Origin: Seonamhaeicola aphaedonensis
GTDB taxonomy: Bacteria > Bacteroidota > Bacteroidia > Flavobacteriales > Flavobacteriaceae
DNA length: 64,000 nucleotides
Assembly: GCF_003386195.1 (NCBI RefSeq)
Contig: NZ_QRDX01000001.1
Coordinates: 248,001-312,000, forward strand
Direction of reading: 5' to 3'
Shown: in pieces, positions 1 through 64,000 of the stretch
How positions within the stretch are numbered: position 1 is the stretch's first letter
Layout of the letters: each line of letters starts with the position of its first letter
Translations under genes and position numbers: made by a program
The notes under the pieces: model-generated
Database searches by the model: none
What the model saw: the letters and a program-made list of their open reading frames with translations, nothing else
Told to the model about the DNA's origin: nothing

Positions 1-560
1 TCATTTAAAGCTCCAAATATAACACCCGCATGCATGGATTCTTTGGTAGATACTCCAATAATATCTTTAGGTTGTTCTGTCTCTAATAACGGTAAGTTAG
101 CAGTTAAATTATTTAATGACTTATAGCGGGTACGCAACCCAGGCGAAATAGCACCTCCTAAGTATTCATTTCTTGAGTTTATAAAATCATAAGTAATACA
201 TGTGCCCGCATCAATAACCAAGACATCTTTATTAGGGTACAGTCTCACCGCTGCACTTACTAATGCTATTCTATCTACCCCCAAGGTTCTTGGTGTCTTG
301 TATTCGTTTTTAAAAGGAAGTCTAGTTTCTGAATTTAATATTAAAAGTCTGACAAATTCATTTATTTCTGATATGTCTTCATTATTCAATGTTCCCACGG
401 AAGAAATAATCCCTTGCTTTATTGATTTAAATCTTTTAACTAACAACTTAACATTCTCAAATAGTGCATCACATTCTATAGTCTGTTTGTGTTTTAAAAT
501 AGTTTTACTGAAAACAGCAAGTTTAACAAAAGAATTTCCTACATCAACAATTAAATTCAT
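1..560 (-). CDS. coaX: type III pantothenate kinase, N-terminal part (runs off window)
   Basis: Catalyses the ATP-dependent phosphorylation of pantothenate, the first step of coenzyme A synthesis, in the cytoplasm. The ATG at 560..558 opens a frame of 186 codons that leaves the window at position 1, so the C-terminus is missing here. The N-terminus shows the ASKHA-fold phosphate loop DVGNSFVKLAVF (residues 6-17). The second conserved block DAGTCITYDF begins at residue 117. The final visible stretch includes MHAGVIFGALN, typical of the C-terminal half of CoaX. The motif order and the start are what the family shows; type III enzymes are not inhibited by CoA. A plus-strand frame over the same DNA is a shadow. 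Confidence 0.9.
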   Translation of the reverse strand, partial: MNLIVDVGNSFVKLAVFSKTILKHKQTIECDALFENVKLLVKRFKSIKQGIISSVGTLNNEDISEINEFVRLLILNSETRLPFKNEYKTPRTLGVDRIALVSAAVRLYPNKDVLVIDAGTCITYDFINSRNEYLGGAISPGLRTRYKSLNNLTANLPLLETEQPKDIIGVSTKESMHAGVIFGALN

Positions 561-684
561 AAGTCTGGTAAAAGGGTTAAAATTACAAAACGCAAATAAT
601 TATATTCTTAATTATTTGATAATATTAACTTCAAAGAAGCTGCTAACCCTTAAAATATGTTAATGATTTTTTTTGTATTTTTAT

Positions 685-716
685 TTTGGCGAATAATAAA
701 ATAGAATTTATATTTG
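685..716 (+). promoter_or_regulatory. Bacteroidota-type promoter of tRNA-Phe
   Basis: TTTG at 685-688, 20 bases, then TATATTTG at 709-716. This matches the Bacteroidota sigma-A consensus TTTG-N17-20-TAnnTTTG, and the tRNA begins 16 bases further on. It is one of the cleanest promoters in the window. Confidence 0.75.
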
Positions 717-731
717 CAACCGCTTTAGCGA

Positions 732-804
732 GGTACCTTAGCTCAGTTGGTAGAGCAAAGGACTGAAAATCCTTGTGTCCCTGGTTCGATTCCTGGAGGT
801 ACCA
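732..804 (+). tRNA. tRNA-Phe (GAA)
   Basis: A 73-base cloverleaf. The acceptor arms GGTACCT (732-738) and AGGTACC (797-803) pair perfectly, with discriminator A at 804. The D arm has AGCTCAGTTGGTAGAGC. The anticodon stem AAGGA/TCCTT closes loop CTGAAAA with anticodon GAA. The T arm is CTGGTTCGATTCCTGG-like. The next bases are CTT, so the 3' CCA is not encoded and must be added post-transcriptionally. Confidence 0.95.
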
Positions 805-807
805 CTT

Positions 808-843
808 AAAAACCCTGAAACAGCAATGTTTACAGGGTTTTTT
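808..843 (+). terminator. Rho-independent terminator after tRNA-Phe
   Basis: AAAACCCTG (809-817) pairs with CAGGGTTTT (833-841). The inner AAACA/TGTTT pairing extends the stem, and a T-run follows. It ends the single-gene tRNA transcript. Confidence 0.8.
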
Positions 844-993
844 GTTATAATAACATTTATTCTTCTAACAATTAAAAATTTCACACACACAATATAAATC
901 TTAGTCTAAAAATTCTTTTTGTTATAAATTATTTTTATCTATACTTTTAGCTTGTGATAAAACTTTGTAATATTTGACACTAAATTTGATTGG

Positions 994-2805
994 ATGGTAG
1001 AATTAAGTTCTTTAGACTATTTTTTAATAATTATTTTTTTTACAATCACACTTTCCATAGGATTATTGGTCTCAAAAAAATCTGGAAAAAACTCATCTGA
1101 ATATTTCTTATCAGGTCGCACAATGCCATGGTGGTTATTGGGTATTTCTATGGTTGCCACAACGTTTTCTACTGACACTCCTAATTTAGTTACAGACATA
1201 GTTAGATCCAATGGCGTGTCTGGGAATTGGGTTTGGTGGGCTTTTTTAATAACTGGGTTACTTACAGTTTTTGTTTATGCTAAACTTTGGCGTAAATCTA
1301 ATGTGAATACTGATATTGAATTTTATGAATTTCGTTACAGTGGAAAAGCTGCTTCTTTCTTAAGAAAATTTAGAGCCCTATATCTAGGAGTCATTTTTAA
1401 TGTAATCACGATGTCGTCGGTAACACTTGCTGCGATTAAAATTGGAGGCATTATGTTAGGACTTGAACCTTGGGAGACGGTTATAAGTGCTGGACTAATT
1501 ACAGTCATATTCAGTGCTTTAGGTGGTTTCAAAGGAGTTGTATATACCGATTTCATATTATTTTTTACAGCAATGGCTGGAGCAATTGGCGCTGCTTATT
1601 ATTTAATTAACATTCCAGAAGTGGGTGGTATTGATGCCCTTATGGTTAATGAAAATGTATCTAGCAAACTTAATATTCTACCAGATTTTAACGATAATAA
1701 AGCTATTATAACCTTACTAGTTATTCCTTTAGCAGTACAATGGTGGAGTTCATGGTACCCTGGAGCAGAACCTGGAGGTGGTGGATATATAGCACAGCGT
1801 ATGCTTGCAGCAAAAGATGAAAACCATGCTATAGGTGCTACATTTTTCTTTAATATTATGCATTATGCTTTGCGTCCTTGGCCGTGGATTTTGGTGGCAT
1901 TAGCTTCACTAGTCGTTTTTCCCGATCTATCAAGTATCCAAGAAGCTTTTCCTAATATATCTGCAGATAAACTTGGTCATGATCTTGCCTATTCAGCAAT
2001 GCTAACAAAGTTACCAAGTGGATTATTAGGCTTGGTGCTTGCTTCATTAGTTGCTGCTTACATGAGCACCATTTCAACACAACTAAATTGGGGTTCTTCT
2101 TATATAGTCTATGACTTCTATAAGCAGCAAGTTAACCCAAATGCTTCAGAAAAAAAATTAGTAGCAATAGGAAGACTATCAACTATTTCACTTATGATAC
2201 TAAGTGCGCTTTTAGCTTTATTATTACAAAATGCACTACAATTATTTGATGCTCTTTTAATGTTTGGAGCTGGAACCGGTTTAATTTTTATTTTAAGATG
2301 GTTTTGGTGGCGAATAAACGCATGGAGTGAAATAACTGCAATGTTTGCCTCTGGAATTGTTACCATATTATTCAAATTCACATATATAGGTGATTATCTT
2401 TTTAATCATGACAATGGAATTTTTCATGATTACTATGAATATCCTATAAGCGTACTTATAACCACTGTTATATGGATAACTGCTACTTTTACAACTAAAC
2501 CAGAAAACAAAGAAACCATGCAAAGTTTTTATAAGAAAATCCAACCAGGAGGCCCTGGGTGGAAAAAAATTGTTTCTGAGGCTAAAGCAGAGGGTATAGA
2601 TATTGAAGATTCGAAAAAATGGAGTGTTCCTTCAGGAATTTTAGCTATACTACTTGGTTGCATTCTAATATATTCTTGCATGTTTGCTACTGGCTATTAT
2701 ATATATGGCAAGTACATTAATTCTGTATTGCTTGGTGCTATTGCAATAATTTCAGCTTATTTACTCAAGAATACGTGGAAAAAAATAAAAGAAAACGTTC
2801 TGTAA
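994..2805 (+). CDS. sodium:solute symporter family (SSS) permease
   Basis: A 603-residue, strongly hydrophobic protein with about 13-15 predicted membrane segments. The N-terminal signature (SGRTMPWWLLGISMVATTFSTDTP, about residues 39-62) is that of SSS/SLC5 symporters, which couple solute uptake to sodium entry. A loop with WWSSWYPGAEPGGGG (about residues 250-264) is typical of the sugar/anion branch. The stop lies 10 bases before the acetyl-CoA synthetase start, so the two are probably co-transcribed. That makes acetate or another short carboxylate a reasonable but unproven substrate. The family call is firm; the substrate is inference. Confidence 0.85.
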   Translation: MVELSSLDYFLIIIFFTITLSIGLLVSKKSGKNSSEYFLSGRTMPWWLLGISMVATTFSTDTPNLVTDIVRSNGVSGNWVWWAFLITGLLTVFVYAKLWRKSNVNTDIEFYEFRYSGKAASFLRKFRALYLGVIFNVITMSSVTLAAIKIGGIMLGLEPWETVISAGLITVIFSALGGFKGVVYTDFILFFTAMAGAIGAAYYLINIPEVGGIDALMVNENVSSKLNILPDFNDNKAIITLLVIPLAVQWWSSWYPGAEPGGGGYIAQRMLAAKDENHAIGATFFFNIMHYALRPWPWILVALASLVVFPDLSSIQEAFPNISADKLGHDLAYSAMLTKLPSGLLGLVLASLVAAYMSTISTQLNWGSSYIVYDFYKQQVNPNASEKKLVAIGRLSTISLMILSALLALLLQNALQLFDALLMFGAGTGLIFILRWFWWRINAWSEITAMFASGIVTILFKFTYIGDYLFNHDNGIFHDYYEYPISVLITTVIWITATFTTKPENKETMQSFYKKIQPGGPGWKKIVSEAKAEGIDIEDSKKWSVPSGILAILLGCILIYSCMFATGYYIYGKYINSVLLGAIAIISAYLLKNTWKKIKENVL

Positions 2806-2815
2806 TAAAAAAATT

Positions 2816-4744
2816 ATGAGCAATTACCACATAAAACATTTAGAAGAATACTATCAGGTATATAGAAAATCGGTTAGAGAACCAGAAAATTTCTGGGAAG
2901 AAGTTGCTGAAGAGCATTTTATGTGGCGAAAAAAATGGGATACTGTTTTAAGCTGGGATTTTTCTAAACCCGAAGTAAAATGGTTTGAAGGCGCACAATT
3001 AAACATCACCGAAAATTGCATTGACAGACATTTAGCAACAAGAGGTGATAAAACCGCTATTCTTTTTGAACCGAACAACCCTAAAGAAGCTTCTGTTTCT
3101 ATTAGCTATAGAGAACTTTCAGAACGTGTCAACAAATTTGCAAACGTTTTAAAAGACCATGGAATAGAAAAAGGAGACCGAGTGTGCATCTATCTTCCCA
3201 TGATCCCTGAATTAGCAGTTTCGGTTTTAGCTTGTGCCAGAATAGGAGCCATTCATTCAGTTGTTTTTGCAGGTTTTTCATCAACGGCTCTATCCACTAG
3301 AATTAATGATTCTCAATGTAAAATGGTAATTACCAGCGATGGTTCTTATCGAGGAGCTAAAACTATAGACCTCAAGGGCATTGTAGACGAAGCTCTTAAC
3401 GATTGCCCTTGCGTAGAGACCGTCTTAGTAGCTAGACGTATTTTGTCAGACATTAACATGAAAATTGGAAGAGACAAATGGCTACAACCTTTATTAGATG
3501 AGGCTTCTTCCGTTTGTGCAGCTGAAGTAATGAATGCTGAAGACGCCTTGTTTATTTTATATACATCAGGTTCAACCGGTATGCCCAAAGGCATGGTACA
3601 CACAACGGCAGGCTATATGGTATATACTGCTTATACTTTTAAAAATGTATTCCAATATAGAGAAGATGATATTTATTGGTGTACTGCCGATATTGGCTGG
3701 ATAACAGGACATAGTTACATCGTATACGGACCCCTGGCAAATGGAGCTACAACTGTTATGTTTGAAGGTGTTCCAAGTTACCCTGATTATGGTCGCTTTT
3801 GGGAAATTGTTGAAAAACACAAAATTAATCAGTTCTACACAGCCCCAACAGCCATTAGAGCTCTGGCTAAACAAGGGTTAGAAGTGGTTGAAAAGTATGA
3901 TTTATCCTCATTAAAAACTCTAGGTTCGGTTGGAGAACCCATAAATGAAGAAGCCTGGCATTGGTACAACGATAATATTGGTAAAAAGAAAAGTCCTATA
4001 GTAGATACCTGGTGGCAAACTGAAACTGGTGGTATTATGATTACCCCCATCCCATTTGTAACACCTACAAAACCAACCTATGCCACACTACCTTTTATAG
4101 GAATTCAGCCAGCCTTGATGGATGAAAACGGATATGAAATTAAAGGTAATCAAGTTGATGGGCGCCTATGTATAAAATTCCCTTGGCCAAGTATGGCTCG
4201 CACCATTTGGGGAAATCATCAAAGATATAAAGACACATATTTTTCGGCTTTTGAAAACAAGTACTTTACTGGTGACGGTGCTTTGCGCGATGAGGTTGGA
4301 TATTATCGAATTACTGGAAGAGTTGATGATGTTATTATTGTATCAGGACATAATTTAGGAACCGCCCCTATTGAAGATGCTGTAAATGAACATCCAGCAG
4401 TTGCAGAGTCGGCTATCGTTGGTTTTCCACATGATATAAAAGGAAATGCTCTTTATGGATTTGTAATACTGAAAGATACAGGTGAAAGTAGAGATCATAC
4501 TAATCTTCGAAAAGAGATTAATCAAATAATAACAGAACACATTGGCCCTATAGCTAAACTAGATAAAATTCAATTTACCCAAGGATTGCCAAAGACACGT
4601 TCGGGTAAAATTATGAGACGTATTCTTAGAAAAATTGCCTGTAATGATACATCAAACTTAGGGGATACCAGTACATTACTAAATCCTGAGATTGTCCAGA
4701 GTATTATTGATGGAGCTAAGGACTCTAAAAACACCAACTGGTAA
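2816..4744 (+). CDS. acs: acetate--CoA ligase (acetyl-CoA synthetase)
   Basis: An AMP-forming ligase that activates acetate to acetyl-CoA via acetyl-AMP. Its 642 residues are normal for AcsA. The ATP-binding P-loop-like motif YTSGSTGMPKG is near residue 249. The conserved WWQTETGG block lies mid-protein. The C-terminal A10 motif PKTRSGK (592-598) places the catalytic lysine, the usual site of regulatory acetylation, at K598. It follows the symporter after 10 bases, which suggests a two-gene acetate uptake and activation unit. Propionate is a possible alternative substrate, but the length and N-terminal domain favour acetate. Confidence 0.93.
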   Translation: MSNYHIKHLEEYYQVYRKSVREPENFWEEVAEEHFMWRKKWDTVLSWDFSKPEVKWFEGAQLNITENCIDRHLATRGDKTAILFEPNNPKEASVSISYRELSERVNKFANVLKDHGIEKGDRVCIYLPMIPELAVSVLACARIGAIHSVVFAGFSSTALSTRINDSQCKMVITSDGSYRGAKTIDLKGIVDEALNDCPCVETVLVARRILSDINMKIGRDKWLQPLLDEASSVCAAEVMNAEDALFILYTSGSTGMPKGMVHTTAGYMVYTAYTFKNVFQYREDDIYWCTADIGWITGHSYIVYGPLANGATTVMFEGVPSYPDYGRFWEIVEKHKINQFYTAPTAIRALAKQGLEVVEKYDLSSLKTLGSVGEPINEEAWHWYNDNIGKKKSPIVDTWWQTETGGIMITPIPFVTPTKPTYATLPFIGIQPALMDENGYEIKGNQVDGRLCIKFPWPSMARTIWGNHQRYKDTYFSAFENKYFTGDGALRDEVGYYRITGRVDDVIIVSGHNLGTAPIEDAVNEHPAVAESAIVGFPHDIKGNALYGFVILKDTGESRDHTNLRKEINQIITEHIGPIAKLDKIQFTQGLPKTRSGKIMRRILRKIACNDTSNLGDTSTLLNPEIVQSIIDGAKDSKNTNW

Positions 4745-4885
4745 AGTTCTTTTCAAAAGAAAAAAGACTCTCATATAAGTGACATCCTTGTCGTTCTCAA
4801 AAATATTTACAACACTCTGTTATGTAGAGAAATTATTATCGACTTAAGATTTTATATTTTCATATTTTAGACCAAAACATAAAAG

Positions 4886-5221
4886 ATGAGTAAAACATAT
4901 TACGACCCCGCAGACCTAAGAAAATTTGGAAAAATCACAGAATGGAGCGAGGAACTAGGTAACAAATTCTTTGATTATTACGGAAAAGTTTTTGAGGACG
5001 GTGCACTTACTGCCAGAGAAAAATCATTAATTGCTTTGGCGGTAGCGCATACAGAACAATGCCCCTACTGCATTGACGCCTACACCAAAGATGGCTTACA
5101 ACGCGGCATTACTAAAGAAGAAATGATAGAGGCTGTTCATGTTGGTGCCGCTATAAAAAGTGGAGCAACTTTAGTACATGGCGTTCAAATGATGAATAAA
5201 GTTAATAAATTAGATATGTAA
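4886..5221 (+). CDS. AhpD-like peroxidase-family protein of the arsenosugar cluster
   Basis: A 111-residue carboxymuconolactone decarboxylase/AhpD-fold protein. It carries the redox pair CPYC (EQCPYCIDAY, around residue 68) and the following helix with VHVGAAIKSGATLVHG. The family is the 'arsenosugar biosynthesis-associated peroxidase-like' group recurrently found next to ArsS. It is the first gene of the cluster and ends three bases before arsS. The redox CxxC can be seen. The exact role, perhaps thiol or peroxide handling that protects ArsS or trivalent arsenicals, is inference. Confidence 0.85.
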   Translation: MSKTYYDPADLRKFGKITEWSEELGNKFFDYYGKVFEDGALTAREKSLIALAVAHTEQCPYCIDAYTKDGLQRGITKEEMIEAVHVGAAIKSGATLVHGVQMMNKVNKLDM

Positions 5222-5224
5222 TTA

Positions 5225-6280
5225 ATGGCTACAAAGTCACTTCATAAAAGCGAAAGTCAATTAGCAAACAGTAAACGGCAACTCGAAATTCTATCAAATG
5301 GTATTTTTCAAAATGGTGAATTACCCACTTTCAAAGATAAAATAGCCGAGAGTAATCAATTCCCACTTAAAGCAAAAAAACTAGAAATTCTACAAATTAA
5401 TGTGGGGTACATGTGCAATCAGGTTTGTGAACATTGCCATGTTGATGCTGGTCCAGACCGCAAGGAAATCATGAGCCAAGACACCATGCAGCAATGTTTG
5501 GAGGTTATTAAAAATACTGGAGCTCATACCCTAGATTTAACAGGCGGAGCACCAGAAATGAACCCCAACTTCAGGTGGTTTGTAGAAGAAGCTTCTAAAG
5601 CAGGTGTTAAAGATTTTATAGTTCGCTCAAACCTTACTATCATTAAGGCTAACAAAAAATATGCTGATTTACCAGAATTCTTCAAAAAGCATAACGTACA
5701 TGTTGTTAGCTCTATGCCACATTGGACACGCGGAAAAACTGACAAACAACGTGGTTATGGGGTTTTTGACAAATCCATTGATGCTCTAAAAGAATTGAAT
5801 GCTGTAGGCTATGGTATGCCCAATAGTAATTTAAGACTAGATTTGGTTTATAACCCTTCAGGGGCATTTCTACCTAGCAATCAAGCCTCTATGGAAAGAG
5901 ATTTCAAAAAAGCTTTGCTTGAAGATTTCGGGATTTATTTTCATAACCTATTCGCTATTACTAATTTACCAATTAGTAGGTTTTTAGATTACCTAATAGC
6001 CTCTGATAATTACGAAGACTATATGTACAATTTAGTGGAAGCATATAACCCAATGGCTGTAGCTAATGTGATGTGTACCAATACGCTCTCCGTGAGTTGG
6101 GATGGCTACTTATATGATTGCGATTTTAACCAAATGTTGGAATTACCTGTGAATAGTAAAGTGAAGCATATATCAGAATATAATGAGGATCTTTTAGAAG
6201 GCAGACCTATAGTAATCTCACAACACTGTTATGGTTGTACTGCTGGTGCGGGCAGTAGCTGTCAAGGTACTGTAGCTTAA
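5225..6280 (+). CDS. arsS: arsenosugar biosynthesis radical SAM protein ArsS
   Basis: A radical SAM enzyme of 351 residues. The [4Fe-4S]-binding CX3CX2C is C64, C68, C71 (CNQVCEHC). A cysteine-rich C-terminal (DUF3641-type) domain ends in C335, C338 and C346 (CYGCTAGAGSSC). Known ArsS proteins move the 5'-deoxyadenosyl group of SAM onto dimethylarsinous acid, giving 5'-deoxy-5'-dimethylarsinoyl-adenosine. The neighbours here (ArsM to make the methylated arsenic, a nucleoside phosphorylase to remove adenine, two transferases) fit that reaction. Some homologues have selenocysteine in the C-terminal motif; here all positions are plain cysteine. Confidence 0.9.
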   Translation: MATKSLHKSESQLANSKRQLEILSNGIFQNGELPTFKDKIAESNQFPLKAKKLEILQINVGYMCNQVCEHCHVDAGPDRKEIMSQDTMQQCLEVIKNTGAHTLDLTGGAPEMNPNFRWFVEEASKAGVKDFIVRSNLTIIKANKKYADLPEFFKKHNVHVVSSMPHWTRGKTDKQRGYGVFDKSIDALKELNAVGYGMPNSNLRLDLVYNPSGAFLPSNQASMERDFKKALLEDFGIYFHNLFAITNLPISRFLDYLIASDNYEDYMYNLVEAYNPMAVANVMCTNTLSVSWDGYLYDCDFNQMLELPVNSKVKHISEYNEDLLEGRPIVISQHCYGCTAGAGSSCQGTVA

Positions 6281-6289
6281 ATATTAGTT

Positions 6290-6784
6290 ATGCAAAAAAC
6301 TTTCTTTTGTTTTATTTTTTTAATTTCTACCTTAGGTTATTCTCAAAAGAACTTAGATCAATTACTTAAGAGATATAATTCGGGAAATATTCCGTATATT
6401 CATGTAGATGAATTGAAATCATACCCAGACAACATTATTCTTTTGGATGCCAGAGAACAAAGAGAATATGCAACTAGTCATTTAAAAGATGCTATTGCTG
6501 TTGGGTATGATTTCTTTAATATTGATTCTACCTCTCAAAAAATACCAAACAAAAATTCTAAAATTGTGGTGTACTGCTCTTTGGGTATTCGTTCTGAAGA
6601 TGTTGCCGAAAAACTTAAAAAATCGGGATATAAAAACGTTTTCAATTTATACGGTGGAATTTTTGAATGGAAAAATAATCAACAAAAAGTTTACAATTTA
6701 AAAGAGCAAGAAACCGATAGCGTACATGCCTTTAGTAAAGATTGGAGCAAATGGTTACAAAAAGGTATTAAAGTTTATGAATAA
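6290..6784 (+). CDS. rhodanese-domain protein with signal peptide
   Basis: A 164-residue protein with a cleavable N-terminal signal (MQKTFFCFIFLISTLGYSQ) followed by a single rhodanese fold. The active-site loop is CSLGIRS with the catalytic cysteine at C96, and the usual GYKNVFNLYGGIFEWK tail follows. It should act in the periplasm as a sulfurtransferase or as a sulfur/selenium/arsenic oxyanion-handling protein. It lies 9 bases after arsS and overlaps the next gene by 8 bases, so it belongs to the arsenosugar operon. The substrate is unknown. Confidence 0.85.
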   Translation: MQKTFFCFIFLISTLGYSQKNLDQLLKRYNSGNIPYIHVDELKSYPDNIILLDAREQREYATSHLKDAIAVGYDFFNIDSTSQKIPNKNSKIVVYCSLGIRSEDVAEKLKKSGYKNVFNLYGGIFEWKNNQQKVYNLKEQETDSVHAFSKDWSKWLQKGIKVYE

Positions 6785-7406
6785 GGCATTGATTATTGTT
6801 TTTGTTAAAAACATCAAACTTGGTAAAGTAAAAACACGTCTTGCCAAAACCATTGGAGACCAAGGCGCTTTTGAAGTTTATAGTGAGTTGGTGAAAATTA
6901 CCGAAAGAGCACTTGAAAATCTAAGTATTGATAAACGTATTTATTTCTCAGATACCGTTGTGAATTCTAAATGGGAAGGACTCTATAAAACCGTTCAAAA
7001 AGGAGCTGACTTAGGTGAACGAATGAAAAGTGCTTTTTTAGATGGTTTTCATGACGGATACAACAGAATTGTTTTAATAGGCTCTGATTTACCAGACATA
7101 AAAGCGAAACACCTTGAAAATGGCCTATCTGCTTTAATTAAAAACGACGTGGTTTTTGGTCCAGCAGAAGATGGTGGTTATTATCTTATTGGAATGCGTA
7201 AAATGCATGAAATGTTATTTAACAATAAACCTTGGAGTCAATCAAATTTATTAAAAGAAACAATAAACGAGTTAGAATTTCATAACATAACATTTACTAC
7301 TTTAGAGCTTTTGAATGACATTGATACTTTTGAAGATTTGATTGCATCAAAATTTTATCAATCGAATATAGAGTTACAAGAAAAAATTAAACAGTTACAT
7401 GATTAA
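6777..7406 (+). CDS. TIGR04282-like nucleotidyl/glycosyl transferase of arsenosugar cluster
   Basis: The start is set at the ATG at 6777 (209 aa). It matches the family N-terminus (KALIIVFVKNIKLGKVKTRLA) and gives an 8-base overlap with the rhodanese gene, as at other joints in this operon; a longer frame from 6726 adds residues unlike the family. CofC/MobA-like GT-A fold: the N-terminal loop with KTRLAK, then LIGSDLPDI as the acidic metal-binding site, then FGPAEDGGYYLIG. Such 'transferase 1, rSAM/selenodomain-associated' proteins are regular partners of ArsS. A role in attaching the aglycone or an activated group to the arsenic-ribose is inference. Confidence 0.82.
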   Translation: MNKALIIVFVKNIKLGKVKTRLAKTIGDQGAFEVYSELVKITERALENLSIDKRIYFSDTVVNSKWEGLYKTVQKGADLGERMKSAFLDGFHDGYNRIVLIGSDLPDIKAKHLENGLSALIKNDVVFGPAEDGGYYLIGMRKMHEMLFNNKPWSQSNLLKETINELEFHNITFTTLELLNDIDTFEDLIASKFYQSNIELQEKIKQLHD

Positions 7407-8211
7407 GTATATTGAAGAAACAGTAAATTATTTACTTGAAAAAGGATTTGAAAACCCAGAATTAGGCATCATTTTAGGTACTGGTTTAGGGCAATTAATT
7501 AACGAAATTGAGATTATCAAGGAAGCAAGCTACAATCATATTCCCAACTTTCCAACGGCCACCGTCGAGTTTCATAAAGGCAAACTTATTTATGGCATTC
7601 TTGAAGGTAAAAAGGTGGTTGTTATGCAAGGTCGTTTTCACGTTTACGAAGGCTATACATTACAAGATGTAACATATCCTGTGCGTATTATGGAGAAACT
7701 GGGTATTAAAGCACTTTTAGTTTCTAATGCCGCAGGCGCTATCAATTTAAACTTTAAAAAGGGTGAATTAATGCTTATAGATGATCATATTAATCTTCAA
7801 GGTAGCTCTCCATTAGCTTTTAGAGGTGTGGAACTCCTAGGAGAACGTTTCACAGATATGAGTATGCCCTATGATGAAGAAACTAACAGAACATTCCAAT
7901 CCATTGCTAAAAAAAATAATATCGTTTTACACAAAGGTGTATACGCATCTGTTGTTGGTCCCCAACTGGAAACTCGGGCAGAATATCGTATGTTAAAACT
8001 TATTGGAGCCGATGCTGTGGGGATGAGTACTGTTCCAGAAATTATAGTTGCCAATCACCTTAAACTTAAAGTAGCAGCTGTGTCAGTTTTAACGGATGAG
8101 TGCGACCCAGATAACTTAGAACCTATAAATATTGAGGATATTATAGCCAACGCTTCTAAAGCAGAACCTGATATGATAACCTTATTTAAAGAATTGATTA
8201 AGACCTTATAA
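7399..8211 (+). CDS. purine nucleoside phosphorylase (arsenosugar cluster)
   Basis: A 270-residue trimeric-type PNP. Motifs include LGTGLGQL near the N-terminus, VEFHKGKL, MQGRFHVYEGY, VSNAAGAIN and the purine/ribose pocket GPQLETRAEYRML followed by AVGMSTVPE. It overlaps the previous gene by 8 bases and is followed two bases later by arsM. In this setting the likely substrate is the ArsS product, from which phosphorolysis would release adenine and leave dimethylarsinoyl-deoxyribose 1-phosphate. The base-specificity position is aspartate (D233 in LTDEC), as in adenine-using enzymes. A housekeeping salvage role cannot be excluded. Confidence 0.85.
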   Translation: MIKYIEETVNYLLEKGFENPELGIILGTGLGQLINEIEIIKEASYNHIPNFPTATVEFHKGKLIYGILEGKKVVVMQGRFHVYEGYTLQDVTYPVRIMEKLGIKALLVSNAAGAINLNFKKGELMLIDDHINLQGSSPLAFRGVELLGERFTDMSMPYDEETNRTFQSIAKKNNIVLHKGVYASVVGPQLETRAEYRMLKLIGADAVGMSTVPEIIVANHLKLKVAAVSVLTDECDPDNLEPINIEDIIANASKAEPDMITLFKELIKTL

Positions 8212-8213
8212 TT

Positions 8214-9185
8214 ATGAGCAATTATCTAGATACCACACACGATGTTTATAAACAAGCTGCTTTAACTCCCGATGTTGGACTGTGTTGCACTACAAATCCC
8301 ATATGGGAACTACCAGGATTAAAAATACCGAAAATCATGCAAGAGATGAATTATGGTTGTGGTTCTACAGTTCATGCCAGAGATTTAAGCAACAACCCAA
8401 AAATGCTGTATGTTGGAGTTGGCGGAGGCATGGAACTTTTACAGTTCTCCTATTTTAATAGGGAAAAGGATGGTGTGGTAGGTATTGACGTAGTTGACGA
8501 AATGCTGGAAGCCTCTAGAAAAAACTTTAAGGAAGCTGAGACATTAAACCCTTGGTTTAAAAGTGAATTTGTTGATTTACGAAAAGGAGATGCGCTTAAT
8601 CTTCCCGTTCAAGATAACAGTATAGATGTAGCGGCTCAAAATTGTTTATTCAATATTTTTAAAGAAGAGGATTTAAAAAAGGCCATTGCCGAAATGTTTC
8701 GCGTATTAAAACCTCATGGACGATTGGTAATGAGCGATCCTACTTGCGAACAACCAATGAGTGAGTCACTTAGAAATGATGACCGTTTACGTGCTTTATG
8801 TCTTAGTGGAAGTTTACCCATAAAAGACTATGTAACAATGCTCACCGATGCCGGTTTTGGAACCATTGAAATTAGAGCCAGAAAACCCTACCGTATTTTA
8901 AGTCCGAAACACTACGAAACCGATGAATTGATATATATAGAATCTATTGAAGTAGCAGCCATAAAAGACCCCATGCCTGCTGATGGCCCTTGTATATTTA
9001 CTGGTAAAGCAGCGATCTATTTTGGAGATGATGATTTTTTTGATGATAATGCGGGACATATTTTAATAAAAAATCAACCTTTGGCGGTTTGTGATAAAAC
9101 GGCAGATAATTTAGCAGCATTAAACAGAGATGATATTTTCATAAGTGAATCTACCTATCATTATGACGGCGGTGGCTGTTGCTAG
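8214..9185 (+). CDS. arsM: arsenite S-adenosylmethionine methyltransferase ArsM
   Basis: A 323-residue SAM methyltransferase. The glycine-rich SAM loop is VGVGGGMELL (residues 67-76) with the acidic end of strand 2 at D92. The arsenic-binding cysteines of the family appear in NYGCGS (C49), QNCLFN (C144) and ALCLSGS (C196). Extra vicinal pairs occur at C24-C25 and at the very C-terminus (GGGCC). It methylates trivalent arsenic with SAM, supplying dimethylarsenic to ArsS. It sits between the PNP and DUF547 genes in the same operon. No arsenite efflux pump, ArsR or ArsC is in the window, which argues for synthesis more than plain detoxification. Confidence 0.9.
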   Translation: MSNYLDTTHDVYKQAALTPDVGLCCTTNPIWELPGLKIPKIMQEMNYGCGSTVHARDLSNNPKMLYVGVGGGMELLQFSYFNREKDGVVGIDVVDEMLEASRKNFKEAETLNPWFKSEFVDLRKGDALNLPVQDNSIDVAAQNCLFNIFKEEDLKKAIAEMFRVLKPHGRLVMSDPTCEQPMSESLRNDDRLRALCLSGSLPIKDYVTMLTDAGFGTIEIRARKPYRILSPKHYETDELIYIESIEVAAIKDPMPADGPCIFTGKAAIYFGDDDFFDDNAGHILIKNQPLAVCDKTADNLAALNRDDIFISESTYHYDGGGCC

Positions 9186-9198
9186 TTGTTAATTTTTT

Positions 9199-10044
9199 AT
9201 GATGCGCAATTTTTTATGCCTTACTTTTTGTGTTTTCTTGTTGGTATCCTGTAGAGGAACAAAAAAGACAATTGAAATATCTGAAAGACCACAAGAAAAG
9301 AGTGTCAATAAAAGTATCACAACTACAGTTGACACTATTGAAACTAGACCCGATATTAGCAATATTGTATTTGAAGATAGGTTAGATAAAGTAACTGCTA
9401 ACGTTTCCACTGAGCATCAATTATGGAATAATCTTTTAGAAAAATATGTTTCAAATGATGGGTTAGTAGATTATCAAGGTTTTAAAAAAGATTACATTAA
9501 ACTTGAAGAATATATTACAGTTCTCCAAAATTCTCTACCCAAAAAAGAAAGTTCTAAAAACTACAAGTTAGCTTACTGGATTAATGCCTATAATGCATTT
9601 ACTGTTGATTTAATTTTAAGACATTATCCTATTAAAAGCATTAAAGAAATCAATAAACCATGGAAGCAACGACTCTGGAAATTAGAAGATAAATGGTACA
9701 ATTTAGATGAAATAGAGCATCAGATTTTACGAAAAATGAACGAACCACGTATTCATTTTGCAATAGTTTGTGCGTCTTACTCTTGCCCAAAACTTCAAAA
9801 TGAGGCTTTTACCACTTTCAATTTAGAAACTCAATTAAGAAATGCAACCAAAGAGTTTTTAAGCGATACTGAACGTAATGAAATTTCAGAAAACGAATTG
9901 AAACTATCTAAAATATTTCAGTGGTTTTCCAAAGATTTTAATAATGGTTCTTTAATTGATTATTTGAACGTGTATACTGACGTAAGCATTTCAGAAAAAG
10001 CCAAAATTAGTTATAAAGATTACAGTTGGAATCTCAATGAATAA
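9199..10044 (+). CDS. DUF547 lipoprotein (arsenosugar cluster)
   Basis: A 281-residue lipoprotein. The signal ends in the lipobox LVSC with C18. After a low-complexity spacer comes a DUF547 domain with the hallmark AYWINAYNAFTVDLIL, the HFAIVCASYSCPKL block and a C-terminal WFSKDF motif. DUF547 has a papain-like/transglutaminase-related fold and its biochemical role is not settled. The gene recurs in ArsS clusters. It overlaps the next gene by 8 bases. A second DUF547 protein without a lipobox lies at 17148-17861. Confidence 0.85.
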   Translation: MMRNFLCLTFCVFLLVSCRGTKKTIEISERPQEKSVNKSITTTVDTIETRPDISNIVFEDRLDKVTANVSTEHQLWNNLLEKYVSNDGLVDYQGFKKDYIKLEEYITVLQNSLPKKESSKNYKLAYWINAYNAFTVDLILRHYPIKSIKEINKPWKQRLWKLEDKWYNLDEIEHQILRKMNEPRIHFAIVCASYSCPKLQNEAFTTFNLETQLRNATKEFLSDTERNEISENELKLSKIFQWFSKDFNNGSLIDYLNVYTDVSISEKAKISYKDYSWNLNE

Positions 10045-10756
10045 AATCTCTATCATCATACCTGTTTTAAACGAAGTTTCTAATATAAAGTCGCTACTTT
10101 CATACCTTATTGAAAACTCTTCGAAAACCAATATTTCAGAAATTATTGTCGTAGATGGAGGGAGTTTTGATGGAACAAAAAAAGTGGTTGACTATTTTGC
10201 CACTAAATATGATGCCTATGTTCAATTAATAACTTCTAAAAAAGGAAGAGCCAAACAAATGAATAATGGTGCTAAATATGCTACTGGCAATATATTATAT
10301 TTTTTACATGCCGATTCCTTTCCTCCAAAAAACTTCGACAATTATATTTTAAATGAAATAAAAAAAGGCAATAATGCTGGTTGTTTTAGAATGCAATTTG
10401 ATAGTAGCCACTGGTGGCTTAAATTGGCTGGTTGGTTCACTCAATTTAATTGGAGAGCATGTAGAGGAGGAGACCAAAGCCTATTCATTACCAAATCTTT
10501 ATTTTATAAGATTGGTGGTTATGATGAAAGTTATACCATATATGAAGACAATGATTTAATAAGCAAGCTTTATAAACACAAACAGTTTGTGGTAATTCAA
10601 GAATGGTTGGTAACATCATCTAGACGTTATAAAACCAATGGCATGTGGAAATTACAATATCATTATTGCACTATTCACATAAAAAAATGGTTGGGTGCAG
10701 ATGCTCAAACTTTAAATAAATATTATTTAAAGCATATTATTCTTAAAAAATCATAA
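10037..10756 (+). CDS. TIGR04283-like family 2 glycosyltransferase (arsenosugar cluster)
   Basis: A 239-residue GT2 enzyme: ISIIIPVLNEVSNIKSLL at the start, EIIVVDGGSFDGT for nucleotide-sugar binding, FLHADSFPP as the metal-binding site, and WRACRGGDQSLFI near the acceptor side. It belongs to the 'transferase 2, rSAM/selenodomain-associated' type that accompanies ArsS and the TIGR04282 protein. It is the last gene of the eight-gene operon and overlaps the DUF547 stop by 8 bases. It probably attaches the arsenosugar to glycerol or a larger aglycone; this assignment is inference from context. Confidence 0.85.
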   Translation: MNKISIIIPVLNEVSNIKSLLSYLIENSSKTNISEIIVVDGGSFDGTKKVVDYFATKYDAYVQLITSKKGRAKQMNNGAKYATGNILYFLHADSFPPKNFDNYILNEIKKGNNAGCFRMQFDSSHWWLKLAGWFTQFNWRACRGGDQSLFITKSLFYKIGGYDESYTIYEDNDLISKLYKHKQFVVIQEWLVTSSRRYKTNGMWKLQYHYCTIHIKKWLGADAQTLNKYYLKHIILKKS

Positions 10757-10830
10757 AACTCATGTAACAAAAAGTTAATTAGGTGGTCGTGTTTTTGTAA
10801 TAACTTAATTTCATAGCAAAATCAAGATCA

Positions 10831-12360
10831 ATGAAATACTGTTTAGCAAGTTTATTTTGTTTTATATCATTTACGCTTTTATTTTCTCAAGAATCTATAA
10901 GTGCCAGATTAATTGATTCTACTACCCAAAAACCTATTCCTTTTGCTACCATTAGCTACGGAAAAAAGTCTGGCGTTATTAGTAATAGTGATGGCAATTT
11001 TCAAATTCACTTTAAAACAAAGCTTTCAAAATTTGATTCTGTTTTTATTAGTTGTTTAGGGTACAAGACCAAAAAATTTCCTGCTTTAAACTTTACAAAT
11101 CAAGTTATTTTATTAAGTCAAAAATCTATTGAGTTAGATGAAGTTTTGGTATCAAACAAAAACTATTCTGTAGATGACATTATTAAAAAGACTTATGAAA
11201 ACCTAGGTAATAATTATGACTTTGAATATAACCGAAGTAGGTTGTTTTACAGAGAATCTTATTTTAACCATATTATTAAAAACAGTATTAAAGTAAAAGA
11301 ATCTACCATTCCCGAATTTAATCAACATTTTATAGACAGTATTATGTCTATTATGCCTAAAGAATCTGATGATTACACTGAAATACTAGCCGATTTATAC
11401 ACAAAAACCTATCCAGAAGAATCTAAAAAATTAGATATTATTAAAGCATCTCATCTCTACGACAAAAAGAAGGAAGTATCATTTAACGGACTTGAAAAAC
11501 GGTTTAACGACATCTTTAAAAAGCATATTAAGCGTGATTCATATTTTAAAATTAAGTCTGGGATTTTTGGCACCAAGGAAGCAATAGATTCCTCTTTCTT
11601 TGACAGTGCTGATGCGGAAAAACAAAAGGAAAAAGAAAAAACCGATGCGTTTATTGAAGAGCAGAAAAAGAAGGAACAACAACGTAAAAAAAACTTCTTA
11701 AAACACAGAAAAAACACCATTTCTAATTTAGAACGTAGCAGCTTTGTATTTGAAGACTCTCATTTAAACTTTCTAGAAAAGCCCAAAAAGTACATGTTTG
11801 AGTTATTGGACTATATCTTTTTAAATGGAGAATTTGTTTATAAAATAAGTTTCCAGCCTAAGCGTAATGCCGACTATAAAGGTCTGTTATATATAAACAC
11901 AGATGATTTTGCCATAATAAGAGTAGACTATGAGAACGTAAAATCCTTGAGAAATTTTAAGCTCTTAGGTATTTCGTATCAAGAAGAACTACATCGAGGC
12001 ACATTAATCTATGCTAAAAATGATGTGGATACGTACACTTTAAAATATGCTGAGTCTGAAACTGGAAATAACTTCGGCATTAAGCGTCCGTTGAAAATTA
12101 TTGAGAAGAACAAAAATGTAAAAGGTAGAAGAAAGCAGAATGAACTCTCAACAGACCTTCACTTTACTATATCAAACAGCACAAAAAAAGAATTAGTAGT
12201 TTTTGAAAGCAAAACTATCAATAAAACGGTTTATGATGTCTTTGAGGAAAAACCTAATGTAACCCCAACCTATTTATCGGCTTACGACCCAGTCTTTTGG
12301 GAAGGCTACAATGTAATAGAACCTAATCAAGCTATTAAGGATTTTAAGAGTATTGATTGA
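10831..12360 (+). CDS. secreted protein with carboxypeptidase D regulatory-like domain
   Basis: A 509-residue exported protein (signal MKYCLASLFCFISFTLLFSQ). Its first domain (about residues 22-105) is the CarboxypepD_reg-like beta sandwich found at the N-terminus of many Bacteroidota outer-membrane proteins (IPFATISYGKKSGVISNSDGNF). A charged, Lys/Glu-rich helical segment lies around residues 265-300 and a beta-rich C-terminal part follows. It resembles the 'carboxypeptidase-like regulatory domain' hypothetical group. There is no catalytic motif that I recognise. It stands alone, and its stop codon directly abuts the stop of the convergent phosphoesterase gene. Confidence 0.7.
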   Translation: MKYCLASLFCFISFTLLFSQESISARLIDSTTQKPIPFATISYGKKSGVISNSDGNFQIHFKTKLSKFDSVFISCLGYKTKKFPALNFTNQVILLSQKSIELDEVLVSNKNYSVDDIIKKTYENLGNNYDFEYNRSRLFYRESYFNHIIKNSIKVKESTIPEFNQHFIDSIMSIMPKESDDYTEILADLYTKTYPEESKKLDIIKASHLYDKKKEVSFNGLEKRFNDIFKKHIKRDSYFKIKSGIFGTKEAIDSSFFDSADAEKQKEKEKTDAFIEEQKKKEQQRKKNFLKHRKNTISNLERSSFVFEDSHLNFLEKPKKYMFELLDYIFLNGEFVYKISFQPKRNADYKGLLYINTDDFAIIRVDYENVKSLRNFKLLGISYQEELHRGTLIYAKNDVDTYTLKYAESETGNNFGIKRPLKIIEKNKNVKGRRKQNELSTDLHFTISNSTKKELVVFESKTINKTVYDVFEEKPNVTPTYLSAYDPVFWEGYNVIEPNQAIKDFKSID

Positions 12361-13092
12361 TTACTTATTTCTACCCTTTTCATTTGGGTAAAGGATGGGT
12401 AAATCATCACTCTGCCAAAAAGCTTTAGTATCAATGTCCATAGCAGATATTTTTCCCGTAAATGCAGCACCTGTATCAATATTCCAAACATTCATGGCTT
12501 GGATGGGTACATCAGAATTAAAATGAATAGTAGGAGTATGCCCAATGTAAATTTCATGATAGAGCTTTAATCGTTTTGGATATAACTCAGAATGCTTTTC
12601 AAGTCGTTTATCCATAGTCAAGGCCATTTCCCAAAGTGTTCTGTCAAAATATAGTGTTTGTTGAAACACTTCTTTTTCTACACCATGCATAGACGTAAAA
12701 CCAGCATGCAAAAACAAACGGTTTTCTGAGTCTATATGATACATTTTCATATTTTCAAAGAAGTGTAAATGTTTAGATTTCTCGTCCTCCAAAAACCCCT
12801 CATAACTTTCCATGGTTTCTTTTCCACCGTGCATATACCAAGTAGGGTTTACCTCACCACTTCTTAACCATTCTTCTGCCCATACATCATGATTTCCTTT
12901 TATAAAAATGCAATTAATGGTTTTAGAAAGATCTATTAAAAACTGTATAACTTGTGCAGATTCACTCCATCCATCAACATAATCACCAACAAAAATTAAA
13001 TGGTCTTCGTCTTTTAACTCAACTTTATTTAAAACCTGAATTAAAGCCTTTAAGCCTCCATGTATGTCTCCAATTGCTATTACGCGCTCCAT
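12361..13092 (-). CDS. calcineurin-like metallophosphoesterase (PPP family)
   Basis: A 243-residue phosphoesterase with the three metal-binding motifs of the PPP family: GDIHG (8-12), GDYVDG (36-41) and GNHD (66-69). Later come GHTPT and a terminal histidine region. The usual GDxVDRG reads GDYVDGW here, so the arginine is absent. Candidate functions are a protein phosphatase or a symmetric diadenosine tetraphosphatase-like hydrolase. It is cytoplasmic, since no signal is seen. It ends at base 12361, next to the stop of the convergent gene, leaving no intergenic space for a dedicated terminator. Confidence 0.85.
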   Translation of the reverse strand: MERVIAIGDIHGGLKALIQVLNKVELKDEDHLIFVGDYVDGWSESAQVIQFLIDLSKTINCIFIKGNHDVWAEEWLRSGEVNPTWYMHGGKETMESYEGFLEDEKSKHLHFFENMKMYHIDSENRLFLHAGFTSMHGVEKEVFQQTLYFDRTLWEMALTMDKRLEKHSELYPKRLKLYHEIYIGHTPTIHFNSDVPIQAMNVWNIDTGAAFTGKISAMDIDTKAFWQSDDLPILYPNEKGRNK

Positions 13093-13162
13093 CTAATAAT
13101 AATTTTCAGTAAAACTAGAATTTAATATTGTAATTCTGAAGACTAATGAGGTTAAGTTAGCA

Positions 13163-14422
13163 TTAAAAATATTGCCCAATACCAAATACAAAACCTTTGG
13201 TAGCATTTTCTGAAATACCATAACCATAATCAATTCTAAAAATAGCGTTGTATATTTTTTTATGAATAAAACGAAGCCCTAAACCAGGGTATACTTTTAC
13301 ATTATCAGATTTGCTAAAGTCTCCAAAATCTCCCCCTGGATTACGCCATGTCCCAGCATCTACAAAAATATTACTTTGTAAAACAAACCAGTTTTTTTCA
13401 TAAACAGTGTGCCTATATTCTGAGTTCAAGACAATAACACCCGTTCCTCTATCAATAGTATTTCCTACACCCCTAACATTTAAATTATTATCAACCGAAA
13501 AAGGGGCAAAAGGCGTTTCATCATTTGAAGATAGCCCCAACCTCATTCTACTGGCCCAATTGCCTTTATCTCCTATTTTCTTGAAATAAAAAAAATCGTT
13601 CCAGCCAATAAAAAAATCAGGAAGCATATCATTAGTTGAAGTTACATACTGAAAATTAAATATATTTCTAAAACCAGAAACGTACTGATAATCATAGTTA
13701 AGGTCATTGAACTCGTAAACTCCCTTAGCTAGCCATTTTTTTACATTCAACTCTGGTCTATCATTAACATTCTCACCCCTAAACCTATAATCCTCTTTAA
13801 AGTAGTTAATTCCAAATTCCAACCTATTATTAAAATCAAAACGATACAAACCTAAGATTTCATAGCTTTTATTGTTGTATCTATATTGAGCTGTTTCATC
13901 TGCAAAAAAAACGGGTTCTAAAGTTGTTAAATCTTGATAATTAACCGCTAACCCCCAATGGCTAGAAAACAAAAAAGGCGCTCTAAAATTTATGGCATGA
14001 GAATCGTAAACATCCTTCTGATAAAACCCTCCAAAAATGATATTTCTTCCGAACACATTAAATTCATAAACCCCAATTCTATATGCAAATTCATCATCAT
14101 CGGTAGTGTAAAAGTTCACACTAGGAATTAAAGTGAAGTTTTCCTCAATATTATAAAAAACGTTGTACTCATTACTCTTAGAGATAAAAACTTGATATGA
14201 GGCATGCGACACCGAAGGTAATCGCTTAATAAGCTTTATATCTTCCTCAATTTTCAATGAATCTAATACATCACCAGGTTTTACAGATGCTATTTTTTTG
14301 ATAAATGATGACTTTATCTTTTTATTTCCTTGAATTTTGATATCTGAAATTAACTTATCCTGTGCATTTGCAAAAAAAGAAACACATAAGAGTACACACA
14401 ACAAAAGTTTAATATTCATCAT
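13163..14422 (-). CDS. Omp85-like outer-membrane barrel with a single POTRA domain
   Basis: A 419-residue protein with a signal (ending FFANA) and one POTRA-like repeat (ISDIKIQGNKKIKSSFI to about residue 90). A C-terminal beta-barrel follows, ending in the outer-membrane signature phenylalanine (GIGQYF). BamA and TamA carry three to five POTRA domains, so this is a reduced member of the BamA/TamA family. Its start overlaps the stop of the upstream lipoprotein gene by 4 bases, forming an operon with the GH113-like gene. It may secrete or insert a partner, possibly the two lipoproteins. The fold is firm; the role is open. Confidence 0.75.
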   Translation of the reverse strand: MMNIKLLLCVLLCVSFFANAQDKLISDIKIQGNKKIKSSFIKKIASVKPGDVLDSLKIEEDIKLIKRLPSVSHASYQVFISKSNEYNVFYNIEENFTLIPSVNFYTTDDDEFAYRIGVYEFNVFGRNIIFGGFYQKDVYDSHAINFRAPFLFSSHWGLAVNYQDLTTLEPVFFADETAQYRYNNKSYEILGLYRFDFNNRLEFGINYFKEDYRFRGENVNDRPELNVKKWLAKGVYEFNDLNYDYQYVSGFRNIFNFQYVTSTNDMLPDFFIGWNDFFYFKKIGDKGNWASRMRLGLSSNDETPFAPFSVDNNLNVRGVGNTIDRGTGVIVLNSEYRHTVYEKNWFVLQSNIFVDAGTWRNPGGDFGDFSKSDNVKVYPGLGLRFIHKKIYNAIFRIDYGYGISENATKGFVFGIGQYF

Positions 14423-15153
14423 TCAACAGTAAAAGGTGACATTATAACATGGTTTACCCAATTATCTATGCTCACATCCATAACTGTAAATATATAAGTT
14501 TCTCCTGAAATTAAATTAGGTGGTTCATTTCGGGTTACATTTAAAACAACATTTTTTAAATTATAATATTGAAAATGATTCTCTTTTGTATAAGTACCTG
14601 ACAATAACTCCAATGCTTCTGTAGACAACACTTGAAAAAAAATAACATTGTTTTCTTCAGATAGTGTTGACCAAGAAAAATGAGGCATTAAAGAACTAGA
14701 TTGATCAACCATTATATCTGTACTCCAAACTGTTGGTTGAAAACTTAACTTCATTCTAATAGGAGTTGAAATTTCAGTTTTGCCTTCCTTTTCAAAAACT
14801 ACTAGAGTCCATTTACAATCAGACCGTAGTTTAAATACTCTTAAAGCACCTTGAAAAAAAGGTTCTGATTTTTGTGGCACAAACTGATATTTTGAAAAGT
14901 CCTTTCCATCTTCAGCCCAAGATTGGTAGAGCCTAAAGTCTGATGAACCATCTTCCGGATAAAAATATATATTGTTAATGTCTGGAATACCATTATCACT
15001 TGCTGCACAAGCTATTACTTGATCATTTAGAAATGTTTTATCTATTAAAAAGTTCGATAAAATGGTTTCATTATCATTTACTAAAGGAACACTATCGTCT
15101 TCTAAACACGTCATTAATAGAAATAAAGGTATGTAGTAAATTAATCGCTTCAT
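14419..15153 (-). CDS. uncharacterised lipoprotein
   Basis: A 244-residue lipoprotein with lipobox LMTC (C16). Mature protein begins with an acidic stretch (LEDDSVPLVNDNE). The rest is predicted beta-rich without a motif that I recognise. It sits between the GH113-like gene and the Omp85-like barrel gene with 4-base ATGA overlaps on both sides, so all three are very likely translated together. Its place suggests a surface-exposed or periplasmic partner of the barrel. I do not recognise a family. Confidence 0.65.
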   Translation of the reverse strand: MKRLIYYIPLFLLMTCLEDDSVPLVNDNETILSNFLIDKTFLNDQVIACAASDNGIPDINNIYFYPEDGSSDFRLYQSWAEDGKDFSKYQFVPQKSEPFFQGALRVFKLRSDCKWTLVVFEKEGKTEISTPIRMKLSFQPTVWSTDIMVDQSSSLMPHFSWSTLSEENNVIFFQVLSTEALELLSGTYTKENHFQYYNLKNVVLNVTRNEPPNLISGETYIFTVMDVSIDNWVNHVIMSPFTVE

Positions 15154-16157
15154 AACTTACTGTAATGTAATTTAATTATGGCTTCTGCGGGTTTATTTTG
15201 TGGTGTAAATCTAGAATTGTTCAAGCCTCCTGCCTTTTCATGGTTGTGATACCATTTCCAGAGAAAACCCCCAGAAAACCATTCTTTATCCCAAAAAGTT
15301 TGAAACAGTGCTTTGGTTGCGTTGGTCTGAGCCTCTAAATTAACCTGATTCATTTCTCTATCACTTTTCCAAGGCTCTTTAACTGAAAAATCCACACTCC
15401 TGTAACCAAACTCAGTGAATAAAATAGGTTTATTAAAAATTTCTTGTTTTTTCTCTATTTCAGGTAAGTGATTTTGCCATCCTTCTAAACAATCTTTAAC
15501 AGATGGCGTTTTATTTTTACTCAAAGGAAAATAAGCATCAATACCTATAAAATCTAATTTGCTCCAAAATGGTGTTCGCTTAAATTCATCCCAATTGGCT
15601 GCATAAGTGATATTACCTCTATAAACTTTTTTTACTTTTTTTATTAAATCAAACCAATAGTTAGGTCTATTATCAATAAAAGCTTCAAGCTCTGTACCCA
15701 TACAAAAAATTTCAACTTTTAATTCTTCAGCTAATTGCGCGTAATCCAAAATGAATTTTGAATAGCTATCCTCTAAGATTTTCCAATCATCATCACTATT
15801 CATTTTAATATAACCCGTAAACTCACCTCGCCAAACCCAAATTTGAGGTTTGAGCATAATTTTAATATTTTGTTTTCTGAGTTCATTAATATATTGCTTA
15901 GCCCCTTCTTTAGTTTCACCAAACCATTGGCGCTCGGTATTATAAATTACATTAGGACTATTAATAGTTCTGAGAAACCCAAATGGCATAACCGAAGCAT
16001 AATTTGCGTTGACCTGCACTACAGGTTTTACGTGATATTCATAAATTCTGTCCCTAGAAGCAACAAAGCTTACACCATTTATTTTCTCTAACTGTGCAGC
16101 ACAGGAATTTAAAAGCAAGCTTAGTACTAGAACTATTAGGGATTTTAATCTTTTCAT
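15150..16157 (-). CDS. glycoside hydrolase family 113-like lipoprotein (possible beta-mannanase)
   Basis: A 335-residue lipoprotein (lipobox LNSC, C19) with a TIM-barrel glycosidase layout. The strand-4 motif MGTELEAF puts the probable acid/base at E156. The strand-7 motif FTEFGYRS puts the nucleophile at E249. Substrate-stacking tryptophans occur in KPQIWVWRGEF and GGFLWKWYHNHE. This matches GH113, a clan A family whose characterised members act on beta-mannans; the exact substrate cannot be read from sequence. It is the first gene of the three-gene operon with the lipoprotein and the one-POTRA barrel. Confidence 0.75.
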   Translation of the reverse strand: MKRLKSLIVLVLSLLLNSCAAQLEKINGVSFVASRDRIYEYHVKPVVQVNANYASVMPFGFLRTINSPNVIYNTERQWFGETKEGAKQYINELRKQNIKIMLKPQIWVWRGEFTGYIKMNSDDDWKILEDSYSKFILDYAQLAEELKVEIFCMGTELEAFIDNRPNYWFDLIKKVKKVYRGNITYAANWDEFKRTPFWSKLDFIGIDAYFPLSKNKTPSVKDCLEGWQNHLPEIEKKQEIFNKPILFTEFGYRSVDFSVKEPWKSDREMNQVNLEAQTNATKALFQTFWDKEWFSGGFLWKWYHNHEKAGGLNNSRFTPQNKPAEAIIKLHYSKL

Positions 16158-16197
16158 TATTTGATGATTTGCAAATCCCTAATTTACTACTTAAGAA

Positions 16198-17103
16198 TTA
16201 AAACAACGCTCTTAAACCAATGTTAAATGTCTGACCCAAACCTGAATTCTTACCTCTAAAGAAATTGGAGTATAAAAACTCAATATTCAGTTCTTTTGTT
16301 AACTGATATTTAGCACCTCCACCAAGTATGGAGGCATTTTGACTAAAATCATTCTCTCCTTGGTCGTTACCTCCAAAGGAAATCAATTGCAAATGTTGCA
16401 CTAAACCTAATACTGTGAATTTAGAACTAGGGAAATAGCTTAAAAACACACCAGGAGTTAGGCGTAAACTATTGTATGCAAAACTAGATTGCTCCCCAAA
16501 GTTATACTCTGTGTTCAACTCTGTGAATAATTGCCAATCGCCTCCCGAAAAACTATAATCATAAAAAAATCTATTTTGAAAAATGAAACCGTCTTGATCT
16601 AAAAACACACCATCTTCAGATTCATTGTCTATTAGTGGAATATGAAAGGCGGTTTGAATAGTAAAATTACCAAGACTTTTTATTGGGTTAAACTTAATTG
16701 CGGGAGCAAATGATGTTAAACCGGAACGCGCCGTACCCGTTTCTCCATCAAAAGAAAAGACATCTAGAGTATTTCTACCCCCTATAGCGTTTGAACGCAC
16801 TTCAAATAACAGACCAACGTTAAAACTATTGTTACTAGACACTCCTGTAAAAATATCAACACTTGATGTGAAAAATGTATTTCTAGGAATATCTCGTTTT
16901 TGTGTCCCCTCTGAATTCCCAAACAAATCTTTTGTTTCCGTATACAAATTGTTAAACCATTTTATATCCCATTGCCCTTTTTTAAGAAGAATTGATGGGG
17001 TATAGGTTTGAATTACACTACGTTCCTCTTGTGCTTCTTCTTGCGAAAATCCATTAAAGGATATCGCTACTAATGCCAACACTATTACTATTATTTTTTT
17101 CAT
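16198..17103 (-). CDS. predicted outer-membrane beta-barrel protein
   Basis: A 301-residue exported protein. The signal peptide ends around GFSQ. The mature part is made of alternating beta strands and loops, ending in the aromatic barrel signature (IGLRALF). Glycine- and asparagine-rich loops (GRNTLDVF, SFGGNDQGEND) are typical of Bacteroidota outer-membrane porin-like or transporter-like proteins. It has the same orientation as the GH113-like operon (41 bases upstream of it) and the DUF547 gene. The function is unknown; a passive channel is the simplest reading. Confidence 0.65.
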   Translation of the reverse strand: MKKIIVIVLALVAISFNGFSQEEAQEERSVIQTYTPSILLKKGQWDIKWFNNLYTETKDLFGNSEGTQKRDIPRNTFFTSSVDIFTGVSSNNSFNVGLLFEVRSNAIGGRNTLDVFSFDGETGTARSGLTSFAPAIKFNPIKSLGNFTIQTAFHIPLIDNESEDGVFLDQDGFIFQNRFFYDYSFSGGDWQLFTELNTEYNFGEQSSFAYNSLRLTPGVFLSYFPSSKFTVLGLVQHLQLISFGGNDQGENDFSQNASILGGGAKYQLTKELNIEFLYSNFFRGKNSGLGQTFNIGLRALF

Positions 17104-17147
17104 TGTTTTGATTTTTGGTTTATTATTTCGTTTTTAAAAATTTGATG

Positions 17148-17861
17148 TTATTGTTTATTAATTGTCCAATTGTAAGGAAAGTAACTAAGCTTCCATTTAC
17201 CTTCTAATTTTTCGCTTCTATGTTTGTTAATAAAATCAATTTCATCCATACCATTACCTATAAAATCATCTTTATACCATTCCATAATTTGCGATACTTG
17301 CACACGATTTTTCTTGGTATTCACCTGAATAAAATTCCCATTTATAGCCTTTTTAGTTTGAGAATCCAATTGCTGTTCCAAGTTATTAGGCAAATATGCT
17401 TCGCTTATTAATGGTGGACACCCAATAGCACCACATACTAAAACAAAATGAAAACGCGCATCATTAAACTGTGCTCTCAAAAGTTTGTGTTCAATATCAT
17501 TAAGGGTAATATCTTTACCGGCTAAACTGTAGGTGGTTTTATCGAAAAACCCTGTTTTATCAAGTGGTGAGTTGATTGGATAGTTATCGATTAGTCCTTT
17601 TATTACAGATAAATTATAAGCATTAATCCAAAACGCTTGATAATTTTCAGCATCACTTTTAGATACCGAAATACCTTCTGCAATTTTTAAAATTTCATTT
17701 AATTTAGAGGGGTCTTTAGCTATGTTCCCATATGCTACTCTGCCATTTGCTACGTTTGCCTTTAAAAAAATATCAGCTTTGTTGAAAAACGTATTTAAGT
17801 CTTGAGCTTTTACTGATACCACAACGGTTAAAAAGGTTATGAATAAAATATTTGATTTCAT
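17148..17861 (-). CDS. DUF547 protein with signal peptide
   Basis: A 237-residue exported protein with a cleavable signal (MKSNILFITFLTVVVSVKAQ) and one DUF547 domain. It has the same blocks as the arsenosugar-cluster copy: FWINAYNLSVIKGL, HFVLVCGAIGCPPL and a C-terminal WYKDDF. It lacks a lipobox, so it is probably soluble in the periplasm. It is divergent from the FAD oxidoreductase gene, with 204 bases between them. Two DUF547 paralogues within 8 kb may be related in function, but this one is not in an arsenic operon. Confidence 0.8.
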   Translation of the reverse strand: MKSNILFITFLTVVVSVKAQDLNTFFNKADIFLKANVANGRVAYGNIAKDPSKLNEILKIAEGISVSKSDAENYQAFWINAYNLSVIKGLIDNYPINSPLDKTGFFDKTTYSLAGKDITLNDIEHKLLRAQFNDARFHFVLVCGAIGCPPLISEAYLPNNLEQQLDSQTKKAINGNFIQVNTKKNRVQVSQIMEWYKDDFIGNGMDEIDFINKHRSEKLEGKWKLSYFPYNWTINKQ

Positions 17862-18065
17862 TTATAAGAGATTTAAATTTTAATTTTCTGAACCTTAAGT
17901 CTTCCTTACTTAATGAAACTTTCAAAAAAATTTGCAAATTTCTCGCGTCTTTAAACGTCAATAATCCTTACAGCTCCCTTACAATTTAAACTTGTTCTAA
18001 ATTATATTAGCTTTTTAAGTTCTTATATTTAAGTGCGACCTAATAGCACATAACATCCAAAAATT

Positions 18066-19364
18066 ATGGAACACATCGTTATTATAGGAAATGGTATTTC
18101 TGGCGTTACTGCAGCCAGACACATTAGAAAACTTTCCAATAAAAAAATTACTATTGTTTCTTCTGAAACTGATTATTTCTTCTCCCGAACTGCGTTAATG
18201 TACGTTTACATGGGGCATATGAAATTTGAGCACACCCAACCCTACGAAAAATGGTTCTGGAAGAAAAATAAAATCGACTTAAAAAAGGGGTATGTAAAGT
18301 CTATTGAAAGTAAAAATAAGCTTCTTCATTTTTCTAATGGTGAAACTTTGAGCTATGACAAATTAATTATTGCTACTGGTAGTAAACCCAATAAGTTTGG
18401 ATGGCCTGGGCAAGATTTAGATGGTGTTATGGGCATGTACCACAAACAAGATTTAGAAAATCTCGAAAAGTATGCTCCCAACAATAAGGTTTGTAAAAGA
18501 GGGGTTATAGTTGGTGGCGGCTTAATTGGTATTGAATTAGCCGAAATGCTAAGCTCTAGAGACATACCTGTTACCTTTTTAGTACGTGAAAGTAGTTTTT
18601 GGAACGGTGTTTTACCCGAAGGCGAAAGCGCCATGATAAACAGACATATAAAAAATCATCATATTGATTTACGTTTAGGTGCAAATCTTAAAGAAATTAA
18701 AGCTGATGAAAATGGTAAAGCGAAATCTGTAGTCATTGCAGAAACAGGTGAAGAAATAGCTTGTGATGTAGTAGGATTAACCGCAGGCGTATCTCCTAAT
18801 ATTGATTTTATAAAAGGTTCTAAAATTGAAACTGGTCGTGGCGTAAAGGTAAACAGATATTTAGAAACCAACATTACAGATATTTATGCTATAGGCGATT
18901 GTGCCGAACAATATGAAAGTATAGACCAACGCAGACCCATCGAAGCCGTTTGGTACACTGGCAGAATGATGGGCGAAACCGTGGCACGAACCATTTGCGG
19001 TAATCGCATTCCATACAACCCAGGGCACTGGTTTAATTCGGCCAAATTTTTTGACATAGAATATCAAACCTACGGATGGGTGTTCTCTAAGCCTAGAGAA
19101 AACGAAGCACATTTTCACTGGATACATAAAGACGACACCAAGTGTATTACGGTGTGTTATGATACCAACACTAATAAATTTCTTGGCATTAACACTTTTG
19201 GCATACGCATGCGGCATGAAGTTTTTAATACTTGGCTTAATGAAGAACGCGATGTAGATTTTGTAATGAAAAACTTATCAAAGGCTAATTTTGACCCTGA
19301 GTTTTTCAAGCACTACGAAACAGACATTTTTAACGCTTTTAAAAACAATCTTATTACAACATAA
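18066..19364 (+). CDS. NAD(P)/FAD-dependent oxidoreductase
   Basis: A 432-residue pyridine nucleotide-disulfide-type flavoprotein. The FAD dinucleotide fold is IIGNGISGVTAARHI at the N-terminus and the NAD(P) fold is GVIVGGGLIGIELAEML mid-protein. The second FAD motif is DIYAIGDCAEQYES, followed by a C-terminal interface domain. No redox CxxxxC disulfide is seen near the FAD motif, so it is closer to ferredoxin or nitrite/rubredoxin reductase-like enzymes than to disulfide reductases. It ends one base before the iron-sulfur membrane protein gene. The pair suggests electron transfer from NAD(P)H to a membrane iron-sulfur carrier. Confidence 0.85.
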   Translation: MEHIVIIGNGISGVTAARHIRKLSNKKITIVSSETDYFFSRTALMYVYMGHMKFEHTQPYEKWFWKKNKIDLKKGYVKSIESKNKLLHFSNGETLSYDKLIIATGSKPNKFGWPGQDLDGVMGMYHKQDLENLEKYAPNNKVCKRGVIVGGGLIGIELAEMLSSRDIPVTFLVRESSFWNGVLPEGESAMINRHIKNHHIDLRLGANLKEIKADENGKAKSVVIAETGEEIACDVVGLTAGVSPNIDFIKGSKIETGRGVKVNRYLETNITDIYAIGDCAEQYESIDQRRPIEAVWYTGRMMGETVARTICGNRIPYNPGHWFNSAKFFDIEYQTYGWVFSKPRENEAHFHWIHKDDTKCITVCYDTNTNKFLGINTFGIRMRHEVFNTWLNEERDVDFVMKNLSKANFDPEFFKHYETDIFNAFKNNLITT

Positions 19365-19365
19365 C

Positions 19366-20958
19366 ATGGCAACTATACAACGTAACATGTCTCTTACGGG
19401 AGATGTCTCAGACCACCTAAATCCTTTACAAAAAACAGGTACAATAATAGGCTTTGGTGGTTTAGTAATATTAATGTATTCACTTTTTGGTGATATAGAA
19501 GATAAAGCCCTTTGGCTTACCATAGCCCTAATTGCTCTTGCTGGGGGTATTCTTTTATTTTCAAAAGGTTTGTATAACGATAAACTAAAAGGTATAAAAA
19601 ACCACGGTGTTTGGTTTAAAAGCATCTCAAGCAGAGGTTTTTGGGGATGGTTAGCAGGCATTACATTAACAGGTTTTTATGTAATACTCTACTTTTATGA
19701 AGGTCTCTTGGGAGCAAACCCTGATGGCAATACAGGATTAATAGCTCTTTTTGATCCCTTAAGTAAATTCTTAAGTGGTAACCCTGCGAGCCAATGGTTT
19801 GTTTATGGCACACTTTATACGGTTGCTATACTGGCATTTGGTATCAAATTTATCTGGAAATACAAACACAATCGCTACGAACAATTAAGAACTATAAGCG
19901 TTATGTTTTTTCAAACCGCCTTCGCTTTTATTATTCCAGAATTAATGGCACGACTAAATAGCGATAGCTTTTCTTTACCTTACAACGATTTGAAGAATAT
20001 GTGGCCACTAAACTATTATGCTTTTGATGGTTGGCGTGTAGATCAGTTTATAAATGCAGGTAATATAGGTTTGGCTTTTTTAATTTTTGGAATACTCTCT
20101 GTGTTTGTTATCTCCCCATTTTTAACATACAAGTACGGTAAACGTTGGTACTGTTCTTGGGTGTGCGGATGCGGTGGTTTAGCTGAAACAGCAGGAGACT
20201 CTTTTAGACAGTTAAGTGACAAGAGCATGTTTGCTTGGAAAGTAGAACGTTGGGTAATTCATTCTGTATTAGCGTTTTCAGTTGTTATGACCACTGCTGT
20301 AATCAGTACTTATCTTGGTTACGATTCTGAAAAATACTGGTTAACAAAAGATATCTTTTTAATTAGTGTTGCTGTATTTTTGGGGCTGTTATTCGCAGTA
20401 ATTTGGTACTTTAAAAAAGAAGAGCTAAAAAAGGATGCGCGTTATGGTGCTATAGGATATTTAGTAATTGTACTTGCCCTTATAGGAATACATTACTTTT
20501 CTGGCACACAAAACAATAAAGTATTTATTTTTGAATCAGGAGATTTAAGAAGCTTCTATGGATTTTTAATCGGCTCTATATTCTCTGGAGTTATTGGAAC
20601 AGGCTTTTATCCTTTGCTAGGTAACCGTGTTTGGTGCCGCATGGGTTGCCCTATGGCTGGTATTTTAGGATTACAACAACGCTTATTCTCAAAATTTAGA
20701 ATAACCACCAATGGCGGGCAATGTATTTCATGCGGTAACTGCTCCACGTATTGCGAAATGGGCATAGATGTACGTTCTTACGCGCAAAAAGGTGAAAATA
20801 TTGTACGTGCCAGTTGCGTAGGTTGCGGTATTTGTTCTGCTGTTTGCCCAAGAGGTGTTTTAAAACTAGAGAATGGCCCTCAAAAAGGACGTATTAACCC
20901 AACCGAAGTATTGTTGGGGAATGATGTAGATTTGATGGATTTAGTAAATAAATCTTAA
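19366..20958 (+). CDS. polytopic 4Fe-4S polyferredoxin-like membrane protein (NapH/NosR-like)
   Basis: The start is set at the ATG at 19366 (530 aa), one base after the preceding stop; a longer frame from 19291 overlaps that gene by 74 bases. Several membrane segments occupy the first 420 residues, interrupted by cysteine motifs WYCSWVCGCGG and WCRMGCPMAG as in NapH/NosR. The C-terminus holds two 4Fe-4S ferredoxin clusters: C453, C456, C459, C463 and C484, C487, C490, C494. It likely carries electrons across or along the inner membrane, fed by the FAD enzyme just upstream. No terminal reductase is encoded next to it, so the acceptor is unknown. Confidence 0.83.
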   Translation: MATIQRNMSLTGDVSDHLNPLQKTGTIIGFGGLVILMYSLFGDIEDKALWLTIALIALAGGILLFSKGLYNDKLKGIKNHGVWFKSISSRGFWGWLAGITLTGFYVILYFYEGLLGANPDGNTGLIALFDPLSKFLSGNPASQWFVYGTLYTVAILAFGIKFIWKYKHNRYEQLRTISVMFFQTAFAFIIPELMARLNSDSFSLPYNDLKNMWPLNYYAFDGWRVDQFINAGNIGLAFLIFGILSVFVISPFLTYKYGKRWYCSWVCGCGGLAETAGDSFRQLSDKSMFAWKVERWVIHSVLAFSVVMTTAVISTYLGYDSEKYWLTKDIFLISVAVFLGLLFAVIWYFKKEELKKDARYGAIGYLVIVLALIGIHYFSGTQNNKVFIFESGDLRSFYGFLIGSIFSGVIGTGFYPLLGNRVWCRMGCPMAGILGLQQRLFSKFRITTNGGQCISCGNCSTYCEMGIDVRSYAQKGENIVRASCVGCGICSAVCPRGVLKLENGPQKGRINPTEVLLGNDVDLMDLVNKS

Positions 20959-20989
20959 ACTTATTTATAATCAAGTTGTTGTCCTATAA

Positions 20990-21021
20990 TTTGACCACCT
21001 AAATCGCTTATTGTATTTTTG
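20990..21021 (+). promoter_or_regulatory. Bacteroidota-type promoter of the glycosyltransferase pair
   Basis: TTTG at 20990-20993, 20 bases, then TATTTTTG at 21014-21021, 17 bases before the ATG at 21039. Spacing and both elements match the TTTG-N20-TAnnTTTG consensus, so the two glycosyltransferase genes can be transcribed apart from the upstream redox pair. Confidence 0.65.
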
Positions 21022-21038
21022 CCACTTAATAACAATTT

Positions 21039-21728
21039 ATGCCCGTAATTAAGGTTATCATTCCTGCTCATAATGAAGCTGATTCTATTGCTAACGTAAT
21101 AAATGATATTCCTGAGATAGTTGATGAAATAATTGTTGTTAGTAATAATTCAACTGATGATACCGAGATTTATGCACGTAATACGGGAGCCACTGTTTTA
21201 CTAGAAAACAGAAAAGGTTACGGTTATGCCTGCTTAAAGGGAATAGATTATGTGAACAATAAACCCAACAAACCTGATATTATCGTTTTCTTAGATGGTG
21301 ATTACTCCGATTACCCCGAAGAACTAACTAAAATAGTTAATCCTATTATTAATGATAATTTAGATTTTGTGATTGGGGCAAGAGTAAAAGAACTTAGAGA
21401 ATCTGGTTCTATGACTTTTCCGCAGATATTTGGTAATTGGTTGGCTACTTTTTTAATGAAACTAATGTTTAGATCTAAATTTACTGACTTAGGTCCCTTT
21501 AGAGCTATTAAATTTGATACATTATTAGCACTTAAAATGGAAGATAAGACCTATGGCTGGACAGTAGAAATGCAACTTAAGGTCTTGAAACAAAAGCTTA
21601 GTTATATTGAAATCCCAGTGAGGTATAGAAATAGAATAGGAGTATCAAAAGTTTCAGGTACTGTAAAAGGTGCTATATTTGCAGGCATAAAAATATTAGG
21701 TTGGATATTTAAATACAGTTTTAAATAA
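21039..21728 (+). CDS. family 2 glycosyltransferase (DPM1/UgtP-like, polyprenyl-phosphate type)
   Basis: A 229-residue GT2 domain with no clear membrane segment. N-terminal VIIPAHNEADSIANVI and the nucleotide-binding EIIVVSNNSTDDT are followed by VFLDGDYSDYPEEL with the DxD metal site. The family resembles dolichyl/undecaprenyl-phosphate sugar transferases. Its stop overlaps the start of the next glycosyltransferase by one base (TAATG), showing translational coupling. Donor and acceptor cannot be told from sequence. Confidence 0.8.
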   Translation: MPVIKVIIPAHNEADSIANVINDIPEIVDEIIVVSNNSTDDTEIYARNTGATVLLENRKGYGYACLKGIDYVNNKPNKPDIIVFLDGDYSDYPEELTKIVNPIINDNLDFVIGARVKELRESGSMTFPQIFGNWLATFLMKLMFRSKFTDLGPFRAIKFDTLLALKMEDKTYGWTVEMQLKVLKQKLSYIEIPVRYRNRIGVSKVSGTVKGAIFAGIKILGWIFKYSFK

Positions 21729-23215
21729 TGATTATAGAAACCATCGTTATTCTTATATATACCATTGCTATATTACTCATTTTCATGTATGCTTTGGCTC
21801 AATTAAATTTATTATTCAATTACGTTTCTGCAAAGCAAAAAGGTGATTCACCTAAGTTTGATTTATCAAATCCTGATGAAGTCCCTTATGTCACTATACA
21901 ACTTCCGGTATATAACGAAATGTATGTCATGGAACGTTTGTTGGATAATATTGCTAAAATTGATTATCCACATGATAAATTGGAAATTCAAGTATTAGAT
22001 GATTCTACTGATGAAACCGTTAATAGTACAGCGGAACAGATAGAAAAACTTCAGCAAACCGGATTAGATATTAAGCATATTACGAGAACTAATCGTGTTG
22101 GGTTCAAGGCTGGTGCCCTAAAAGAAGGATTAGAAATTGCCAAAGGCGAATTTATTGCCATCTTCGACTCTGATTTTTTACCGAAATCAGATTGGTTAAA
22201 ACGCACGGTACCTTATTTTAAAAACGAAGACATTGGTGTAGTTCAAACCCGTTGGGGACACATAAACCGAAATTATTCTTTACTAACCAAAATTCAAGCT
22301 TTTGCATTAGATGCTCATTTTACCTTAGAACAAGTTGGAAGAAACAGCAAGGGGCATTTTATTAACTTTAATGGAACAGCTGGTATTTGGCGTAAACAGT
22401 GTATCATTGATGCCGGAAATTGGGAAGGCGATACCTTAACCGAAGACCTTGATCTTAGTTACCGTGCACAATTAAGAAACTGGAAATTTAAATACCTTGA
22501 AGATGTTGAAACACCTGCGGAACTACCTGTGGTTATAAGTGCTGCGCGTTCACAACAATTTAGATGGAATAAAGGAGGGGCTGAAAACTTTAGAAAAATG
22601 ATGTGGCGTGTTATAAAGAGTCAAAATATTTCTGCCAAAACCAAGGTTCACGGGTTATTACATCTACTAAACAGCACCATGTTTTTAAACATTCTTATAG
22701 TGGCAGTTTTAAGTATTCCTATGCTCTACATAAAGAACGAATATGCACATTTAAAAACCTATTTTTTGGTAATGAGTTTCTTTGTACTTAGTACAGTTAT
22801 TTTCTTTATATGCTACTGGATTATGTACAAAAACATATATGGTAAAGGCCTCAAAAACTTTGTGGGCTACATTGGTATGTTCTTTGTCTTCTTTTCCATA
22901 GCTATGGGGTTTTCTCTGCATAATTCTATTGCTGTTCTAGAAGGTCATTTAGGAAAGAAAAGTGAATTTGTACGTACGCCTAAATTTAATATTAGTAAGT
23001 TTAAAGACAACTGGAAAAATAATAAATACATCAAAAAAACAGTTTCTGTACATGTGATTTTTGAAGGTGCTTTGATGCTTTATTTTGGATTTGGTATGTA
23101 TAGTGCTTTTGTAGTAGGTGACCAAGGTGGTGACTTTGGTCTTTTTCCATTTCACTTGATGCTCTTTATTGGTTTTGGGTACGTGTTTATTAAATCGCTA
23201 GCATCTAAAGTTTAA
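21728..23215 (+). CDS. cellulose synthase-like membrane glycosyltransferase
   Basis: A 495-residue processive-type GT2. There is one N-terminal membrane segment (residues 2-24), then a cytoplasmic catalytic domain with VYNEMYVMERLL, LDDSTDET (first Asp), FDSDFLP (DxD), TLTEDLDLS (TED) and QQFRW (QxxRW, the acceptor-binding signature). Four to five membrane helices form the C-terminal part. Enzymes of this group make beta-linked polysaccharides or glycosylceramide/glycolipids. It is translationally coupled to the small GT2 upstream and followed by a bidirectional terminator. No BcsB or c-di-GMP PilZ domain is present, so bacterial cellulose is unlikely. Confidence 0.82.
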   Translation: MIIETIVILIYTIAILLIFMYALAQLNLLFNYVSAKQKGDSPKFDLSNPDEVPYVTIQLPVYNEMYVMERLLDNIAKIDYPHDKLEIQVLDDSTDETVNSTAEQIEKLQQTGLDIKHITRTNRVGFKAGALKEGLEIAKGEFIAIFDSDFLPKSDWLKRTVPYFKNEDIGVVQTRWGHINRNYSLLTKIQAFALDAHFTLEQVGRNSKGHFINFNGTAGIWRKQCIIDAGNWEGDTLTEDLDLSYRAQLRNWKFKYLEDVETPAELPVVISAARSQQFRWNKGGAENFRKMMWRVIKSQNISAKTKVHGLLHLLNSTMFLNILIVAVLSIPMLYIKNEYAHLKTYFLVMSFFVLSTVIFFICYWIMYKNIYGKGLKNFVGYIGMFFVFFSIAMGFSLHNSIAVLEGHLGKKSEFVRTPKFNISKFKDNWKNNKYIKKTVSVHVIFEGALMLYFGFGMYSAFVVGDQGGDFGLFPFHLMLFIGFGYVFIKSLASKV

Positions 23216-23230
23216 GAAAGTGAATAAAAA

Positions 23231-23259
23231 AAGGCCTTTTGTATCAAACAAAAAGCCTT
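23231..23259. terminator. bidirectional Rho-independent terminator
   Basis: AAGGC-C-TTTTG (23231-23241) pairs with CAAAA-A-GCCTT (23249-23259) with one internal C.A mismatch. It is flanked by an A-run on the left and by ATTTT on the right. It lies between the convergent glycosyltransferase and pntB genes and can serve both. Confidence 0.65.
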
Positions 23260-23279
23260 GATTTTAAACCATCTTTTAT

Positions 23280-24668
23280 TTACATATTCTTCAACTCTGA
23301 AACCAAATCTGTTAATACTTTTTTGGCATCACCAAATAACATAGCAGTTTTAGCGTTATAGAATAATTCATTGTCAATTCCTGCATAACCTACATTCATA
23401 CTTCGCTTATTTACAACAATATGCTTTGAGTTTTCAACATCCAAAATAGGCATACCATAAATAGGACTTGATGGATCATTATGCGCTGCAGGATTAACAA
23501 CATCATTGGCACCAACAACTAAAACCACATCAGTATTGTTGAACTGGGGATTAATATCTTCCATTTCAACAAGCATATCATACTCAACATTAGATTCTGC
23601 CAAAAGTACATTCATATGACCAGGCATGCGTCCCGCTACAGGGTGAATAGCATACTTAACATTAACACCTTTTTTTGTCAGAAGTTCTTCTAACTCATGA
23701 ATAACATGCTGCGCTTGAGCTACAGCTAATCCATAACCAGGAACAATAATTACATTAGTTGCATAGTTCATCATAATAGCCGTATCACTAGCAGTTGTGC
23801 TCTTAATAGAACCCATGGTTTTATTGACTCCTTCTGGTCCTGCAGTGGCAGTGAATGAACCAAATATAACAGATGCTAAGGTTCTATTCATAGCTACACA
23901 CATAGCCACCGTTAAAATGATTCCTGCAGAACCTACCAAAATACCTCCAACTAACATGACCATATTATCATACAAGACTCCAGTAATAGCAGCGGCAATA
24001 CCAGTTAAGGAGTTCAATAATGAGATTACCACAGGCATATCAGCTCCTCCAATAGGCATAACAAATAAGATACCATAAACCAATCCGCCAGCTAATAAAG
24101 CATATAATAATAGTGAGCTGTCAATACCACCCGCAACCATATAAACAGCTAAAACAACCACACCAACAATGAATAGGTTGTTTACTATATTATATTGAGG
24201 AATCTTGATGACACTCTTTACAGAACCATTCAACTTCCCAAAGGCCATTAAACTTCCTGAAAAGGTAATTGCACCAATAATAATAGCAGCTAAAATAGTA
24301 GCCACCACAGAGGCACTTGTTGCAGAAATATCAGCATTACCAAACTCTACAATACCAATTAAAGCAGCACTGGCACCACCAAAACCGTTAAATAAAGATA
24401 CTAACTCTGGCATTTTGGTCATTTCAACCTTAATAGCAATTAGCCATCCAATAATAGTTCCTACTAAAATGGCAATACCTATTAAAACATAAATAATAGT
24501 TGGCACCTCCAAATCGTGAATAAAAATGGTTCCAATAATGGCTATACCCATACCTGCAGCTGCAATTAAATTTCCTGATTTGGCTGTATCTGGGTGTCCT
24601 AATCGCTTTAATCCAAATACAAATGTTACCGTTGCGATTAGATAAATTATACTTAATGTTACACTCAT
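23280..24668 (-). CDS. pntB: NAD(P) transhydrogenase subunit beta
   Basis: A 462-residue beta subunit: about eight or nine membrane helices forming half of the proton channel, then the NADP(H)-binding domain III. Visible blocks include GGADMPVVISLLNSLTG, VPGYGLAVAQAQH, HPVAGRMPGHMNVLLAE and VVLVVGANDVVNPAA. The enzyme couples proton entry to NADP+ reduction by NADH. Its ATG shares one base with the stop of pntAB. It is the last gene of a three-gene operon that ends at the terminator at 23231-23259. Confidence 0.95.
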   Translation of the reverse strand: MSVTLSIIYLIATVTFVFGLKRLGHPDTAKSGNLIAAAGMGIAIIGTIFIHDLEVPTIIYVLIGIAILVGTIIGWLIAIKVEMTKMPELVSLFNGFGGASAALIGIVEFGNADISATSASVVATILAAIIIGAITFSGSLMAFGKLNGSVKSVIKIPQYNIVNNLFIVGVVVLAVYMVAGGIDSSLLLYALLAGGLVYGILFVMPIGGADMPVVISLLNSLTGIAAAITGVLYDNMVMLVGGILVGSAGIILTVAMCVAMNRTLASVIFGSFTATAGPEGVNKTMGSIKSTTASDTAIMMNYATNVIIVPGYGLAVAQAQHVIHELEELLTKKGVNVKYAIHPVAGRMPGHMNVLLAESNVEYDMLVEMEDINPQFNNTDVVLVVGANDVVNPAAHNDPSSPIYGMPILDVENSKHIVVNKRSMNVGYAGIDNELFYNAKTAMLFGDAKKVLTDLVSELKNM

Positions 24669-24976
24669 TATTTCTTCTTTTTAAACATTTCTAACATTCT
24701 GTTGGTAACGGCAAAACCACCAACAACATTTAAAATTCCTAATACAACCGCTACAAACCCAAGCGATAAAGCCAAATAATCTGTAGGGTCTGAATGCAAC
24801 ATTACCAAAATAGCCCCAACGATGACCACACCACTCAAGGCATTGGCTCCAGACATTAATGGTGTATGTAAAACAGCGGGGATACTCTTAATTAGCTCTA
24901 CTCCAACAAAGGTTGCTAAAATAATGATGTAAACAATCTGTAAATTGCTACTAATAAATTCTATTAAATTTTCCAT
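24668..24976 (-). CDS. pntAB: NAD(P) transhydrogenase subunit alpha part 2
   Basis: A 102-residue protein with three to four membrane helices (ILATFVGVELIKSIPAVLHTPLMSGANALSG). It is the membrane part that is fused to the NAD-binding domain in E. coli PntA but separate here, as in Rhodospirillum and many Bacteroidota. It sits 10 bases downstream of pntAA and overlaps pntB by one base. Confidence 0.93.
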   Translation of the reverse strand: MENLIEFISSNLQIVYIIILATFVGVELIKSIPAVLHTPLMSGANALSGVVIVGAILVMLHSDPTDYLALSLGFVAVVLGILNVVGGFAVTNRMLEMFKKKK

Positions 24977-24986
24977 TTTTGGTTAG

Positions 24987-26087
24987 TTATTTTTTACGTT
25001 GAACTCCGTCTTGAACAATAAGGGTTTCATTGGTAATCTCTTCCTCTAAATCCCATTTAAATTTCAAGTTTTCTGTTAAGTGTACAATAAAGTTATATAT
25101 ATTTTTAGCATATAGCTCACTGGCATTAGTAGAAACACTCTCTGGCGCAACACTAGTTCCAATAACTTTAACACCGCTAACAATTACCTTTTCATTGAGT
25201 TTACTTACCTCACAGTTTCCACCTTGTGCCGCTGCTAAATCAATTATTACAGCACCATTCTTCATTTGTTTTACTTGTTCTTCAGTAATTAAAACTGGTG
25301 CTTTTCTACCAGGAACATTAGCCGTTGTAATTACCAAATCTGCTTTGAATAAAGATTCATTCACTGCTTCTTTTTGCCTTTTTTGATAATCTTCTGAAGC
25401 TTCTTTGGCATAACCTCCTTCAGACGCCTCTCCAGTATTATCAACTGAAATAAATTTTGCACCTAAGGACTCTGCTTGTTCCTTGGTTTCAGATCTAATA
25501 TCAGTTGCTTCAACAACTGCCCCTAAACGTTTAGCAGTAGCAATTGCTTGTAAACCTGCAACGCCAACACCGTAAATCAAGACTCTTGATGGTGTAATAG
25601 TTCCTGCAGCTGTCATCATTAAAGGGAAAATTTTTGTCATTTCGTAAGCTCCTAAAATGACTGCCTTATAACCCGCTAAGTTATTTTGCGAACTTAAAAC
25701 ATCCATATCTTGTGCTCTAGAAATACGTGGCATAGCATCAAGTGAGAAGGCAGTTGCCCCTTTTTCTGAAATAGCTTTGATTAATTCTGGATTTGATTTG
25801 TGATAAAGTTGACTCATCAAAATATGATGGCTTTGTACTAGCTTTAAATCTTCATCATCAAATGGATTAATTTTAATTAGTACCTGTGCTGACTTAAAAA
25901 CGTCTTCTTTGGTAGATAAAGACGCTCCTGCTTCTTTATAATCAGAATCTCTATATAAAGAATTTTCTCCAGCACTTTTTTCAACAAAAATCTCAAATCC
26001 TTTTTCAACCAATTTCTTAGTTATAAAAGGGGATAAAGCAACGCGCTTTTCACCATTTTGAGATTCCTTTAAAACTCCTATTTTCAT
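24987..26087 (-). CDS. pntAA: NAD(P) transhydrogenase subunit alpha part 1
   Basis: A 366-residue NAD(H)-binding domain I with an alanine dehydrogenase-like fold. The sequence has RVALSPFITKKLVEKGF near the start, RAQDMDVLSSQNNLAGYKAV in the hinge and the dinucleotide motif YGVGVAGLQAIATAKRLGA. It then has TTANVPGRKAPVLI, the DIAAAQGGNCE-type segment (DLAAAQGGNCE) and a C-terminal linker. It is the first gene of the transhydrogenase operon. The split of alpha into two genes is normal for this group. Confidence 0.95.
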   Translation of the reverse strand: MKIGVLKESQNGEKRVALSPFITKKLVEKGFEIFVEKSAGENSLYRDSDYKEAGASLSTKEDVFKSAQVLIKINPFDDEDLKLVQSHHILMSQLYHKSNPELIKAISEKGATAFSLDAMPRISRAQDMDVLSSQNNLAGYKAVILGAYEMTKIFPLMMTAAGTITPSRVLIYGVGVAGLQAIATAKRLGAVVEATDIRSETKEQAESLGAKFISVDNTGEASEGGYAKEASEDYQKRQKEAVNESLFKADLVITTANVPGRKAPVLITEEQVKQMKNGAVIIDLAAAQGGNCEVSKLNEKVIVSGVKVIGTSVAPESVSTNASELYAKNIYNFIVHLTENLKFKWDLEEEITNETLIVQDGVQRKK

Positions 26088-26146
26088 TTTGTTATTAATT
26101 AGTCTAGTTTTTGGTTAGTATTTTATGATTAGAATTAATAGTTATA

Positions 26147-27580
26147 TCACCAATTGTCTGTTCTGAAAGATGAAACCGGTAATAAGCTTGTATCAAACAA
26201 CGTTCCTCTTACCCAATTTTTCCAGGCATAACGTACAGCTTTTGGCTCTGTTACTTTATTATTGTGCACCAATACCTTATTACCTTCAATAATTTGAGCT
26301 TCCGCTGGATAAAACACCTTATCGTCTCCTGCAATTTCAAAATCAGATAGCCCTTTTTTATTATACAAACCACCATTTACATTGTTAAACTCTAAAATAA
26401 TTGTTCCATTTTTAACCATATAGGATTTGTAGGTTGGTGACGCATAATCTATTGCAGTATAGCCATAAGTTTGATTTAAAGCATTAAATAACAACCTATC
26501 TGCAACTTCTTTCTTTTTGGGTGGATGGATAAATTTTTCTTCGCCTATATCTAGAGTAATAGCTATTCCAGAATTTGGAATTAAATTCAAACATTCTAAT
26601 TGGGCTTCCCGTATATATGCTGTATTATCCGTTTTCTTTTTATATTCCTCATCTCCACTGTATATATATGGAGCTATTTGAGCATAATAGATGGGAAATT
26701 CTTCTCCTCCCCAGCGCTCTCGCCAATCTTTTACCATTGCTGGAAATAAAATTTTATAAGAATTAGGATCTTGTCTATTAGCCTCTCCTTGATACCATAA
26801 CACACCTTTTATCTTATAGGGTATTAATGGATTTATCATAGCGTTAAAAAGTATGGTTGGGGAGCGTTGCGGGCTTTTACTTGCAGGTGCCATACTTACT
26901 CCTTCCTCCTGCAAGTTTTCTAAAACCTCAGCACTCATCCATGCTTCTATCTTACTACCACCCCATGACGAATGAATAAGACCCACCGGAACGTCTAAAA
27001 TTTCTTGTAATTGTTTTCCAAAAAAATAGGCGACAGCACTAAACTCTGAAACAGTTTCAGGTGATGCATGCGTCCAACTATTAAAATCTCTCAAGTCTTG
27101 TAAAGGTGTTTCAGAGGTTTTTTTATTTGCTGTAAACAAACGCAAATTCGCATTTTTTGAAAGCATTATGGCTTTATTCCCTCCAAATGTTGGCTGACCA
27201 TTATACCCTCTTAATGGTTGAAACATATTGGACTGACCTGAACACAGCCATACTTCACCAAATAGGATATTATCTAAAATAATGGTGGAAGTTTGCGTTT
27301 TTATTTCTATTGTTTGAGGCGCTTTACTATCATTTGTATTTACTGAAATACGCCAATTTCCATAATCATCTGCTTTTATTTTTAGCTCCTCTGTTAGCCA
27401 ACTCGATTTAATGGAAAATTTTTCGTTAGCATCTGCCCATCCCCATAATTCAACTGTTGTATCTCTCTGTAACACCATATTTGAAGAAACTATGGCTGGA
27501 AGTTTAACTTCAGCTCTAACCAATTGTACCATTAAGGAAAAAAATAAGATAGCTAGTAAATGTAGTTTCTTTGCTTTCAT
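26147..27580 (-). CDS. sialate O-acetylesterase-type SGNH hydrolase
   Basis: A 477-residue exported esterase with a signal peptide (ending VRAE). A small beta domain (about 25-105) is followed by the SGNH catalytic domain with block I WLCSGQSNM (catalytic serine), GLIHSSWGGSKIEAW and LWYQGEAN. The His of the triad is probably in the EEKFIHPPKK region. This family removes acetyl groups from sialic acids or hemicelluloses in the periplasm. It is transcribed with the arg operon orientation, 17 bases downstream of argH, but has no obvious link to arginine. No sialidase or xylanase genes are adjacent. Confidence 0.85.
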   Translation of the reverse strand: MKAKKLHLLAILFFSLMVQLVRAEVKLPAIVSSNMVLQRDTTVELWGWADANEKFSIKSSWLTEELKIKADDYGNWRISVNTNDSKAPQTIEIKTQTSTIILDNILFGEVWLCSGQSNMFQPLRGYNGQPTFGGNKAIMLSKNANLRLFTANKKTSETPLQDLRDFNSWTHASPETVSEFSAVAYFFGKQLQEILDVPVGLIHSSWGGSKIEAWMSAEVLENLQEEGVSMAPASKSPQRSPTILFNAMINPLIPYKIKGVLWYQGEANRQDPNSYKILFPAMVKDWRERWGGEEFPIYYAQIAPYIYSGDEEYKKKTDNTAYIREAQLECLNLIPNSGIAITLDIGEEKFIHPPKKKEVADRLLFNALNQTYGYTAIDYASPTYKSYMVKNGTIILEFNNVNGGLYNKKGLSDFEIAGDDKVFYPAEAQIIEGNKVLVHNNKVTEPKAVRYAWKNWVRGTLFDTSLLPVSSFRTDNW

Positions 27581-27597
27581 TTTAATTGATTTTTAAA

Positions 27598-28872
27598 TTA
27601 CTGAGGAAATTTTGCCTTTATTTTATCTAGAGATAAATTGTGAATACTTCCTACATGGGTATGTTGTTTAGAAGTATCTGGAATATAAGTACCGTCTTGT
27701 ACTTCTCCTCCAATTTTTTGATAAGCTTCTCTAAAGCTTTGCCCTTCAACAACAAGCGTATTGATATTGTCTACAGTAAAAAGATATTTGTATTTATCAT
27801 CATTCAAATCAACATCTTTTACAATTACTTGCTGAATGGCATAGTTGAAAATATCCAGAATATCTTTTAGATCTTCAAAAGCAGCAATCATATTTTCCTT
27901 TAACAACTGAAAATCTCTATGGTAACCACTTGGTAAGTTATTGGTGATTAATACCATTTCTGTTTGAAGCGCTTGAATCTTGTTAGATTTTCCCCTAATC
28001 AACTCAAATACATCTGGATTCTTTTTATGAGGCATGATACTACTACCTGTGGTTAACTCATCTGGAAAGGTTACAAATCCGAAATTCTGACTCATATATA
28101 AACATACATCCATAGCAAATCTTGAAAGGGTGTTTGCCAAACTTCCTAAGGCTGCAGAAATAGTGCGTTCATTTTTTCCTCGTCCCATTTGTGCTGCAAC
28201 TACATTATATTTTAAGGTTGAAAATTCCATTTCTTGGGTTGTTAATTCTCTGTCGATTGGAAAAGAACTACCATAGCCCGCGGCAGATCCTAAGGGATTT
28301 TGATCTACCGTTTTTAAAGCGGCATTTAATAAAAACACATCATCAATCATCAACTCTGCATAAGCCGAAAACCATAACCCAAATGATGATGGCATAGCAA
28401 CTTGCAAGTGCGTATAACCAGGTAAAAGTTTATCCTTATGCGTTTCTGCCAAATCTAAAAGTGTATCAAACAATGTTTTTACTTTGGTTTTAATTAATTT
28501 TAAATTCTCTTTATAATAAAGATGACATGCCACTAAAACTTGGTCATTTCTTGAACGTGCTGTGTGTATTTTTTTACCAACATCTCCCAAAGATTTCGTT
28601 AACTCAAATTCAATTTTAGAATGTACATCTTCAAATTGTTCATCAATAACAAAAACTCCTTCCTCAATTTGTTTAGCTAAAACCTCCAGACCTACTAAAA
28701 GCTGTTCTAATTCTTTGGCTGATAAAACACCAATACTTTGTAGCATTTTTGCGTGTGCTTTTGATGCAATAACATCATACTTTGCTATATGAATATCAAT
28801 TTCTCGGTCGTTACCTACCGTGAATTGTTCTATTTTATTGTCTATTGATATCCCTTTGTCCCAGAGTTTCAT
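27598..28872 (-). CDS. argH: argininosuccinate lyase
   Basis: The last step of arginine synthesis, cleaving argininosuccinate to arginine and fumarate. Its 424 residues are somewhat shorter than the E. coli protein but normal for Bacteroidota. The superfamily signature TTGSSIMPHKKNP is present with the mobile catalytic-serine loop, and HTARSRNDQV and PGYTHLQVAMP are also seen. It is the last gene of the arg-pro operon, 34 bases after argE. Confidence 0.95.
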   Translation of the reverse strand: MKLWDKGISIDNKIEQFTVGNDREIDIHIAKYDVIASKAHAKMLQSIGVLSAKELEQLLVGLEVLAKQIEEGVFVIDEQFEDVHSKIEFELTKSLGDVGKKIHTARSRNDQVLVACHLYYKENLKLIKTKVKTLFDTLLDLAETHKDKLLPGYTHLQVAMPSSFGLWFSAYAELMIDDVFLLNAALKTVDQNPLGSAAGYGSSFPIDRELTTQEMEFSTLKYNVVAAQMGRGKNERTISAALGSLANTLSRFAMDVCLYMSQNFGFVTFPDELTTGSSIMPHKKNPDVFELIRGKSNKIQALQTEMVLITNNLPSGYHRDFQLLKENMIAAFEDLKDILDIFNYAIQQVIVKDVDLNDDKYKYLFTVDNINTLVVEGQSFREAYQKIGGEVQDGTYIPDTSKQHTHVGSIHNLSLDKIKAKFPQ

Positions 28873-28906
28873 TTTTTCTTGTTTATTCGTTTAGATATTG
28901 ATTCGT

Positions 28907-29971
28907 TTAAACGATTACCCGATTCAACAATTCAACATAAATTTTAATACCTTCTTCGATTTCGTTTAAATAAATAAATTCATCTGCCGAATGCGAACGT
29001 GTACTATCTCCAGGTCCTAGTTTTAAACTAGGACAAGATAAAACCGCTTGATCTGATAAGGTTGGCGACCCATAAGTGCTTCGTCCCATGTCAATACCTG
29101 CTTTAACTAAAGCATGGTCTGTTGGTATTGACGATGAATTTAATCGTAAACTACGTGGTGTGATGCTGGTTACTGGCGCATTATCTTGTAATATTTTGTC
29201 TATTTCAGCATTAGTATAAGCATCATTTACCCTAACATCAATTACCAAATTCAAATCTGCTGGAACCGCATTGTGTTGTTTTCCTGCATTGATTTGGCTC
29301 ACTGTTAATTTTACATCACCTAAAGCTTCAGAACCCTTTTCAAACTTAAAATCTTTAAACCACTGCAATACATCAATAGCTTTATAAATCACATTGTCAT
29401 CATTTGGGTGTGCTGCATGACTTGGTGTACCGGTTATAACTGCATCAAAAACTACTAGCCCTTTTTCTGCGATAGCTAAATTCATCAAGGTTGGCTCTCC
29501 CACAATGGCTACATCAATTTTTGGAATCACAGATAACATACTGTTTAAACCATTGGGGCCACTACTTTCTTCTTCTGCAGAAGCTACAATCACCAAATTA
29601 TATTTTAGCTTTTTATGATGGTAATAATAGGTGAAAGTTGCCAGTAGAGACACCAAGCAACCACCCGCATCATTACTTCCTAAACCATATAATTTTCCAT
29701 CTTCAACAATGGCTTTAAAAGGGTCTTTAGTATATGCTGAATTAGGTCTTACGGTATCGTGATGGGAATTGAGTAGTAACGTTGGATTACCTTCTTCAAA
29801 ATATTTATTAACTGCCCAAACGTTATTTTTGGTTCTTTTGTATTCAATATCATAACGCTTAAACCAAGCTTCGATATGAGATGCGGTTTGGTCTTCTTCT
29901 GAAGAAAATGATTGCGTCTCAATTAACTGCTTTAATAATGCGATAGCATCTTGGGTTAATTCTTGAATCAT
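28907..29971 (-). CDS. argE: M20 family deacylase of arginine synthesis (acetylornithine/acylcitrulline deacylase)
   Basis: A 354-residue zinc peptidase of the M20 family. Metal and catalytic motifs are LLLNSHHDTVRPN, GLGSNDAGGCL, the catalytic glutamates in SAEEESSGPNG, and VGEPT. In Bacteroidota that use ArgF' the carbamoylation happens on acylated ornithine, so the true substrate is probably N-acyl-citrulline rather than acetylornithine. That point follows from pathway logic and is not visible in this sequence. It starts 2 bases after the stop of argB. Confidence 0.9.
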   Translation of the reverse strand: MIQELTQDAIALLKQLIETQSFSSEEDQTASHIEAWFKRYDIEYKRTKNNVWAVNKYFEEGNPTLLLNSHHDTVRPNSAYTKDPFKAIVEDGKLYGLGSNDAGGCLVSLLATFTYYYHHKKLKYNLVIVASAEEESSGPNGLNSMLSVIPKIDVAIVGEPTLMNLAIAEKGLVVFDAVITGTPSHAAHPNDDNVIYKAIDVLQWFKDFKFEKGSEALGDVKLTVSQINAGKQHNAVPADLNLVIDVRVNDAYTNAEIDKILQDNAPVTSITPRSLRLNSSSIPTDHALVKAGIDMGRSTYGSPTLSDQAVLSCPSLKLGPGDSTRSHSADEFIYLNEIEEGIKIYVELLNRVIV

Positions 29972-29973
29972 CG

Positions 29974-30756
29974 TTACAAGGTTATCATTGTAAAATTATC
30001 ATTTTCTTGTGTTAACATAGATGTATTTCCCATATTAATAGTATTAACACCATTATTCAAAGCGTCAAAACAATTCTCTAGTTTTGGTAGCATGCCATCA
30101 GCTATAATACCTTTTTTCAACAATTCATTATATATTTTTGAATCGATATGTTTAATTACTGAGTTCCTATCATTAATATCTTCTAATACGCCATTCAATT
30201 CAAAACAATAGTAAACCGAGGTTTCATAGACTTCGCTCATACCAACGGCAACCTGAGATGTAATAGTATCGGCGTTTGTATTTAACAATTGCCCATCACC
30301 ATCATGTGTTATGGCACAAAAAACCGGCGTAAAATCTGCTTTAATTAGTTTATCAATGGATTGGTGAGCAACTTTCTTTATATCACCCACAAAGCCAAAG
30401 TCGATATCTTTTACGGGTCTTTTGTATGATGTGATACTATTTACATCCGCTCCGGTTAATCCAATAGCATCAATACTTAGTGCTTGTAGTTTAGCAACAA
30501 TATTCTTGTTTACTAAACCACCATAAACCATCGTAATAACCTCTAATGTTTCTGCATCAGTAATACGTCTACCATCAACCATTTTTGACTTTATACCTAA
30601 TTTTGCAGCCACACTAGTAGCACGCTTACCGCCACCATGGACTAGTATTTTTTTACCTTCTAATTTTGAAAATAATTGTAAAAAAGCATCCAAGGATTTG
30701 GAGTCTTCAATAATATTCCCTCCTATTTTTACAATGGATAATTTTTCTTTAACCAT
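29974..30756 (-). CDS. argB: acetylglutamate kinase (N-acylglutamate kinase)
   Basis: Phosphorylates N-acyl-glutamate in the second step of arginine synthesis. 260 residues of the amino-acid kinase fold: VKIGGNIIED at the start, KILVHGGGKRATSVA, GLTGADVNS and QLLNTNADTITSQVA for ATP binding. It lacks the N-terminal extension of arginine-inhibited hexameric NAGKs, so feedback inhibition at this step may be absent. That fits control by the upstream leader. It overlaps argF' by 8 bases and is 2 bases before argE. Confidence 0.93.
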   Translation of the reverse strand: MVKEKLSIVKIGGNIIEDSKSLDAFLQLFSKLEGKKILVHGGGKRATSVAAKLGIKSKMVDGRRITDAETLEVITMVYGGLVNKNIVAKLQALSIDAIGLTGADVNSITSYKRPVKDIDFGFVGDIKKVAHQSIDKLIKADFTPVFCAITHDGDGQLLNTNADTITSQVAVGMSEVYETSVYYCFELNGVLEDINDRNSVIKHIDSKIYNELLKKGIIADGMLPKLENCFDALNNGVNTINMGNTSMLTQENDNFTMITL

Positions 30757-31687
30757 TTTCCAATATTTTTTTTAGCACTAATTGTGCTGCATAGGTTCTG
30801 TTATTGGCTTGTTCAATTACAATTGAACTGTCACTATCTAATACGGCATCTTTAACCACCACATTTCTTCTTACCGGTAAACAATGCATAAACTTGGCAT
30901 TGCCAATTTTTTCTTTTGTAATCATCCAATCTGGGTCTGTATTCACTACTTTTCCGTAATGTTCATAAGAGCTCCAGTTTTTCGTGTATACAAAATCGGC
31001 ATCTTCAAACGCTTCTTTTTGATTGTGATAAACAGGGGTGTCTCCAGTTATTTCAGGATTTAAATCATACCCCTCAGGATTGGCTATCACAAACTCCACA
31101 TCCATTTTCTGCATGGCTTGGGTAAAACTATTGGCTACGGCATGCGGTAGCGCCTTTATATGTGGCGCCCAACTCAATACCACTTTAGGTTTAGAAACTT
31201 TTTTGTATTCTGAAATAGTTAAAGCATCTGTAAATCCTTGTAGTGGATGTCCTGTTGCACTTTCCATATTCACAATTGGTACTGAAGCATATTTCATAAA
31301 AGCATTCATAACCTGCTCACTTTCATCTTTTTCTTTATCGGTTAATGTAGGAAATGCACGTACTGCTATGATATCACAATATTGAGATACTACCGCTGCA
31401 GCTTCTCTGATATGCTCAGCCATATTTCCATTCATTACAGTGCCATCTTCAAACTCCAATCCCCATGCATCGCCTGATACATTCATAACTATAGGATTCA
31501 TTCCTAAATTCAAAGCAGCCTTTTGAGTACTTAAGCGTGTGCGTAAACTAGAATTAAAAAAGAGCAACCCTAATGTTTTATCTTTTCCTAAGTCTCTATA
31601 TTTAAGCGGATTCGCTTTTAATTCTTTTGCTTCCTTAATCCAGTCATCTATATTGTCTATATCATTTATGGAAGTGTAATGTTTCAT
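30749..31687 (-). CDS. argF': N-acylornithine carbamoyltransferase (ArgF' type)
   Basis: The start is set at the ATG at 31687 (312 aa), which aligns with known ArgF' proteins; a 15-residue longer frame begins in the AT-rich spacer. Carbamoyl-phosphate loop FFNSSLRTRLSTQKAA (43-58), HPLQ and the C-terminal HCLPVRRN are present. The LRTRLS form of the STRT region and GAW-like loop place it with the N-acetyl/N-succinyl-ornithine transcarbamylases of Xanthomonas and Bacteroides, not with ordinary OTCases. The residue that separates acetyl (Glu) from succinyl (Pro) use is Ala90 here. It lies 49 bases after proB and overlaps argB by 8. Confidence 0.9.
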   Translation of the reverse strand: MKHYTSINDIDNIDDWIKEAKELKANPLKYRDLGKDKTLGLLFFNSSLRTRLSTQKAALNLGMNPIVMNVSGDAWGLEFEDGTVMNGNMAEHIREAAAVVSQYCDIIAVRAFPTLTDKEKDESEQVMNAFMKYASVPIVNMESATGHPLQGFTDALTISEYKKVSKPKVVLSWAPHIKALPHAVANSFTQAMQKMDVEFVIANPEGYDLNPEITGDTPVYHNQKEAFEDADFVYTKNWSSYEHYGKVVNTDPDWMITKEKIGNAKFMHCLPVRRNVVVKDAVLDSDSSIVIEQANNRTYAAQLVLKKILENG

Positions 31688-31736
31688 TATTTCTCTTTTA
31701 TTTATAATGTAATGCTGAAACAGATTCAGCATAACG

Positions 31737-32501
31737 TCATTTTATCTTGGTAAACGGCACGTTATTTTCCATAGCATTCAGAATAAAATTATCCTCTAAA
31801 CCGTTTACTATCCATGTTTCTATTTTTGCTCTTTTTGTGACCTCAGCAGCTTGAATTTTACTTTGCATACCACCACTACCGTGCGATGATTTTGAACTTA
31901 CTACTTCATCAGCAAGCTCCTTAAAATCGGTTACTTCCTTTATAGTTTCTGGCATGCCATTCTGCATTGAACTTTTAGTATATATTCCGTTGGTATTTGT
32001 TGCTATAATAAACAAATCTGCATTAACTAAAGAAGCGGTCAAAGCGCCTAATTTATCATTATCTCCAAATTTAATTTCATCAGTAGCTACGGTATCATTC
32101 TCATTAATGATTGGAATATAATTGTTATTTACCAACACGTTGATAGTATTTGTAATATTGACTTTACTTTCCTCTTTTTCAAAATCTGAATAAGATAATA
32201 AACACTGAGAACTCAACAACCCATATTCCCTAAAAATTTCCTGATAGATTCTAATTAAATGAGGCTGCCCTATGGAAGCTAAGGCTTGTTTAACAAAAAG
32301 CTCCTTACGTTTACTTTCCAGTTTTACAAATTGCTTTGCAACAGCTATAGCCCCAGAGCTTACTATAATAAACTCACAGGTATCTTGAAGTTTAGCAATT
32401 TGATTGGCGATGTCCTCAATCTTTCCTCTGGAAATATTATTCGTTTCCTTGGTTAAGGTATTGGAGCCTATTTTTAGTAATATGCGTTTCTTTTTTGGCA
32501 T
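31737..32501 (-). CDS. proB: glutamate 5-kinase
   Basis: The first step of proline synthesis. 254 residues of the amino-acid kinase domain only: RILLKIGSNTLTKE, FIIVSSGAIAVAK, INENDTVATDEIKFGDNDKL and GSGGMQSKIQAAEVTKR. The C-terminal PUA domain of the E. coli enzyme (367 aa) is missing, which is common in Bacteroidota. It sits one base after proA inside the arginine operon, so proline and arginine genes share one transcript. Confidence 0.92.
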   Translation of the reverse strand: MPKKKRILLKIGSNTLTKETNNISRGKIEDIANQIAKLQDTCEFIIVSSGAIAVAKQFVKLESKRKELFVKQALASIGQPHLIRIYQEIFREYGLLSSQCLLSYSDFEKEESKVNITNTINVLVNNNYIPIINENDTVATDEIKFGDNDKLGALTASLVNADLFIIATNTNGIYTKSSMQNGMPETIKEVTDFKELADEVVSSKSSHGSGGMQSKIQAAEVTKRAKIETWIVNGLEDNFILNAMENNVPFTKIK

Positions 32502-32502
32502 T

Positions 32503-33699
32503 CTATCTTATTTGTCCGTTACCATGAACATACCATTTATTAGTTACCAAATGTTGCAGACCAATTGGTCCTCTTTGGTGTAATTTATCTGTACTTATAG
32601 CCAACTCGCCACCTAAACCTAATTGTCCGCCATCAGTAAATCTGGTTGAGGCATTATGATAGACTGCCGCAGTATCTACATTTTCCATGAAGGTTTTAGC
32701 TTCGGCTTCATCGTTTGTTATGATGGATGACGAATGTCCTCCAGAATATTTGTTGATTTTAGCAATGGCATTAGCATTAGAGTCTATTTCACCAATAACT
32801 ATTTTATAATCTAAAAATTCTTCATACCAAATATCATCAGATTCAAAACTATTAATTTCTTCAAACTTAGATGTTTGTGCATCTCCTAAAATCTCAACAT
32901 TAAACTCTTTTAATTTTGAAATTAAGGTTTTCATAAAACGTTCTTTATCAGGTAAATTAGAATCAACAAGCACTTTATCAACAGCATTACATGCCGAAAT
33001 TTTAGCTGTCTTTCCATTAATAATTACATCTAAGGCAATAGATTTATTAGCATCTTTATGCACATAAACAAAATTGTTTCCACGACCACTTACGATTACC
33101 GGACACGCCGCATGCTCTTTTACAAAAGCAATTAAACGCTCACCACCACGAGGCACTATTAAATCTACTGGCTGTGTTGGCTTTTCTAGAAATGCTTGTG
33201 TTTCTGTTCTATCAAATTGCAAATACTCAACCCAATCTTTAGATGCTCCCTCTTCTTTTAACACTTGGTGCCACAATTCCACAATTTTTAAATTAGAACG
33301 CAACGATTCTTTACCTCCTTTTAATAAAATTTTGTTTCCAGATTTAAAGGCAATTCCAGCAGCTTCTACTGTTACGTCTGGTCTTGATTCATAAATAATA
33401 AGTACCGTACCAAACGATGCGGTTTTATTGTAAACCTGCATACCGTTATCGTGCTTAAAACTAAAACGTTCTACCCCTACTGGGTCTTCCTGAGAAGCTA
33501 AATGTGTTACGGCTTTAATCATTTCATCAACTTTAGAATCGTCAACTTTTAAACGGTCATACATTGAGATGTCTTCGCCATTGTATGATTCTAAATCTAC
33601 TTTATTTATATCAATTATTGCTTGACGTTCTTGCTCTAAAAGCATTGCCATTTTAAGCAATACCGCATTTCTTGTTTCTATGGATAATAATGTGTTCAT
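32503..33699 (-). CDS. proA: glutamate-5-semialdehyde dehydrogenase (gamma-glutamyl phosphate reductase)
   Basis: Reduces glutamyl-5-phosphate with NADPH, the second step of proline synthesis. I place the start at the ATG at 33699 (398 aa), which matches the family N-terminus (NTLLSIETRN) and has an A-rich upstream stretch; an ATG 7 codons earlier (33720) is also possible. Blocks seen are IYESRPDVTVEAA, KGGKESLRSN, RGGERLIAFVKEHA and the catalytic cysteine in AKISACNAVDKV. Followed one base later by proB. Confidence 0.92.
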   Translation of the reverse strand: MNTLLSIETRNAVLLKMAMLLEQERQAIIDINKVDLESYNGEDISMYDRLKVDDSKVDEMIKAVTHLASQEDPVGVERFSFKHDNGMQVYNKTASFGTVLIIYESRPDVTVEAAGIAFKSGNKILLKGGKESLRSNLKIVELWHQVLKEEGASKDWVEYLQFDRTETQAFLEKPTQPVDLIVPRGGERLIAFVKEHAACPVIVSGRGNNFVYVHKDANKSIALDVIINGKTAKISACNAVDKVLVDSNLPDKERFMKTLISKLKEFNVEILGDAQTSKFEEINSFESDDIWYEEFLDYKIVIGEIDSNANAIAKINKYSGGHSSSIITNDEAEAKTFMENVDTAAVYHNASTRFTDGGQLGLGGELAISTDKLHQRGPIGLQHLVTNKWYVHGNGQIR

Positions 33700-33731
33700 T
33701 TTCTTTTTTTCAGTGTTCATTTATCTATTAT

Positions 33732-34880
33732 CTATTTTACAGTTTCTGTTATTTTCTTGAGGGCTACATTCAAAATATCAAAGAACTCATCTACATGAAC
33801 CTTTTCAATATTCAAAGGTGGTAAAATGCGTAATAATTTTTTGTTGGCAGCACCACCAGTGAATACCTTATGATTATAAATTAATTCTTTTCTAAGCGCC
33901 CCAACTTCAAAATCAAATTCTAGCCCGAGCATTAAGCCCCTTCCTTTTATTTTTTTTATCTGCGGAATGTCTTTAGCCTTTTCAACAAAATAGGTCCCTA
34001 CTTCATTTACATTCTCTAATAAATTTTCAGATTCAATGGTATTTAGAACCGACAAACCCGCTGCACATGCTAAATGATTGCCTCCAAATGTGGTTCCCAA
34101 CATACCATATTGGGCTTCGATGTTAGGGTGAATTAAAATTCCTCCAATAGGGAATCCATTCCCCATACCTTTAGCTATTGAAATAATGTCTGGTGTTACA
34201 TTATAGTACTGAAATGCGAAAAACTTACCTGAACGCCCATAACCAGATTGCACTTCATCAGCAATAAACATGGTGTTATTAGCTTTACAAAGTGCATCCA
34301 CTTGTTCAAAGAACTCAGCAGTTCCTTGGTCTAAACCTCCAACACCTTGAATAAATTCTACAATTACCGCACATACGTCATCTCTCTCTAATTCGGTTTT
34401 AACAGCATCAATATCATTCAATTCTAAAATAGTTACATCCTGTTGTGCATTGATTGGTGCTACGATATTTGGATTATCAGTTGCTGCCACAGCGGCAGAT
34501 GTACGTCCATGAAAGCCTTTTTTAAAAGCTACTACACGTTTCTTTCTAGTTTTAAAAGATGCCATTTTTAGTGCATTCTCATTAGCTTCAGCTCCAGAAT
34601 TCACCAAAAACAACTGATAACCATCACATCCAGAAAGTTGTTCCAATTTACTTGCTAACTCCTGCTGTAGTGGGTTTTGAATGGCATTAGAATAAAATCC
34701 CAATGCATTCACTTGTTCTGTAACCGCCTTTATATAATTTGGATGCGCATGCCCAATAGAAATCACAGCATGTCCTCCGTAAAGGTCCAAATATTCAGCC
34801 CCTTTGTCATCATAAATATGAATTCCTTTTCCTGAAACCGGTGTTACATCATATAATGGATAAACGTCAAATAATGGCAT
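33732..34880 (-). CDS. argD: acetylornithine aminotransferase
   Basis: A class III PLP aminotransferase of 382 residues that makes N-acyl-ornithine from N-acyl-glutamate semialdehyde. GGHAVISIGHAHP, VNSGAEANENALKMA, GFHGRT, IADEVQSGYGRSG and the Schiff-base lysine in SIAKGMGNGFPIGG are all present. It sits 2 bases downstream of proC. Such enzymes may also act in proline or lysine routes, but the operon supports arginine. Confidence 0.93.
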   Translation of the reverse strand: MPLFDVYPLYDVTPVSGKGIHIYDDKGAEYLDLYGGHAVISIGHAHPNYIKAVTEQVNALGFYSNAIQNPLQQELASKLEQLSGCDGYQLFLVNSGAEANENALKMASFKTRKKRVVAFKKGFHGRTSAAVAATDNPNIVAPINAQQDVTILELNDIDAVKTELERDDVCAVIVEFIQGVGGLDQGTAEFFEQVDALCKANNTMFIADEVQSGYGRSGKFFAFQYYNVTPDIISIAKGMGNGFPIGGILIHPNIEAQYGMLGTTFGGNHLACAAGLSVLNTIESENLLENVNEVGTYFVEKAKDIPQIKKIKGRGLMLGLEFDFEVGALRKELIYNHKVFTGGAANKKLLRILPPLNIEKVHVDEFFDILNVALKKITETVK

Positions 34881-34882
34881 GT

Positions 34883-35677
34883 TTAACTATTTTTAATTTG
34901 ATTAATTTTTTCGAATGAAGCATTGATTCCTTTGATTAAAGAAGAACTCAATCCTTGATGCTCCATTTCATTTAATCCCTCAATAGTGCAACCACTAGGA
35001 GTTGTTACTCTATCAATCTCTGCTTCTGGGTGTCTACCAGATTCTTTCAACAAACTAGCCGCCCCATAACAGGTTTGCAACGCTAATTGATGTGCTTCTT
35101 CGGCTTCAAACCCTAATTGAATAGCACCTTGGGTAGTGGCACGTACCAAACGCATCCAAAAAGCAATACCGCTGGCACAAATTACTGTGGCTGCTTGAAT
35201 TTGTTCTTCAGGAATTACCATAGTAGTTCCTAATTGGTTAAAAATGGTTTTAGCCAATTCAATTTTTTCTTCACCAATTTCATTAGCCGATAAACAGGTC
35301 ATGGATTTCCCTATGGAAATAGCTGTATTTGGCATGACGCGAATAATATGCTTATCTGTACCAATAACACTTTCAATTTTTGAAATAGCAAATCCAGCGG
35401 CTACCGACATAATTAAATGTTTCTTAGTAATCTCTGTGGCTACTTCTTTTAAAACAAATTCTACATGCCTTGGTTGCAAAGCGAAAATCACTAAATCAGA
35501 ATTCAGAACCGCCTCTCTATTATCGTTGGTAATGATGACATTTTCTTCATCTTCAAACTCAGAAACCGCAGATGTATTCTTGTCACTCAAATATAAAGAG
35601 GTAAACGTTTTATTTTTGATTAAGCCTTTGGCTATTGAACTTCCCAAATTTCCAGTTCCTATGATAGCTATTTTCAT
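34883..35677 (-). CDS. proC: pyrroline-5-carboxylate reductase
   Basis: The last step of proline synthesis. 264 residues: Rossmann motif IAIIGTGNLGSSIAKGL at the start, FALQPRHVEFVL, VMPNTAISIGKSMT and the C-terminal signature TPSGCTIEGLNEME. It lies between argC and argD. A 65-base palindromic repeat (35693-35757) separates it from argC. Confidence 0.93.
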   Translation of the reverse strand: MKIAIIGTGNLGSSIAKGLIKNKTFTSLYLSDKNTSAVSEFEDEENVIITNDNREAVLNSDLVIFALQPRHVEFVLKEVATEITKKHLIMSVAAGFAISKIESVIGTDKHIIRVMPNTAISIGKSMTCLSANEIGEEKIELAKTIFNQLGTTMVIPEEQIQAATVICASGIAFWMRLVRATTQGAIQLGFEAEEAHQLALQTCYGAASLLKESGRHPEAEIDRVTTPSGCTIEGLNEMEHQGLSSSLIKGINASFEKINQIKNS

Positions 35678-35692
35678 AATTCTTTATTTTTT

Positions 35693-35757
35693 GTCATTCC
35701 CTAGAATTAGAGAATCTTTTTTTATATCTTATGTATTCCTGACTGCGCAGGAATGAC
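35693..35757. repeat. REP-like palindromic element inside the arg-pro operon
   Basis: GTCATTCC at 35693-35700 is inverted as GGAATGAC at 35750-35757. The right half also folds on itself: ATTCCTG (35735-35741) with CAGGAAT (35748-35754) around ACTGCG. The same GTCATTCC/GAATGAC words recur near 41071-41094 and 52547-52559. It fills the argC-proC gap and could act as a processing or stability hairpin. Confidence 0.6.
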
Positions 35758-35767
35758 TGCTGATTTT

Positions 35768-36751
35768 TTAAAAGTATGTGGCTTTTAATTGCAACCCGGT
35801 TGTTTCTTCTAACCCGAACATTAAATTCATATTTTGAACAGCCTGTCCTGAGGCTCCTTTCAATAAATTATCTATAATGCTGGTTACCAATAATTTACCT
35901 TGATGCTTGTGTAAATGAATTAAACATTTATTGGTATTCACTACTTGTTTTAAATGTAATTGGTCATCACTCAAAAAAGTGAAAGCAGCCTCTTTGTAAA
36001 ATGATTTATAAATATCTTTTGCTTCCTGAAGCGTTCCTTCAAAATCGGTGTAAATAGTGGCAAAAATTCCTCTTGAAAAATTTCCTCTATTGGGCATAAA
36101 GAGAATATCTGAGTCGAAATTATTCTGTAAATGTTTAACCGATTGATTTATTTCTCCCAAATGCTGATGGGTAAATGGTTTGTAATACGAAAAGTTATTA
36201 TCTCGCCAAGTAAAGTGTGTTGTAGCTGATAGTGAAGTTCCTGCACCAGTCGCTCCTGTTACCGCATTGATATGCACATCTTGATTTAGCAAACCTGCAT
36301 TTGCCAACGGCAACAAACCTAATTGAATGGTTGTTGCAAAACAGCCTGGATTGGCTATATAGTTTGCACTTTCAATAGCTTTTTTTTGTAACTCTGGTAA
36401 ACCATAAACAAAAGTCTTTCCATCAAATACTTTATCGGCTTCTAACCTGAAATCATTTCCTAAATCAATAATTTTAGTGCTTTTAGAAAATGTATTGGCC
36501 TCTAAAAACTTCACCGAATTCCCATGACCTAAGCATAAAAACAAGACATCAACATCAGGATTCACAGTATCAGTAAAGGTTTTATCTAAAGAGCCCACCA
36601 AATCCTGATGCACTTTACTTATTTGGTTACCCGCATTACTGGTACTAAATACAAAGTCTATATCAGCTTCAGGATGAGCAATTAATAATCGGATTAACTC
36701 ACCTGCCGTATAACCTGCACCTCCTATGATTCCTACTTTAATACTTTTCAT
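35768..36751 (-). CDS. argC: N-acetyl-gamma-glutamyl-phosphate reductase
   Basis: 327 residues of the short, type 1 family: GIIGGAGYTAGELIRLL as NADPH fold, LGHGNS, and the active-site cysteine in ANPGCFATTIQLGL. A later conserved block is TGATGAGTSLS. It reduces the acylglutamyl phosphate made by ArgB. Flanked on both sides by repeat-containing spacers (35693-35757 and 36771-36812). Confidence 0.94.
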   Translation of the reverse strand: MKSIKVGIIGGAGYTAGELIRLLIAHPEADIDFVFSTSNAGNQISKVHQDLVGSLDKTFTDTVNPDVDVLFLCLGHGNSVKFLEANTFSKSTKIIDLGNDFRLEADKVFDGKTFVYGLPELQKKAIESANYIANPGCFATTIQLGLLPLANAGLLNQDVHINAVTGATGAGTSLSATTHFTWRDNNFSYYKPFTHQHLGEINQSVKHLQNNFDSDILFMPNRGNFSRGIFATIYTDFEGTLQEAKDIYKSFYKEAAFTFLSDDQLHLKQVVNTNKCLIHLHKHQGKLLVTSIIDNLLKGASGQAVQNMNLMFGLEETTGLQLKATYF

Positions 36752-36770
36752 TTTATTTCTTTTTTGCGAT

Positions 36771-36812
36771 TCTTCTCGACACTTCGACTCCGCTCAGTGT
36801 GACACGCTCAGA
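36771..36812. repeat. short palindromic repeat between argG and argC
   Basis: ACACT (36779-36783) is inverted as AGTGT (36796-36800) around TTCGACTCCGCTC, with a second copy of the GTGT/ACAC words following. The CTTCGACTCCGCTCAGTGTGAC wording is a GC-richer island in an AT-rich genome, like intergenic repeats common in Bacteroidota. Confidence 0.5.
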
Positions 36813-36825
36813 ATAACATTAGAAT

Positions 36826-38001
36826 TTAAGAATTTACGTGTTGATATATTTTATTTTGGTTTCCAAGAATTTTAATGAACCCTTTAGCATCATCTGCTGT
36901 CCATCCCTTGTTTTCCTCTCCATAGCTACCAAATTTAGCACTCATTAAATCATGCTCCGAACTAATACCATCTAACGAAAAATGATAAGGTAGTAACGTC
37001 ACAACAACATTACCACTAACTTTATCTTGAGAACTTGTTAAAAAAGCTTCAATATCTCTCATTACAGGATCTAAATACTGTCCTTCATGTAAATGCATAC
37101 CATAGAAACTAGATAAATATTCTTTATGCTGTAATTGCCATTTTGTTAAGGTGTGCTTTTCTAATAAATGATGTGCCTTGATAGTAATTAAAGCTGCAGC
37201 AGCTTCAAAACCAACCCTACCTTTAATCCCTACAATGGTATCACCTACGTGTATGTCTCTCCCAATTCCGTAAGCAGATGCTAAATTGTTTAAGACTTCT
37301 ATGTTAATCTCAGGAGCATTTTCAACACCATTTACAGCAACCAACTCCCCTTTTTCAAAAGTCAATTTTACTTTTTCTGGCTCAGAGTGCTTTACTTGTG
37401 ACGGATAAGCATGCTCTGGTAGCGGTTGGTCTGAGGTTAAAGTCTCTGCACCCCCAACACTGGTTCCCCATAGGCCTTTATTGATAGAATACTTGGCTTT
37501 TTCCCAAGACATATCAATACCATTAGCTTTTAAATAATCTATTTCTTGCTGTCTGGTTAACTGTTCGTCTCTAATAGGTGTGATAATTTCTATCTCTGGC
37601 GCTAAGGTTTGAAAAATCATATCAAACCTTACTTGGTCATTACCAGCACCTGTGCTACCATGAGCAATGTAACCTGCCCCTATACTTTTTGCATACTCAA
37701 CAATTTCAATGGCTTGAATAATTCTTTCAGCACTTACTGATAAAGGATAAGTGTTATTCTTTAATACATTTCCAAAAATTAAATATTTAACCACTTTTTG
37801 GTAAAATGTAGCTACTGCATCAATGTTTTTGTAGGTAGCAACACCCATTTTATAGGCATTACTTTCAATATGGTTGATTTCATCTTTTGTGAATCCACCG
37901 GTATTAACACTCACAGCATGAACTTCAAATTCTTTTGACAAACTTACCGCACAATATGATGTATCTAAACCGCCACTATATGCTATTACTAATTTTTTCA
38001 T
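36826..38001 (-). CDS. argG: argininosuccinate synthase
   Basis: Joins citrulline and aspartate using ATP. 391 residues: PP-loop AYSGGLDTSYCAVSL at the N-terminus, HGSTGAGNDQVRFD, and the citrulline/aspartate-binding region with WGTSVGGAE. Second gene of the operon in transcription order, 95 bases after the GNAT gene and 74 bases before argC. Confidence 0.95.
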   Translation of the reverse strand: MKKLVIAYSGGLDTSYCAVSLSKEFEVHAVSVNTGGFTKDEINHIESNAYKMGVATYKNIDAVATFYQKVVKYLIFGNVLKNNTYPLSVSAERIIQAIEIVEYAKSIGAGYIAHGSTGAGNDQVRFDMIFQTLAPEIEIITPIRDEQLTRQQEIDYLKANGIDMSWEKAKYSINKGLWGTSVGGAETLTSDQPLPEHAYPSQVKHSEPEKVKLTFEKGELVAVNGVENAPEINIEVLNNLASAYGIGRDIHVGDTIVGIKGRVGFEAAAALITIKAHHLLEKHTLTKWQLQHKEYLSSFYGMHLHEGQYLDPVMRDIEAFLTSSQDKVSGNVVVTLLPYHFSLDGISSEHDLMSAKFGSYGEENKGWTADDAKGFIKILGNQNKIYQHVNS

Positions 38002-38096
38002 CTGTTCTAATTTTATTGTTTTTTTTGGTCAGATATAATTCGCCATTAAATATATCGAAAGGTATTATTTGATAGTCATCATGGCTCATTTCATGT

Positions 38097-38717
38097 CTAT
38101 TTATTTTTGTCTTTTTTAAGAAACAGCGCTTCTTTAATTCGTTTTAGTCTATTAAATGTTTTCTCTTTAATCACAGTTTTTTTCTCTTTCTTCACTTTTT
38201 CAGGGTCATAGAGCATCCCTGTACACAAACACATTTTTCTATTAGTACGTGTTAACACATCATAATTTTTACAGGTTTGGCAACCATCCCAAAAGGTAGG
38301 GTCATCTGTTAATTCTGAAAATGGCACAGGTTTATATCCTAAATCACTATTCATTTTCATAACCGCTAGACCCGTGGTGATACTAAACACCTTTGCATCT
38401 GGAAATTTTTCTCTAGAATGCGCAAATACCTTCAATTTAATTTTTTTTGCTAGACCGCCACCTCTATAATCTGGATGAACAATGAGTCCAGAATTTGCTA
38501 CAAATTTTCCATGTCCCCACTTTTCTATGTAGCAAAAACCGGCAAACTTATCTCCGTCTAATGCAATTACGGCATTACCGTTTTCCATTTTTTTTGCAAT
38601 ATACTCAGGTGTTCGCCTTGCAATACCTGTTCCTCTTACAGCTGCAGATTCTGCTATAGTTTCGCAAATTTCTTCGGCGTATTTTATATGTGTTATATCG
38701 GCTATTACAACCTTCAT
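38097..38717 (-). CDS. GNAT acyltransferase, first gene of the arg-pro operon (candidate N-acylglutamate synthase)
   Basis: The start is set at the ATG at 38717 (206 aa), where the GNAT fold begins (MKVVIADITHIKYAEEI); a frame from 38771 adds 18 unrelated residues. The acyl-CoA loop is RGGGLAKK (85-92). The C-terminal quarter has an unusual cysteine set C146, C149, C163, C165 (DGCQTCK and MCLC), then a Lys-rich tail. The window has no classical ArgA or ArgJ, so this protein may supply the first acylation of glutamate. That role is inference from its position. Its start codon region can pair with the upstream leader frame (see findings). Confidence 0.8.
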   Translation of the reverse strand: MKVVIADITHIKYAEEICETIAESAAVRGTGIARRTPEYIAKKMENGNAVIALDGDKFAGFCYIEKWGHGKFVANSGLIVHPDYRGGGLAKKIKLKVFAHSREKFPDAKVFSITTGLAVMKMNSDLGYKPVPFSELTDDPTFWDGCQTCKNYDVLTRTNRKMCLCTGMLYDPEKVKKEKKTVIKEKTFNRLKRIKEALFLKKDKNK

Positions 38718-38797
38718 TTTCCCTTTAATTAAATGTCTAAATAAACTATTTTTAAGCTGAATTGGACGCACCTAATTCAAAATTACAATACATACCC

Positions 38798-38848
38798 TTA
38801 CGGGCGACGCGGGAAAAAGCGACGTACAAAGTTATTGTTAATTATCAT
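38798..38848 (-). CDS. short leader ORF 2, Arg/Pro-rich (candidate attenuator peptide)
   Basis: A 16-codon frame, MIINNNFVRRFFPRRP then TAA, ending 80 bases before the first operon gene. Four arginines (9, 10, 14, 15) and two prolines (13, 16) fill the second half. The arginine codons are CGT, CGC, CGT, CGC and both prolines are CCG. The ATG lies in the 7-base loop of a perfect 7-bp hairpin (38837-38857). Codons 11-13 (TTT TTC CCG) can pair with GGGAAAA at the start of the GNAT gene. Arginine and proline are exactly the products of the operon. No protein evidence; expression is inferred. Confidence 0.6.
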   Translation of the reverse strand: MIINNNFVRRFFPRRP

Positions 38849-38857
38849 GAAATTAAC
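38837..38857 (-). promoter_or_regulatory. hairpin presenting the leader ORF 2 start codon
   Basis: GTTAATT and AATTAAC are perfect inverted repeats of 7 bases around TCATGAT (minus-strand sense), so the ATG of leader ORF 2 sits in the loop. Pure A/T pairing makes it weak, but its placement is exact. Confidence 0.45.
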
Positions 38858-38941
38858 TTTAATTATAATTGCTATTGAAAAAAAATTGGACACTTTTGAA
38901 AAAATTTAAATTACGTTATTGAGTTTACTTCTTGGAGCATA

Positions 38942-39013
38942 TTATATGCAGCGACGACGACGCATGGGTAAACCGGGAGTAGTACAACGTATTTTGTTTT
39001 TAAAATTTTTCAT
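38942..39013 (-). CDS. short leader ORF 1, Arg-rich (candidate attenuator peptide)
   Basis: A 23-codon frame from ATG 39013..39011 to TAA 38944..38942. It begins MKNFKNKIRC, has prolines at 13 and 16 (both CCC), and ends MRRRRCI with four consecutive arginines (18-21; CGT CGT CGT CGC). All five arginine codons are CGN although AGA is the commonest arginine codon in neighbouring genes. It lies 93 bases upstream of leader ORF 2 in the same direction. The Arg run just before the stop is typical of amino-acid leader peptides. It is not matched to any family that I know. Confidence 0.55.
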   Translation of the reverse strand: MKNFKNKIRCTTPGLPMRRRRCI

Positions 39014-39238
39014 GGTGTAAATCTAATACATTATTTCATAAACGCCTAACAATGACTGCGTTTTTAATAAATTTCATAAATAACTAGCTTTTTATTAGAT
39101 ATCACTTTTTAATATAGCCTTTTTGACTATTTTTTTCTAAAAAAAAGTAACAACAAAAAACTCTGGGTATTTAAAAAATATAACTTTTTATATTTTAGAC
39201 AATCAAGAGTAAACGTTGTAGGCATGTAAAAACTAATT
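39014..39238 (-). other. spacer upstream of the arg-pro leaders, with one hairpin
   Basis: AT-rich, non-coding, and expected to hold the arg-pro promoter for the minus strand. I find no exact TAnnTTTG; TAGATTTA (39025-39018, minus) is one base off but too close to leader ORF 1. AAACGC (39040-39045) and GCGTTT (39058-39063) form a 6-bp hairpin usable as a terminator of the upstream DUF1080 gene or as an operator. Confidence 0.4.
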
Positions 39239-39991
39239 TTAAAGCCTTTTAATTTTAATGTTTTTAAACCAAACCTTATCGCCATGATCTTGTAACCCTA
39301 TATGCCCAGAGTGGTATTTACCAAATCCATCCCAATCCTTGAATTTTGATTTTTTAATCATTTCCTCCCATTCTGATCCTGACAGAGAAAAAGAAACAAT
39401 TTGCACCCCGTTTAAAGCCACTGAGCCTTTGTTTGTTTCATGATTGACTTCAAGTTCACACAGGTTCCATTCACCTGCTGGCTTGCAAACATCATGCTTT
39501 GGTTGTACTAGATCGTAAAGCGCTCCTGCTTGATGAAATTTTGGATTTATCTTGGCATCTGGATGTGAGGCGTTATCTAAAATTTGAATTTCAGGTCCCG
39601 TATGGTATGCTTCGCTAAATTCTTCATCTTCATAAACACCCCAAAAAATACCGCTATTACCGCCTTTGGATATTTTCCATTCTATAGACAATATAAAATT
39701 ATTGAACTTATCCTTTGTAATAATGCTTTTACCACCTTCTTCACTTGGTATAAAAACTAATACATTATCTTGTATAGTCCATTCATTGGGCATATCATCC
39801 ATTAAATACCCTCTCCATTGATTTAATGAACTTCCGTCGAAAAGGTTTATCCATTCTGAAGTTTGGACTTCCTTTTTAGAATTATTTTTATTAGTTTGAT
39901 TTATTTTTTTGGCATCTGATTGTGAGTTATCCCTGCAACCAAAAAAAACGAGGACTACAAATAGTACTGGAAATATTTTTATGAATACCAT
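39239..39991 (-). CDS. DUF1080 lipoprotein (3-keto-glycoside hydrolase/lyase-like)
   Basis: 250 residues with a lipoprotein signal (lipobox FFGC, C19) and a DUF1080 (PF06439) jelly-roll: LFDGSSLNQWRGY, ILSIEWKISKGGNSGIFWG, and GHIGLQDHGDKVWFKNIKI at the end. Members of this family act on 3-keto sugars formed by sugar dehydrogenases. It is the last gene of the minus-strand half of the sugar-oxidation locus, 3 bases after the TIM-barrel isomerase. A paralogue lies at 49738-50535. Confidence 0.85.
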   Translation of the reverse strand: MVFIKIFPVLFVVLVFFGCRDNSQSDAKKINQTNKNNSKKEVQTSEWINLFDGSSLNQWRGYLMDDMPNEWTIQDNVLVFIPSEEGGKSIITKDKFNNFILSIEWKISKGGNSGIFWGVYEDEEFSEAYHTGPEIQILDNASHPDAKINPKFHQAGALYDLVQPKHDVCKPAGEWNLCELEVNHETNKGSVALNGVQIVSFSLSGSEWEEMIKKSKFKDWDGFGKYHSGHIGLQDHGDKVWFKNIKIKRL

Positions 39992-39994
39992 TCT

Positions 39995-41047
39995 TTAAAT
40001 TCCTAAAATACTTTTCAAATAATCCTCATCAATATCACCACCAGCGAAATCATCAAAACTACGGGTTGCTGCCTCTATAATGTGTTTTTTAATAAACGGC
40101 GCCCCTTCTCTGGCACCTTGTTCCGATGATTTAATACAGCATTCCCATTCCATGACCGCCCATAAATCCAGTCCATATTTGGTCAATTTTGAAAATATCG
40201 CACTAAAATCTACTTGACCATCACCTAAACTTCTGAAACGTCCTGCTCTATCCTTCCAATCAGCGTAACCACCATATACACCTTGTCTACCAGTTGGGTT
40301 AAATTCAGCATCCTTCACATGAAATGCTCGAATACGTTCATGATATATATCGATAAACTCTAAATAGTCTAATTGTTGTAATACAAAATGACTTGGATCG
40401 TACAATAAATTAGCACGATTGTGATTTCCTGTAGCCTCCAAAAAACGCTCATACGAAATCCCATCGTGCAAATCCTCTCCTGGATGAATTTCATAACATA
40501 TATCTACACCACAGTCATCAAAATGATTTAAAATAGGCAACCACCTGTTAGCTAACTCCTTGAATCCCATATCTACCAAACCAGTAGGTCGCTGTGGCCA
40601 AGGATAGACCGTATGCCACATTAATGCTCCCGAAAAAGAGGCGTGCGATTTTAACCCCAAACGTTTACTCACCGTTCCACATTTTTTAACAAAATCAATA
40701 GCCCACTCAGTTCTTGCTTTGGGGTTTCCTCTCAGAGCTTCTGGTGCAAAACCATCAAACATAGTATCATAAGCAGGATTCACAGCCACTAACTGTCCCT
40801 GCAAATGAGTAGATAATTCTGTGATTTCCAACCCATAGGATTGCACCTTACCCTTAAGCTCGTCGCAATAGGTTTGACTTTCGGCTGCTTTTTCAATATC
40901 AATTAGGTTCGACTCCCAAGTTGGAATTTGTATACCTTTATAGCCCAAATCAGCCGCCCACTGGCACATGCCATCTAAACTATTAAATGGTGCTTCACTT
41001 CCCGCAAACTGTGCCAAAAAAACGGCTGGTCCTTTTATTGTTTTCAT
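39995..41047 (-). CDS. sugar phosphate isomerase/epimerase-like TIM-barrel protein
   Basis: The start is set at the ATG at 41047 (350 aa) giving the family beginning MKTIKGPAVFLAQFAG; an earlier GTG-start frame runs into a repeat. An AP-endonuclease-2-like TIM barrel (xylose isomerase-like) with metal-binding residues in ICYEIHPGED, LLYDPSHF, FHVKDAEF and VMEWECC. In 3-keto-glycoside clusters such proteins carry out isomerase, hydratase or lyase steps on the oxidised sugar. It lies between DUF1080 and the Gfo/Idh/MocA gene. Confidence 0.82.
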   Translation of the reverse strand: MKTIKGPAVFLAQFAGSEAPFNSLDGMCQWAADLGYKGIQIPTWESNLIDIEKAAESQTYCDELKGKVQSYGLEITELSTHLQGQLVAVNPAYDTMFDGFAPEALRGNPKARTEWAIDFVKKCGTVSKRLGLKSHASFSGALMWHTVYPWPQRPTGLVDMGFKELANRWLPILNHFDDCGVDICYEIHPGEDLHDGISYERFLEATGNHNRANLLYDPSHFVLQQLDYLEFIDIYHERIRAFHVKDAEFNPTGRQGVYGGYADWKDRAGRFRSLGDGQVDFSAIFSKLTKYGLDLWAVMEWECCIKSSEQGAREGAPFIKKHIIEAATRSFDDFAGGDIDEDYLKSILGI

Positions 41048-41070
41048 TTTTATATTTAAATTTTTCATGT

Positions 41071-41094
41071 GGATTCCCGCCTTCACGAGAATGA
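41071..41094. repeat. short REP-like palindrome remnant
   Basis: GGATTCCCGCCTTCACGAGA followed by ATGAC shares the GATTCC...GAATGAC wording with the element at 35693-35757. It fills the short gap between the Gfo/Idh/MocA gene and the isomerase gene. Confidence 0.4.
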
Positions 41095-41098
41095 CAAA

Positions 41099-42244
41099 TT
41101 AAATTTCAGTCCACGCAGCATTGTTCTTATCACTTTCTACTGCCGCATAAATAAATTTCATACCGCGTACACCATCTTCAATGATGGGATAATCTGGTTT
41201 TTCAATGACTTTCCCATCGTTTATAGCTATCAAATGCAACGCAAAATTCTTATATATAGTTGCAAACGCCTCCAAATAGCCCTCTGGATGTCCTGCCGGG
41301 ATTCTACAAACTTCTAAAGCTTCATCATGTAGTCCATTACCATTAGGCGTATATATTTTTTTCGGTTCATCGAGCCAACGCGTAATCAATTCGTTTGGAT
41401 TTTCTTGATACCATTCCAAACTTCCTTTTGTACCGTAAACTTTAATGCCTAAATTGTTTTCTTCACCCAAGGCAATTTGAGAAATAGAAATTGTGCCTTT
41501 GGCGCCATTCTCCATTCGTATCAGCATATTACCATCATCATCTAAAATGCGCCCTTCTCCAAACCTTCCCAAATCAGCTGCAATTTCTTTAATTTTCAGC
41601 CCTGTTATGTATTCAATTAAGTTTTCAGCGTGCGTGCCAATATCTCCTAAAGCTCCACCAATGCCAGAACGTTTTGGATCAACCCTCCAAGCCGCTTGTT
41701 TTTGTTCGGTTTTCTCCAAAGATGTAGATAACCACCCTTGTAAATACTGTGCTTGTATTTTTCTTATGGCTCCCAATTCACCTTTAGCCACCATAGCTTT
41801 AGCTTGCTTTACCATAGAATTACCCGTGTAATTGTGAGTCAAGGCAAATAGTTTTCCGCTTTTAGCTACCATACTCTGCAATGCTTCTGCTTCTTCTAAA
41901 GTCAGCGTCACAGGTTTATCAGAAACCACATGAAACCCATACTCTAAAGCCATCTTAGCAGGTGGAAAATGCATATGGTTTGGTGTAACAATCGCTACAA
42001 AATCCATTCTCACATCCTCTGGTAATGTTTTTTCCTTTTGAATCATTTCTTCAAAAGTACCATAACATCGGCTTTCAGCTAGTCCAAGTGCCTTCCCTGA
42101 TGCTATTGATTTTTCTGTAGTACTACTAAACGCACCACAAACAAGTTCTATCATACCATCAATACCAGCTGCTTTTCGGTGCACATCTCCTATAAAAGAA
42201 CCTATGCCACCGCCAACCATTCCCATTCTTAATTTTTTACTCAT
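41099..42244 (-). CDS. Gfo/Idh/MocA family oxidoreductase
   Basis: 381 residues. N-terminal NAD(P) Rossmann motif GMVGGGIGSFIGDVHRKAA, then VAIVTPNHMHFPPAKMAL and the EKP-like catalytic block SDKPVTLTLEEAE (lysine of the family), followed by GGALGDIGTHAENLIEYITG with the conserved Asp and His. These enzymes oxidise or reduce sugar hydroxyls, often at C3. In this locus it likely reduces a 3-keto-hexose released by DUF1080, or forms it. It starts 7 bases downstream of the MFS transporter gene. Confidence 0.87.
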   Translation of the reverse strand: MSKKLRMGMVGGGIGSFIGDVHRKAAGIDGMIELVCGAFSSTTEKSIASGKALGLAESRCYGTFEEMIQKEKTLPEDVRMDFVAIVTPNHMHFPPAKMALEYGFHVVSDKPVTLTLEEAEALQSMVAKSGKLFALTHNYTGNSMVKQAKAMVAKGELGAIRKIQAQYLQGWLSTSLEKTEQKQAAWRVDPKRSGIGGALGDIGTHAENLIEYITGLKIKEIAADLGRFGEGRILDDDGNMLIRMENGAKGTISISQIALGEENNLGIKVYGTKGSLEWYQENPNELITRWLDEPKKIYTPNGNGLHDEALEVCRIPAGHPEGYLEAFATIYKNFALHLIAINDGKVIEKPDYPIIEDGVRGMKFIYAAVESDKNNAAWTEI

Positions 42245-42251
42245 AAATAAT

Positions 42252-43424
42252 TTATACTTCTGAAGTTTGATATTTTTTTCTCATATAAATATGCAATCCC
42301 AAAAATGCCACAATTAAGATAGCTGGTAAAATAGACATGGTTTGTAATGCCTCAGCAGCATTAGCATCATCCATAAGTTTTCCCATAACAGGTAAAACTA
42401 TAGATACCGAAAACATGCCGGCACCTCCCATGATGGAAAGTCCTAACGCGCCTGTTTCTGGTAAATATTCTGCCACAAAACCTAACATGGTTGGCCAAAA
42501 GAATGTAACCCCAATGGCAAAAACCGCAGCTGCTACAAAGGTCATCCCACCATTTGAAACCGTTAATAACCATAACCCAATAAATGTGAAAATTGCAGAA
42601 TACAACAACATTCCCGACGGACTTAATTTATGTACTACCTGTCCTGCAAACAGTCTACCTAAAGCCATAATACCATTAATAAATGCTAATACCAATAACG
42701 GTGCAGTTACCGATTCTTTTAACAACGATTCAATTCTTTGTGTGGTTCCTAATTCTGAAGCTGCCGTTAAAAACATACAGGCTACCATGAACAAAAACAG
42801 AGGTTTTAAAACACTAGAAAACATTTTTTTATTGCTCACTCCCATTTGAACACGCTCTGTAACGGGTATTTTTTGCCCCCAAAATAATAATCCATAAATC
42901 ACCAAAGGAATAAACAACGTAGCTACCATAACTTGCCAACTCAAGCCTAAAACATCCATAACCAACCAACCTACTAAAGCTCCAATAACGATACCTCCAG
43001 GAAACCATACATGAAACCTGTTTAACATTTTAGTTTTTTCATCAGGATACATGGAAGCCACCATGGGGTTCAGCGCTGCCTCAACAAAGCCATTTCCAAT
43101 ACCAATAAATAGGGTTGCAATAAATAGTGATGTCATGGAGTCTGCCATTAGGGTTAGTACTATCCCAATAGCATGGGTTATAAATGCCATCCACGTTATT
43201 TTTTTTATCCCCAGTAAGTCTACTAATGGCCCACCAATAATCATAGCAATTGTAAATCCAAAAAATGCGGGTGCAAAAGCATATCCTATTTGCTCCATGG
43301 TTAAACCCACGCCATGTGGCCCAAAAACCGTTTCTAAACGTGCACGAATAGCAAAAGTCATGGCTGTTGTAATTAAAGCCAAACAGCTTCCCAAAAACAA
43401 CCTGTTTTTATTAATATTTTCCAT
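42252..43424 (-). CDS. MFS transporter
   Basis: 390 residues with 12 predicted membrane helices. A loop motif of the MFS type is seen (GGPLVDLLGIKKITW, after helix 2). Helix-4/5 region ALNPMVASMYPDEKTKMLNRFHVWFPGG is similar to sugar MFS carriers of Bacteroidota. Context suggests uptake of the oxidised or free sugar. It sits between the TIM-barrel gene and the Gfo/Idh/MocA gene with a 24-base and 7-base gap. Confidence 0.85.
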   Translation of the reverse strand: MENINKNRLFLGSCLALITTAMTFAIRARLETVFGPHGVGLTMEQIGYAFAPAFFGFTIAMIIGGPLVDLLGIKKITWMAFITHAIGIVLTLMADSMTSLFIATLFIGIGNGFVEAALNPMVASMYPDEKTKMLNRFHVWFPGGIVIGALVGWLVMDVLGLSWQVMVATLFIPLVIYGLLFWGQKIPVTERVQMGVSNKKMFSSVLKPLFLFMVACMFLTAASELGTTQRIESLLKESVTAPLLVLAFINGIMALGRLFAGQVVHKLSPSGMLLYSAIFTFIGLWLLTVSNGGMTFVAAAVFAIGVTFFWPTMLGFVAEYLPETGALGLSIMGGAGMFSVSIVLPVMGKLMDDANAAEALQTMSILPAILIVAFLGLHIYMRKKYQTSEV

Positions 43425-43448
43425 AATTTATTTAGTTTGATTAGCTTT

Positions 43449-44411
43449 TTAAGCAAGTTGTTTACCAACTTTAATGAGCAAATCGCGAGTGGCCTGTATG
43501 CCTGCTTCTTCTGAAATAGTTTTACCTTCAAACTCCACTCCTACAAAGCCCGTGTAACCTGAATCCTTTACCATTTTCATAACGCGCTTGTAATCAATTG
43601 TGGTTTCATTACCTTGATTATCAAACTCATATGATTTCGCACTAACTGCTTTTGCAAATGGTAATACTTCCTTCATTCCTTTGTATCTATCATAGGCTTC
43701 TAAACAATTCCTTTCTTCATCCTTTTTAATGCAAAAATTCCCAAAGTCTGGTAGAGTACCACAATTTTCATTCTTTATTTGAGAAAACACCCTTGACATC
43801 CACGCACCATTTGAAGAAAACCCACCATGATTTTCTACTAGAACATTAATATTTGACCCTCTGGCAAAATCGGAAAGTTGCGTTAAAGAATCAATCCCTG
43901 CTTTTGCAGCTTCTTCTTCATCAATACCTCCAGCCAAATTTACTCTAATTGCATGACAACCTAAAAAATGTGCTGCTTCAACCCATTTGTAATGATTTTC
44001 AATAGCTTTTAAACGTTTTTTAGTATCGGCATCTGCCAATGCGCCTTCTCCATCCACCATGATGAGCACACTTTTTTGGCCTTCGGCATCAGCTCTAGAA
44101 TTCATTTCTTTTAAATAGCTCATATCTTGTGCCTTATTCTTAAAGAAACTATTTACATATTCTATCCCTTCAAACCCAAAACTTCTTGATTTTGCTGCAA
44201 AGTCTAAATGATCAATTGCACCACTTTTGAGTGATCTATGGTAAGACCATTGTGCTAAAGACATCTTAAAAAACAATTCTTCTGAATTGTCTATTTCCTT
44301 AGTTTCATCAATTATTTTCTTTTCTTTTGAATTCTTACAAGCATAAAGTCCAAGTGCTGAAATTGCTATACCTGTTTGAGATGTTTTCAAAATAAAATCG
44401 CGACGTTTCAT
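43449..44411 (-). CDS. TAT-exported TIM-barrel isomerase-like protein (hydroxypyruvate isomerase-like)
   Basis: The start is set at the ATG at 44411 (320 aa), which directly begins the twin-arginine signal MKRRDFILKTSQTG; the signal ends in a lipobox-like GLYAC. An upstream extension is unlike a protein N-terminus. The barrel carries VLIMVDGEGAL, IRVNLAGGIDEEEAA, LVENHGGFSSNG, LPDFGNF and VGVEFEG, the metal sites of the AP-endonuclease-2 superfamily. Export by TAT places this step in the periplasm, with the GMC small subunit. First gene of the minus-strand arm. Confidence 0.82.
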   Translation of the reverse strand: MKRRDFILKTSQTGIAISALGLYACKNSKEKKIIDETKEIDNSEELFFKMSLAQWSYHRSLKSGAIDHLDFAAKSRSFGFEGIEYVNSFFKNKAQDMSYLKEMNSRADAEGQKSVLIMVDGEGALADADTKKRLKAIENHYKWVEAAHFLGCHAIRVNLAGGIDEEEAAKAGIDSLTQLSDFARGSNINVLVENHGGFSSNGAWMSRVFSQIKNENCGTLPDFGNFCIKKDEERNCLEAYDRYKGMKEVLPFAKAVSAKSYEFDNQGNETTIDYKRVMKMVKDSGYTGFVGVEFEGKTISEEAGIQATRDLLIKVGKQLA

Positions 44412-44511
44412 GTATTTTGTTAGTATATAAATTAATTTGAAGAAGTGTGAAGTTATAGAAATAAATGTCAACAGCTGTCTATTTTTATTCAGTGAAAAAA
44501 TTTAAACAACT

Positions 44512-45555
44512 TTAAATCTCAGGGTATGCACTTAACTTTTCACTCAATTGATACCTGCTTCTAAAGGCTTTTGGAGAGCACTTTTCATGTTTTTTAAATA
44601 CAGTAGAAAAGTATTGACTTGTAGTAAAACCACACATGTTAGCTACTTCTCCAACGGTTAAATGAGGATTATCTTTTAAAATATTTTTAGCCATTTCTAA
44701 ACGACGTATATTCAAATACCGCATAGGTGTTAAATTGGTTAATTGCTTACAATGGTGCGTAAAGCGCGTTAATCCAACTCCTGAAGATTTAGCCATTTCC
44801 TCAATGGTCCAGTTTTCAGATAAATTCTTATCTAGCTCTTTTAAAAAATATTGTACGCTCCTAGAACTATCAGTTAAAGACTCGTTAAGCACAATATTTT
44901 CGGTTTTTAACAGATCTAAAATTAGAATCAACAAATAATTTATTAACAACCTAATTCTAGAGGCATTACTTCCATTTTCATCTGTATTTACTGCTATATT
45001 TATACGCTTAAAACAATCTCGAACCCTTTGATTTGCCTTTAAAATTGATTGTTCATTATGCCTTAAAATAGTTGTTAATTGTAATAAATCATCATTTGTT
45101 AAAGTAATCCAATCTGGCCATACCCATTCTTGGTGGGGTCTACGAACACCCAAATCAATAATCACCCAATAAAATTTTCCCATACCAATATTGGGGTTCC
45201 CAACTTTATGAGCCTCCCACGGACGTGTGATGGTCAGGTGATTAGGAGTTAACAACACTTCTTTCCCTTCTTGAGCATATGGCATGGTACCTGATTCTAA
45301 AAAATGAAATTCTATACCCTCATTTCGATGCCAATCTAAACCCCAATCTTGTGGTTCATTGGCGTCCCAATAACCAATACTGTTCAAACCCAAAGTATTT
45401 TCATCTAATCGCTCCCCTGGATAAGTATGTCTAGCTAATGCCTTAAATTTCAGTTTCTTTCTGTTAAAGGCGTCAATTAACGGCAAACAAGTATCAGCAT
45501 GATACACCACACCGTTAGCTTCATAGGGTTCAATTTCATGTACGTTTACTTTCAC
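44512..45555 (-). CDS. AraC family transcriptional regulator
   Basis: 347 residues: an N-terminal cupin-like sensor domain (about 30-130) with GIEFHFLESGTMPYA and a C-terminal double helix-turn-helix (about 245-340) with TIEEMAKSSGVGLTRFTHHCK and VGEVANMCGFTTSQYFSTVFKKHEKCSPKAFR. Divergent from the GMC oxidoreductase genes. It probably senses a sugar or derivative and controls both arms of the locus; the ligand is unknown. Confidence 0.9.
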   Translation of the reverse strand: MKVNVHEIEPYEANGVVYHADTCLPLIDAFNRKKLKFKALARHTYPGERLDENTLGLNSIGYWDANEPQDWGLDWHRNEGIEFHFLESGTMPYAQEGKEVLLTPNHLTITRPWEAHKVGNPNIGMGKFYWVIIDLGVRRPHQEWVWPDWITLTNDDLLQLTTILRHNEQSILKANQRVRDCFKRINIAVNTDENGSNASRIRLLINYLLILILDLLKTENIVLNESLTDSSRSVQYFLKELDKNLSENWTIEEMAKSSGVGLTRFTHHCKQLTNLTPMRYLNIRRLEMAKNILKDNPHLTVGEVANMCGFTTSQYFSTVFKKHEKCSPKAFRSRYQLSEKLSAYPEI

Positions 45556-45613
45556 TGAAATATTTTAAACAATTAACCCATGCAAATTAACTATTTTTCC
45601 AAATATTATAAAG

Positions 45614-45644
45614 AACCTAAGAGTTTAATAATAATTCTTAGGTT
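45614..45644. promoter_or_regulatory. inverted repeat in the araC-GMC divergent region
   Basis: AACCTAAGA (45614-45622) and TCTTAGGTT (45636-45644) form a perfect 9-bp inverted repeat with 13 bases between. It lies in the 154-base region between the two divergent starts, so it is a candidate operator, or a weak hairpin. Confidence 0.4.
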
Positions 45645-45709
45645 TTAACATACATTTATCACGCATATATTAAAAAACGAACTCATTTTATTTTGAAAAA
45701 AAAGAATTC

Positions 45710-47419
45710 ATGAGCATTAAGGATATCATAAAAAAATCCGGTAAATATGATGCCATTGTCATTGGAACTGGTATATCAGGAGGGTGGGCTGCCAAGGAAT
45801 TATGCGAAAACGGACTTAAAACTTTAGTCTTAGAACGTGGTAGAATGGTTGAGCATGTTTTGGACTATCCCACCATGAATTTAGACCCTTGGGACATGGA
45901 ACTTAGAGGTGAACCAACTGCTAAACAAAAAGCAAGACAACATAAACAACATCGAGTGAGTTCTTTTTTAAAAAATGGTTCGTACCATTGGTTTGTAGAT
46001 GATATTGATCATCCTTATAATGAAGAAAAAAGATTTGATTGGATTCGGGGCTATCATGTAGGTGGAAGATCTATAACATGGGGAAAACAAAGCTACAGAC
46101 TTAGTGATTTAGATTTTGAAGCTAACAAAAAAGATGGTCATGGTGTTGATTGGCCTATAAGGTACAAAGATTTAGAACCTTGGTATAGTTATGTAGAACG
46201 TTATATAGGCGTTAGTGGAGAAGCATTGGGACTGCCTCAATTACCAGATAGTATTTTTGAACCACCTATGGAATTAAATTGTGTAGAGCAACACCTGAAA
46301 GAACAGATGGCACAAAATCATAGACGTGTTTTAACCATTGGAAGAGTTGCACACATTACAGGAGACCAACCACATGAAGGTAGAGGCAAATGCCAATTTA
46401 GAAATAGATGTAGGAGAGGCTGTCCCTATGGAAGCTATTTTAGCAGCAACGCTTCCACATTACCTGCTGCCCAACGTAGTGGCAACATGACCCTTAGACC
46501 ACATTCAATTGCCTATGAAATAGTTTATAATGATAATTTAAAAAAAGCTACAGGTGTTAGAATTATTGATGCCAAAACTAAGGAAAAACTTGAGTTTGAT
46601 GCAGACATCATTTTTTGTTGTGCCTCTGCTATTGCATCAACTTCCATATTAATGCAATCTAAATCAGAAAGATTTCCAAATGGCCTTGGAAATGATTCTG
46701 GAGAATTAGGACACAACCTCATGGATCATCACGTAGGTTCTGGAGCATCAGGAACCATTGATGGTTATAGTAACAAGTATTATAAAGGAAGACGACCAAA
46801 TGGCATTTACATTCCTCGTTTTAGAAATCTTGGAGATAAAGAAACTAAACAAAAATCATTTTTAAGAGGCTATGGTTATCAAGGAGGCGCCGGCAGACAC
46901 GGCATTACAGAACACATAAAAGAGTTAGGATATGGAGCTGAGTTTAAAGAAGAAATATTAAAACCTGGTTCTTGGCGGATGCATCTTGGCGGTTTTGGAG
47001 AATGCTTACCTTACCATGACAATAAAATGACGTTGAATTATAATAAACTAGATCAATGGGGATTACCAACCGTTACCTTTAATGCTGAATGGAAAGAGAA
47101 TGAACTTAATATGCGTAAAGATATTGTTGAACAGGCAGTAGATATGTTAACAAAGGCTGGATTTAAAAATATTGAGCCTTTTGATCGACCTGTCGCACCT
47201 GGAGTGGCAATACATGAGATGGGAACTGCCAGAATGGGAAGGAACCCAGAAACATCAATTTTGAACGAGTATAATCAGATTCATAGTGTTCAAAATGTAT
47301 TTGTTACAGACGGTGCATGTATGACCTCAGCGGGGTGTCAAAATCCGTCTTTAACCTACATGGCTATTACCGCTAGAGCAGCTAATTATGCAGCCAAAGT
47401 ATTTAAAACAAAACTATAA
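45710..47419 (+). CDS. GMC family oxidoreductase (first copy)
   Basis: 569 residues. FAD-binding GTGISG (19-24) is followed by WAAKELCENGLKTLVLERG. The later blocks are GRSITWGKQSYR, CRRGCPYGSYFSSNASTLPAA, HEMGTARMG and GACMTSAGCQNPSLTYMA. GMC flavoproteins oxidise sugar hydroxyls; with a gluconate-dehydrogenase subunit 3 partner they form periplasmic dehydrogenases. It has no signal of its own and likely travels with the TAT-exported small subunit. A close paralogue follows after 19 bases. Confidence 0.87.
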   Translation: MSIKDIIKKSGKYDAIVIGTGISGGWAAKELCENGLKTLVLERGRMVEHVLDYPTMNLDPWDMELRGEPTAKQKARQHKQHRVSSFLKNGSYHWFVDDIDHPYNEEKRFDWIRGYHVGGRSITWGKQSYRLSDLDFEANKKDGHGVDWPIRYKDLEPWYSYVERYIGVSGEALGLPQLPDSIFEPPMELNCVEQHLKEQMAQNHRRVLTIGRVAHITGDQPHEGRGKCQFRNRCRRGCPYGSYFSSNASTLPAAQRSGNMTLRPHSIAYEIVYNDNLKKATGVRIIDAKTKEKLEFDADIIFCCASAIASTSILMQSKSERFPNGLGNDSGELGHNLMDHHVGSGASGTIDGYSNKYYKGRRPNGIYIPRFRNLGDKETKQKSFLRGYGYQGGAGRHGITEHIKELGYGAEFKEEILKPGSWRMHLGGFGECLPYHDNKMTLNYNKLDQWGLPTVTFNAEWKENELNMRKDIVEQAVDMLTKAGFKNIEPFDRPVAPGVAIHEMGTARMGRNPETSILNEYNQIHSVQNVFVTDGACMTSAGCQNPSLTYMAITARAANYAAKVFKTKL

Positions 47420-47438
47420 TGAAAAGAGTTAGGAAATA

Positions 47439-49124
47439 ATGGAAAAATATGATGCTATTGTCATTGGAACAGGAATTACTGGAGGATGGGCCGCCAAGGA
47501 ATTATGTGAGGGTGGATTAAAGACCTTGGTTCTTGAACGTGGCAGAATGGTAGAACACATAAAGGACTATCCAACCATGAATTTAGACCCATGGGACATG
47601 GAGCTCAGAGGAGAACCTACACCCGAAGAACTTTCTCAACAGTACAAGCAAGCTAGAACTGGTTACATTGTAAAAAAAGATTCCAGACATTGGTTTGTAA
47701 ATGATTTTGAACATCCTTACAATGAGAAAAAAAGATTCGATTGGCTAAGAGGATATCATGTTGGGGGTCGTTCTATCATGTGGGGTAGACAATCTTATAG
47801 ATTAAGTGATTTAGATTTTGAAGCTAATATAAAAGATGGATATGGTGTAGATTGGCCTATTCGTTACAAAGACATCGAGCCTTGGTATAGTTATGTGGAA
47901 CGTTTTGTTGGAATAAGTGGTGAAGCACTCGGCTTACCTCATCTGCCAGACAGTGTTTTTGAACCACCTATGGAACTCAACTGTGTAGAAGAACATCTTA
48001 AAACAGAAATGGCAAAAAACCAAGGACGTGTTCTAACCATTGGAAGAGTTGCCAATGATACAGGAAATACTCCAAGGGAAGGGCGTGGTAAATGCCAATT
48101 CAGGGCTAGGTGTAGACGAGGCTGCCCTTATGGCGGTTATTTTAGCAGTAATGCCTCAACACTTCCGGCAGCAGCACGGACCGGAAATATGACTTTAAGG
48201 CCAAATTCAATTGCCTATGAAATTGTTTATGATGACACTTTAAAAAAAGCTATAGGAGTAAAAATTATAGATACTGAAACCAAGGAAAAAATAGAATTTG
48301 AAGCAGATATTATTTTTTGTTGTGCCTCTGCGATGGCATCCGCATCAATCTTAATGCAATCTAAATCAACTAGATTTCCAAACGGTTTAGGCAATGATTC
48401 TGGAGAATTAGGACATAATATTATGGATCATCATTTGGGCTCAGGAGCTTCTGGAACAATTGATGGTTTTGATGATAAATATTATAAAGGAAGAAGACCC
48501 AATGGTATTTACATTCCTCGTTTTCGAAACTTAGGAGACAAGGCCAGTGAACAAAAATCGTTTTTAAGAGGTTATGGTTACCAAGGGGGCGCTGGAAGAC
48601 GTGGTATTTTTGAGCATGTAGCAGAATTAGGTTACGGAGCAGAATTTAAAGAAAAATTACTAGAACCTGGACCATGGCGCATGGGGCTTGGTGGCTTTGG
48701 AGAATGCTTACCATACCACGACAATAAAATGACTTTAGATTATGAAAAATTAGATCAATGGGGATTACCAACCATTACTTTTGATGCAGAATGGAAAGAG
48801 AATGAACTTAACATGCGAAAAGACATCATTGAGCAAGCTGTTGAGATGTTAGATAAAGCTGGATTTAAAAATATAAACACGTTTGACAGACCTGCAGCCC
48901 CAGGTATAGGTATTCATGAAATGGGTACAGCAAGAATGGGAAGAGACCCTAAAACATCTGTACTAAACAAATATAATCAAATTCATAGCGTTCCAAATGT
49001 GTATGTGACTGATGGCGCTTGTATGACCTCAGCAGGGTGCCAGAATCCATCTTTAACCTACATGGCACTAACCGCCCGAGCTGCAAACCATGCCGTTAAA
49101 CAATTTAAAACAAAAAATTCATGA
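47439..49124 (+). CDS. GMC family oxidoreductase (second copy)
   Basis: 561 residues, co-linear with the first copy over its whole length and, by eye, roughly four fifths identical. It begins at the FAD fold (GTGITG, 10-15) and so lacks the eight or nine residue N-terminal extension of the first copy. Conserved blocks are the same (CRRGCPYGGYFSSNASTLPAA, HEMGTARMG, AGCQNPSLTYMA). A tandem duplication; divergence is mostly in surface loops, and different substrate range is possible. Its stop overlaps the small-subunit start by 4 bases. Confidence 0.87.
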   Translation: MEKYDAIVIGTGITGGWAAKELCEGGLKTLVLERGRMVEHIKDYPTMNLDPWDMELRGEPTPEELSQQYKQARTGYIVKKDSRHWFVNDFEHPYNEKKRFDWLRGYHVGGRSIMWGRQSYRLSDLDFEANIKDGYGVDWPIRYKDIEPWYSYVERFVGISGEALGLPHLPDSVFEPPMELNCVEEHLKTEMAKNQGRVLTIGRVANDTGNTPREGRGKCQFRARCRRGCPYGGYFSSNASTLPAAARTGNMTLRPNSIAYEIVYDDTLKKAIGVKIIDTETKEKIEFEADIIFCCASAMASASILMQSKSTRFPNGLGNDSGELGHNIMDHHLGSGASGTIDGFDDKYYKGRRPNGIYIPRFRNLGDKASEQKSFLRGYGYQGGAGRRGIFEHVAELGYGAEFKEKLLEPGPWRMGLGGFGECLPYHDNKMTLDYEKLDQWGLPTITFDAEWKENELNMRKDIIEQAVEMLDKAGFKNINTFDRPAAPGIGIHEMGTARMGRDPKTSVLNKYNQIHSVPNVYVTDGACMTSAGCQNPSLTYMALTARAANHAVKQFKTKNS

Positions 49125-49708
49125 AACGTAGAGAAGCATTAAAAAATATTGGATTAACAATTGGCTATTCTGCTATTGCACCAAGTGCTTTAAGCATATT
49201 ACAAAGTTGTACTACTGAAAAAGAAAAATGGGTTCCACTTTTCTTTACTCAAGAAGAAGGTTTAGTGATGACCAAATTGGTAGATTTAATTTTACCAAAA
49301 ACTGAAGCTACGCCTGGAGCCTTAGATGTTAATGTTCCCGAATTTTTAGACTTATATGCCTCTAAAGCTTACGACACTGAAGCTAAAGAAAAATACAGCA
49401 AAGGCATAAAGAGCATCATAGAAGCACTAGCCATTCCTGAATCTGGAGCGCAATATTTAAAAACCGAAGACTATACTAACTTGTTAGACAAATATTTAAG
49501 GCCCACTAATGAAGAAGAAATCTTATATAAACAAGAAAAGAACCTTGTCTACGAATCTCTTTTAAATTTAAGAGATCAAGCTGTTTGGGCTTATAAAACT
49601 AGTAAAACAATAGGAGAAGAAGTATTAGCTTATGACCCTATACCAACTGTTCAAAAAGGGTGTATTCCAATTGAAGAAGCTACAGGAGGAAAAGCTTGGT
49701 CATTATAA
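49121..49708 (+). CDS. gluconate 2-dehydrogenase subunit 3 family protein
   Basis: 195 residues with a twin-arginine signal (MKRREALKNIGLTIGYSAIA) and a lipobox-like QSC. The body matches the subunit 3 family: FFTQEEGLVMTKLVDLILP, TPGALDVNVPEFLDLYA and the conserved C-terminal GCIPIEEATGGKAWSL. It overlaps the GMC gene by 4 bases, fixing the partnership. TAT export of a folded complex would carry the GMC subunit with it. Confidence 0.88.
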   Translation: MKRREALKNIGLTIGYSAIAPSALSILQSCTTEKEKWVPLFFTQEEGLVMTKLVDLILPKTEATPGALDVNVPEFLDLYASKAYDTEAKEKYSKGIKSIIEALAIPESGAQYLKTEDYTNLLDKYLRPTNEEEILYKQEKNLVYESLLNLRDQAVWAYKTSKTIGEEVLAYDPIPTVQKGCIPIEEATGGKAWSL

Positions 49709-49737
49709 AACATTTGAACTTTAAACAAACCATATAT

Positions 49738-50535
49738 ATGAAATCTAATTTAATCAAAATTATATGTATTCTATTGATATTTTCATTTACACTTTCATGT
49801 AAAAAAAAACCAGAAAACCCGAATACTAAAACTGAATGGAAATCAATTTTTAATGGTAAGGATTTAGAAGGATGGACGCCAAAAATAATGGGGTTTGAGT
49901 ATGGGAATAATTACAAAAACACCTTTATTGTTGAAGATGGCTTGTTGAAGGTATCTTATAAAGCTTATGATTCCTTTAATAATGCCTTTGGCCACTTATT
50001 TTACAAAACACCATATAGTAATTACAGGTTTAAAATGGATTATCGCTTTTTAGGAGAACAAGTTGCAGGTGGAAAAGCTTGGGCTCTAAGAAATAGTGGT
50101 ATTATGATTCATTGTGAAGACCCAAAAGGCATGGAGCTAAACCAAAATTTCCCTGTTTGTATAGAAGTACAATTACTTGGGGGTAATGGTATAGATGAAC
50201 GCTCTACAGGAAATTTATGTACCCCTGGTACAAATGTATTTTATAACGACACTTTGGTGACACAGCATATTATAAAATCTTCTTCAAAAACCTATCATGG
50301 TGACCAATGGGTAAATGTAGAAATTGAAGTGAGAAACGACTCCATTATAAAGCATTTCATAAATGGAGAAGAAGTATTAGCATATAACAAACCTCATATT
50401 GGAGGCGGAGCGGTAAACACTGGTGATAAATGGAGCCCTAAAGAAAATGAACCATTAAAAAGCGGCTATATTTCATTGCAAAGTGAAAGTCACCCTGTAG
50501 AATTTAAGAATATTAAATTAATGGAATTAAAATAA
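49738..50535 (+). CDS. DUF1080 lipoprotein (3-keto-glycoside hydrolase/lyase-like), second copy
   Basis: The start is set at the ATG at 49738 (265 aa), which gives a proper lipoprotein signal (IICILLIFSFTLSC); a frame from 49696 overlaps the previous gene. The DUF1080 fold shows IFNGKDLEGWTPKI, LRNSGIMIHCEDPKG, EVQLLGGNG and GYISLQSESHPVEFKNIKL. It is the last gene of the plus arm and is followed by a strong terminator. It probably acts on the keto-sugar made by the GMC enzymes. Confidence 0.85.
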   Translation: MKSNLIKIICILLIFSFTLSCKKKPENPNTKTEWKSIFNGKDLEGWTPKIMGFEYGNNYKNTFIVEDGLLKVSYKAYDSFNNAFGHLFYKTPYSNYRFKMDYRFLGEQVAGGKAWALRNSGIMIHCEDPKGMELNQNFPVCIEVQLLGGNGIDERSTGNLCTPGTNVFYNDTLVTQHIIKSSSKTYHGDQWVNVEIEVRNDSIIKHFINGEEVLAYNKPHIGGGAVNTGDKWSPKENEPLKSGYISLQSESHPVEFKNIKLMELK

Positions 50536-50539
50536 AATA

Positions 50540-50577
50540 CGCTCAGTTTAACTTTAAACTGAGCGCATAATTTTTTA
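50540..50577. terminator. Rho-independent terminator between the convergent DUF1080 and azurin genes
   Basis: CGCTCAGTTTA (50540-50550) pairs perfectly with TAAACTGAGCG (50555-50565) around ACTT, followed by ATAATTTTTTA on the plus strand. 11 bp stem. Confidence 0.8.
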
Positions 50578-50592
50578 AATATTTATATACTT

Positions 50593-51108
50593 TTACTCCA
50601 CAATAAACTTCCCTTTCATTAAAGCATAATGCCCTGGGAAACTACAAATAAAATCATAAGCCCCAGAAGCAGGAGCAACAAATTCAATTGAGGTGATTTG
50701 CCCACCACCTATAGTTTTAGTAAATGCAATAATGTCTTGTGAATTAACAGGAATATAATTGTTATCTCTTGCTAATGCTGCTTTACCAGCAAAAGTTGTA
50801 ATATCTACACCTTTTTTTAGTATCACTACATTATGCCCCATAACATGAACATCCATTTTTCCTTTGTGTCGCAAGGTTAGTTTTACTTTCTGACCTGACT
50901 TTGCTTTAATTTCAGTTTTATCAAATTTCATTAAATCATCTCCCACTAAAACGATATTAGCCACATTAGGGTCGTCTGTCTCTTTCTCTGAGGTTGTTGA
51001 TTTACTTTCATATGAAAAATTTTCTTTATCTTTTTTGTTTTCACCTCCGCAGCTAACTAAAAGTGAAACTGCGATAAATAATGTAAATACGCCTTTAACT
51101 ATTCTCAT
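50593..51108 (-). CDS. azurin-type blue copper lipoprotein
   Basis: 171 residues. Lipobox LVSC (C20) then a Ser/Lys/Glu linker, then a cupredoxin domain. Type 1 copper ligands are H92 (GHN), C155 (FICSFPGH), H160 and M164 (ALMKG). This is the azurin arrangement. A periplasmic membrane-anchored electron carrier, perhaps for cytochrome c peroxidase or oxidase partners. It stands alone, convergent to the sugar-oxidation operon, and 43 bases after ilvA. Confidence 0.9.
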   Translation of the reverse strand: MRIVKGVFTLFIAVSLLVSCGGENKKDKENFSYESKSTTSEKETDDPNVANIVLVGDDLMKFDKTEIKAKSGQKVKLTLRHKGKMDVHVMGHNVVILKKGVDITTFAGKAALARDNNYIPVNSQDIIAFTKTIGGGQITSIEFVAPASGAYDFICSFPGHYALMKGKFIVE

Positions 51109-51151
51109 TTTGTTTTAAATGTTTAATACTTTTTTCTAAAGGTTGCCTAAA

Positions 51152-52402
51152 TTAAACTAAAAATTGAAATAAATCTGGCTTATCATTTAGATAATCACCA
51201 TAAAAATTATGTTTTTTCATTTTTTCAATTAGCGGCTCAAGATCTTCAGAAGACTTTAATTGTATTCCAACAACTGCCGTACCATTTTCTCGGTTGGTTT
51301 TTTTTGCATATTCAAAATAAGTAATATCGTCATCTTTACCCAAAATATCAACCACAAACTCTTTTAAGGCACCAGCACGTTGCGGAAATTTAACAATAAA
51401 ATAGTGCTTCAAATTTGCATAGAGTAAAGCACGTTCCTGTATTTCTGAGGTTCTTGTTATATCATTATTACTTCCACTTATTAAGCAAACTATATTTTTA
51501 TTTTTAATCTTTTCAGCATAAAAATCTAGTGCAGCAATACTTAAAGCACCTGCTGGCTCAACTACAATGGCATCTTTATTATATAGCTCTAAAATAGTTT
51601 CACAAATCTTCCCCTCTGGAACAGTAATCATATCATCTAAATTCTGTTGGCATATGGGAAAGGTTAAATCACCTACACGCTTCACAGCGGCTCCATCAAC
51701 AAACTTTTCGATGTGCTTAAGCTCAGTGTTTTTTTTATTCTTTATTGAAACAGTCATGGATGGAGCTCCTTCAGGCTCTACACCTATAATTTTTGTATTT
51801 GGAGATAAAACTTTGAAAACTGACGATAACCCAGCAGCCAAACCACCTCCACCTACAGGAATAAAAATATAGTCAATGGGTTCTTTGGCTTGTTTAATTA
51901 TTTCTAACCCAATAGTTGCTTGTCCTTCAATAACCTTTTTATCATCAAAAGGGTGTATAAAAATTTTGCCCGTTTCGTTTCCTTCTAAAACAGTTGCATA
52001 ATACGCATCATCAAAAGTGTCTCCCACTAATTTTATTTCAATAAACCCCCCACCAAACATTTTTACTTGTTCTATCTTTTGGTTAGGGGTTGGTGTTGGC
52101 ATATAAATAGTTCCTTTTATTTCTAGCAACTTACATGATAAAGCTACTCCTTGTGCATGATTCCCTGCACTGGCACAAACAACCCCATTTTTAGCTTCGG
52201 TTTCAGACAAAGAACTTATTTTATTATAAGCTCCTCTTATTTTGTATGAACGGACCTGCTGTAGATCTTCCCTTTTAAAATAAATATTAGCATTATACTT
52301 ATTGGAATATCTTAATCCATAGCTTAATGGTGTGACTGCCGATACATTTTTGATAGTTTCTGCAGCCTCTCTAACATCATTTATATCTGGAAAGTAAGTC
52401 AT
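51152..52402 (-). CDS. ilvA: threonine ammonia-lyase
   Basis: Deaminates threonine to 2-oxobutanoate for isoleucine synthesis. 416 residues: PLP lysine K54 in SYKIRGAYN, VCASAGNHAQGVA, and the glycine loop PVGGGGLAAG. A single C-terminal ACT-like regulatory segment (FPQRAGALKEFVVDIL onward) suggests isoleucine feedback, as in the shorter biosynthetic enzymes. It is the last gene of the ilv set but separated from ilvC by 208 bases that include a terminator. Confidence 0.93.
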   Translation of the reverse strand: MTYFPDINDVREAAETIKNVSAVTPLSYGLRYSNKYNANIYFKREDLQQVRSYKIRGAYNKISSLSETEAKNGVVCASAGNHAQGVALSCKLLEIKGTIYMPTPTPNQKIEQVKMFGGGFIEIKLVGDTFDDAYYATVLEGNETGKIFIHPFDDKKVIEGQATIGLEIIKQAKEPIDYIFIPVGGGGLAAGLSSVFKVLSPNTKIIGVEPEGAPSMTVSIKNKKNTELKHIEKFVDGAAVKRVGDLTFPICQQNLDDMITVPEGKICETILELYNKDAIVVEPAGALSIAALDFYAEKIKNKNIVCLISGSNNDITRTSEIQERALLYANLKHYFIVKFPQRAGALKEFVVDILGKDDDITYFEYAKKTNRENGTAVVGIQLKSSEDLEPLIEKMKKHNFYGDYLNDKPDLFQFLV

Positions 52403-52493
52403 GTTACCTCTAAAGTTATTCTTCTGTGAAATTGAAAACTAATTATTATGCAATTTAAGTATTTGCATTTTCATAAAATGGAATAAAAAACAA

Positions 52494-52526
52494 AAAACCT
52501 CATAGGTCTTATAACTATGAGGTTTT
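52494..52526. terminator. perfect hairpin between ilvC and ilvA (intra-operon terminator or attenuator)
   Basis: AAAACCTCATAG (52494-52505) pairs perfectly with CTATGAGGTTTT (52515-52526), loop GTCTTATAA. On the minus strand it is followed by a T-rich run (TTGTTTTTT), so it can terminate transcripts leaving ilvC before ilvA. Confidence 0.75.
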
Positions 52527-52610
52527 AATATTTAGCTTCCCATTTTCCTGAGAATGACAATTTCAAAGAAACCCTCAACCTAAAACGCAGAGGATTTTTT
52601 AAATTTATTC

Positions 52611-54086
52611 TTAAACAATAGGCTTCATGGCAGTCATAGACGCTCTAAGGAACGTTCCAATTTTTTCTACTGGATGTGCTCTTAACGCTGCATTAACCTC
52701 AATTAATCTAGCATTATCAACGCTATCACCATTATCTTTAGCATATGCTTTACCAATCACATTGGTATCAATAGTTTTCATAAAATCTGCTAATAAAGGC
52801 TTACATGCGTGGTCGAATAAATAACAACCATACTCAGCCGTATCAGAAATCACACGGTTCATTTCATATAATTTCTTTCTAGCAATAGTATTAGCAATTA
52901 AAGGAGTTTCATGTAAAGACTCATAATAAGCAGATGCATCAATAATTCCTGATTCAGTCATTGCCTCGAATGCTAATTCTACCCCTGCTCTTACTAAAGC
53001 AACCATTAAAACCCCATTATCATAATATTCTTGTTCTGAAATTTCAACATCACCTGCAGGAGTTTTTTCAAAATTAGTTTCTGCAGTAGCTGCTCTCCAA
53101 CCTAAAAGGTCTGCATCTCCATTAGCCCAATCAGCCATCATTCCACTAGAGAAACGTCCTTCCATAATATCGTCCATGTGTTTTTGGAATAGTGGACGCA
53201 TAATATCTTTTAACTCTTCAGATAATTCAAAAGCTTTAATTTTTGCTGGATTAGACAATCTATCCATCATATTGGTTATTCCACCATATTTAAGACCTTC
53301 AGTGATTGTTTCCCATCCATATTGAATTAACTTAGAAGCATATCCAGGTTCAATTCCTTTTTCAACCATTTTATCGAAACATAAAATAGAACCCGTTTGT
53401 AATAAACCACACAAAATGGTTTGTTCACCCATCAAATCAGATTTAACCTCGGCAACAAAAGACGATGCCAATACACCTGCTCTATCTCCACCAGTTGCTA
53501 CAGCGTAAGCCTTCGCTTGCGCCCAACCTTTTCCTTCTGGGTCGTTTTCAGGATGAACAGCTATTAGTGTAGGCACACCAAATCCTCTTTTATATTCCTC
53601 TCTAACTTCTGAACCAGGACATTTTGGTGCTACCATTATTACTGTTAAATCTTCACGAATTTGCATGCCTTCTTCAACAATATTAAAACCGTGAGAATAA
53701 GATAATGTTGCTCCTTTTTTCATTAAGGGCATTACCGCGTTAACAACACTGGTATGTTGCTTGTCTGGAGTAAGATTTAAAACTAAATCTGCCGTTGGAA
53801 TTAGTTCTTCGTAAGTCCCCACATTAAAGCCATTCTCTGTTGCATTCACATAAGAAGCTCTTTTTTCCTTGATAGCCGCTTCACGTAACGTATAAGAAAT
53901 ATCAAGACCAGAATCTCTCATGTTCAATCCTTGATTAAGCCCTTGAGCTCCACAACCTACAATTACAATTTTCTTTCCTTTTAAAGCATTTACCCCATCT
54001 TCAAACTCTGAAGAATCCATAAACCTACACTTTGATAATTGATCTAATTTGTCTCTTAGCGTTAAAGTGTTAAAATAATTTCCCAT
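52611..54086 (-). CDS. ilvC: ketol-acid reductoisomerase (class II)
   Basis: 491 residues, the length of class II (E. coli-type) enzymes rather than the ~330-residue class I. NADPH fold [17 protein letters not shown] is followed by [11 protein letters not shown] and [20 protein letters not shown]. Metal-binding blocks are [11 protein letters not shown] and E-rich region of the duplicated knotted domain. It acts on acetolactate and acetohydroxybutyrate. 61 bases after ilvN. Confidence 0.95.
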
Positions 54087-54147
54087 TTTAATATTCTTGT
54101 TTTTAATACTTGTTTCACCCTAAAAAGAAAGGGCCTTTAATTATATG

Positions 54148-54678
54148 TTAATTTTTAATTTGTGCTAATAACTCAGTAATTTTCATTTCATCTTTTGTAA
54201 CTGCTATTCTGCCCGAACGCACAAATTGCATGATACCAAAAACATTCAATTCTTTTCTCAAGGCTTCAATTTCATGGCGCCTACCCGATTTTTCTAAAAC
54301 AAAAAATTCTCTGTTCACTGTTACAATCCTTGTGTTACTTTCCTTTATAATATTTTGAATTTGAGGTTCATCAAACAACAAGTCAGATTTTATCTTGAAC
54401 ATACAAGATTCTGTATAAATAGTTTCATGATCATCATGATAATAAGCCTTGATTACCTCGACTTGCTTCTCTATCTGCCCAACTATTTTTTTAGCTTGTA
54501 TTTCTGTTATATTGACTACAATAACGAATCGATTTACATTTTCAATCTCAGATTGCGATGTTGTTAAACTCTCAATATTGATATGTCTACGCTGAAAAAT
54601 TGCCGATATACGATTTAACAGACCAATATTGTTTTCAGTATAAACCGAAATGGTAAGTGTTTTTATTTCTTCACTCAT
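54148..54678 (-). CDS. ilvN: acetolactate synthase small (regulatory) subunit
   Basis: 176 residues with an N-terminal ACT domain (LTISVYTENNIGLLNRISAIFQRRHINIESL) that binds valine, and a C-terminal domain with GIMQFVRSGRIAVTK. It activates the catalytic subunit IlvB and gives feedback inhibition. 61 bases upstream of ilvC and 89 bases after ilvB. Confidence 0.93.
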   Translation of the reverse strand: MSEEIKTLTISVYTENNIGLLNRISAIFQRRHINIESLTTSQSEIENVNRFVIVVNITEIQAKKIVGQIEKQVEVIKAYYHDDHETIYTESCMFKIKSDLLFDEPQIQNIIKESNTRIVTVNREFFVLEKSGRRHEIEALRKELNVFGIMQFVRSGRIAVTKDEMKITELLAQIKN

Positions 54679-54767
54679 TTTATAAGAGATATGAGAAAAA
54701 AGAAAAAAGAGAAAGACATGTAATTATCTAAAACTCTTTATTCTTTTTATATGGTTCTTTATACTTT

Positions 54768-56501
54768 TTAACTTAATCTAATATCAGATACCGAAGCACC
54801 TGAAGGAATCATTGGAAACACATTATCTTCCTTCTCTACACATACTTCAAGGAAGTAAGATGATTTTGAAGCGATCATTTCCTGAACAGCATCTGCTAAC
54901 TCTTCACGTTTTACAACTCTTTTTGCATCAATATGATAACCTTTTGCTATAGTTACAAAATCAGGATTTGTCATTTCTGTAGAGGCATAGCGTTTATCAA
55001 AAAACAATTGTTGCCACTGGCGTACCATTCCTAAAAATTCATTGTTCAAAACTACAATTTTTACGGGTACTTCTTGTTGGAAAATAGTACCTAATTCTTG
55101 AATATTCATCTGGTATCCTCCATCTCCAATAATAGCAACAACTTCGCGCTCTGGTTTTGCCATTTTAGCTCCAATAGCAGCTGGTAAGGCAAACCCCATG
55201 GTACCTAAACCTCCAGAAGTAATATTACTTTTTGTTTTATTAAACTCCGCATATCTGCAAGCAATCATTTGATGCTGTCCTACATCGGAAACAATAGCTG
55301 CATTTCCTTTTGTTTGTATATTTATTTCCTTAAGAACTTCTCCCATGGTTAAGCCCTCTTTTTCTGGAAGCAAATCAGACTTGATTACTTTTTCATATTC
55401 AATTTCATATAAGTCCTTAAATTCCTGATGCCAATCCTCATGTGAATTTGCATTAAGTTCCTTTAATAAAAGTCCTAAACTTTCTTTACAATCTCCTAAA
55501 ACAGCAACATCTGTTTTTACATTCTTATCTATCTCAGCCGGATCTATATCAAAATGAATGACCTTGGCTTGTTTAGCATAAGTATTTAAATCTCCTGTAA
55601 CACGGTCGTCAAAACGCATTCCAATAGCAATTAAAACATCACATTCATTGGTTAGTTTATTAGGTGCATAATTACCGTGCATGCCCACCATACCAACGTT
55701 TAATGGATGTGATGTTGGAATAGCTGAAGCTCCTAAAATAGTCCATGCTGCTGGCACTCCAGATTTTTCAATTACCGCTTTTAACTCTTCTTCTGCTTCA
55801 CCTAAAATAACACCTTGACCCCAAACAATTAGTGGTTTTTTAGCATTATTGATTAATTCTGCGGCAGTCTTCAAAGACTCAATATTAACCTTTGGAGCAG
55901 GTGTATAACTTCTTATTCCAGTACACTTTTTGTACGAAAAATCAAATTCCTGAAACTGCGCATCTTTTGTAATATCTATTAAAACAGGCCCTGGTCTTCC
56001 ACTTCTTGCTATATAAAATGCTTTAGCCAAAACCACAGGAATATCCTCGGCCTTCGTAACTTGATGATTCCATTTGGTAACAGGTGTAGAAATACCAACA
56101 ATATCAGTTTCTTGAAAGGCATCGCTACCTAACAAATGCGAAGGCACTTGCCCCGTAATACATACTAGCGGCGTAGAATCTATTTGAGCATCTGCAATAC
56201 CAGTAACTAAATTTGTTGCTCCTGGACCAGACGTCGCCATGGCAACCCCTACTTTTCCAGAAATACGAGCGTATCCCTGAGCTGCATGTGCTGCCCCTTG
56301 TTCATGACGTGTTAATACATGATGAATTTTTCCTTGATATTTGAACAATTCATCGTAAACCGGCATAATAGCACCACCTGGGTAGCCATATAATATATCA
56401 ACCCCTTCCTCAATCAAACATCTTATAATAGCTTCACATCCGGTGATACGCTCCGTTTTGGTAGCTGCCGTTTTATTGGTTTCCATGGTTTCAGTATTCA
56501 T
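54768..56501 (-). CDS. ilvB: acetolactate synthase large (catalytic) subunit
   Basis: The start is placed at the ATG at 56501 (577 aa); a frame 10 codons longer also exists. A TPP enzyme: DILYGYPGGAIMPVYDEL, catalytic glutamate in RHEQGAAHAAQGYAR, the FAD/quinone region and the TPP-metal motif GDGGYQMNIQELGT with later N in LNNEFLGMVRQWQ. It condenses pyruvate with pyruvate or 2-oxobutanoate. 49 bases after ilvD. Confidence 0.95.
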   Translation of the reverse strand: MNTETMETNKTAATKTERITGCEAIIRCLIEEGVDILYGYPGGAIMPVYDELFKYQGKIHHVLTRHEQGAAHAAQGYARISGKVGVAMATSGPGATNLVTGIADAQIDSTPLVCITGQVPSHLLGSDAFQETDIVGISTPVTKWNHQVTKAEDIPVVLAKAFYIARSGRPGPVLIDITKDAQFQEFDFSYKKCTGIRSYTPAPKVNIESLKTAAELINNAKKPLIVWGQGVILGEAEEELKAVIEKSGVPAAWTILGASAIPTSHPLNVGMVGMHGNYAPNKLTNECDVLIAIGMRFDDRVTGDLNTYAKQAKVIHFDIDPAEIDKNVKTDVAVLGDCKESLGLLLKELNANSHEDWHQEFKDLYEIEYEKVIKSDLLPEKEGLTMGEVLKEINIQTKGNAAIVSDVGQHQMIACRYAEFNKTKSNITSGGLGTMGFALPAAIGAKMAKPEREVVAIIGDGGYQMNIQELGTIFQQEVPVKIVVLNNEFLGMVRQWQQLFFDKRYASTEMTNPDFVTIAKGYHIDAKRVVKREELADAVQEMIASKSSYFLEVCVEKEDNVFPMIPSGASVSDIRLS

Positions 56502-56550
56502 TTTATAACTTTTCACCTTTTGCATTCGCATTAGGTATTATTTTATTTTT

Positions 56551-58233
56551 TTAATATTTATCAGTAACACACCCTTCTGAAGCCGAAGCTACAGAACGTG
56601 CATATTTGTACAATATCCCTTTAGTATGCTTTAATGGAGGTGCTTGCCATTTAGCTTTTCGACTTGCCATTTCCTCATCTGAAATATTTAGGGTAATTGT
56701 GTTATCCTCGGCATTAATCGTAATGGTATCTCCTGTTTCAACAAGAGCAATAGTACCGCCAACTTGTGCCTCTGGTGTTACATGACCCACAACAAACCCA
56801 TGGGTTCCTCCAGAGAAACGACCATCTGTAATTAGGGCCACCGATTTACCCAAACCTGCTCCCATAATCATCGATGTAGGTTTTAGCATTTCTGGCATTC
56901 CAGGTCCTCCTTTTGGTCCTACGTAACGAATGACGACAACATTTCCTTTTTCTACTTCTCCATTAGAAATCCCATCATTCGCTTCAGGTTCACTGTTGTA
57001 AACCACTGCTTTTCCTTCAAATTTCAATCCTTCTTTTCCTGATATTTTAGCAACCGCACCTTCTTCGGCTAAGTTCCCTCTTAATATTTGCAGGTTTCCA
57101 GAAGATTTTAAAGCCTTATCGGTACTGTAAACAACATCTTGCTCTTCAAACTCCATGGCTTCAACATCAGCAAGATTTTCGGCTAGTGTTTTACCTGTTA
57201 CCGTCATACATTCACCATGTAAAAGTCCTTTTTCTAACAAATATTTCATGATTTTAGGTGTCCCTCCAATACCATGAACATCTTCCATTAAATATTTACC
57301 TGATGGTTTTAAATCTCCAATGAGTGGTGTTCTATCGCTAATTTTTTGAAAATCTTCTAAACTAAACTCTATATCGGCAGCATATGCAATTGCCAAGTAA
57401 TGTAATACCGCATTGGTAGATCCTCCCAAGGCATTTACTAAAGTAATGGCGTTCTCAATAGACTTCTTAGTAACAATATCTTTTGGTTTTAAATCTAATT
57501 CCAAAAGATTTTTCATAGCCTTTGCTGTACGTTCAGCTTCTGTAAGTTTGCTTGGGTTCACCGCTGGAATAGATGAGTTATATGGTAACGCCATTCCCAT
57601 GCATTCTATAGAAGACGCCATAGTATTAGCAGTATACATCCCTCCACACGCACCAGCTCCTGGAATAGATTTTTTAATTATTTCCTTATATTCTGCATCA
57701 TCAATTTCACCAGCAATTTTTTGACCCAACGCCTCAAAAGCAGACACAATATTTAATTTGCGACCTTTATATTTACCTGAAGCAACACTTCCTCCATAAA
57801 CCATAATAGATGGTCTGTTCAACCTTAACATGGCAATAATAGCACCTGGCATATTTTTATCACAACCAACTACACCAATTAATCCATCGTAAGCCATACC
57901 ATTTACTACAGTCTCCATTGAGTCTGCTATGATATCTCTAGAAGCTAATGAATATTTCATTCCAGGAGTACCCATAGAAATCCCATCTGAAACACCAATG
58001 GTCCCAAATACTAATCCTACTTGACCCGTTTCGTTTATACGTTTTTTAATTTCAGCAGCTATATTATTCAAATGCATGTTACAAGGGTTTCCGTCATATC
58101 CCGTACTTCCTATAGCAATTTGAGGCTTCTTTAAATCTTCTTCTGTTAAACCAGCAGCGTATAACATTGCTTGCGATGCTGGTTGTGATGGATTTTGAGT
58201 AACTGTTTTACTATATTTATTAAGTTCGCTCAT
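56551..58233 (-). CDS. ilvD: dihydroxy-acid dehydratase
   Basis: The start is set at the ATG at 58233 (560 aa); a four-codon extension begins with TTG. An iron-sulfur dehydratase: [35 protein letters not shown], and the C-terminal [21 protein letters not shown]. First gene of the ilv operon, transcribed away from metK. Its leader holds an attenuator (58478-58597). Confidence 0.95.
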
Positions 58234-58327
58234 GTTCTTTATCAATAATTTTAAATCTTATTCAGTATGTATGTTGATAATTCAACGATTTTAAGAGTTT
58301 TAACAAAAAATGTTAATTTATAATCAA

Positions 58328-58353
58328 CGAAAATAAACCTTTAACCATTTTCG
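58328..58353 (-). other. hairpin in the ilvD leader
   Basis: CGAAAAT (58328-58334) and ATTTTCG (58347-58353) are inverted repeats; the loop holds AACC/GGTT words that extend it. It lies between the attenuator and ilvD; its role is unknown. Confidence 0.4.
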
Positions 58354-58470
58354 GGTTTTTATTTATATAAAACAAGGTTAAATTCATAGCACAGAAAAAC
58401 ATAATACATCTCTGATTAACAATGTTTTAACTTTATTTTTTTATGATGCCCAATACTTGAAAAAAATCAC

Positions 58471-58500
58471 AAAAAAACCTTCCTTAATAATAGGAAGGCT
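58471..58500 (-). terminator. attenuator terminator of the ilv operon
   Basis: On the minus strand CCTTCCT (58498-58492) pairs with AGGAAGG (58484-58478) around ATTATTA and runs into TTTTTTT (58477-58471). It is placed 36 bases after the leader peptide stop and 238 bases before ilvD, so it must be read through for ilvDBNC expression. Confidence 0.8.
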
Positions 58501-58534
58501 TGAGTTGTATTTTACTTTTATCAAATAACATTTT

Positions 58535-58597
58535 CTATCCATGTGAAATAACCAGAATGCCACTGAAAGGAATGATGTTAGAATATAAACTTTTCAT
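58535..58597 (-). CDS. ilv operon leader peptide
   Basis: A 20-codon frame, MKSLYSNIIPFSGILVISHG, ATG at 58597 and TAG at 58537..58535. Ile codons at 8, 9, 14 and 17 plus Leu15 and Val16 give the run I-L-V-I just before the stop. These are the operon's products. Together with the terminator downstream it forms a textbook attenuator. No RBS of E. coli type is visible, as usual in this phylum. Confidence 0.75.
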   Translation of the reverse strand: MKSLYSNIIPFSGILVISHG

Positions 58598-58688
58598 CTT
58601 GAACGCAACAAATGTTTACAATTAAAATCTACCAACTAAAATTTTGGTTAAAAAAATAAAAATTGAATAGTGTTTCTATTAAATTTTA

Positions 58689-58696
58689 TATTTTTG
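58689..58696 (+). promoter_or_regulatory. probable -7 box of the metK promoter
   Basis: TATTTTTG matches TAnnTTTG and lies 13 bases before the riboswitch stem. The best upstream element, TTG at 58663, is 23 bases away, a little long, so the -33 half is uncertain. Confidence 0.45.
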
Positions 58697-58709
58697 CTCT
58701 CGTATTAAT

Positions 58710-58837
58710 AGAGGAAAGATTTGACTGATTGCAACCTCTTCTAGTTTATTTCACTTAATAAAAAGATTCTGAAATAAATTGGAAATAAAAAATGCTAAAG
58801 GCAGTGTTTGCTTCCTTGACGTTTTCCGTCAAATCTT
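58710..58837 (+). promoter_or_regulatory. SAM-II-like riboswitch with expression platform upstream of metK
   Basis: P1 AGAGG (58710-58714) pairs with CCTCT (58735-58739). The loop GATTTGACTGATTGCAA and the distal TGCTAAAGGCAG (58793-58804) fit the SAM-II consensus as I remember it, with CTG (58725-58727)/CAG (58802-58804) as pseudoknot pairing. The expression platform is the hairpin TTGACG (58816-58821)/CGTCAA (58827-58832). The segment GTCAAATCTT (58828-58837) is a perfect 10-base complement of AAGATTTGAC (58716-58725) in the aptamer loop, so the two structures exclude each other. Should sense S-adenosylmethionine, the MetK product. Confidence 0.75.
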
Positions 58838-58856
58838 ACTCAGTAAATTACAAAAA

Positions 58857-60110
58857 ATGTCTTATTTATTCACTTCGGAAAGTGTTTCTGAAGGGCACCC
58901 AGATAAAGTTGCAGACCAGATTAGTGATGCCCTTATTGATAATTTTCTAGCTTTTGATATAGATTCTAAAGTAGCCTGCGAAACCTTAGTAACTACCGGA
59001 CAAGTGGTGTTAGCTGGTGAGGTCAAATCTACCACTTATTTAGATGTTCAAAAAATAGCAAGAGACACCATCAACAAAATAGGTTATACCAAAGGCGAAT
59101 ACATGTTCGATGGAAATTCTTGTGGTGTGTTTTCGGCTATCCACCCTCAATCTCCAGACATCAATCAAGGAGTAGACCGTGGCACTAAGCAAGAACAAGG
59201 TGCAGGTGACCAAGGAATGATGTTTGGCTATGCTACCAATGAAACCGAAAACTACATGCCTATAGCTCTTGATTTATCTCATAGAATCTTAATTGAACTT
59301 GCAGCACTACGCAGAGAGAATAAAGATATTACTTATTTAAGACCAGATTCTAAAAGTCAGGTGACCATTGAATATAGCGATGACAATGTACCGCAACGTA
59401 TTGACGCTATTGTAATATCTACACAACACGATGATTTTGATGATGACGAGACCATGTTGGCCCAAATTAGAAAAGATATTGTTGAGATACTGATTCCTAG
59501 AGTTGTAGCTAAATTACCAGAGGCTACTCAAAATTTATTTAATGACAATATTAAATATCACATTAATCCTACAGGAAAATTTGTTATTGGTGGACCACAT
59601 GGTGATACAGGCTTAACAGGACGTAAAATTATTGTAGACACCTACGGTGGAAAAGGCGCTCATGGTGGTGGTGCTTTTTCAGGAAAGGATCCAAGTAAAG
59701 TTGATAGAAGTGCCGCTTATGCTACTAGACATATTGCTAAAAACCTAGTAGCCGCTGGGGTTTCAGATGAAGTTTTGGTACAAGTTAGTTATGCTATTGG
59801 TGTTGTGGAACCTATGGGTATTTTTATTGATACCTATGGAACATCAAAGGTTAATTTGAGCGATGGAGATATTGCTAAAAAGGTATCTAAAATATTTGAT
59901 ATGCGCCCTTATGCCATTGAAGAACGTTTAAAATTACGTTCACCTATGTATAGTGAAACGGCAGCATACGGACACATGGGACGAACCAATAGAACGGTTA
60001 CAAAAACATTTTCACAACCGAGCGGAGAAAGTATTACATTAGATGTTGAATTATTTACTTGGGAAAAACTAGATTATGTAGATAAAGTAAAACAGGCGTT
60101 TGGCCTATAA
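58857..60110 (+). CDS. metK: methionine adenosyltransferase (SAM synthetase)
   Basis: Makes S-adenosylmethionine from methionine and ATP. The start is set at the ATG at 58857 (417 aa), giving the universal N-terminus [20 protein letters not shown]; the longer frame from 58779 runs through the riboswitch. Signatures [15 protein letters not shown] and GGGAFSGKD are present. SAM made here is also the methyl and adenosyl donor for ArsM and ArsS in this window. Followed by a strong terminator. Confidence 0.96.
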
Positions 60111-60128
60111 AAAACTTAAAAAATTCTT

Positions 60129-60157
60129 AAAAAGCTTCCAAATATTGGAAGCTTTTT
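60129..60157 (+). terminator. Rho-independent terminator of metK
   Basis: AAAAAGCTTCCAA (60129-60141) pairs perfectly with TTGGAAGCTTTTT (60145-60157); loop ATA. The symmetric A and T runs make it usable in both directions. Confidence 0.85.
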
Positions 60158-60607
60158 AACTTGTTCAAAAATTATAATTTAGTACATATCAAAGTATACG
60201 CCTATTGATAAATTGCATTGATCTATTTGCTTATTTTTGAAAATTGGAGGCAAATTGTATTTAGCACATAACACAACACCTCCATACACATAGTATTTTA
60301 GGCGTGTGCAATTCAAACAACTCGTGTTAAACTTTCCTATTGTTTTTTTAGCCCTTTTGTGAATTCTAGCTCATTTTACTTTCTGTCTATACAAACGTAA
60401 TTTTTATACTAGTGGTTGCCTAAAGGTTAATTCATCTATTAAATGATATTAAAAGAATAATAACAAAACATGTTTATATTGTTAAATATCTATTTATTAT
60501 TTATCAAAATAAAGGTTTTGATAATTTATTTATTGACATTTATTAAAATACATGATAATCATTCAATTTTTATTAAATTTGATAAAACAACTCTCATAGT
60601 ACTGAAT
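60158..60607. other. 450-base intergenic region
   Basis: AT-rich with no convincing gene. Around 60246-60310 there is a cluster of inverted words (GGAGG/CCTCC, GCACATA/TACACATAG, GCACA near 60272 and TGTGC near 60309) like a decayed mobile or repeat element. The rest shows nothing that I can name; the promoter for the ATP-grasp operon should be in its right part. Confidence 0.35.
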
Positions 60608-62050
60608 ATGCAAAATTCAACTCTTTTTTCTTCTTATGATTTTTTAAAAGACACTTGGGACGAGATGTTTTCAAATAATGATGCATTGCGAAAGCAGTAT
60701 GAAATTATAAGCAATTATTTACAGTACACCTCACCGGAAGAACTTTCGAAAAAAGAAGAACTTTCCAAACAATTGTTTATGCATCAGGGGGTTACCTTTA
60801 CCGTTTACAATGACGAAAAAGGTATTGAGAAAATTTTTCCATTTGATATCTTACCAAGAATAATTACTTCTAAAGAATGGGAAAAAATTGAAAATGGCAT
60901 TAAGCAACGCATCACAGCTTTAAACCTCTTCATAAAAGATATTTATAACGAGCAATTTATTTTTAAAGACAAAGTTGTTCCTGCAAATTTAATATATGAT
61001 TGCCCTTATTTTTTAAGAGAAATGAAAGGTGTCACGCCACCTTTTGACATTTATGTTCATATTACAGGAGTAGATTTAATAAGAAACAATGACGGAGAAT
61101 TTTATGTGTTAGAAGATAATCTAAGAACGCCTTCTGGTGTTAGTTACATGCTCGAGAATAGAGAAATATCTAAGCGTATTTTTCCAGGTATATTACCCAA
61201 ATGCAATGTACTTTCGGTTTCTAGTTATCCTGATATTCTTTACAAAAAGCTACGCCAATGCAGTACTCAAGACAATCCCAATGTAGTTTTACTAACTCCA
61301 GGTATATATAATTCTGCATATTACGAACATACCACTCTAGCGCGTTTAATGGGAATTGAGCTCGTTGAAGGCTCTGATTTAGTAGTAAAGGATCATGTGG
61401 TTTATATGAAAACTACTTTTGGACTAAAACGAGTTGATGTCATTTACCGTAGAGTTGATGATGATTTTCTTGATCCTATGGAATTTAATTCAAAAAGCGT
61501 TTTAGGTGTAGCGGGTATTATGTCTGCATATCGTAAAGGCAACGTTACTATAGTTAATGCTCCAGGCACTGGAATAGCAGATGACAAAGCTGTTTACACC
61601 TTTGTTCCGGATATGATTAGATACTACTTAAACGAAGAACCTATATTAAAAAATATTGAAACCTATCAACTTGGTAAACCTGAGGATTTTGCTTATGTGA
61701 AAAAAAATATCAACAAAATGGTAATTAAAAAAACTGATGGTAGTGGTGGTTACGGTATGTTGATGGGGCATGAAGCAAGTAATGAGGAAATCGATGACTA
61801 TTTTAAAGTTGTTAATAAAAACCCTGCAGCATATATTGCACAACCTATTTTAAAACTATCCACAGCACCATGTTATATAGATGGTAAACTATCACCTAGA
61901 TGTGTAGATTTAAGGCCTTTTGCATTATATGGCCCTGATGGCATTGATATTTGCCCAGGAGGTTTAACTCGTGTAGCTCTTAAAAAGGGCTCTCTGGTTG
62001 TGAATAGTTCACAAGGTGGTGGCAGTAAAGATACTTGGGTAATTAAATAA
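60608..62050 (+). CDS. circularly permuted ATP-grasp protein
   Basis: The start is set at the ATG at 60608 (480 aa); a 46-residue extension from 60470 is an AT-rich artefact. Family CP_ATPgrasp: FDILPRIITSKEW, ALNLFIKDIYN, NLRTPSGVSYMLENRE, VLLTPGIYNSAYYEHTTLARLMGIELVEGSDL, VIKKTDGSGGYGMLMG (ATP lysine/glycine loop), and the metal-binding RCVDLRPFALYG. ATP-grasp enzymes join a carboxylate to an amine; the substrate is unknown. First gene of a three-gene unit, 5 bases before the next. Confidence 0.88.
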   Translation: MQNSTLFSSYDFLKDTWDEMFSNNDALRKQYEIISNYLQYTSPEELSKKEELSKQLFMHQGVTFTVYNDEKGIEKIFPFDILPRIITSKEWEKIENGIKQRITALNLFIKDIYNEQFIFKDKVVPANLIYDCPYFLREMKGVTPPFDIYVHITGVDLIRNNDGEFYVLEDNLRTPSGVSYMLENREISKRIFPGILPKCNVLSVSSYPDILYKKLRQCSTQDNPNVVLLTPGIYNSAYYEHTTLARLMGIELVEGSDLVVKDHVVYMKTTFGLKRVDVIYRRVDDDFLDPMEFNSKSVLGVAGIMSAYRKGNVTIVNAPGTGIADDKAVYTFVPDMIRYYLNEEPILKNIETYQLGKPEDFAYVKKNINKMVIKKTDGSGGYGMLMGHEASNEEIDDYFKVVNKNPAAYIAQPILKLSTAPCYIDGKLSPRCVDLRPFALYGPDGIDICPGGLTRVALKKGSLVVNSSQGGGSKDTWVIK

Positions 62051-62055
62051 TTAAA

Positions 62056-62982
62056 ATGCTTAGTAGAGTAGCAAATAACTTAATTTGGATGAACCGCTAT
62101 ATGGAACGCGGTTATAGCGTATTGAATTTATTAAAAGTGAATTACTCTGCCCATCAAGATTCTCCTGATCTTTTCCCATGGACTCCTATAATTAACAACT
62201 ATTGTGGATCTGACAGTGGTTTTTCTTCAGAAAATTCAATTGAGTGTATTAATCACATGATTTTTAATTTAGATAATCAAAATTCTATAATTAATTTAGT
62301 TACAAGATCGCGTGAAAACGCAAGAAGTGTTCAAGAGCACATTCCAAGAGAGCTATGGCTTGGTATTAATAGTTACTATCTTTATCTGACAAAGCCAGAA
62401 CTACCAAACAAACTATACCAAGAAGACCCTGTAGTTTTTTTAGACAGACTATTAAACCACCAATTACTATATTACGGAAAGATTGACATTACTCAAGAAC
62501 GAGGTTCTGCTTACTACTTTATGGATATTGGCAAATTTTTGGAACGCGTTATTCAAATCTCAGATCTTGCTTCCATGAAATTGAAGGAAATAGCAAAAAC
62601 ATCTGATGCCTTAGAACGAAGTTTTCTTTGGAAAAATTTTTTACTATCCATTGGTGCCTACCAGCTCTATTTAAAGAAATATAAGTCTACATTTCAAGAG
62701 GATTTTATAATAAAGTTAATATTTCAAGAACAATTATTCCCAAAATCCTTATATTATTGTGTTAACAAATTAAGCAGACATATCAATCAGCTTATACAAA
62801 CCAATGAATTGGTCAATAACGATTTAGAATTCCTTTTAGGAAAGTTACAAAGCACCATTCAATACACAACCATAGAAAGCATTAATGAGCAAGGATTAAC
62901 TAATTTTATTGCTAGTATAAAAAACGATATCACAAATATTTCCTTAAGCATCAATAATGTGTATTTTTCAAACCAAAGTTAG
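62056..62982 (+). CDS. alpha-E domain-containing protein
   Basis: 308 residues, almost wholly alpha-helical, with the family start MLSRVANNLIWMNRYMERGYSVLNLLKVN and the central ENARSVQEHIPRELWLGINSYY block. The alpha-E family has no known activity and is nearly always paired with the CP-ATP-grasp protein, as here. It lies 6 bases before the transglutaminase-like gene. Confidence 0.87.
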   Translation: MLSRVANNLIWMNRYMERGYSVLNLLKVNYSAHQDSPDLFPWTPIINNYCGSDSGFSSENSIECINHMIFNLDNQNSIINLVTRSRENARSVQEHIPRELWLGINSYYLYLTKPELPNKLYQEDPVVFLDRLLNHQLLYYGKIDITQERGSAYYFMDIGKFLERVIQISDLASMKLKEIAKTSDALERSFLWKNFLLSIGAYQLYLKKYKSTFQEDFIIKLIFQEQLFPKSLYYCVNKLSRHINQLIQTNELVNNDLEFLLGKLQSTIQYTTIESINEQGLTNFIASIKNDITNISLSINNVYFSNQS

Positions 62983-62988
62983 GTTATT

Positions 62989-63957
62989 ATGGCTTTGTAC
63001 TACATAAAACATATGACAAAATACACATATAGCGGTAATGTGATTGATGGAGCCAATCAAATACGTTTATACCCCTTCAATAATGAATTTCAAAAAGTAG
63101 TATCGCAAAAGATAACAATAAACGGAAACCCAAGCGTTACCACTTACCAAGATTTTTATCACAATATTGTTGGTACGTTTATGTTAATTACTCCTCACAA
63201 TTTTTTATCAATTGAGTCTGATATTGAAGTTAATACCCAACCTGTTGTCTTTCCAGAAGACAAAGCTAAACCTGAAGAGCAATGGCAGCTCTTAGAATCT
63301 TTGAAAGAGGATATCCTGTTTATGGACTATTTAAAATTTATCACTTTTGATGGCACTCCTGATATTAGAAAAATGATTGCTTCAAAAAATAAATCTCTCA
63401 TAACTCCTTATAAAGTAGCTTTAGAGTTCTGCGAGTTTATTTATAACAACTTTAAATATATTCAAGGCATTACTAATGTAGATTCTAAATTAGACCAAGT
63501 TTGGGAACTTAAAGCTGGCGTTTGTCAAGACTTTACTAACATTTTATTACAAATGGTACGCATGATGGGTATACCAGCTCGTTATGTTAGTGGTTACATT
63601 TGTCCTGGAGACTCCAAAACTAGAGGTGAAGGCGCTACACATGCGTGGATAGAAGTCTATATTCCTTTTTATGGGTGGTTAGGTTTAGATCCTACTAACA
63701 ATCTTGTAGCCTCTGAACATCATGTGAAAGTTGCTGTTGGTAGAAATTATAATGATTGTACTCCTGTTAAAGGGGTTTATAGAGGCCAAGTAAAAGATAG
63801 TTTATTTGTAAAAGTACATGTTAGCACAACAAAAAACCATAATGATATTAGCATAGATGAATCTGATTCAGAAAGATCTGATACTTCTAAAAATAGTATC
63901 CCTAAAAATAGCTACCGGCAAAATTTAGAATTTACCCAACAGCAGCAGCAACAGTAA
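62989..63957 (+). CDS. transglutaminase-like cysteine protease family protein
   Basis: 322 residues. N-terminal beta domain typical of bacterial transglutaminase-like proteins (YYIKHMTKYTYSGNVIDGANQIRLYP), then the catalytic triad C179 (KAGVCQDFTN), H218 (GATHAWIEV) and D234 (LGLDPTNN). The C-terminal 40 residues are a Ser/Asp/Asn-rich tail ending in five glutamines encoded by CAG and CAA. No signal peptide is visible, so it acts in the cytoplasm with the two upstream partners, probably cutting or cross-linking peptide bonds made by the ATP-grasp enzyme (inference). Confidence 0.87.
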   Translation: MALYYIKHMTKYTYSGNVIDGANQIRLYPFNNEFQKVVSQKITINGNPSVTTYQDFYHNIVGTFMLITPHNFLSIESDIEVNTQPVVFPEDKAKPEEQWQLLESLKEDILFMDYLKFITFDGTPDIRKMIASKNKSLITPYKVALEFCEFIYNNFKYIQGITNVDSKLDQVWELKAGVCQDFTNILLQMVRMMGIPARYVSGYICPGDSKTRGEGATHAWIEVYIPFYGWLGLDPTNNLVASEHHVKVAVGRNYNDCTPVKGVYRGQVKDSLFVKVHVSTTKNHNDISIDESDSERSDTSKNSIPKNSYRQNLEFTQQQQQQ

Positions 63958-64000
63958 TAAAAAATCACTTCTTCCTATCAATCACATAATTAACCATAAG

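Follow-up and report, generated by a model that had tools for sequence, protein, structure and literature searches.

The operon for arginine and proline synthesis of Seonamhaeicola aphaedonensis is probably controlled by an arginine-specific, ribosome-mediated leader-peptide attenuator. In front of its first gene there are two short open reading frames (ORFs) with regulatory arginine codons, and the end of the second one lies within the first of two conserved RNA hairpins, P1 and P2, which the first-pass annotation of this DNA had missed. By a fixed criterion, an arginine-rich leader ORF is present in 139 of 149 loci of the same family, when 3.8 would be expected from shuffles, so that the earlier proposal of two leader peptides with regulatory arginine codons before an arginine operon is upheld by the relatives. 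The window, that is, the whole stretch of DNA analysed, comprises 64,000 nucleotides, and all coordinates below are positions in it.

The operon and the loci compared

The operon lies on the minus strand in the order GNAT-argG-argC-proC-argD-proA-proB-argF-argB-argE-argH. It opens with a GNAT acetyltransferase gene (38097..38717; PF00583), whose product is 99% identical to the GNAT protein of Seonamhaeicola sediminis, and continues with argG (36826..38001), argC (35768..36751; semialdehyde dehydrogenase domains), proC (34883..35677; P5CR_dimer), argD (33732..34880; class III aminotransferase), proA (32503..33720; aldehyde dehydrogenase family), proB (31737..32501; amino acid kinase), an argF-like carbamoyltransferase gene (30749..31687; start inferred at an internal ATG), argB (29974..30756; amino acid kinase), an argE-like M20 deacetylase gene (28907..29971) and argH (27598..28872). 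Ten of these genes were assigned by Pfam (with argC, argD, proA, proB, argB and the argE-like gene named by context), and the ORF of argH by its sequence and gene order. The operon serves arginine and proline synthesis, as had been stated, and it makes the amino acid that the leader would sense, arginine, as an attenuator in the broad sense should. Among 71 named loci of at least 12 kb, the 6 kb past GNAT hold ArgG, ArgC, ProC, ArgD, ProA and ProB in 50 and end at ProA in nine; the 11 loci that run from ArgD to ArgF and ArgB, with no proA or proB match in these 6 kb, and the one locus without pro genes count against the attenuator.

Upstream regions were collected for 238 loci, 237 of which have a GNAT start (L030 has none); 27 are exact duplicates and 210 are unique. 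The loci are the best-scoring GNAT matches, 149 of them from the same family, and weaker matches, including those of genus g147, were left out at that point. Additionally, two sets of 122 non-redundant loci were chosen separately, at 80% and at 75% identity, and one far locus, L300, gave no start.

Leader peptides rich in arginine codons

Leader 1 (38942..39013, minus strand) encodes MKNFKNKIRCTTPGLPMRRRRCI followed by a stop codon, as first described, and its ATG falls on the predicted transcription start. By the criteria used, it was also found in 106 of 191 loci, and those with both leaders are referred to as tandem loci. For leader 2, the frame noted at 38848-38798, MIINNNFVRRFFPRRP, is present, but the ATG at 38848 is unlikely to be its true start. 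An in-frame ATG, GTG or TTG stands 78-96 nt before the last arginine codon in 58 of 59 non-redundant tandem loci (TTG in 28, GTG in 16, ATG in 14; none in the remaining locus), and the start of leader 2 is most likely the GTG that occupies this common position at 38893. As the start is probably this in-frame GTG, the ATG would be internal to a leader of 31 aa, VSNFFSIAIIIKVNFMIINNNFVRRFFPRRP, which ends with its stop codon at 38798 (38798..38893, minus strand). A U-rich stretch (38898..38913, minus strand) lies right before this start, and a similar T-rich stretch was seen by eye in the tandem loci. A recount of the shorter frames confirmed nine arginine codons (five plus four), all CGT or CGC, and four proline codons (CCC, CCC, CCG and CCG).

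The end of leader 2 is the part that has been kept. In 191 of the 192 regions with a strict P2 core, a CGC[CA][CT] motif that contains the last arginine codon occurs 15-50 nt before P2, against 37.7 expected (one region lacks this anchor). Upstream of this codon, its frame continues without a stop for 20 codons or more in 99% of the 122 non-redundant loci, compared with 30% for either other frame, and the stop codon comes exactly two codons past the last arginine codon in 106 of the 122. The codon before the CGC anchor codon also specifies arginine in 169 of 191 loci, and its third base is the most variable (0.13, 0.20 and 0.46 by position). Outside the arginine codons, no third-position bias was observed in leader 2 (diversity of 0.615, 0.637 and 0.621 by codon position), which counts against the attenuator. 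The codons near the end of the leader are kept and the peptide itself is not. If the leaders are translated, as the open frame and the start codons suggest, they would be leader ORFs with codons for the operon's product, as in ribosome-mediated attenuators in the broad sense.

In leader 1, the anchored helix scan yielded just an internal helix, in a subset of loci, and a P1-like hairpin formed by its last arginine codon and stop was observed in 27% of cases, against 13% expected for a 5-mer, a weak excess on which we make no claim.

A -7 promoter element, TAGATTTA (39018..39025, minus strand), precedes leader 1 and differs only in its last base from TANNTTTG. Of the 59 non-redundant tandem loci, 47 have a TANNTTTR whose first base is 12 or 13 nt ahead of the ATG of leader 1. 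Of the 63 single-leader loci, 12 were left out for want of an ATG in the searched range, and in 30 of the other 51 the element starts 15-17 nt ahead of the ATG of leader 2. Given the position of the element and the -7 consensus and spacing of 4-5 nt from element to start site presented in PMC6847099, tandem transcripts are predicted to begin on the leader 1 ATG, and those of the single form about 3 nt before leader 2. Such a leaderless start would be unusual, as 87% of the predicted Flavobacterium johnsoniae transcripts described in the same source have leaders longer than 10 nt (PMC6847099).

Conserved hairpins

P2 (38759..38778, minus strand) has the form GAAUU-A-GG-UGCGU-CC-AAUUC, with a bulged A and the loop UGNGU. 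Its core, GGTGNG[TC]CC, is found in 192 of the 210 unique upstream regions, the other 18 being without a strict core, and in 143 of the 149 same-family loci, a figure that overstates the family because the regions were drawn from the best-scoring GNAT matches; the six loci without the core count against the attenuator. Six of the seven pairs of P2 show changes on both sides, and the loop and the bulged A are kept beyond what pairing needs. In three loci the core is replaced by GATGNGTTC, with the inner pair kept as A-U.

P1 (38793..38806, minus strand), CGCCC-GUAA-GGGUA, has the last arginine codon in its 5′ arm and the stop codon in its loop and flank. When the twelve pairs of P1 and P2 were evaluated in 122 aligned sequences, 92.9% were paired, compared with 88.2% after shuffling; 59 cells were changed on both sides, compared with 17.5, and pairing dropped to 17-59% when the partner column was shifted by one to three. 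In this alignment, the covariation signal is carried by P2. For P1, changes on both sides occur at only one of five pairs and the outer pair is formed in 78 of 118 sequences, a weakness that also counts against the attenuator. As so few of its pairs covary and RNAalifold without constraint predicted P2 only, P1 is proposed from base-pair probabilities (about 0.68 for the inner pairs), GC content and a few GCAC/GUGC lineages. By thermodynamic prediction, the pieces of the window are only moderately more stable than shuffled sequences (z from -1.2 to -1.8), and of its relatives L013 gives -0.98 and L112 0.08, no better than shuffles at all, which again counts against the attenuator. A pairing of the 5′ arm of P1 with the P2 loop was considered and rejected, since, when the alignment is inspected by eye, loop position N does not change along with the codon base opposite it.

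The anchored covariation scan of 122 loci recovered P2 and a further hairpin inside leader 2 of the tandem loci, P0 (38837..38857, minus strand; z 8.8), which has at least five Watson-Crick pairs in 42 of 59. The 7-bp hairpin that had been described around the ATG at 38848 is real, but the placement of an ATG in its loop is particular to the window, the only such case among the 42 loci.

The spacing is also conserved. In the middle 80% of loci, 33-35 nt separate the last arginine codon and the P2 core (full range 20-37). From its position, P2 can form with or without a stalled ribosome, which counts against the attenuator as proposed.

Arginine and proline as sensed amino acids

The arginine codons of the leaders are of a particular kind. 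Of the 369 present in the twelve codons preceding the last arginine codon of leader 2, 325 are CGU or CGC, as are 225 of the 289 in leader 1; in the 50 long ORFs of the window, these two make up 33% of arginine codons and AGA is the commonest, with 47%.

Proline, which had been put forward as a second sensed amino acid, does not hold up in that role, as it is replaceable and missing from part of the leaders. The proline codon before the stop, present in 183 of 191 loci and replaced by threonine, leucine or isoleucine in eight, falls in the 5′ arm of P1. Apart from it, 18 of 122 leader 2 peptides and seven of 59 leader 1 peptides are devoid of proline. In the sequences compared, arginine is the constant residue and proline is enriched but dispensable. 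Proline may still have a minor role in sensing, since its share of codons in the leaders (6.4% in leader 2 and 6.7% in leader 1) is roughly double that in the window genes (3.35%).

Distribution and the absence of ArgR

The RNA model R1 gave one strong match in its own genome (1e-16; the next had an E of 0.9). In a sample of 196 genomes from the order, with genus g147 heavily represented, it hit 17, of which 14 belong to this family and three, with weak matches, to others. Among the 23 family genomes without a GNAT match, six have argG over the cut-off. In four of these six (G003, G004, G006 and G023), which are of the same genus or the same family, a weak match lies about 700 nt before argG, ahead of a different gene of about 195-200 aa. 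Their leaders are diverged and have a P1-like hairpin but no P2 core; in three of them, the end reads VVRFPQTRP-stop or a close variant. In four relatives (L337, L338, L340 and L343), which have such a different gene before argG and keep a diverged arginine leader, the leader has stayed in place and the operon's first gene has been exchanged. Three further weak matches in GNAT-less genomes are not adjacent to argG.

By the same fixed criterion, similar arginine leaders precede GNAT in five of the 14 other families sampled: f36 (20 of 20 loci), f18 (6 of 6), f22 (6 of 6), f19 (4 of 5) and f17 (3 of 5), with 0.05-0.57 expected. No arginine leader was found in the 19 loci of f23, f24, f35, f37, f38, f40, f42, f50 and f52. 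In 19 of 19 loci of family f36, the leader pairs with the downstream region through a helix of 7 bp or more, compared with 41% when the partners are permuted, and it is formed by several different sequences; the f36 leader looks like a separate attenuator design. The leaders of this family (L273-L274, L276-L290, L292, L298 and L309) mostly read MQ..LAHRID..RRIPRRR-stop; those inspected use CGG codons and are surrounded by the covarying long-range helix. In other families of the order (L022, L023 and L027-L029), short ORFs ending in RR with an end hairpin and no P2 core were observed by eye.

The genome of the window has no match to PF01316 or PF02863, which sets the operon apart from a regulon of ArgR. 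Of the 299 family genomes, 297 have no ArgR (PF01316) match, and the other two have only a weak one, located in a frame of 312 aa. In a sample of 198 genomes of the phylum, 83 have the GNAT and 73 an ArgR match; they overlap in two, both weakly (G203, with a weak match, and G513, with five identical short matches), although this mutual exclusion is confounded with phylogeny because the families of the two groups differ. In genus g147 (probably Flavobacterium, a name inferred here), none of nine loci has the arginine leader and the genomes also lack ArgR, which counts against the attenuator. In a genome from the genus of the window, a second GNAT copy (L030; G001:C6:20181-24735) was observed on a small contig, with an ArgR gene some 4 kb away; contamination (3%) would be one explanation and a second copy under regulation another.

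Mechanism

In the proposed mechanism, a shortage of charged tRNA-Arg for CGU and CGC would stall the ribosome on the last arginine codons of leader 2, where it would cover P1 and hold it open, leaving the operon on. When arginine is plentiful, the ribosome would be released at the stop codon, P1 would close and expression would be cut. Leader 1 would add a similar check at an earlier point, and the leader system would substitute for the ArgR repressor missing from these genomes.

Diverse strategies could bring about the cut itself. As the first-pass annotation had reported for U-tract terminators, no terminator-like site was found in the window, and thus no intrinsic terminator of the classical trp/his type follows its leader. 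Such matches occur weakly in ten of the 122 loci, against 2.6 expected, all of them at P1, and the other 112, including the window, have none. The anchored scan of the 122 loci, which could miss helices shorter than 5 bp or with variable spacing, and the base-pair probabilities did not reveal mutually exclusive antiterminator and terminator helices, nor did the scan detect any covarying helix among the leader, P2 and the GNAT start. Since the family presents neither an intrinsic terminator nor an alternative helix, we tentatively favour Rho over blocked translation or decay; it would act on the leader once freed, during a pause of RNA polymerase close to P2. This reading agrees with the lack of a terminator, with the low G content of the RNA (7%) and with the precedent that PMC6386406 presents for speF.

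A bolder form of the proposal is doubtful. According to it, the leader would be a leaderless tandem arginine sensor with a ruler, in which the 33-35 nt would be the distance at which the stalled ribosome touches RNA polymerase paused at P2 and pushes it, or couples to it, past a Rho-prone pause; ArgR would have been replaced across Flavobacteriaceae, and in sister families the same arginine leader would have come to be followed by different RNA parts.

Another possibility, unlikely but still to be reckoned with, is that P1 and P2 determine how accessible the GNAT start is, or how exposed the RNA is to an RNase, and so control translation or mRNA decay without Rho, in a manner similar to speF. 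The missing terminator suits this explanation, as do the use of arginine codons and decay in the speF leader, according to PMC6386406, and the distance of about 50 nt, filled by AU-rich RNA, from the end of P2 to the GNAT ATG (44-57 nt for the central 80% of 122 loci). However, the full range of this distance is 40 to 229 nt, and no helix reaches the GNAT start.

It is quite unlikely that P1 and the U-rich spacer form a weak intrinsic terminator that is melted by the stalled ribosome. The spacer between P1 and P2 is certainly rich in T (56%, with 7% G), and the excess of terminator-like matches is confined to P1, but most loci lack such a site and, moreover, a ribosome on the stop codon would cover P1 too. 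In an improbable alternative, the leaders would be secondary and P2, alone or together with P1, would be the RNA to which a ligand or a protein binds, for example as an aptamer for arginine or as the site of a repressor. The conserved loop and bulged A and the absence of ArgR speak for this idea; by contrast, the four genomes with a different gene after the leader keep the arginine codons and P1 without the P2 core, which is not seen in other families either, and no Rfam family fits. At gathering score, none of them (speF orf34 leader and Flavo-1 included) matches the leader of the window, below that score there were only chance-level snoRNA matches (E of 3.8-5), and none was found up to an E of 0.1 in 16 other loci.

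Very improbable is an arrest by the nascent arginine-rich peptide with its Pro-stop end, independent of a lack of charged tRNA. In TnaC, the nascent peptide itself arrests the ribosome, and the near-constant proline before the stop could be read in this way. Nevertheless, this proline belongs to P1 and is lost in lineages where P1 has changed to CGCAC, the leaders of other families end in RRR-stop or FRV-stop, and no residue beyond arginine and the P1-bound proline is fixed in the leader, contrary to the conserved residues of TnaC-type arrest. Finally, hardly any weight is left for the translational switch proposed at first, in which TTTTCCC of leader 2 (38817-38811) pairs with GGGAAAA over the GNAT start (38723-38717) until the latter is released by ribosome stalling at RR or PRRP: both segments are present, the minimum-energy fold of 38718-38815 includes UUCCC/GGGAA and the window has no intrinsic terminator, but the pair is found in two of 191 loci only (the window, L001, and its sister, L002), the two regions share complementary runs of 7 bp or more in five of 122 loci against 2.6 expected, the complementarity of leader 2 to the region after P2 equals that of permuted pairs (6.36 versus 6.31), and the covariation proposed as its test does not appear as a leader-to-GNAT-start helix in the 122-locus scan.

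Relation to known systems

The control proposed here is of a known kind, with a new architecture and in a new lineage. In classical trp and his attenuators, a short ORF close to the 5′ end contains codons for the amino acid that the pathway makes, and in trp the last regulatory codon and the stop codon lie inside the 1:2 hairpin. The present leader resembles them in its short 5′ ORF with product codons and in the hairpin that includes the last arginine codon and the stop. It differs from them in the U-tract terminator and mutually exclusive helix, neither of which was found in Flavobacteriaceae, in its leaderless tandem leaders and in P2.

Two other systems sense arginine. In orf34-speF of Salmonella, as PMC6386406 describes it, arginine codons in a leader ORF sense arginine, no intrinsic terminator was found and Rho is involved; speF, however, codes for ornithine decarboxylase and not for arginine synthesis, the peptide is another one and its Rfam family does not match here. 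The rbfL leader of Staphylococcus aureus is likewise an upstream ORF that senses arginine through ribosome pausing, but in the account of PMC13009471 the pausing blocks a downstream RBS, the codons are AGA and AGG, and the target is one regulator gene.

With regard to the lineage, transcriptome data from Flavobacterium psychrophilum, a member of the same family as the window, gave strong clues of leader-peptide attenuation upstream of amino-acid operons, although the main text names no arginine leader (PMC9723704), and all nine loci of genus g147, probably Flavobacterium, are without the one described here. In 2010, the authors of a Firmicutes case stated that, to their knowledge, leader-peptide systems had been undemonstrated outside Proteobacteria and Actinobacteria before their own work (PMC2965389). 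In Actinobacteria, the relevant text of PMC1262725 reports that no RNA element was found upstream of arginine operons. No paper on an arginine leader in Bacteroidota was found in a literature search whose scope excluded most subscription papers.

If the attenuator is correct, Flavobacteriaceae, which mostly lack ArgR, would gain a means to control arginine synthesis, and leader-peptide control would be spread over several families of the phylum, for which one general mention was found in the literature. The mutual exclusion with ArgR makes a regulator swap testable, in spite of its confounding with phylogeny. Additionally, the codons, hairpins and spacing offer direct mutational handles on a form of attenuation that lacks an intrinsic terminator and would operate in bacteria whose translation does not rely on Shine-Dalgarno sequences. 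Elsewhere in the window, Rfam places a SAM-II riboswitch at 58705-58809 on the plus strand.
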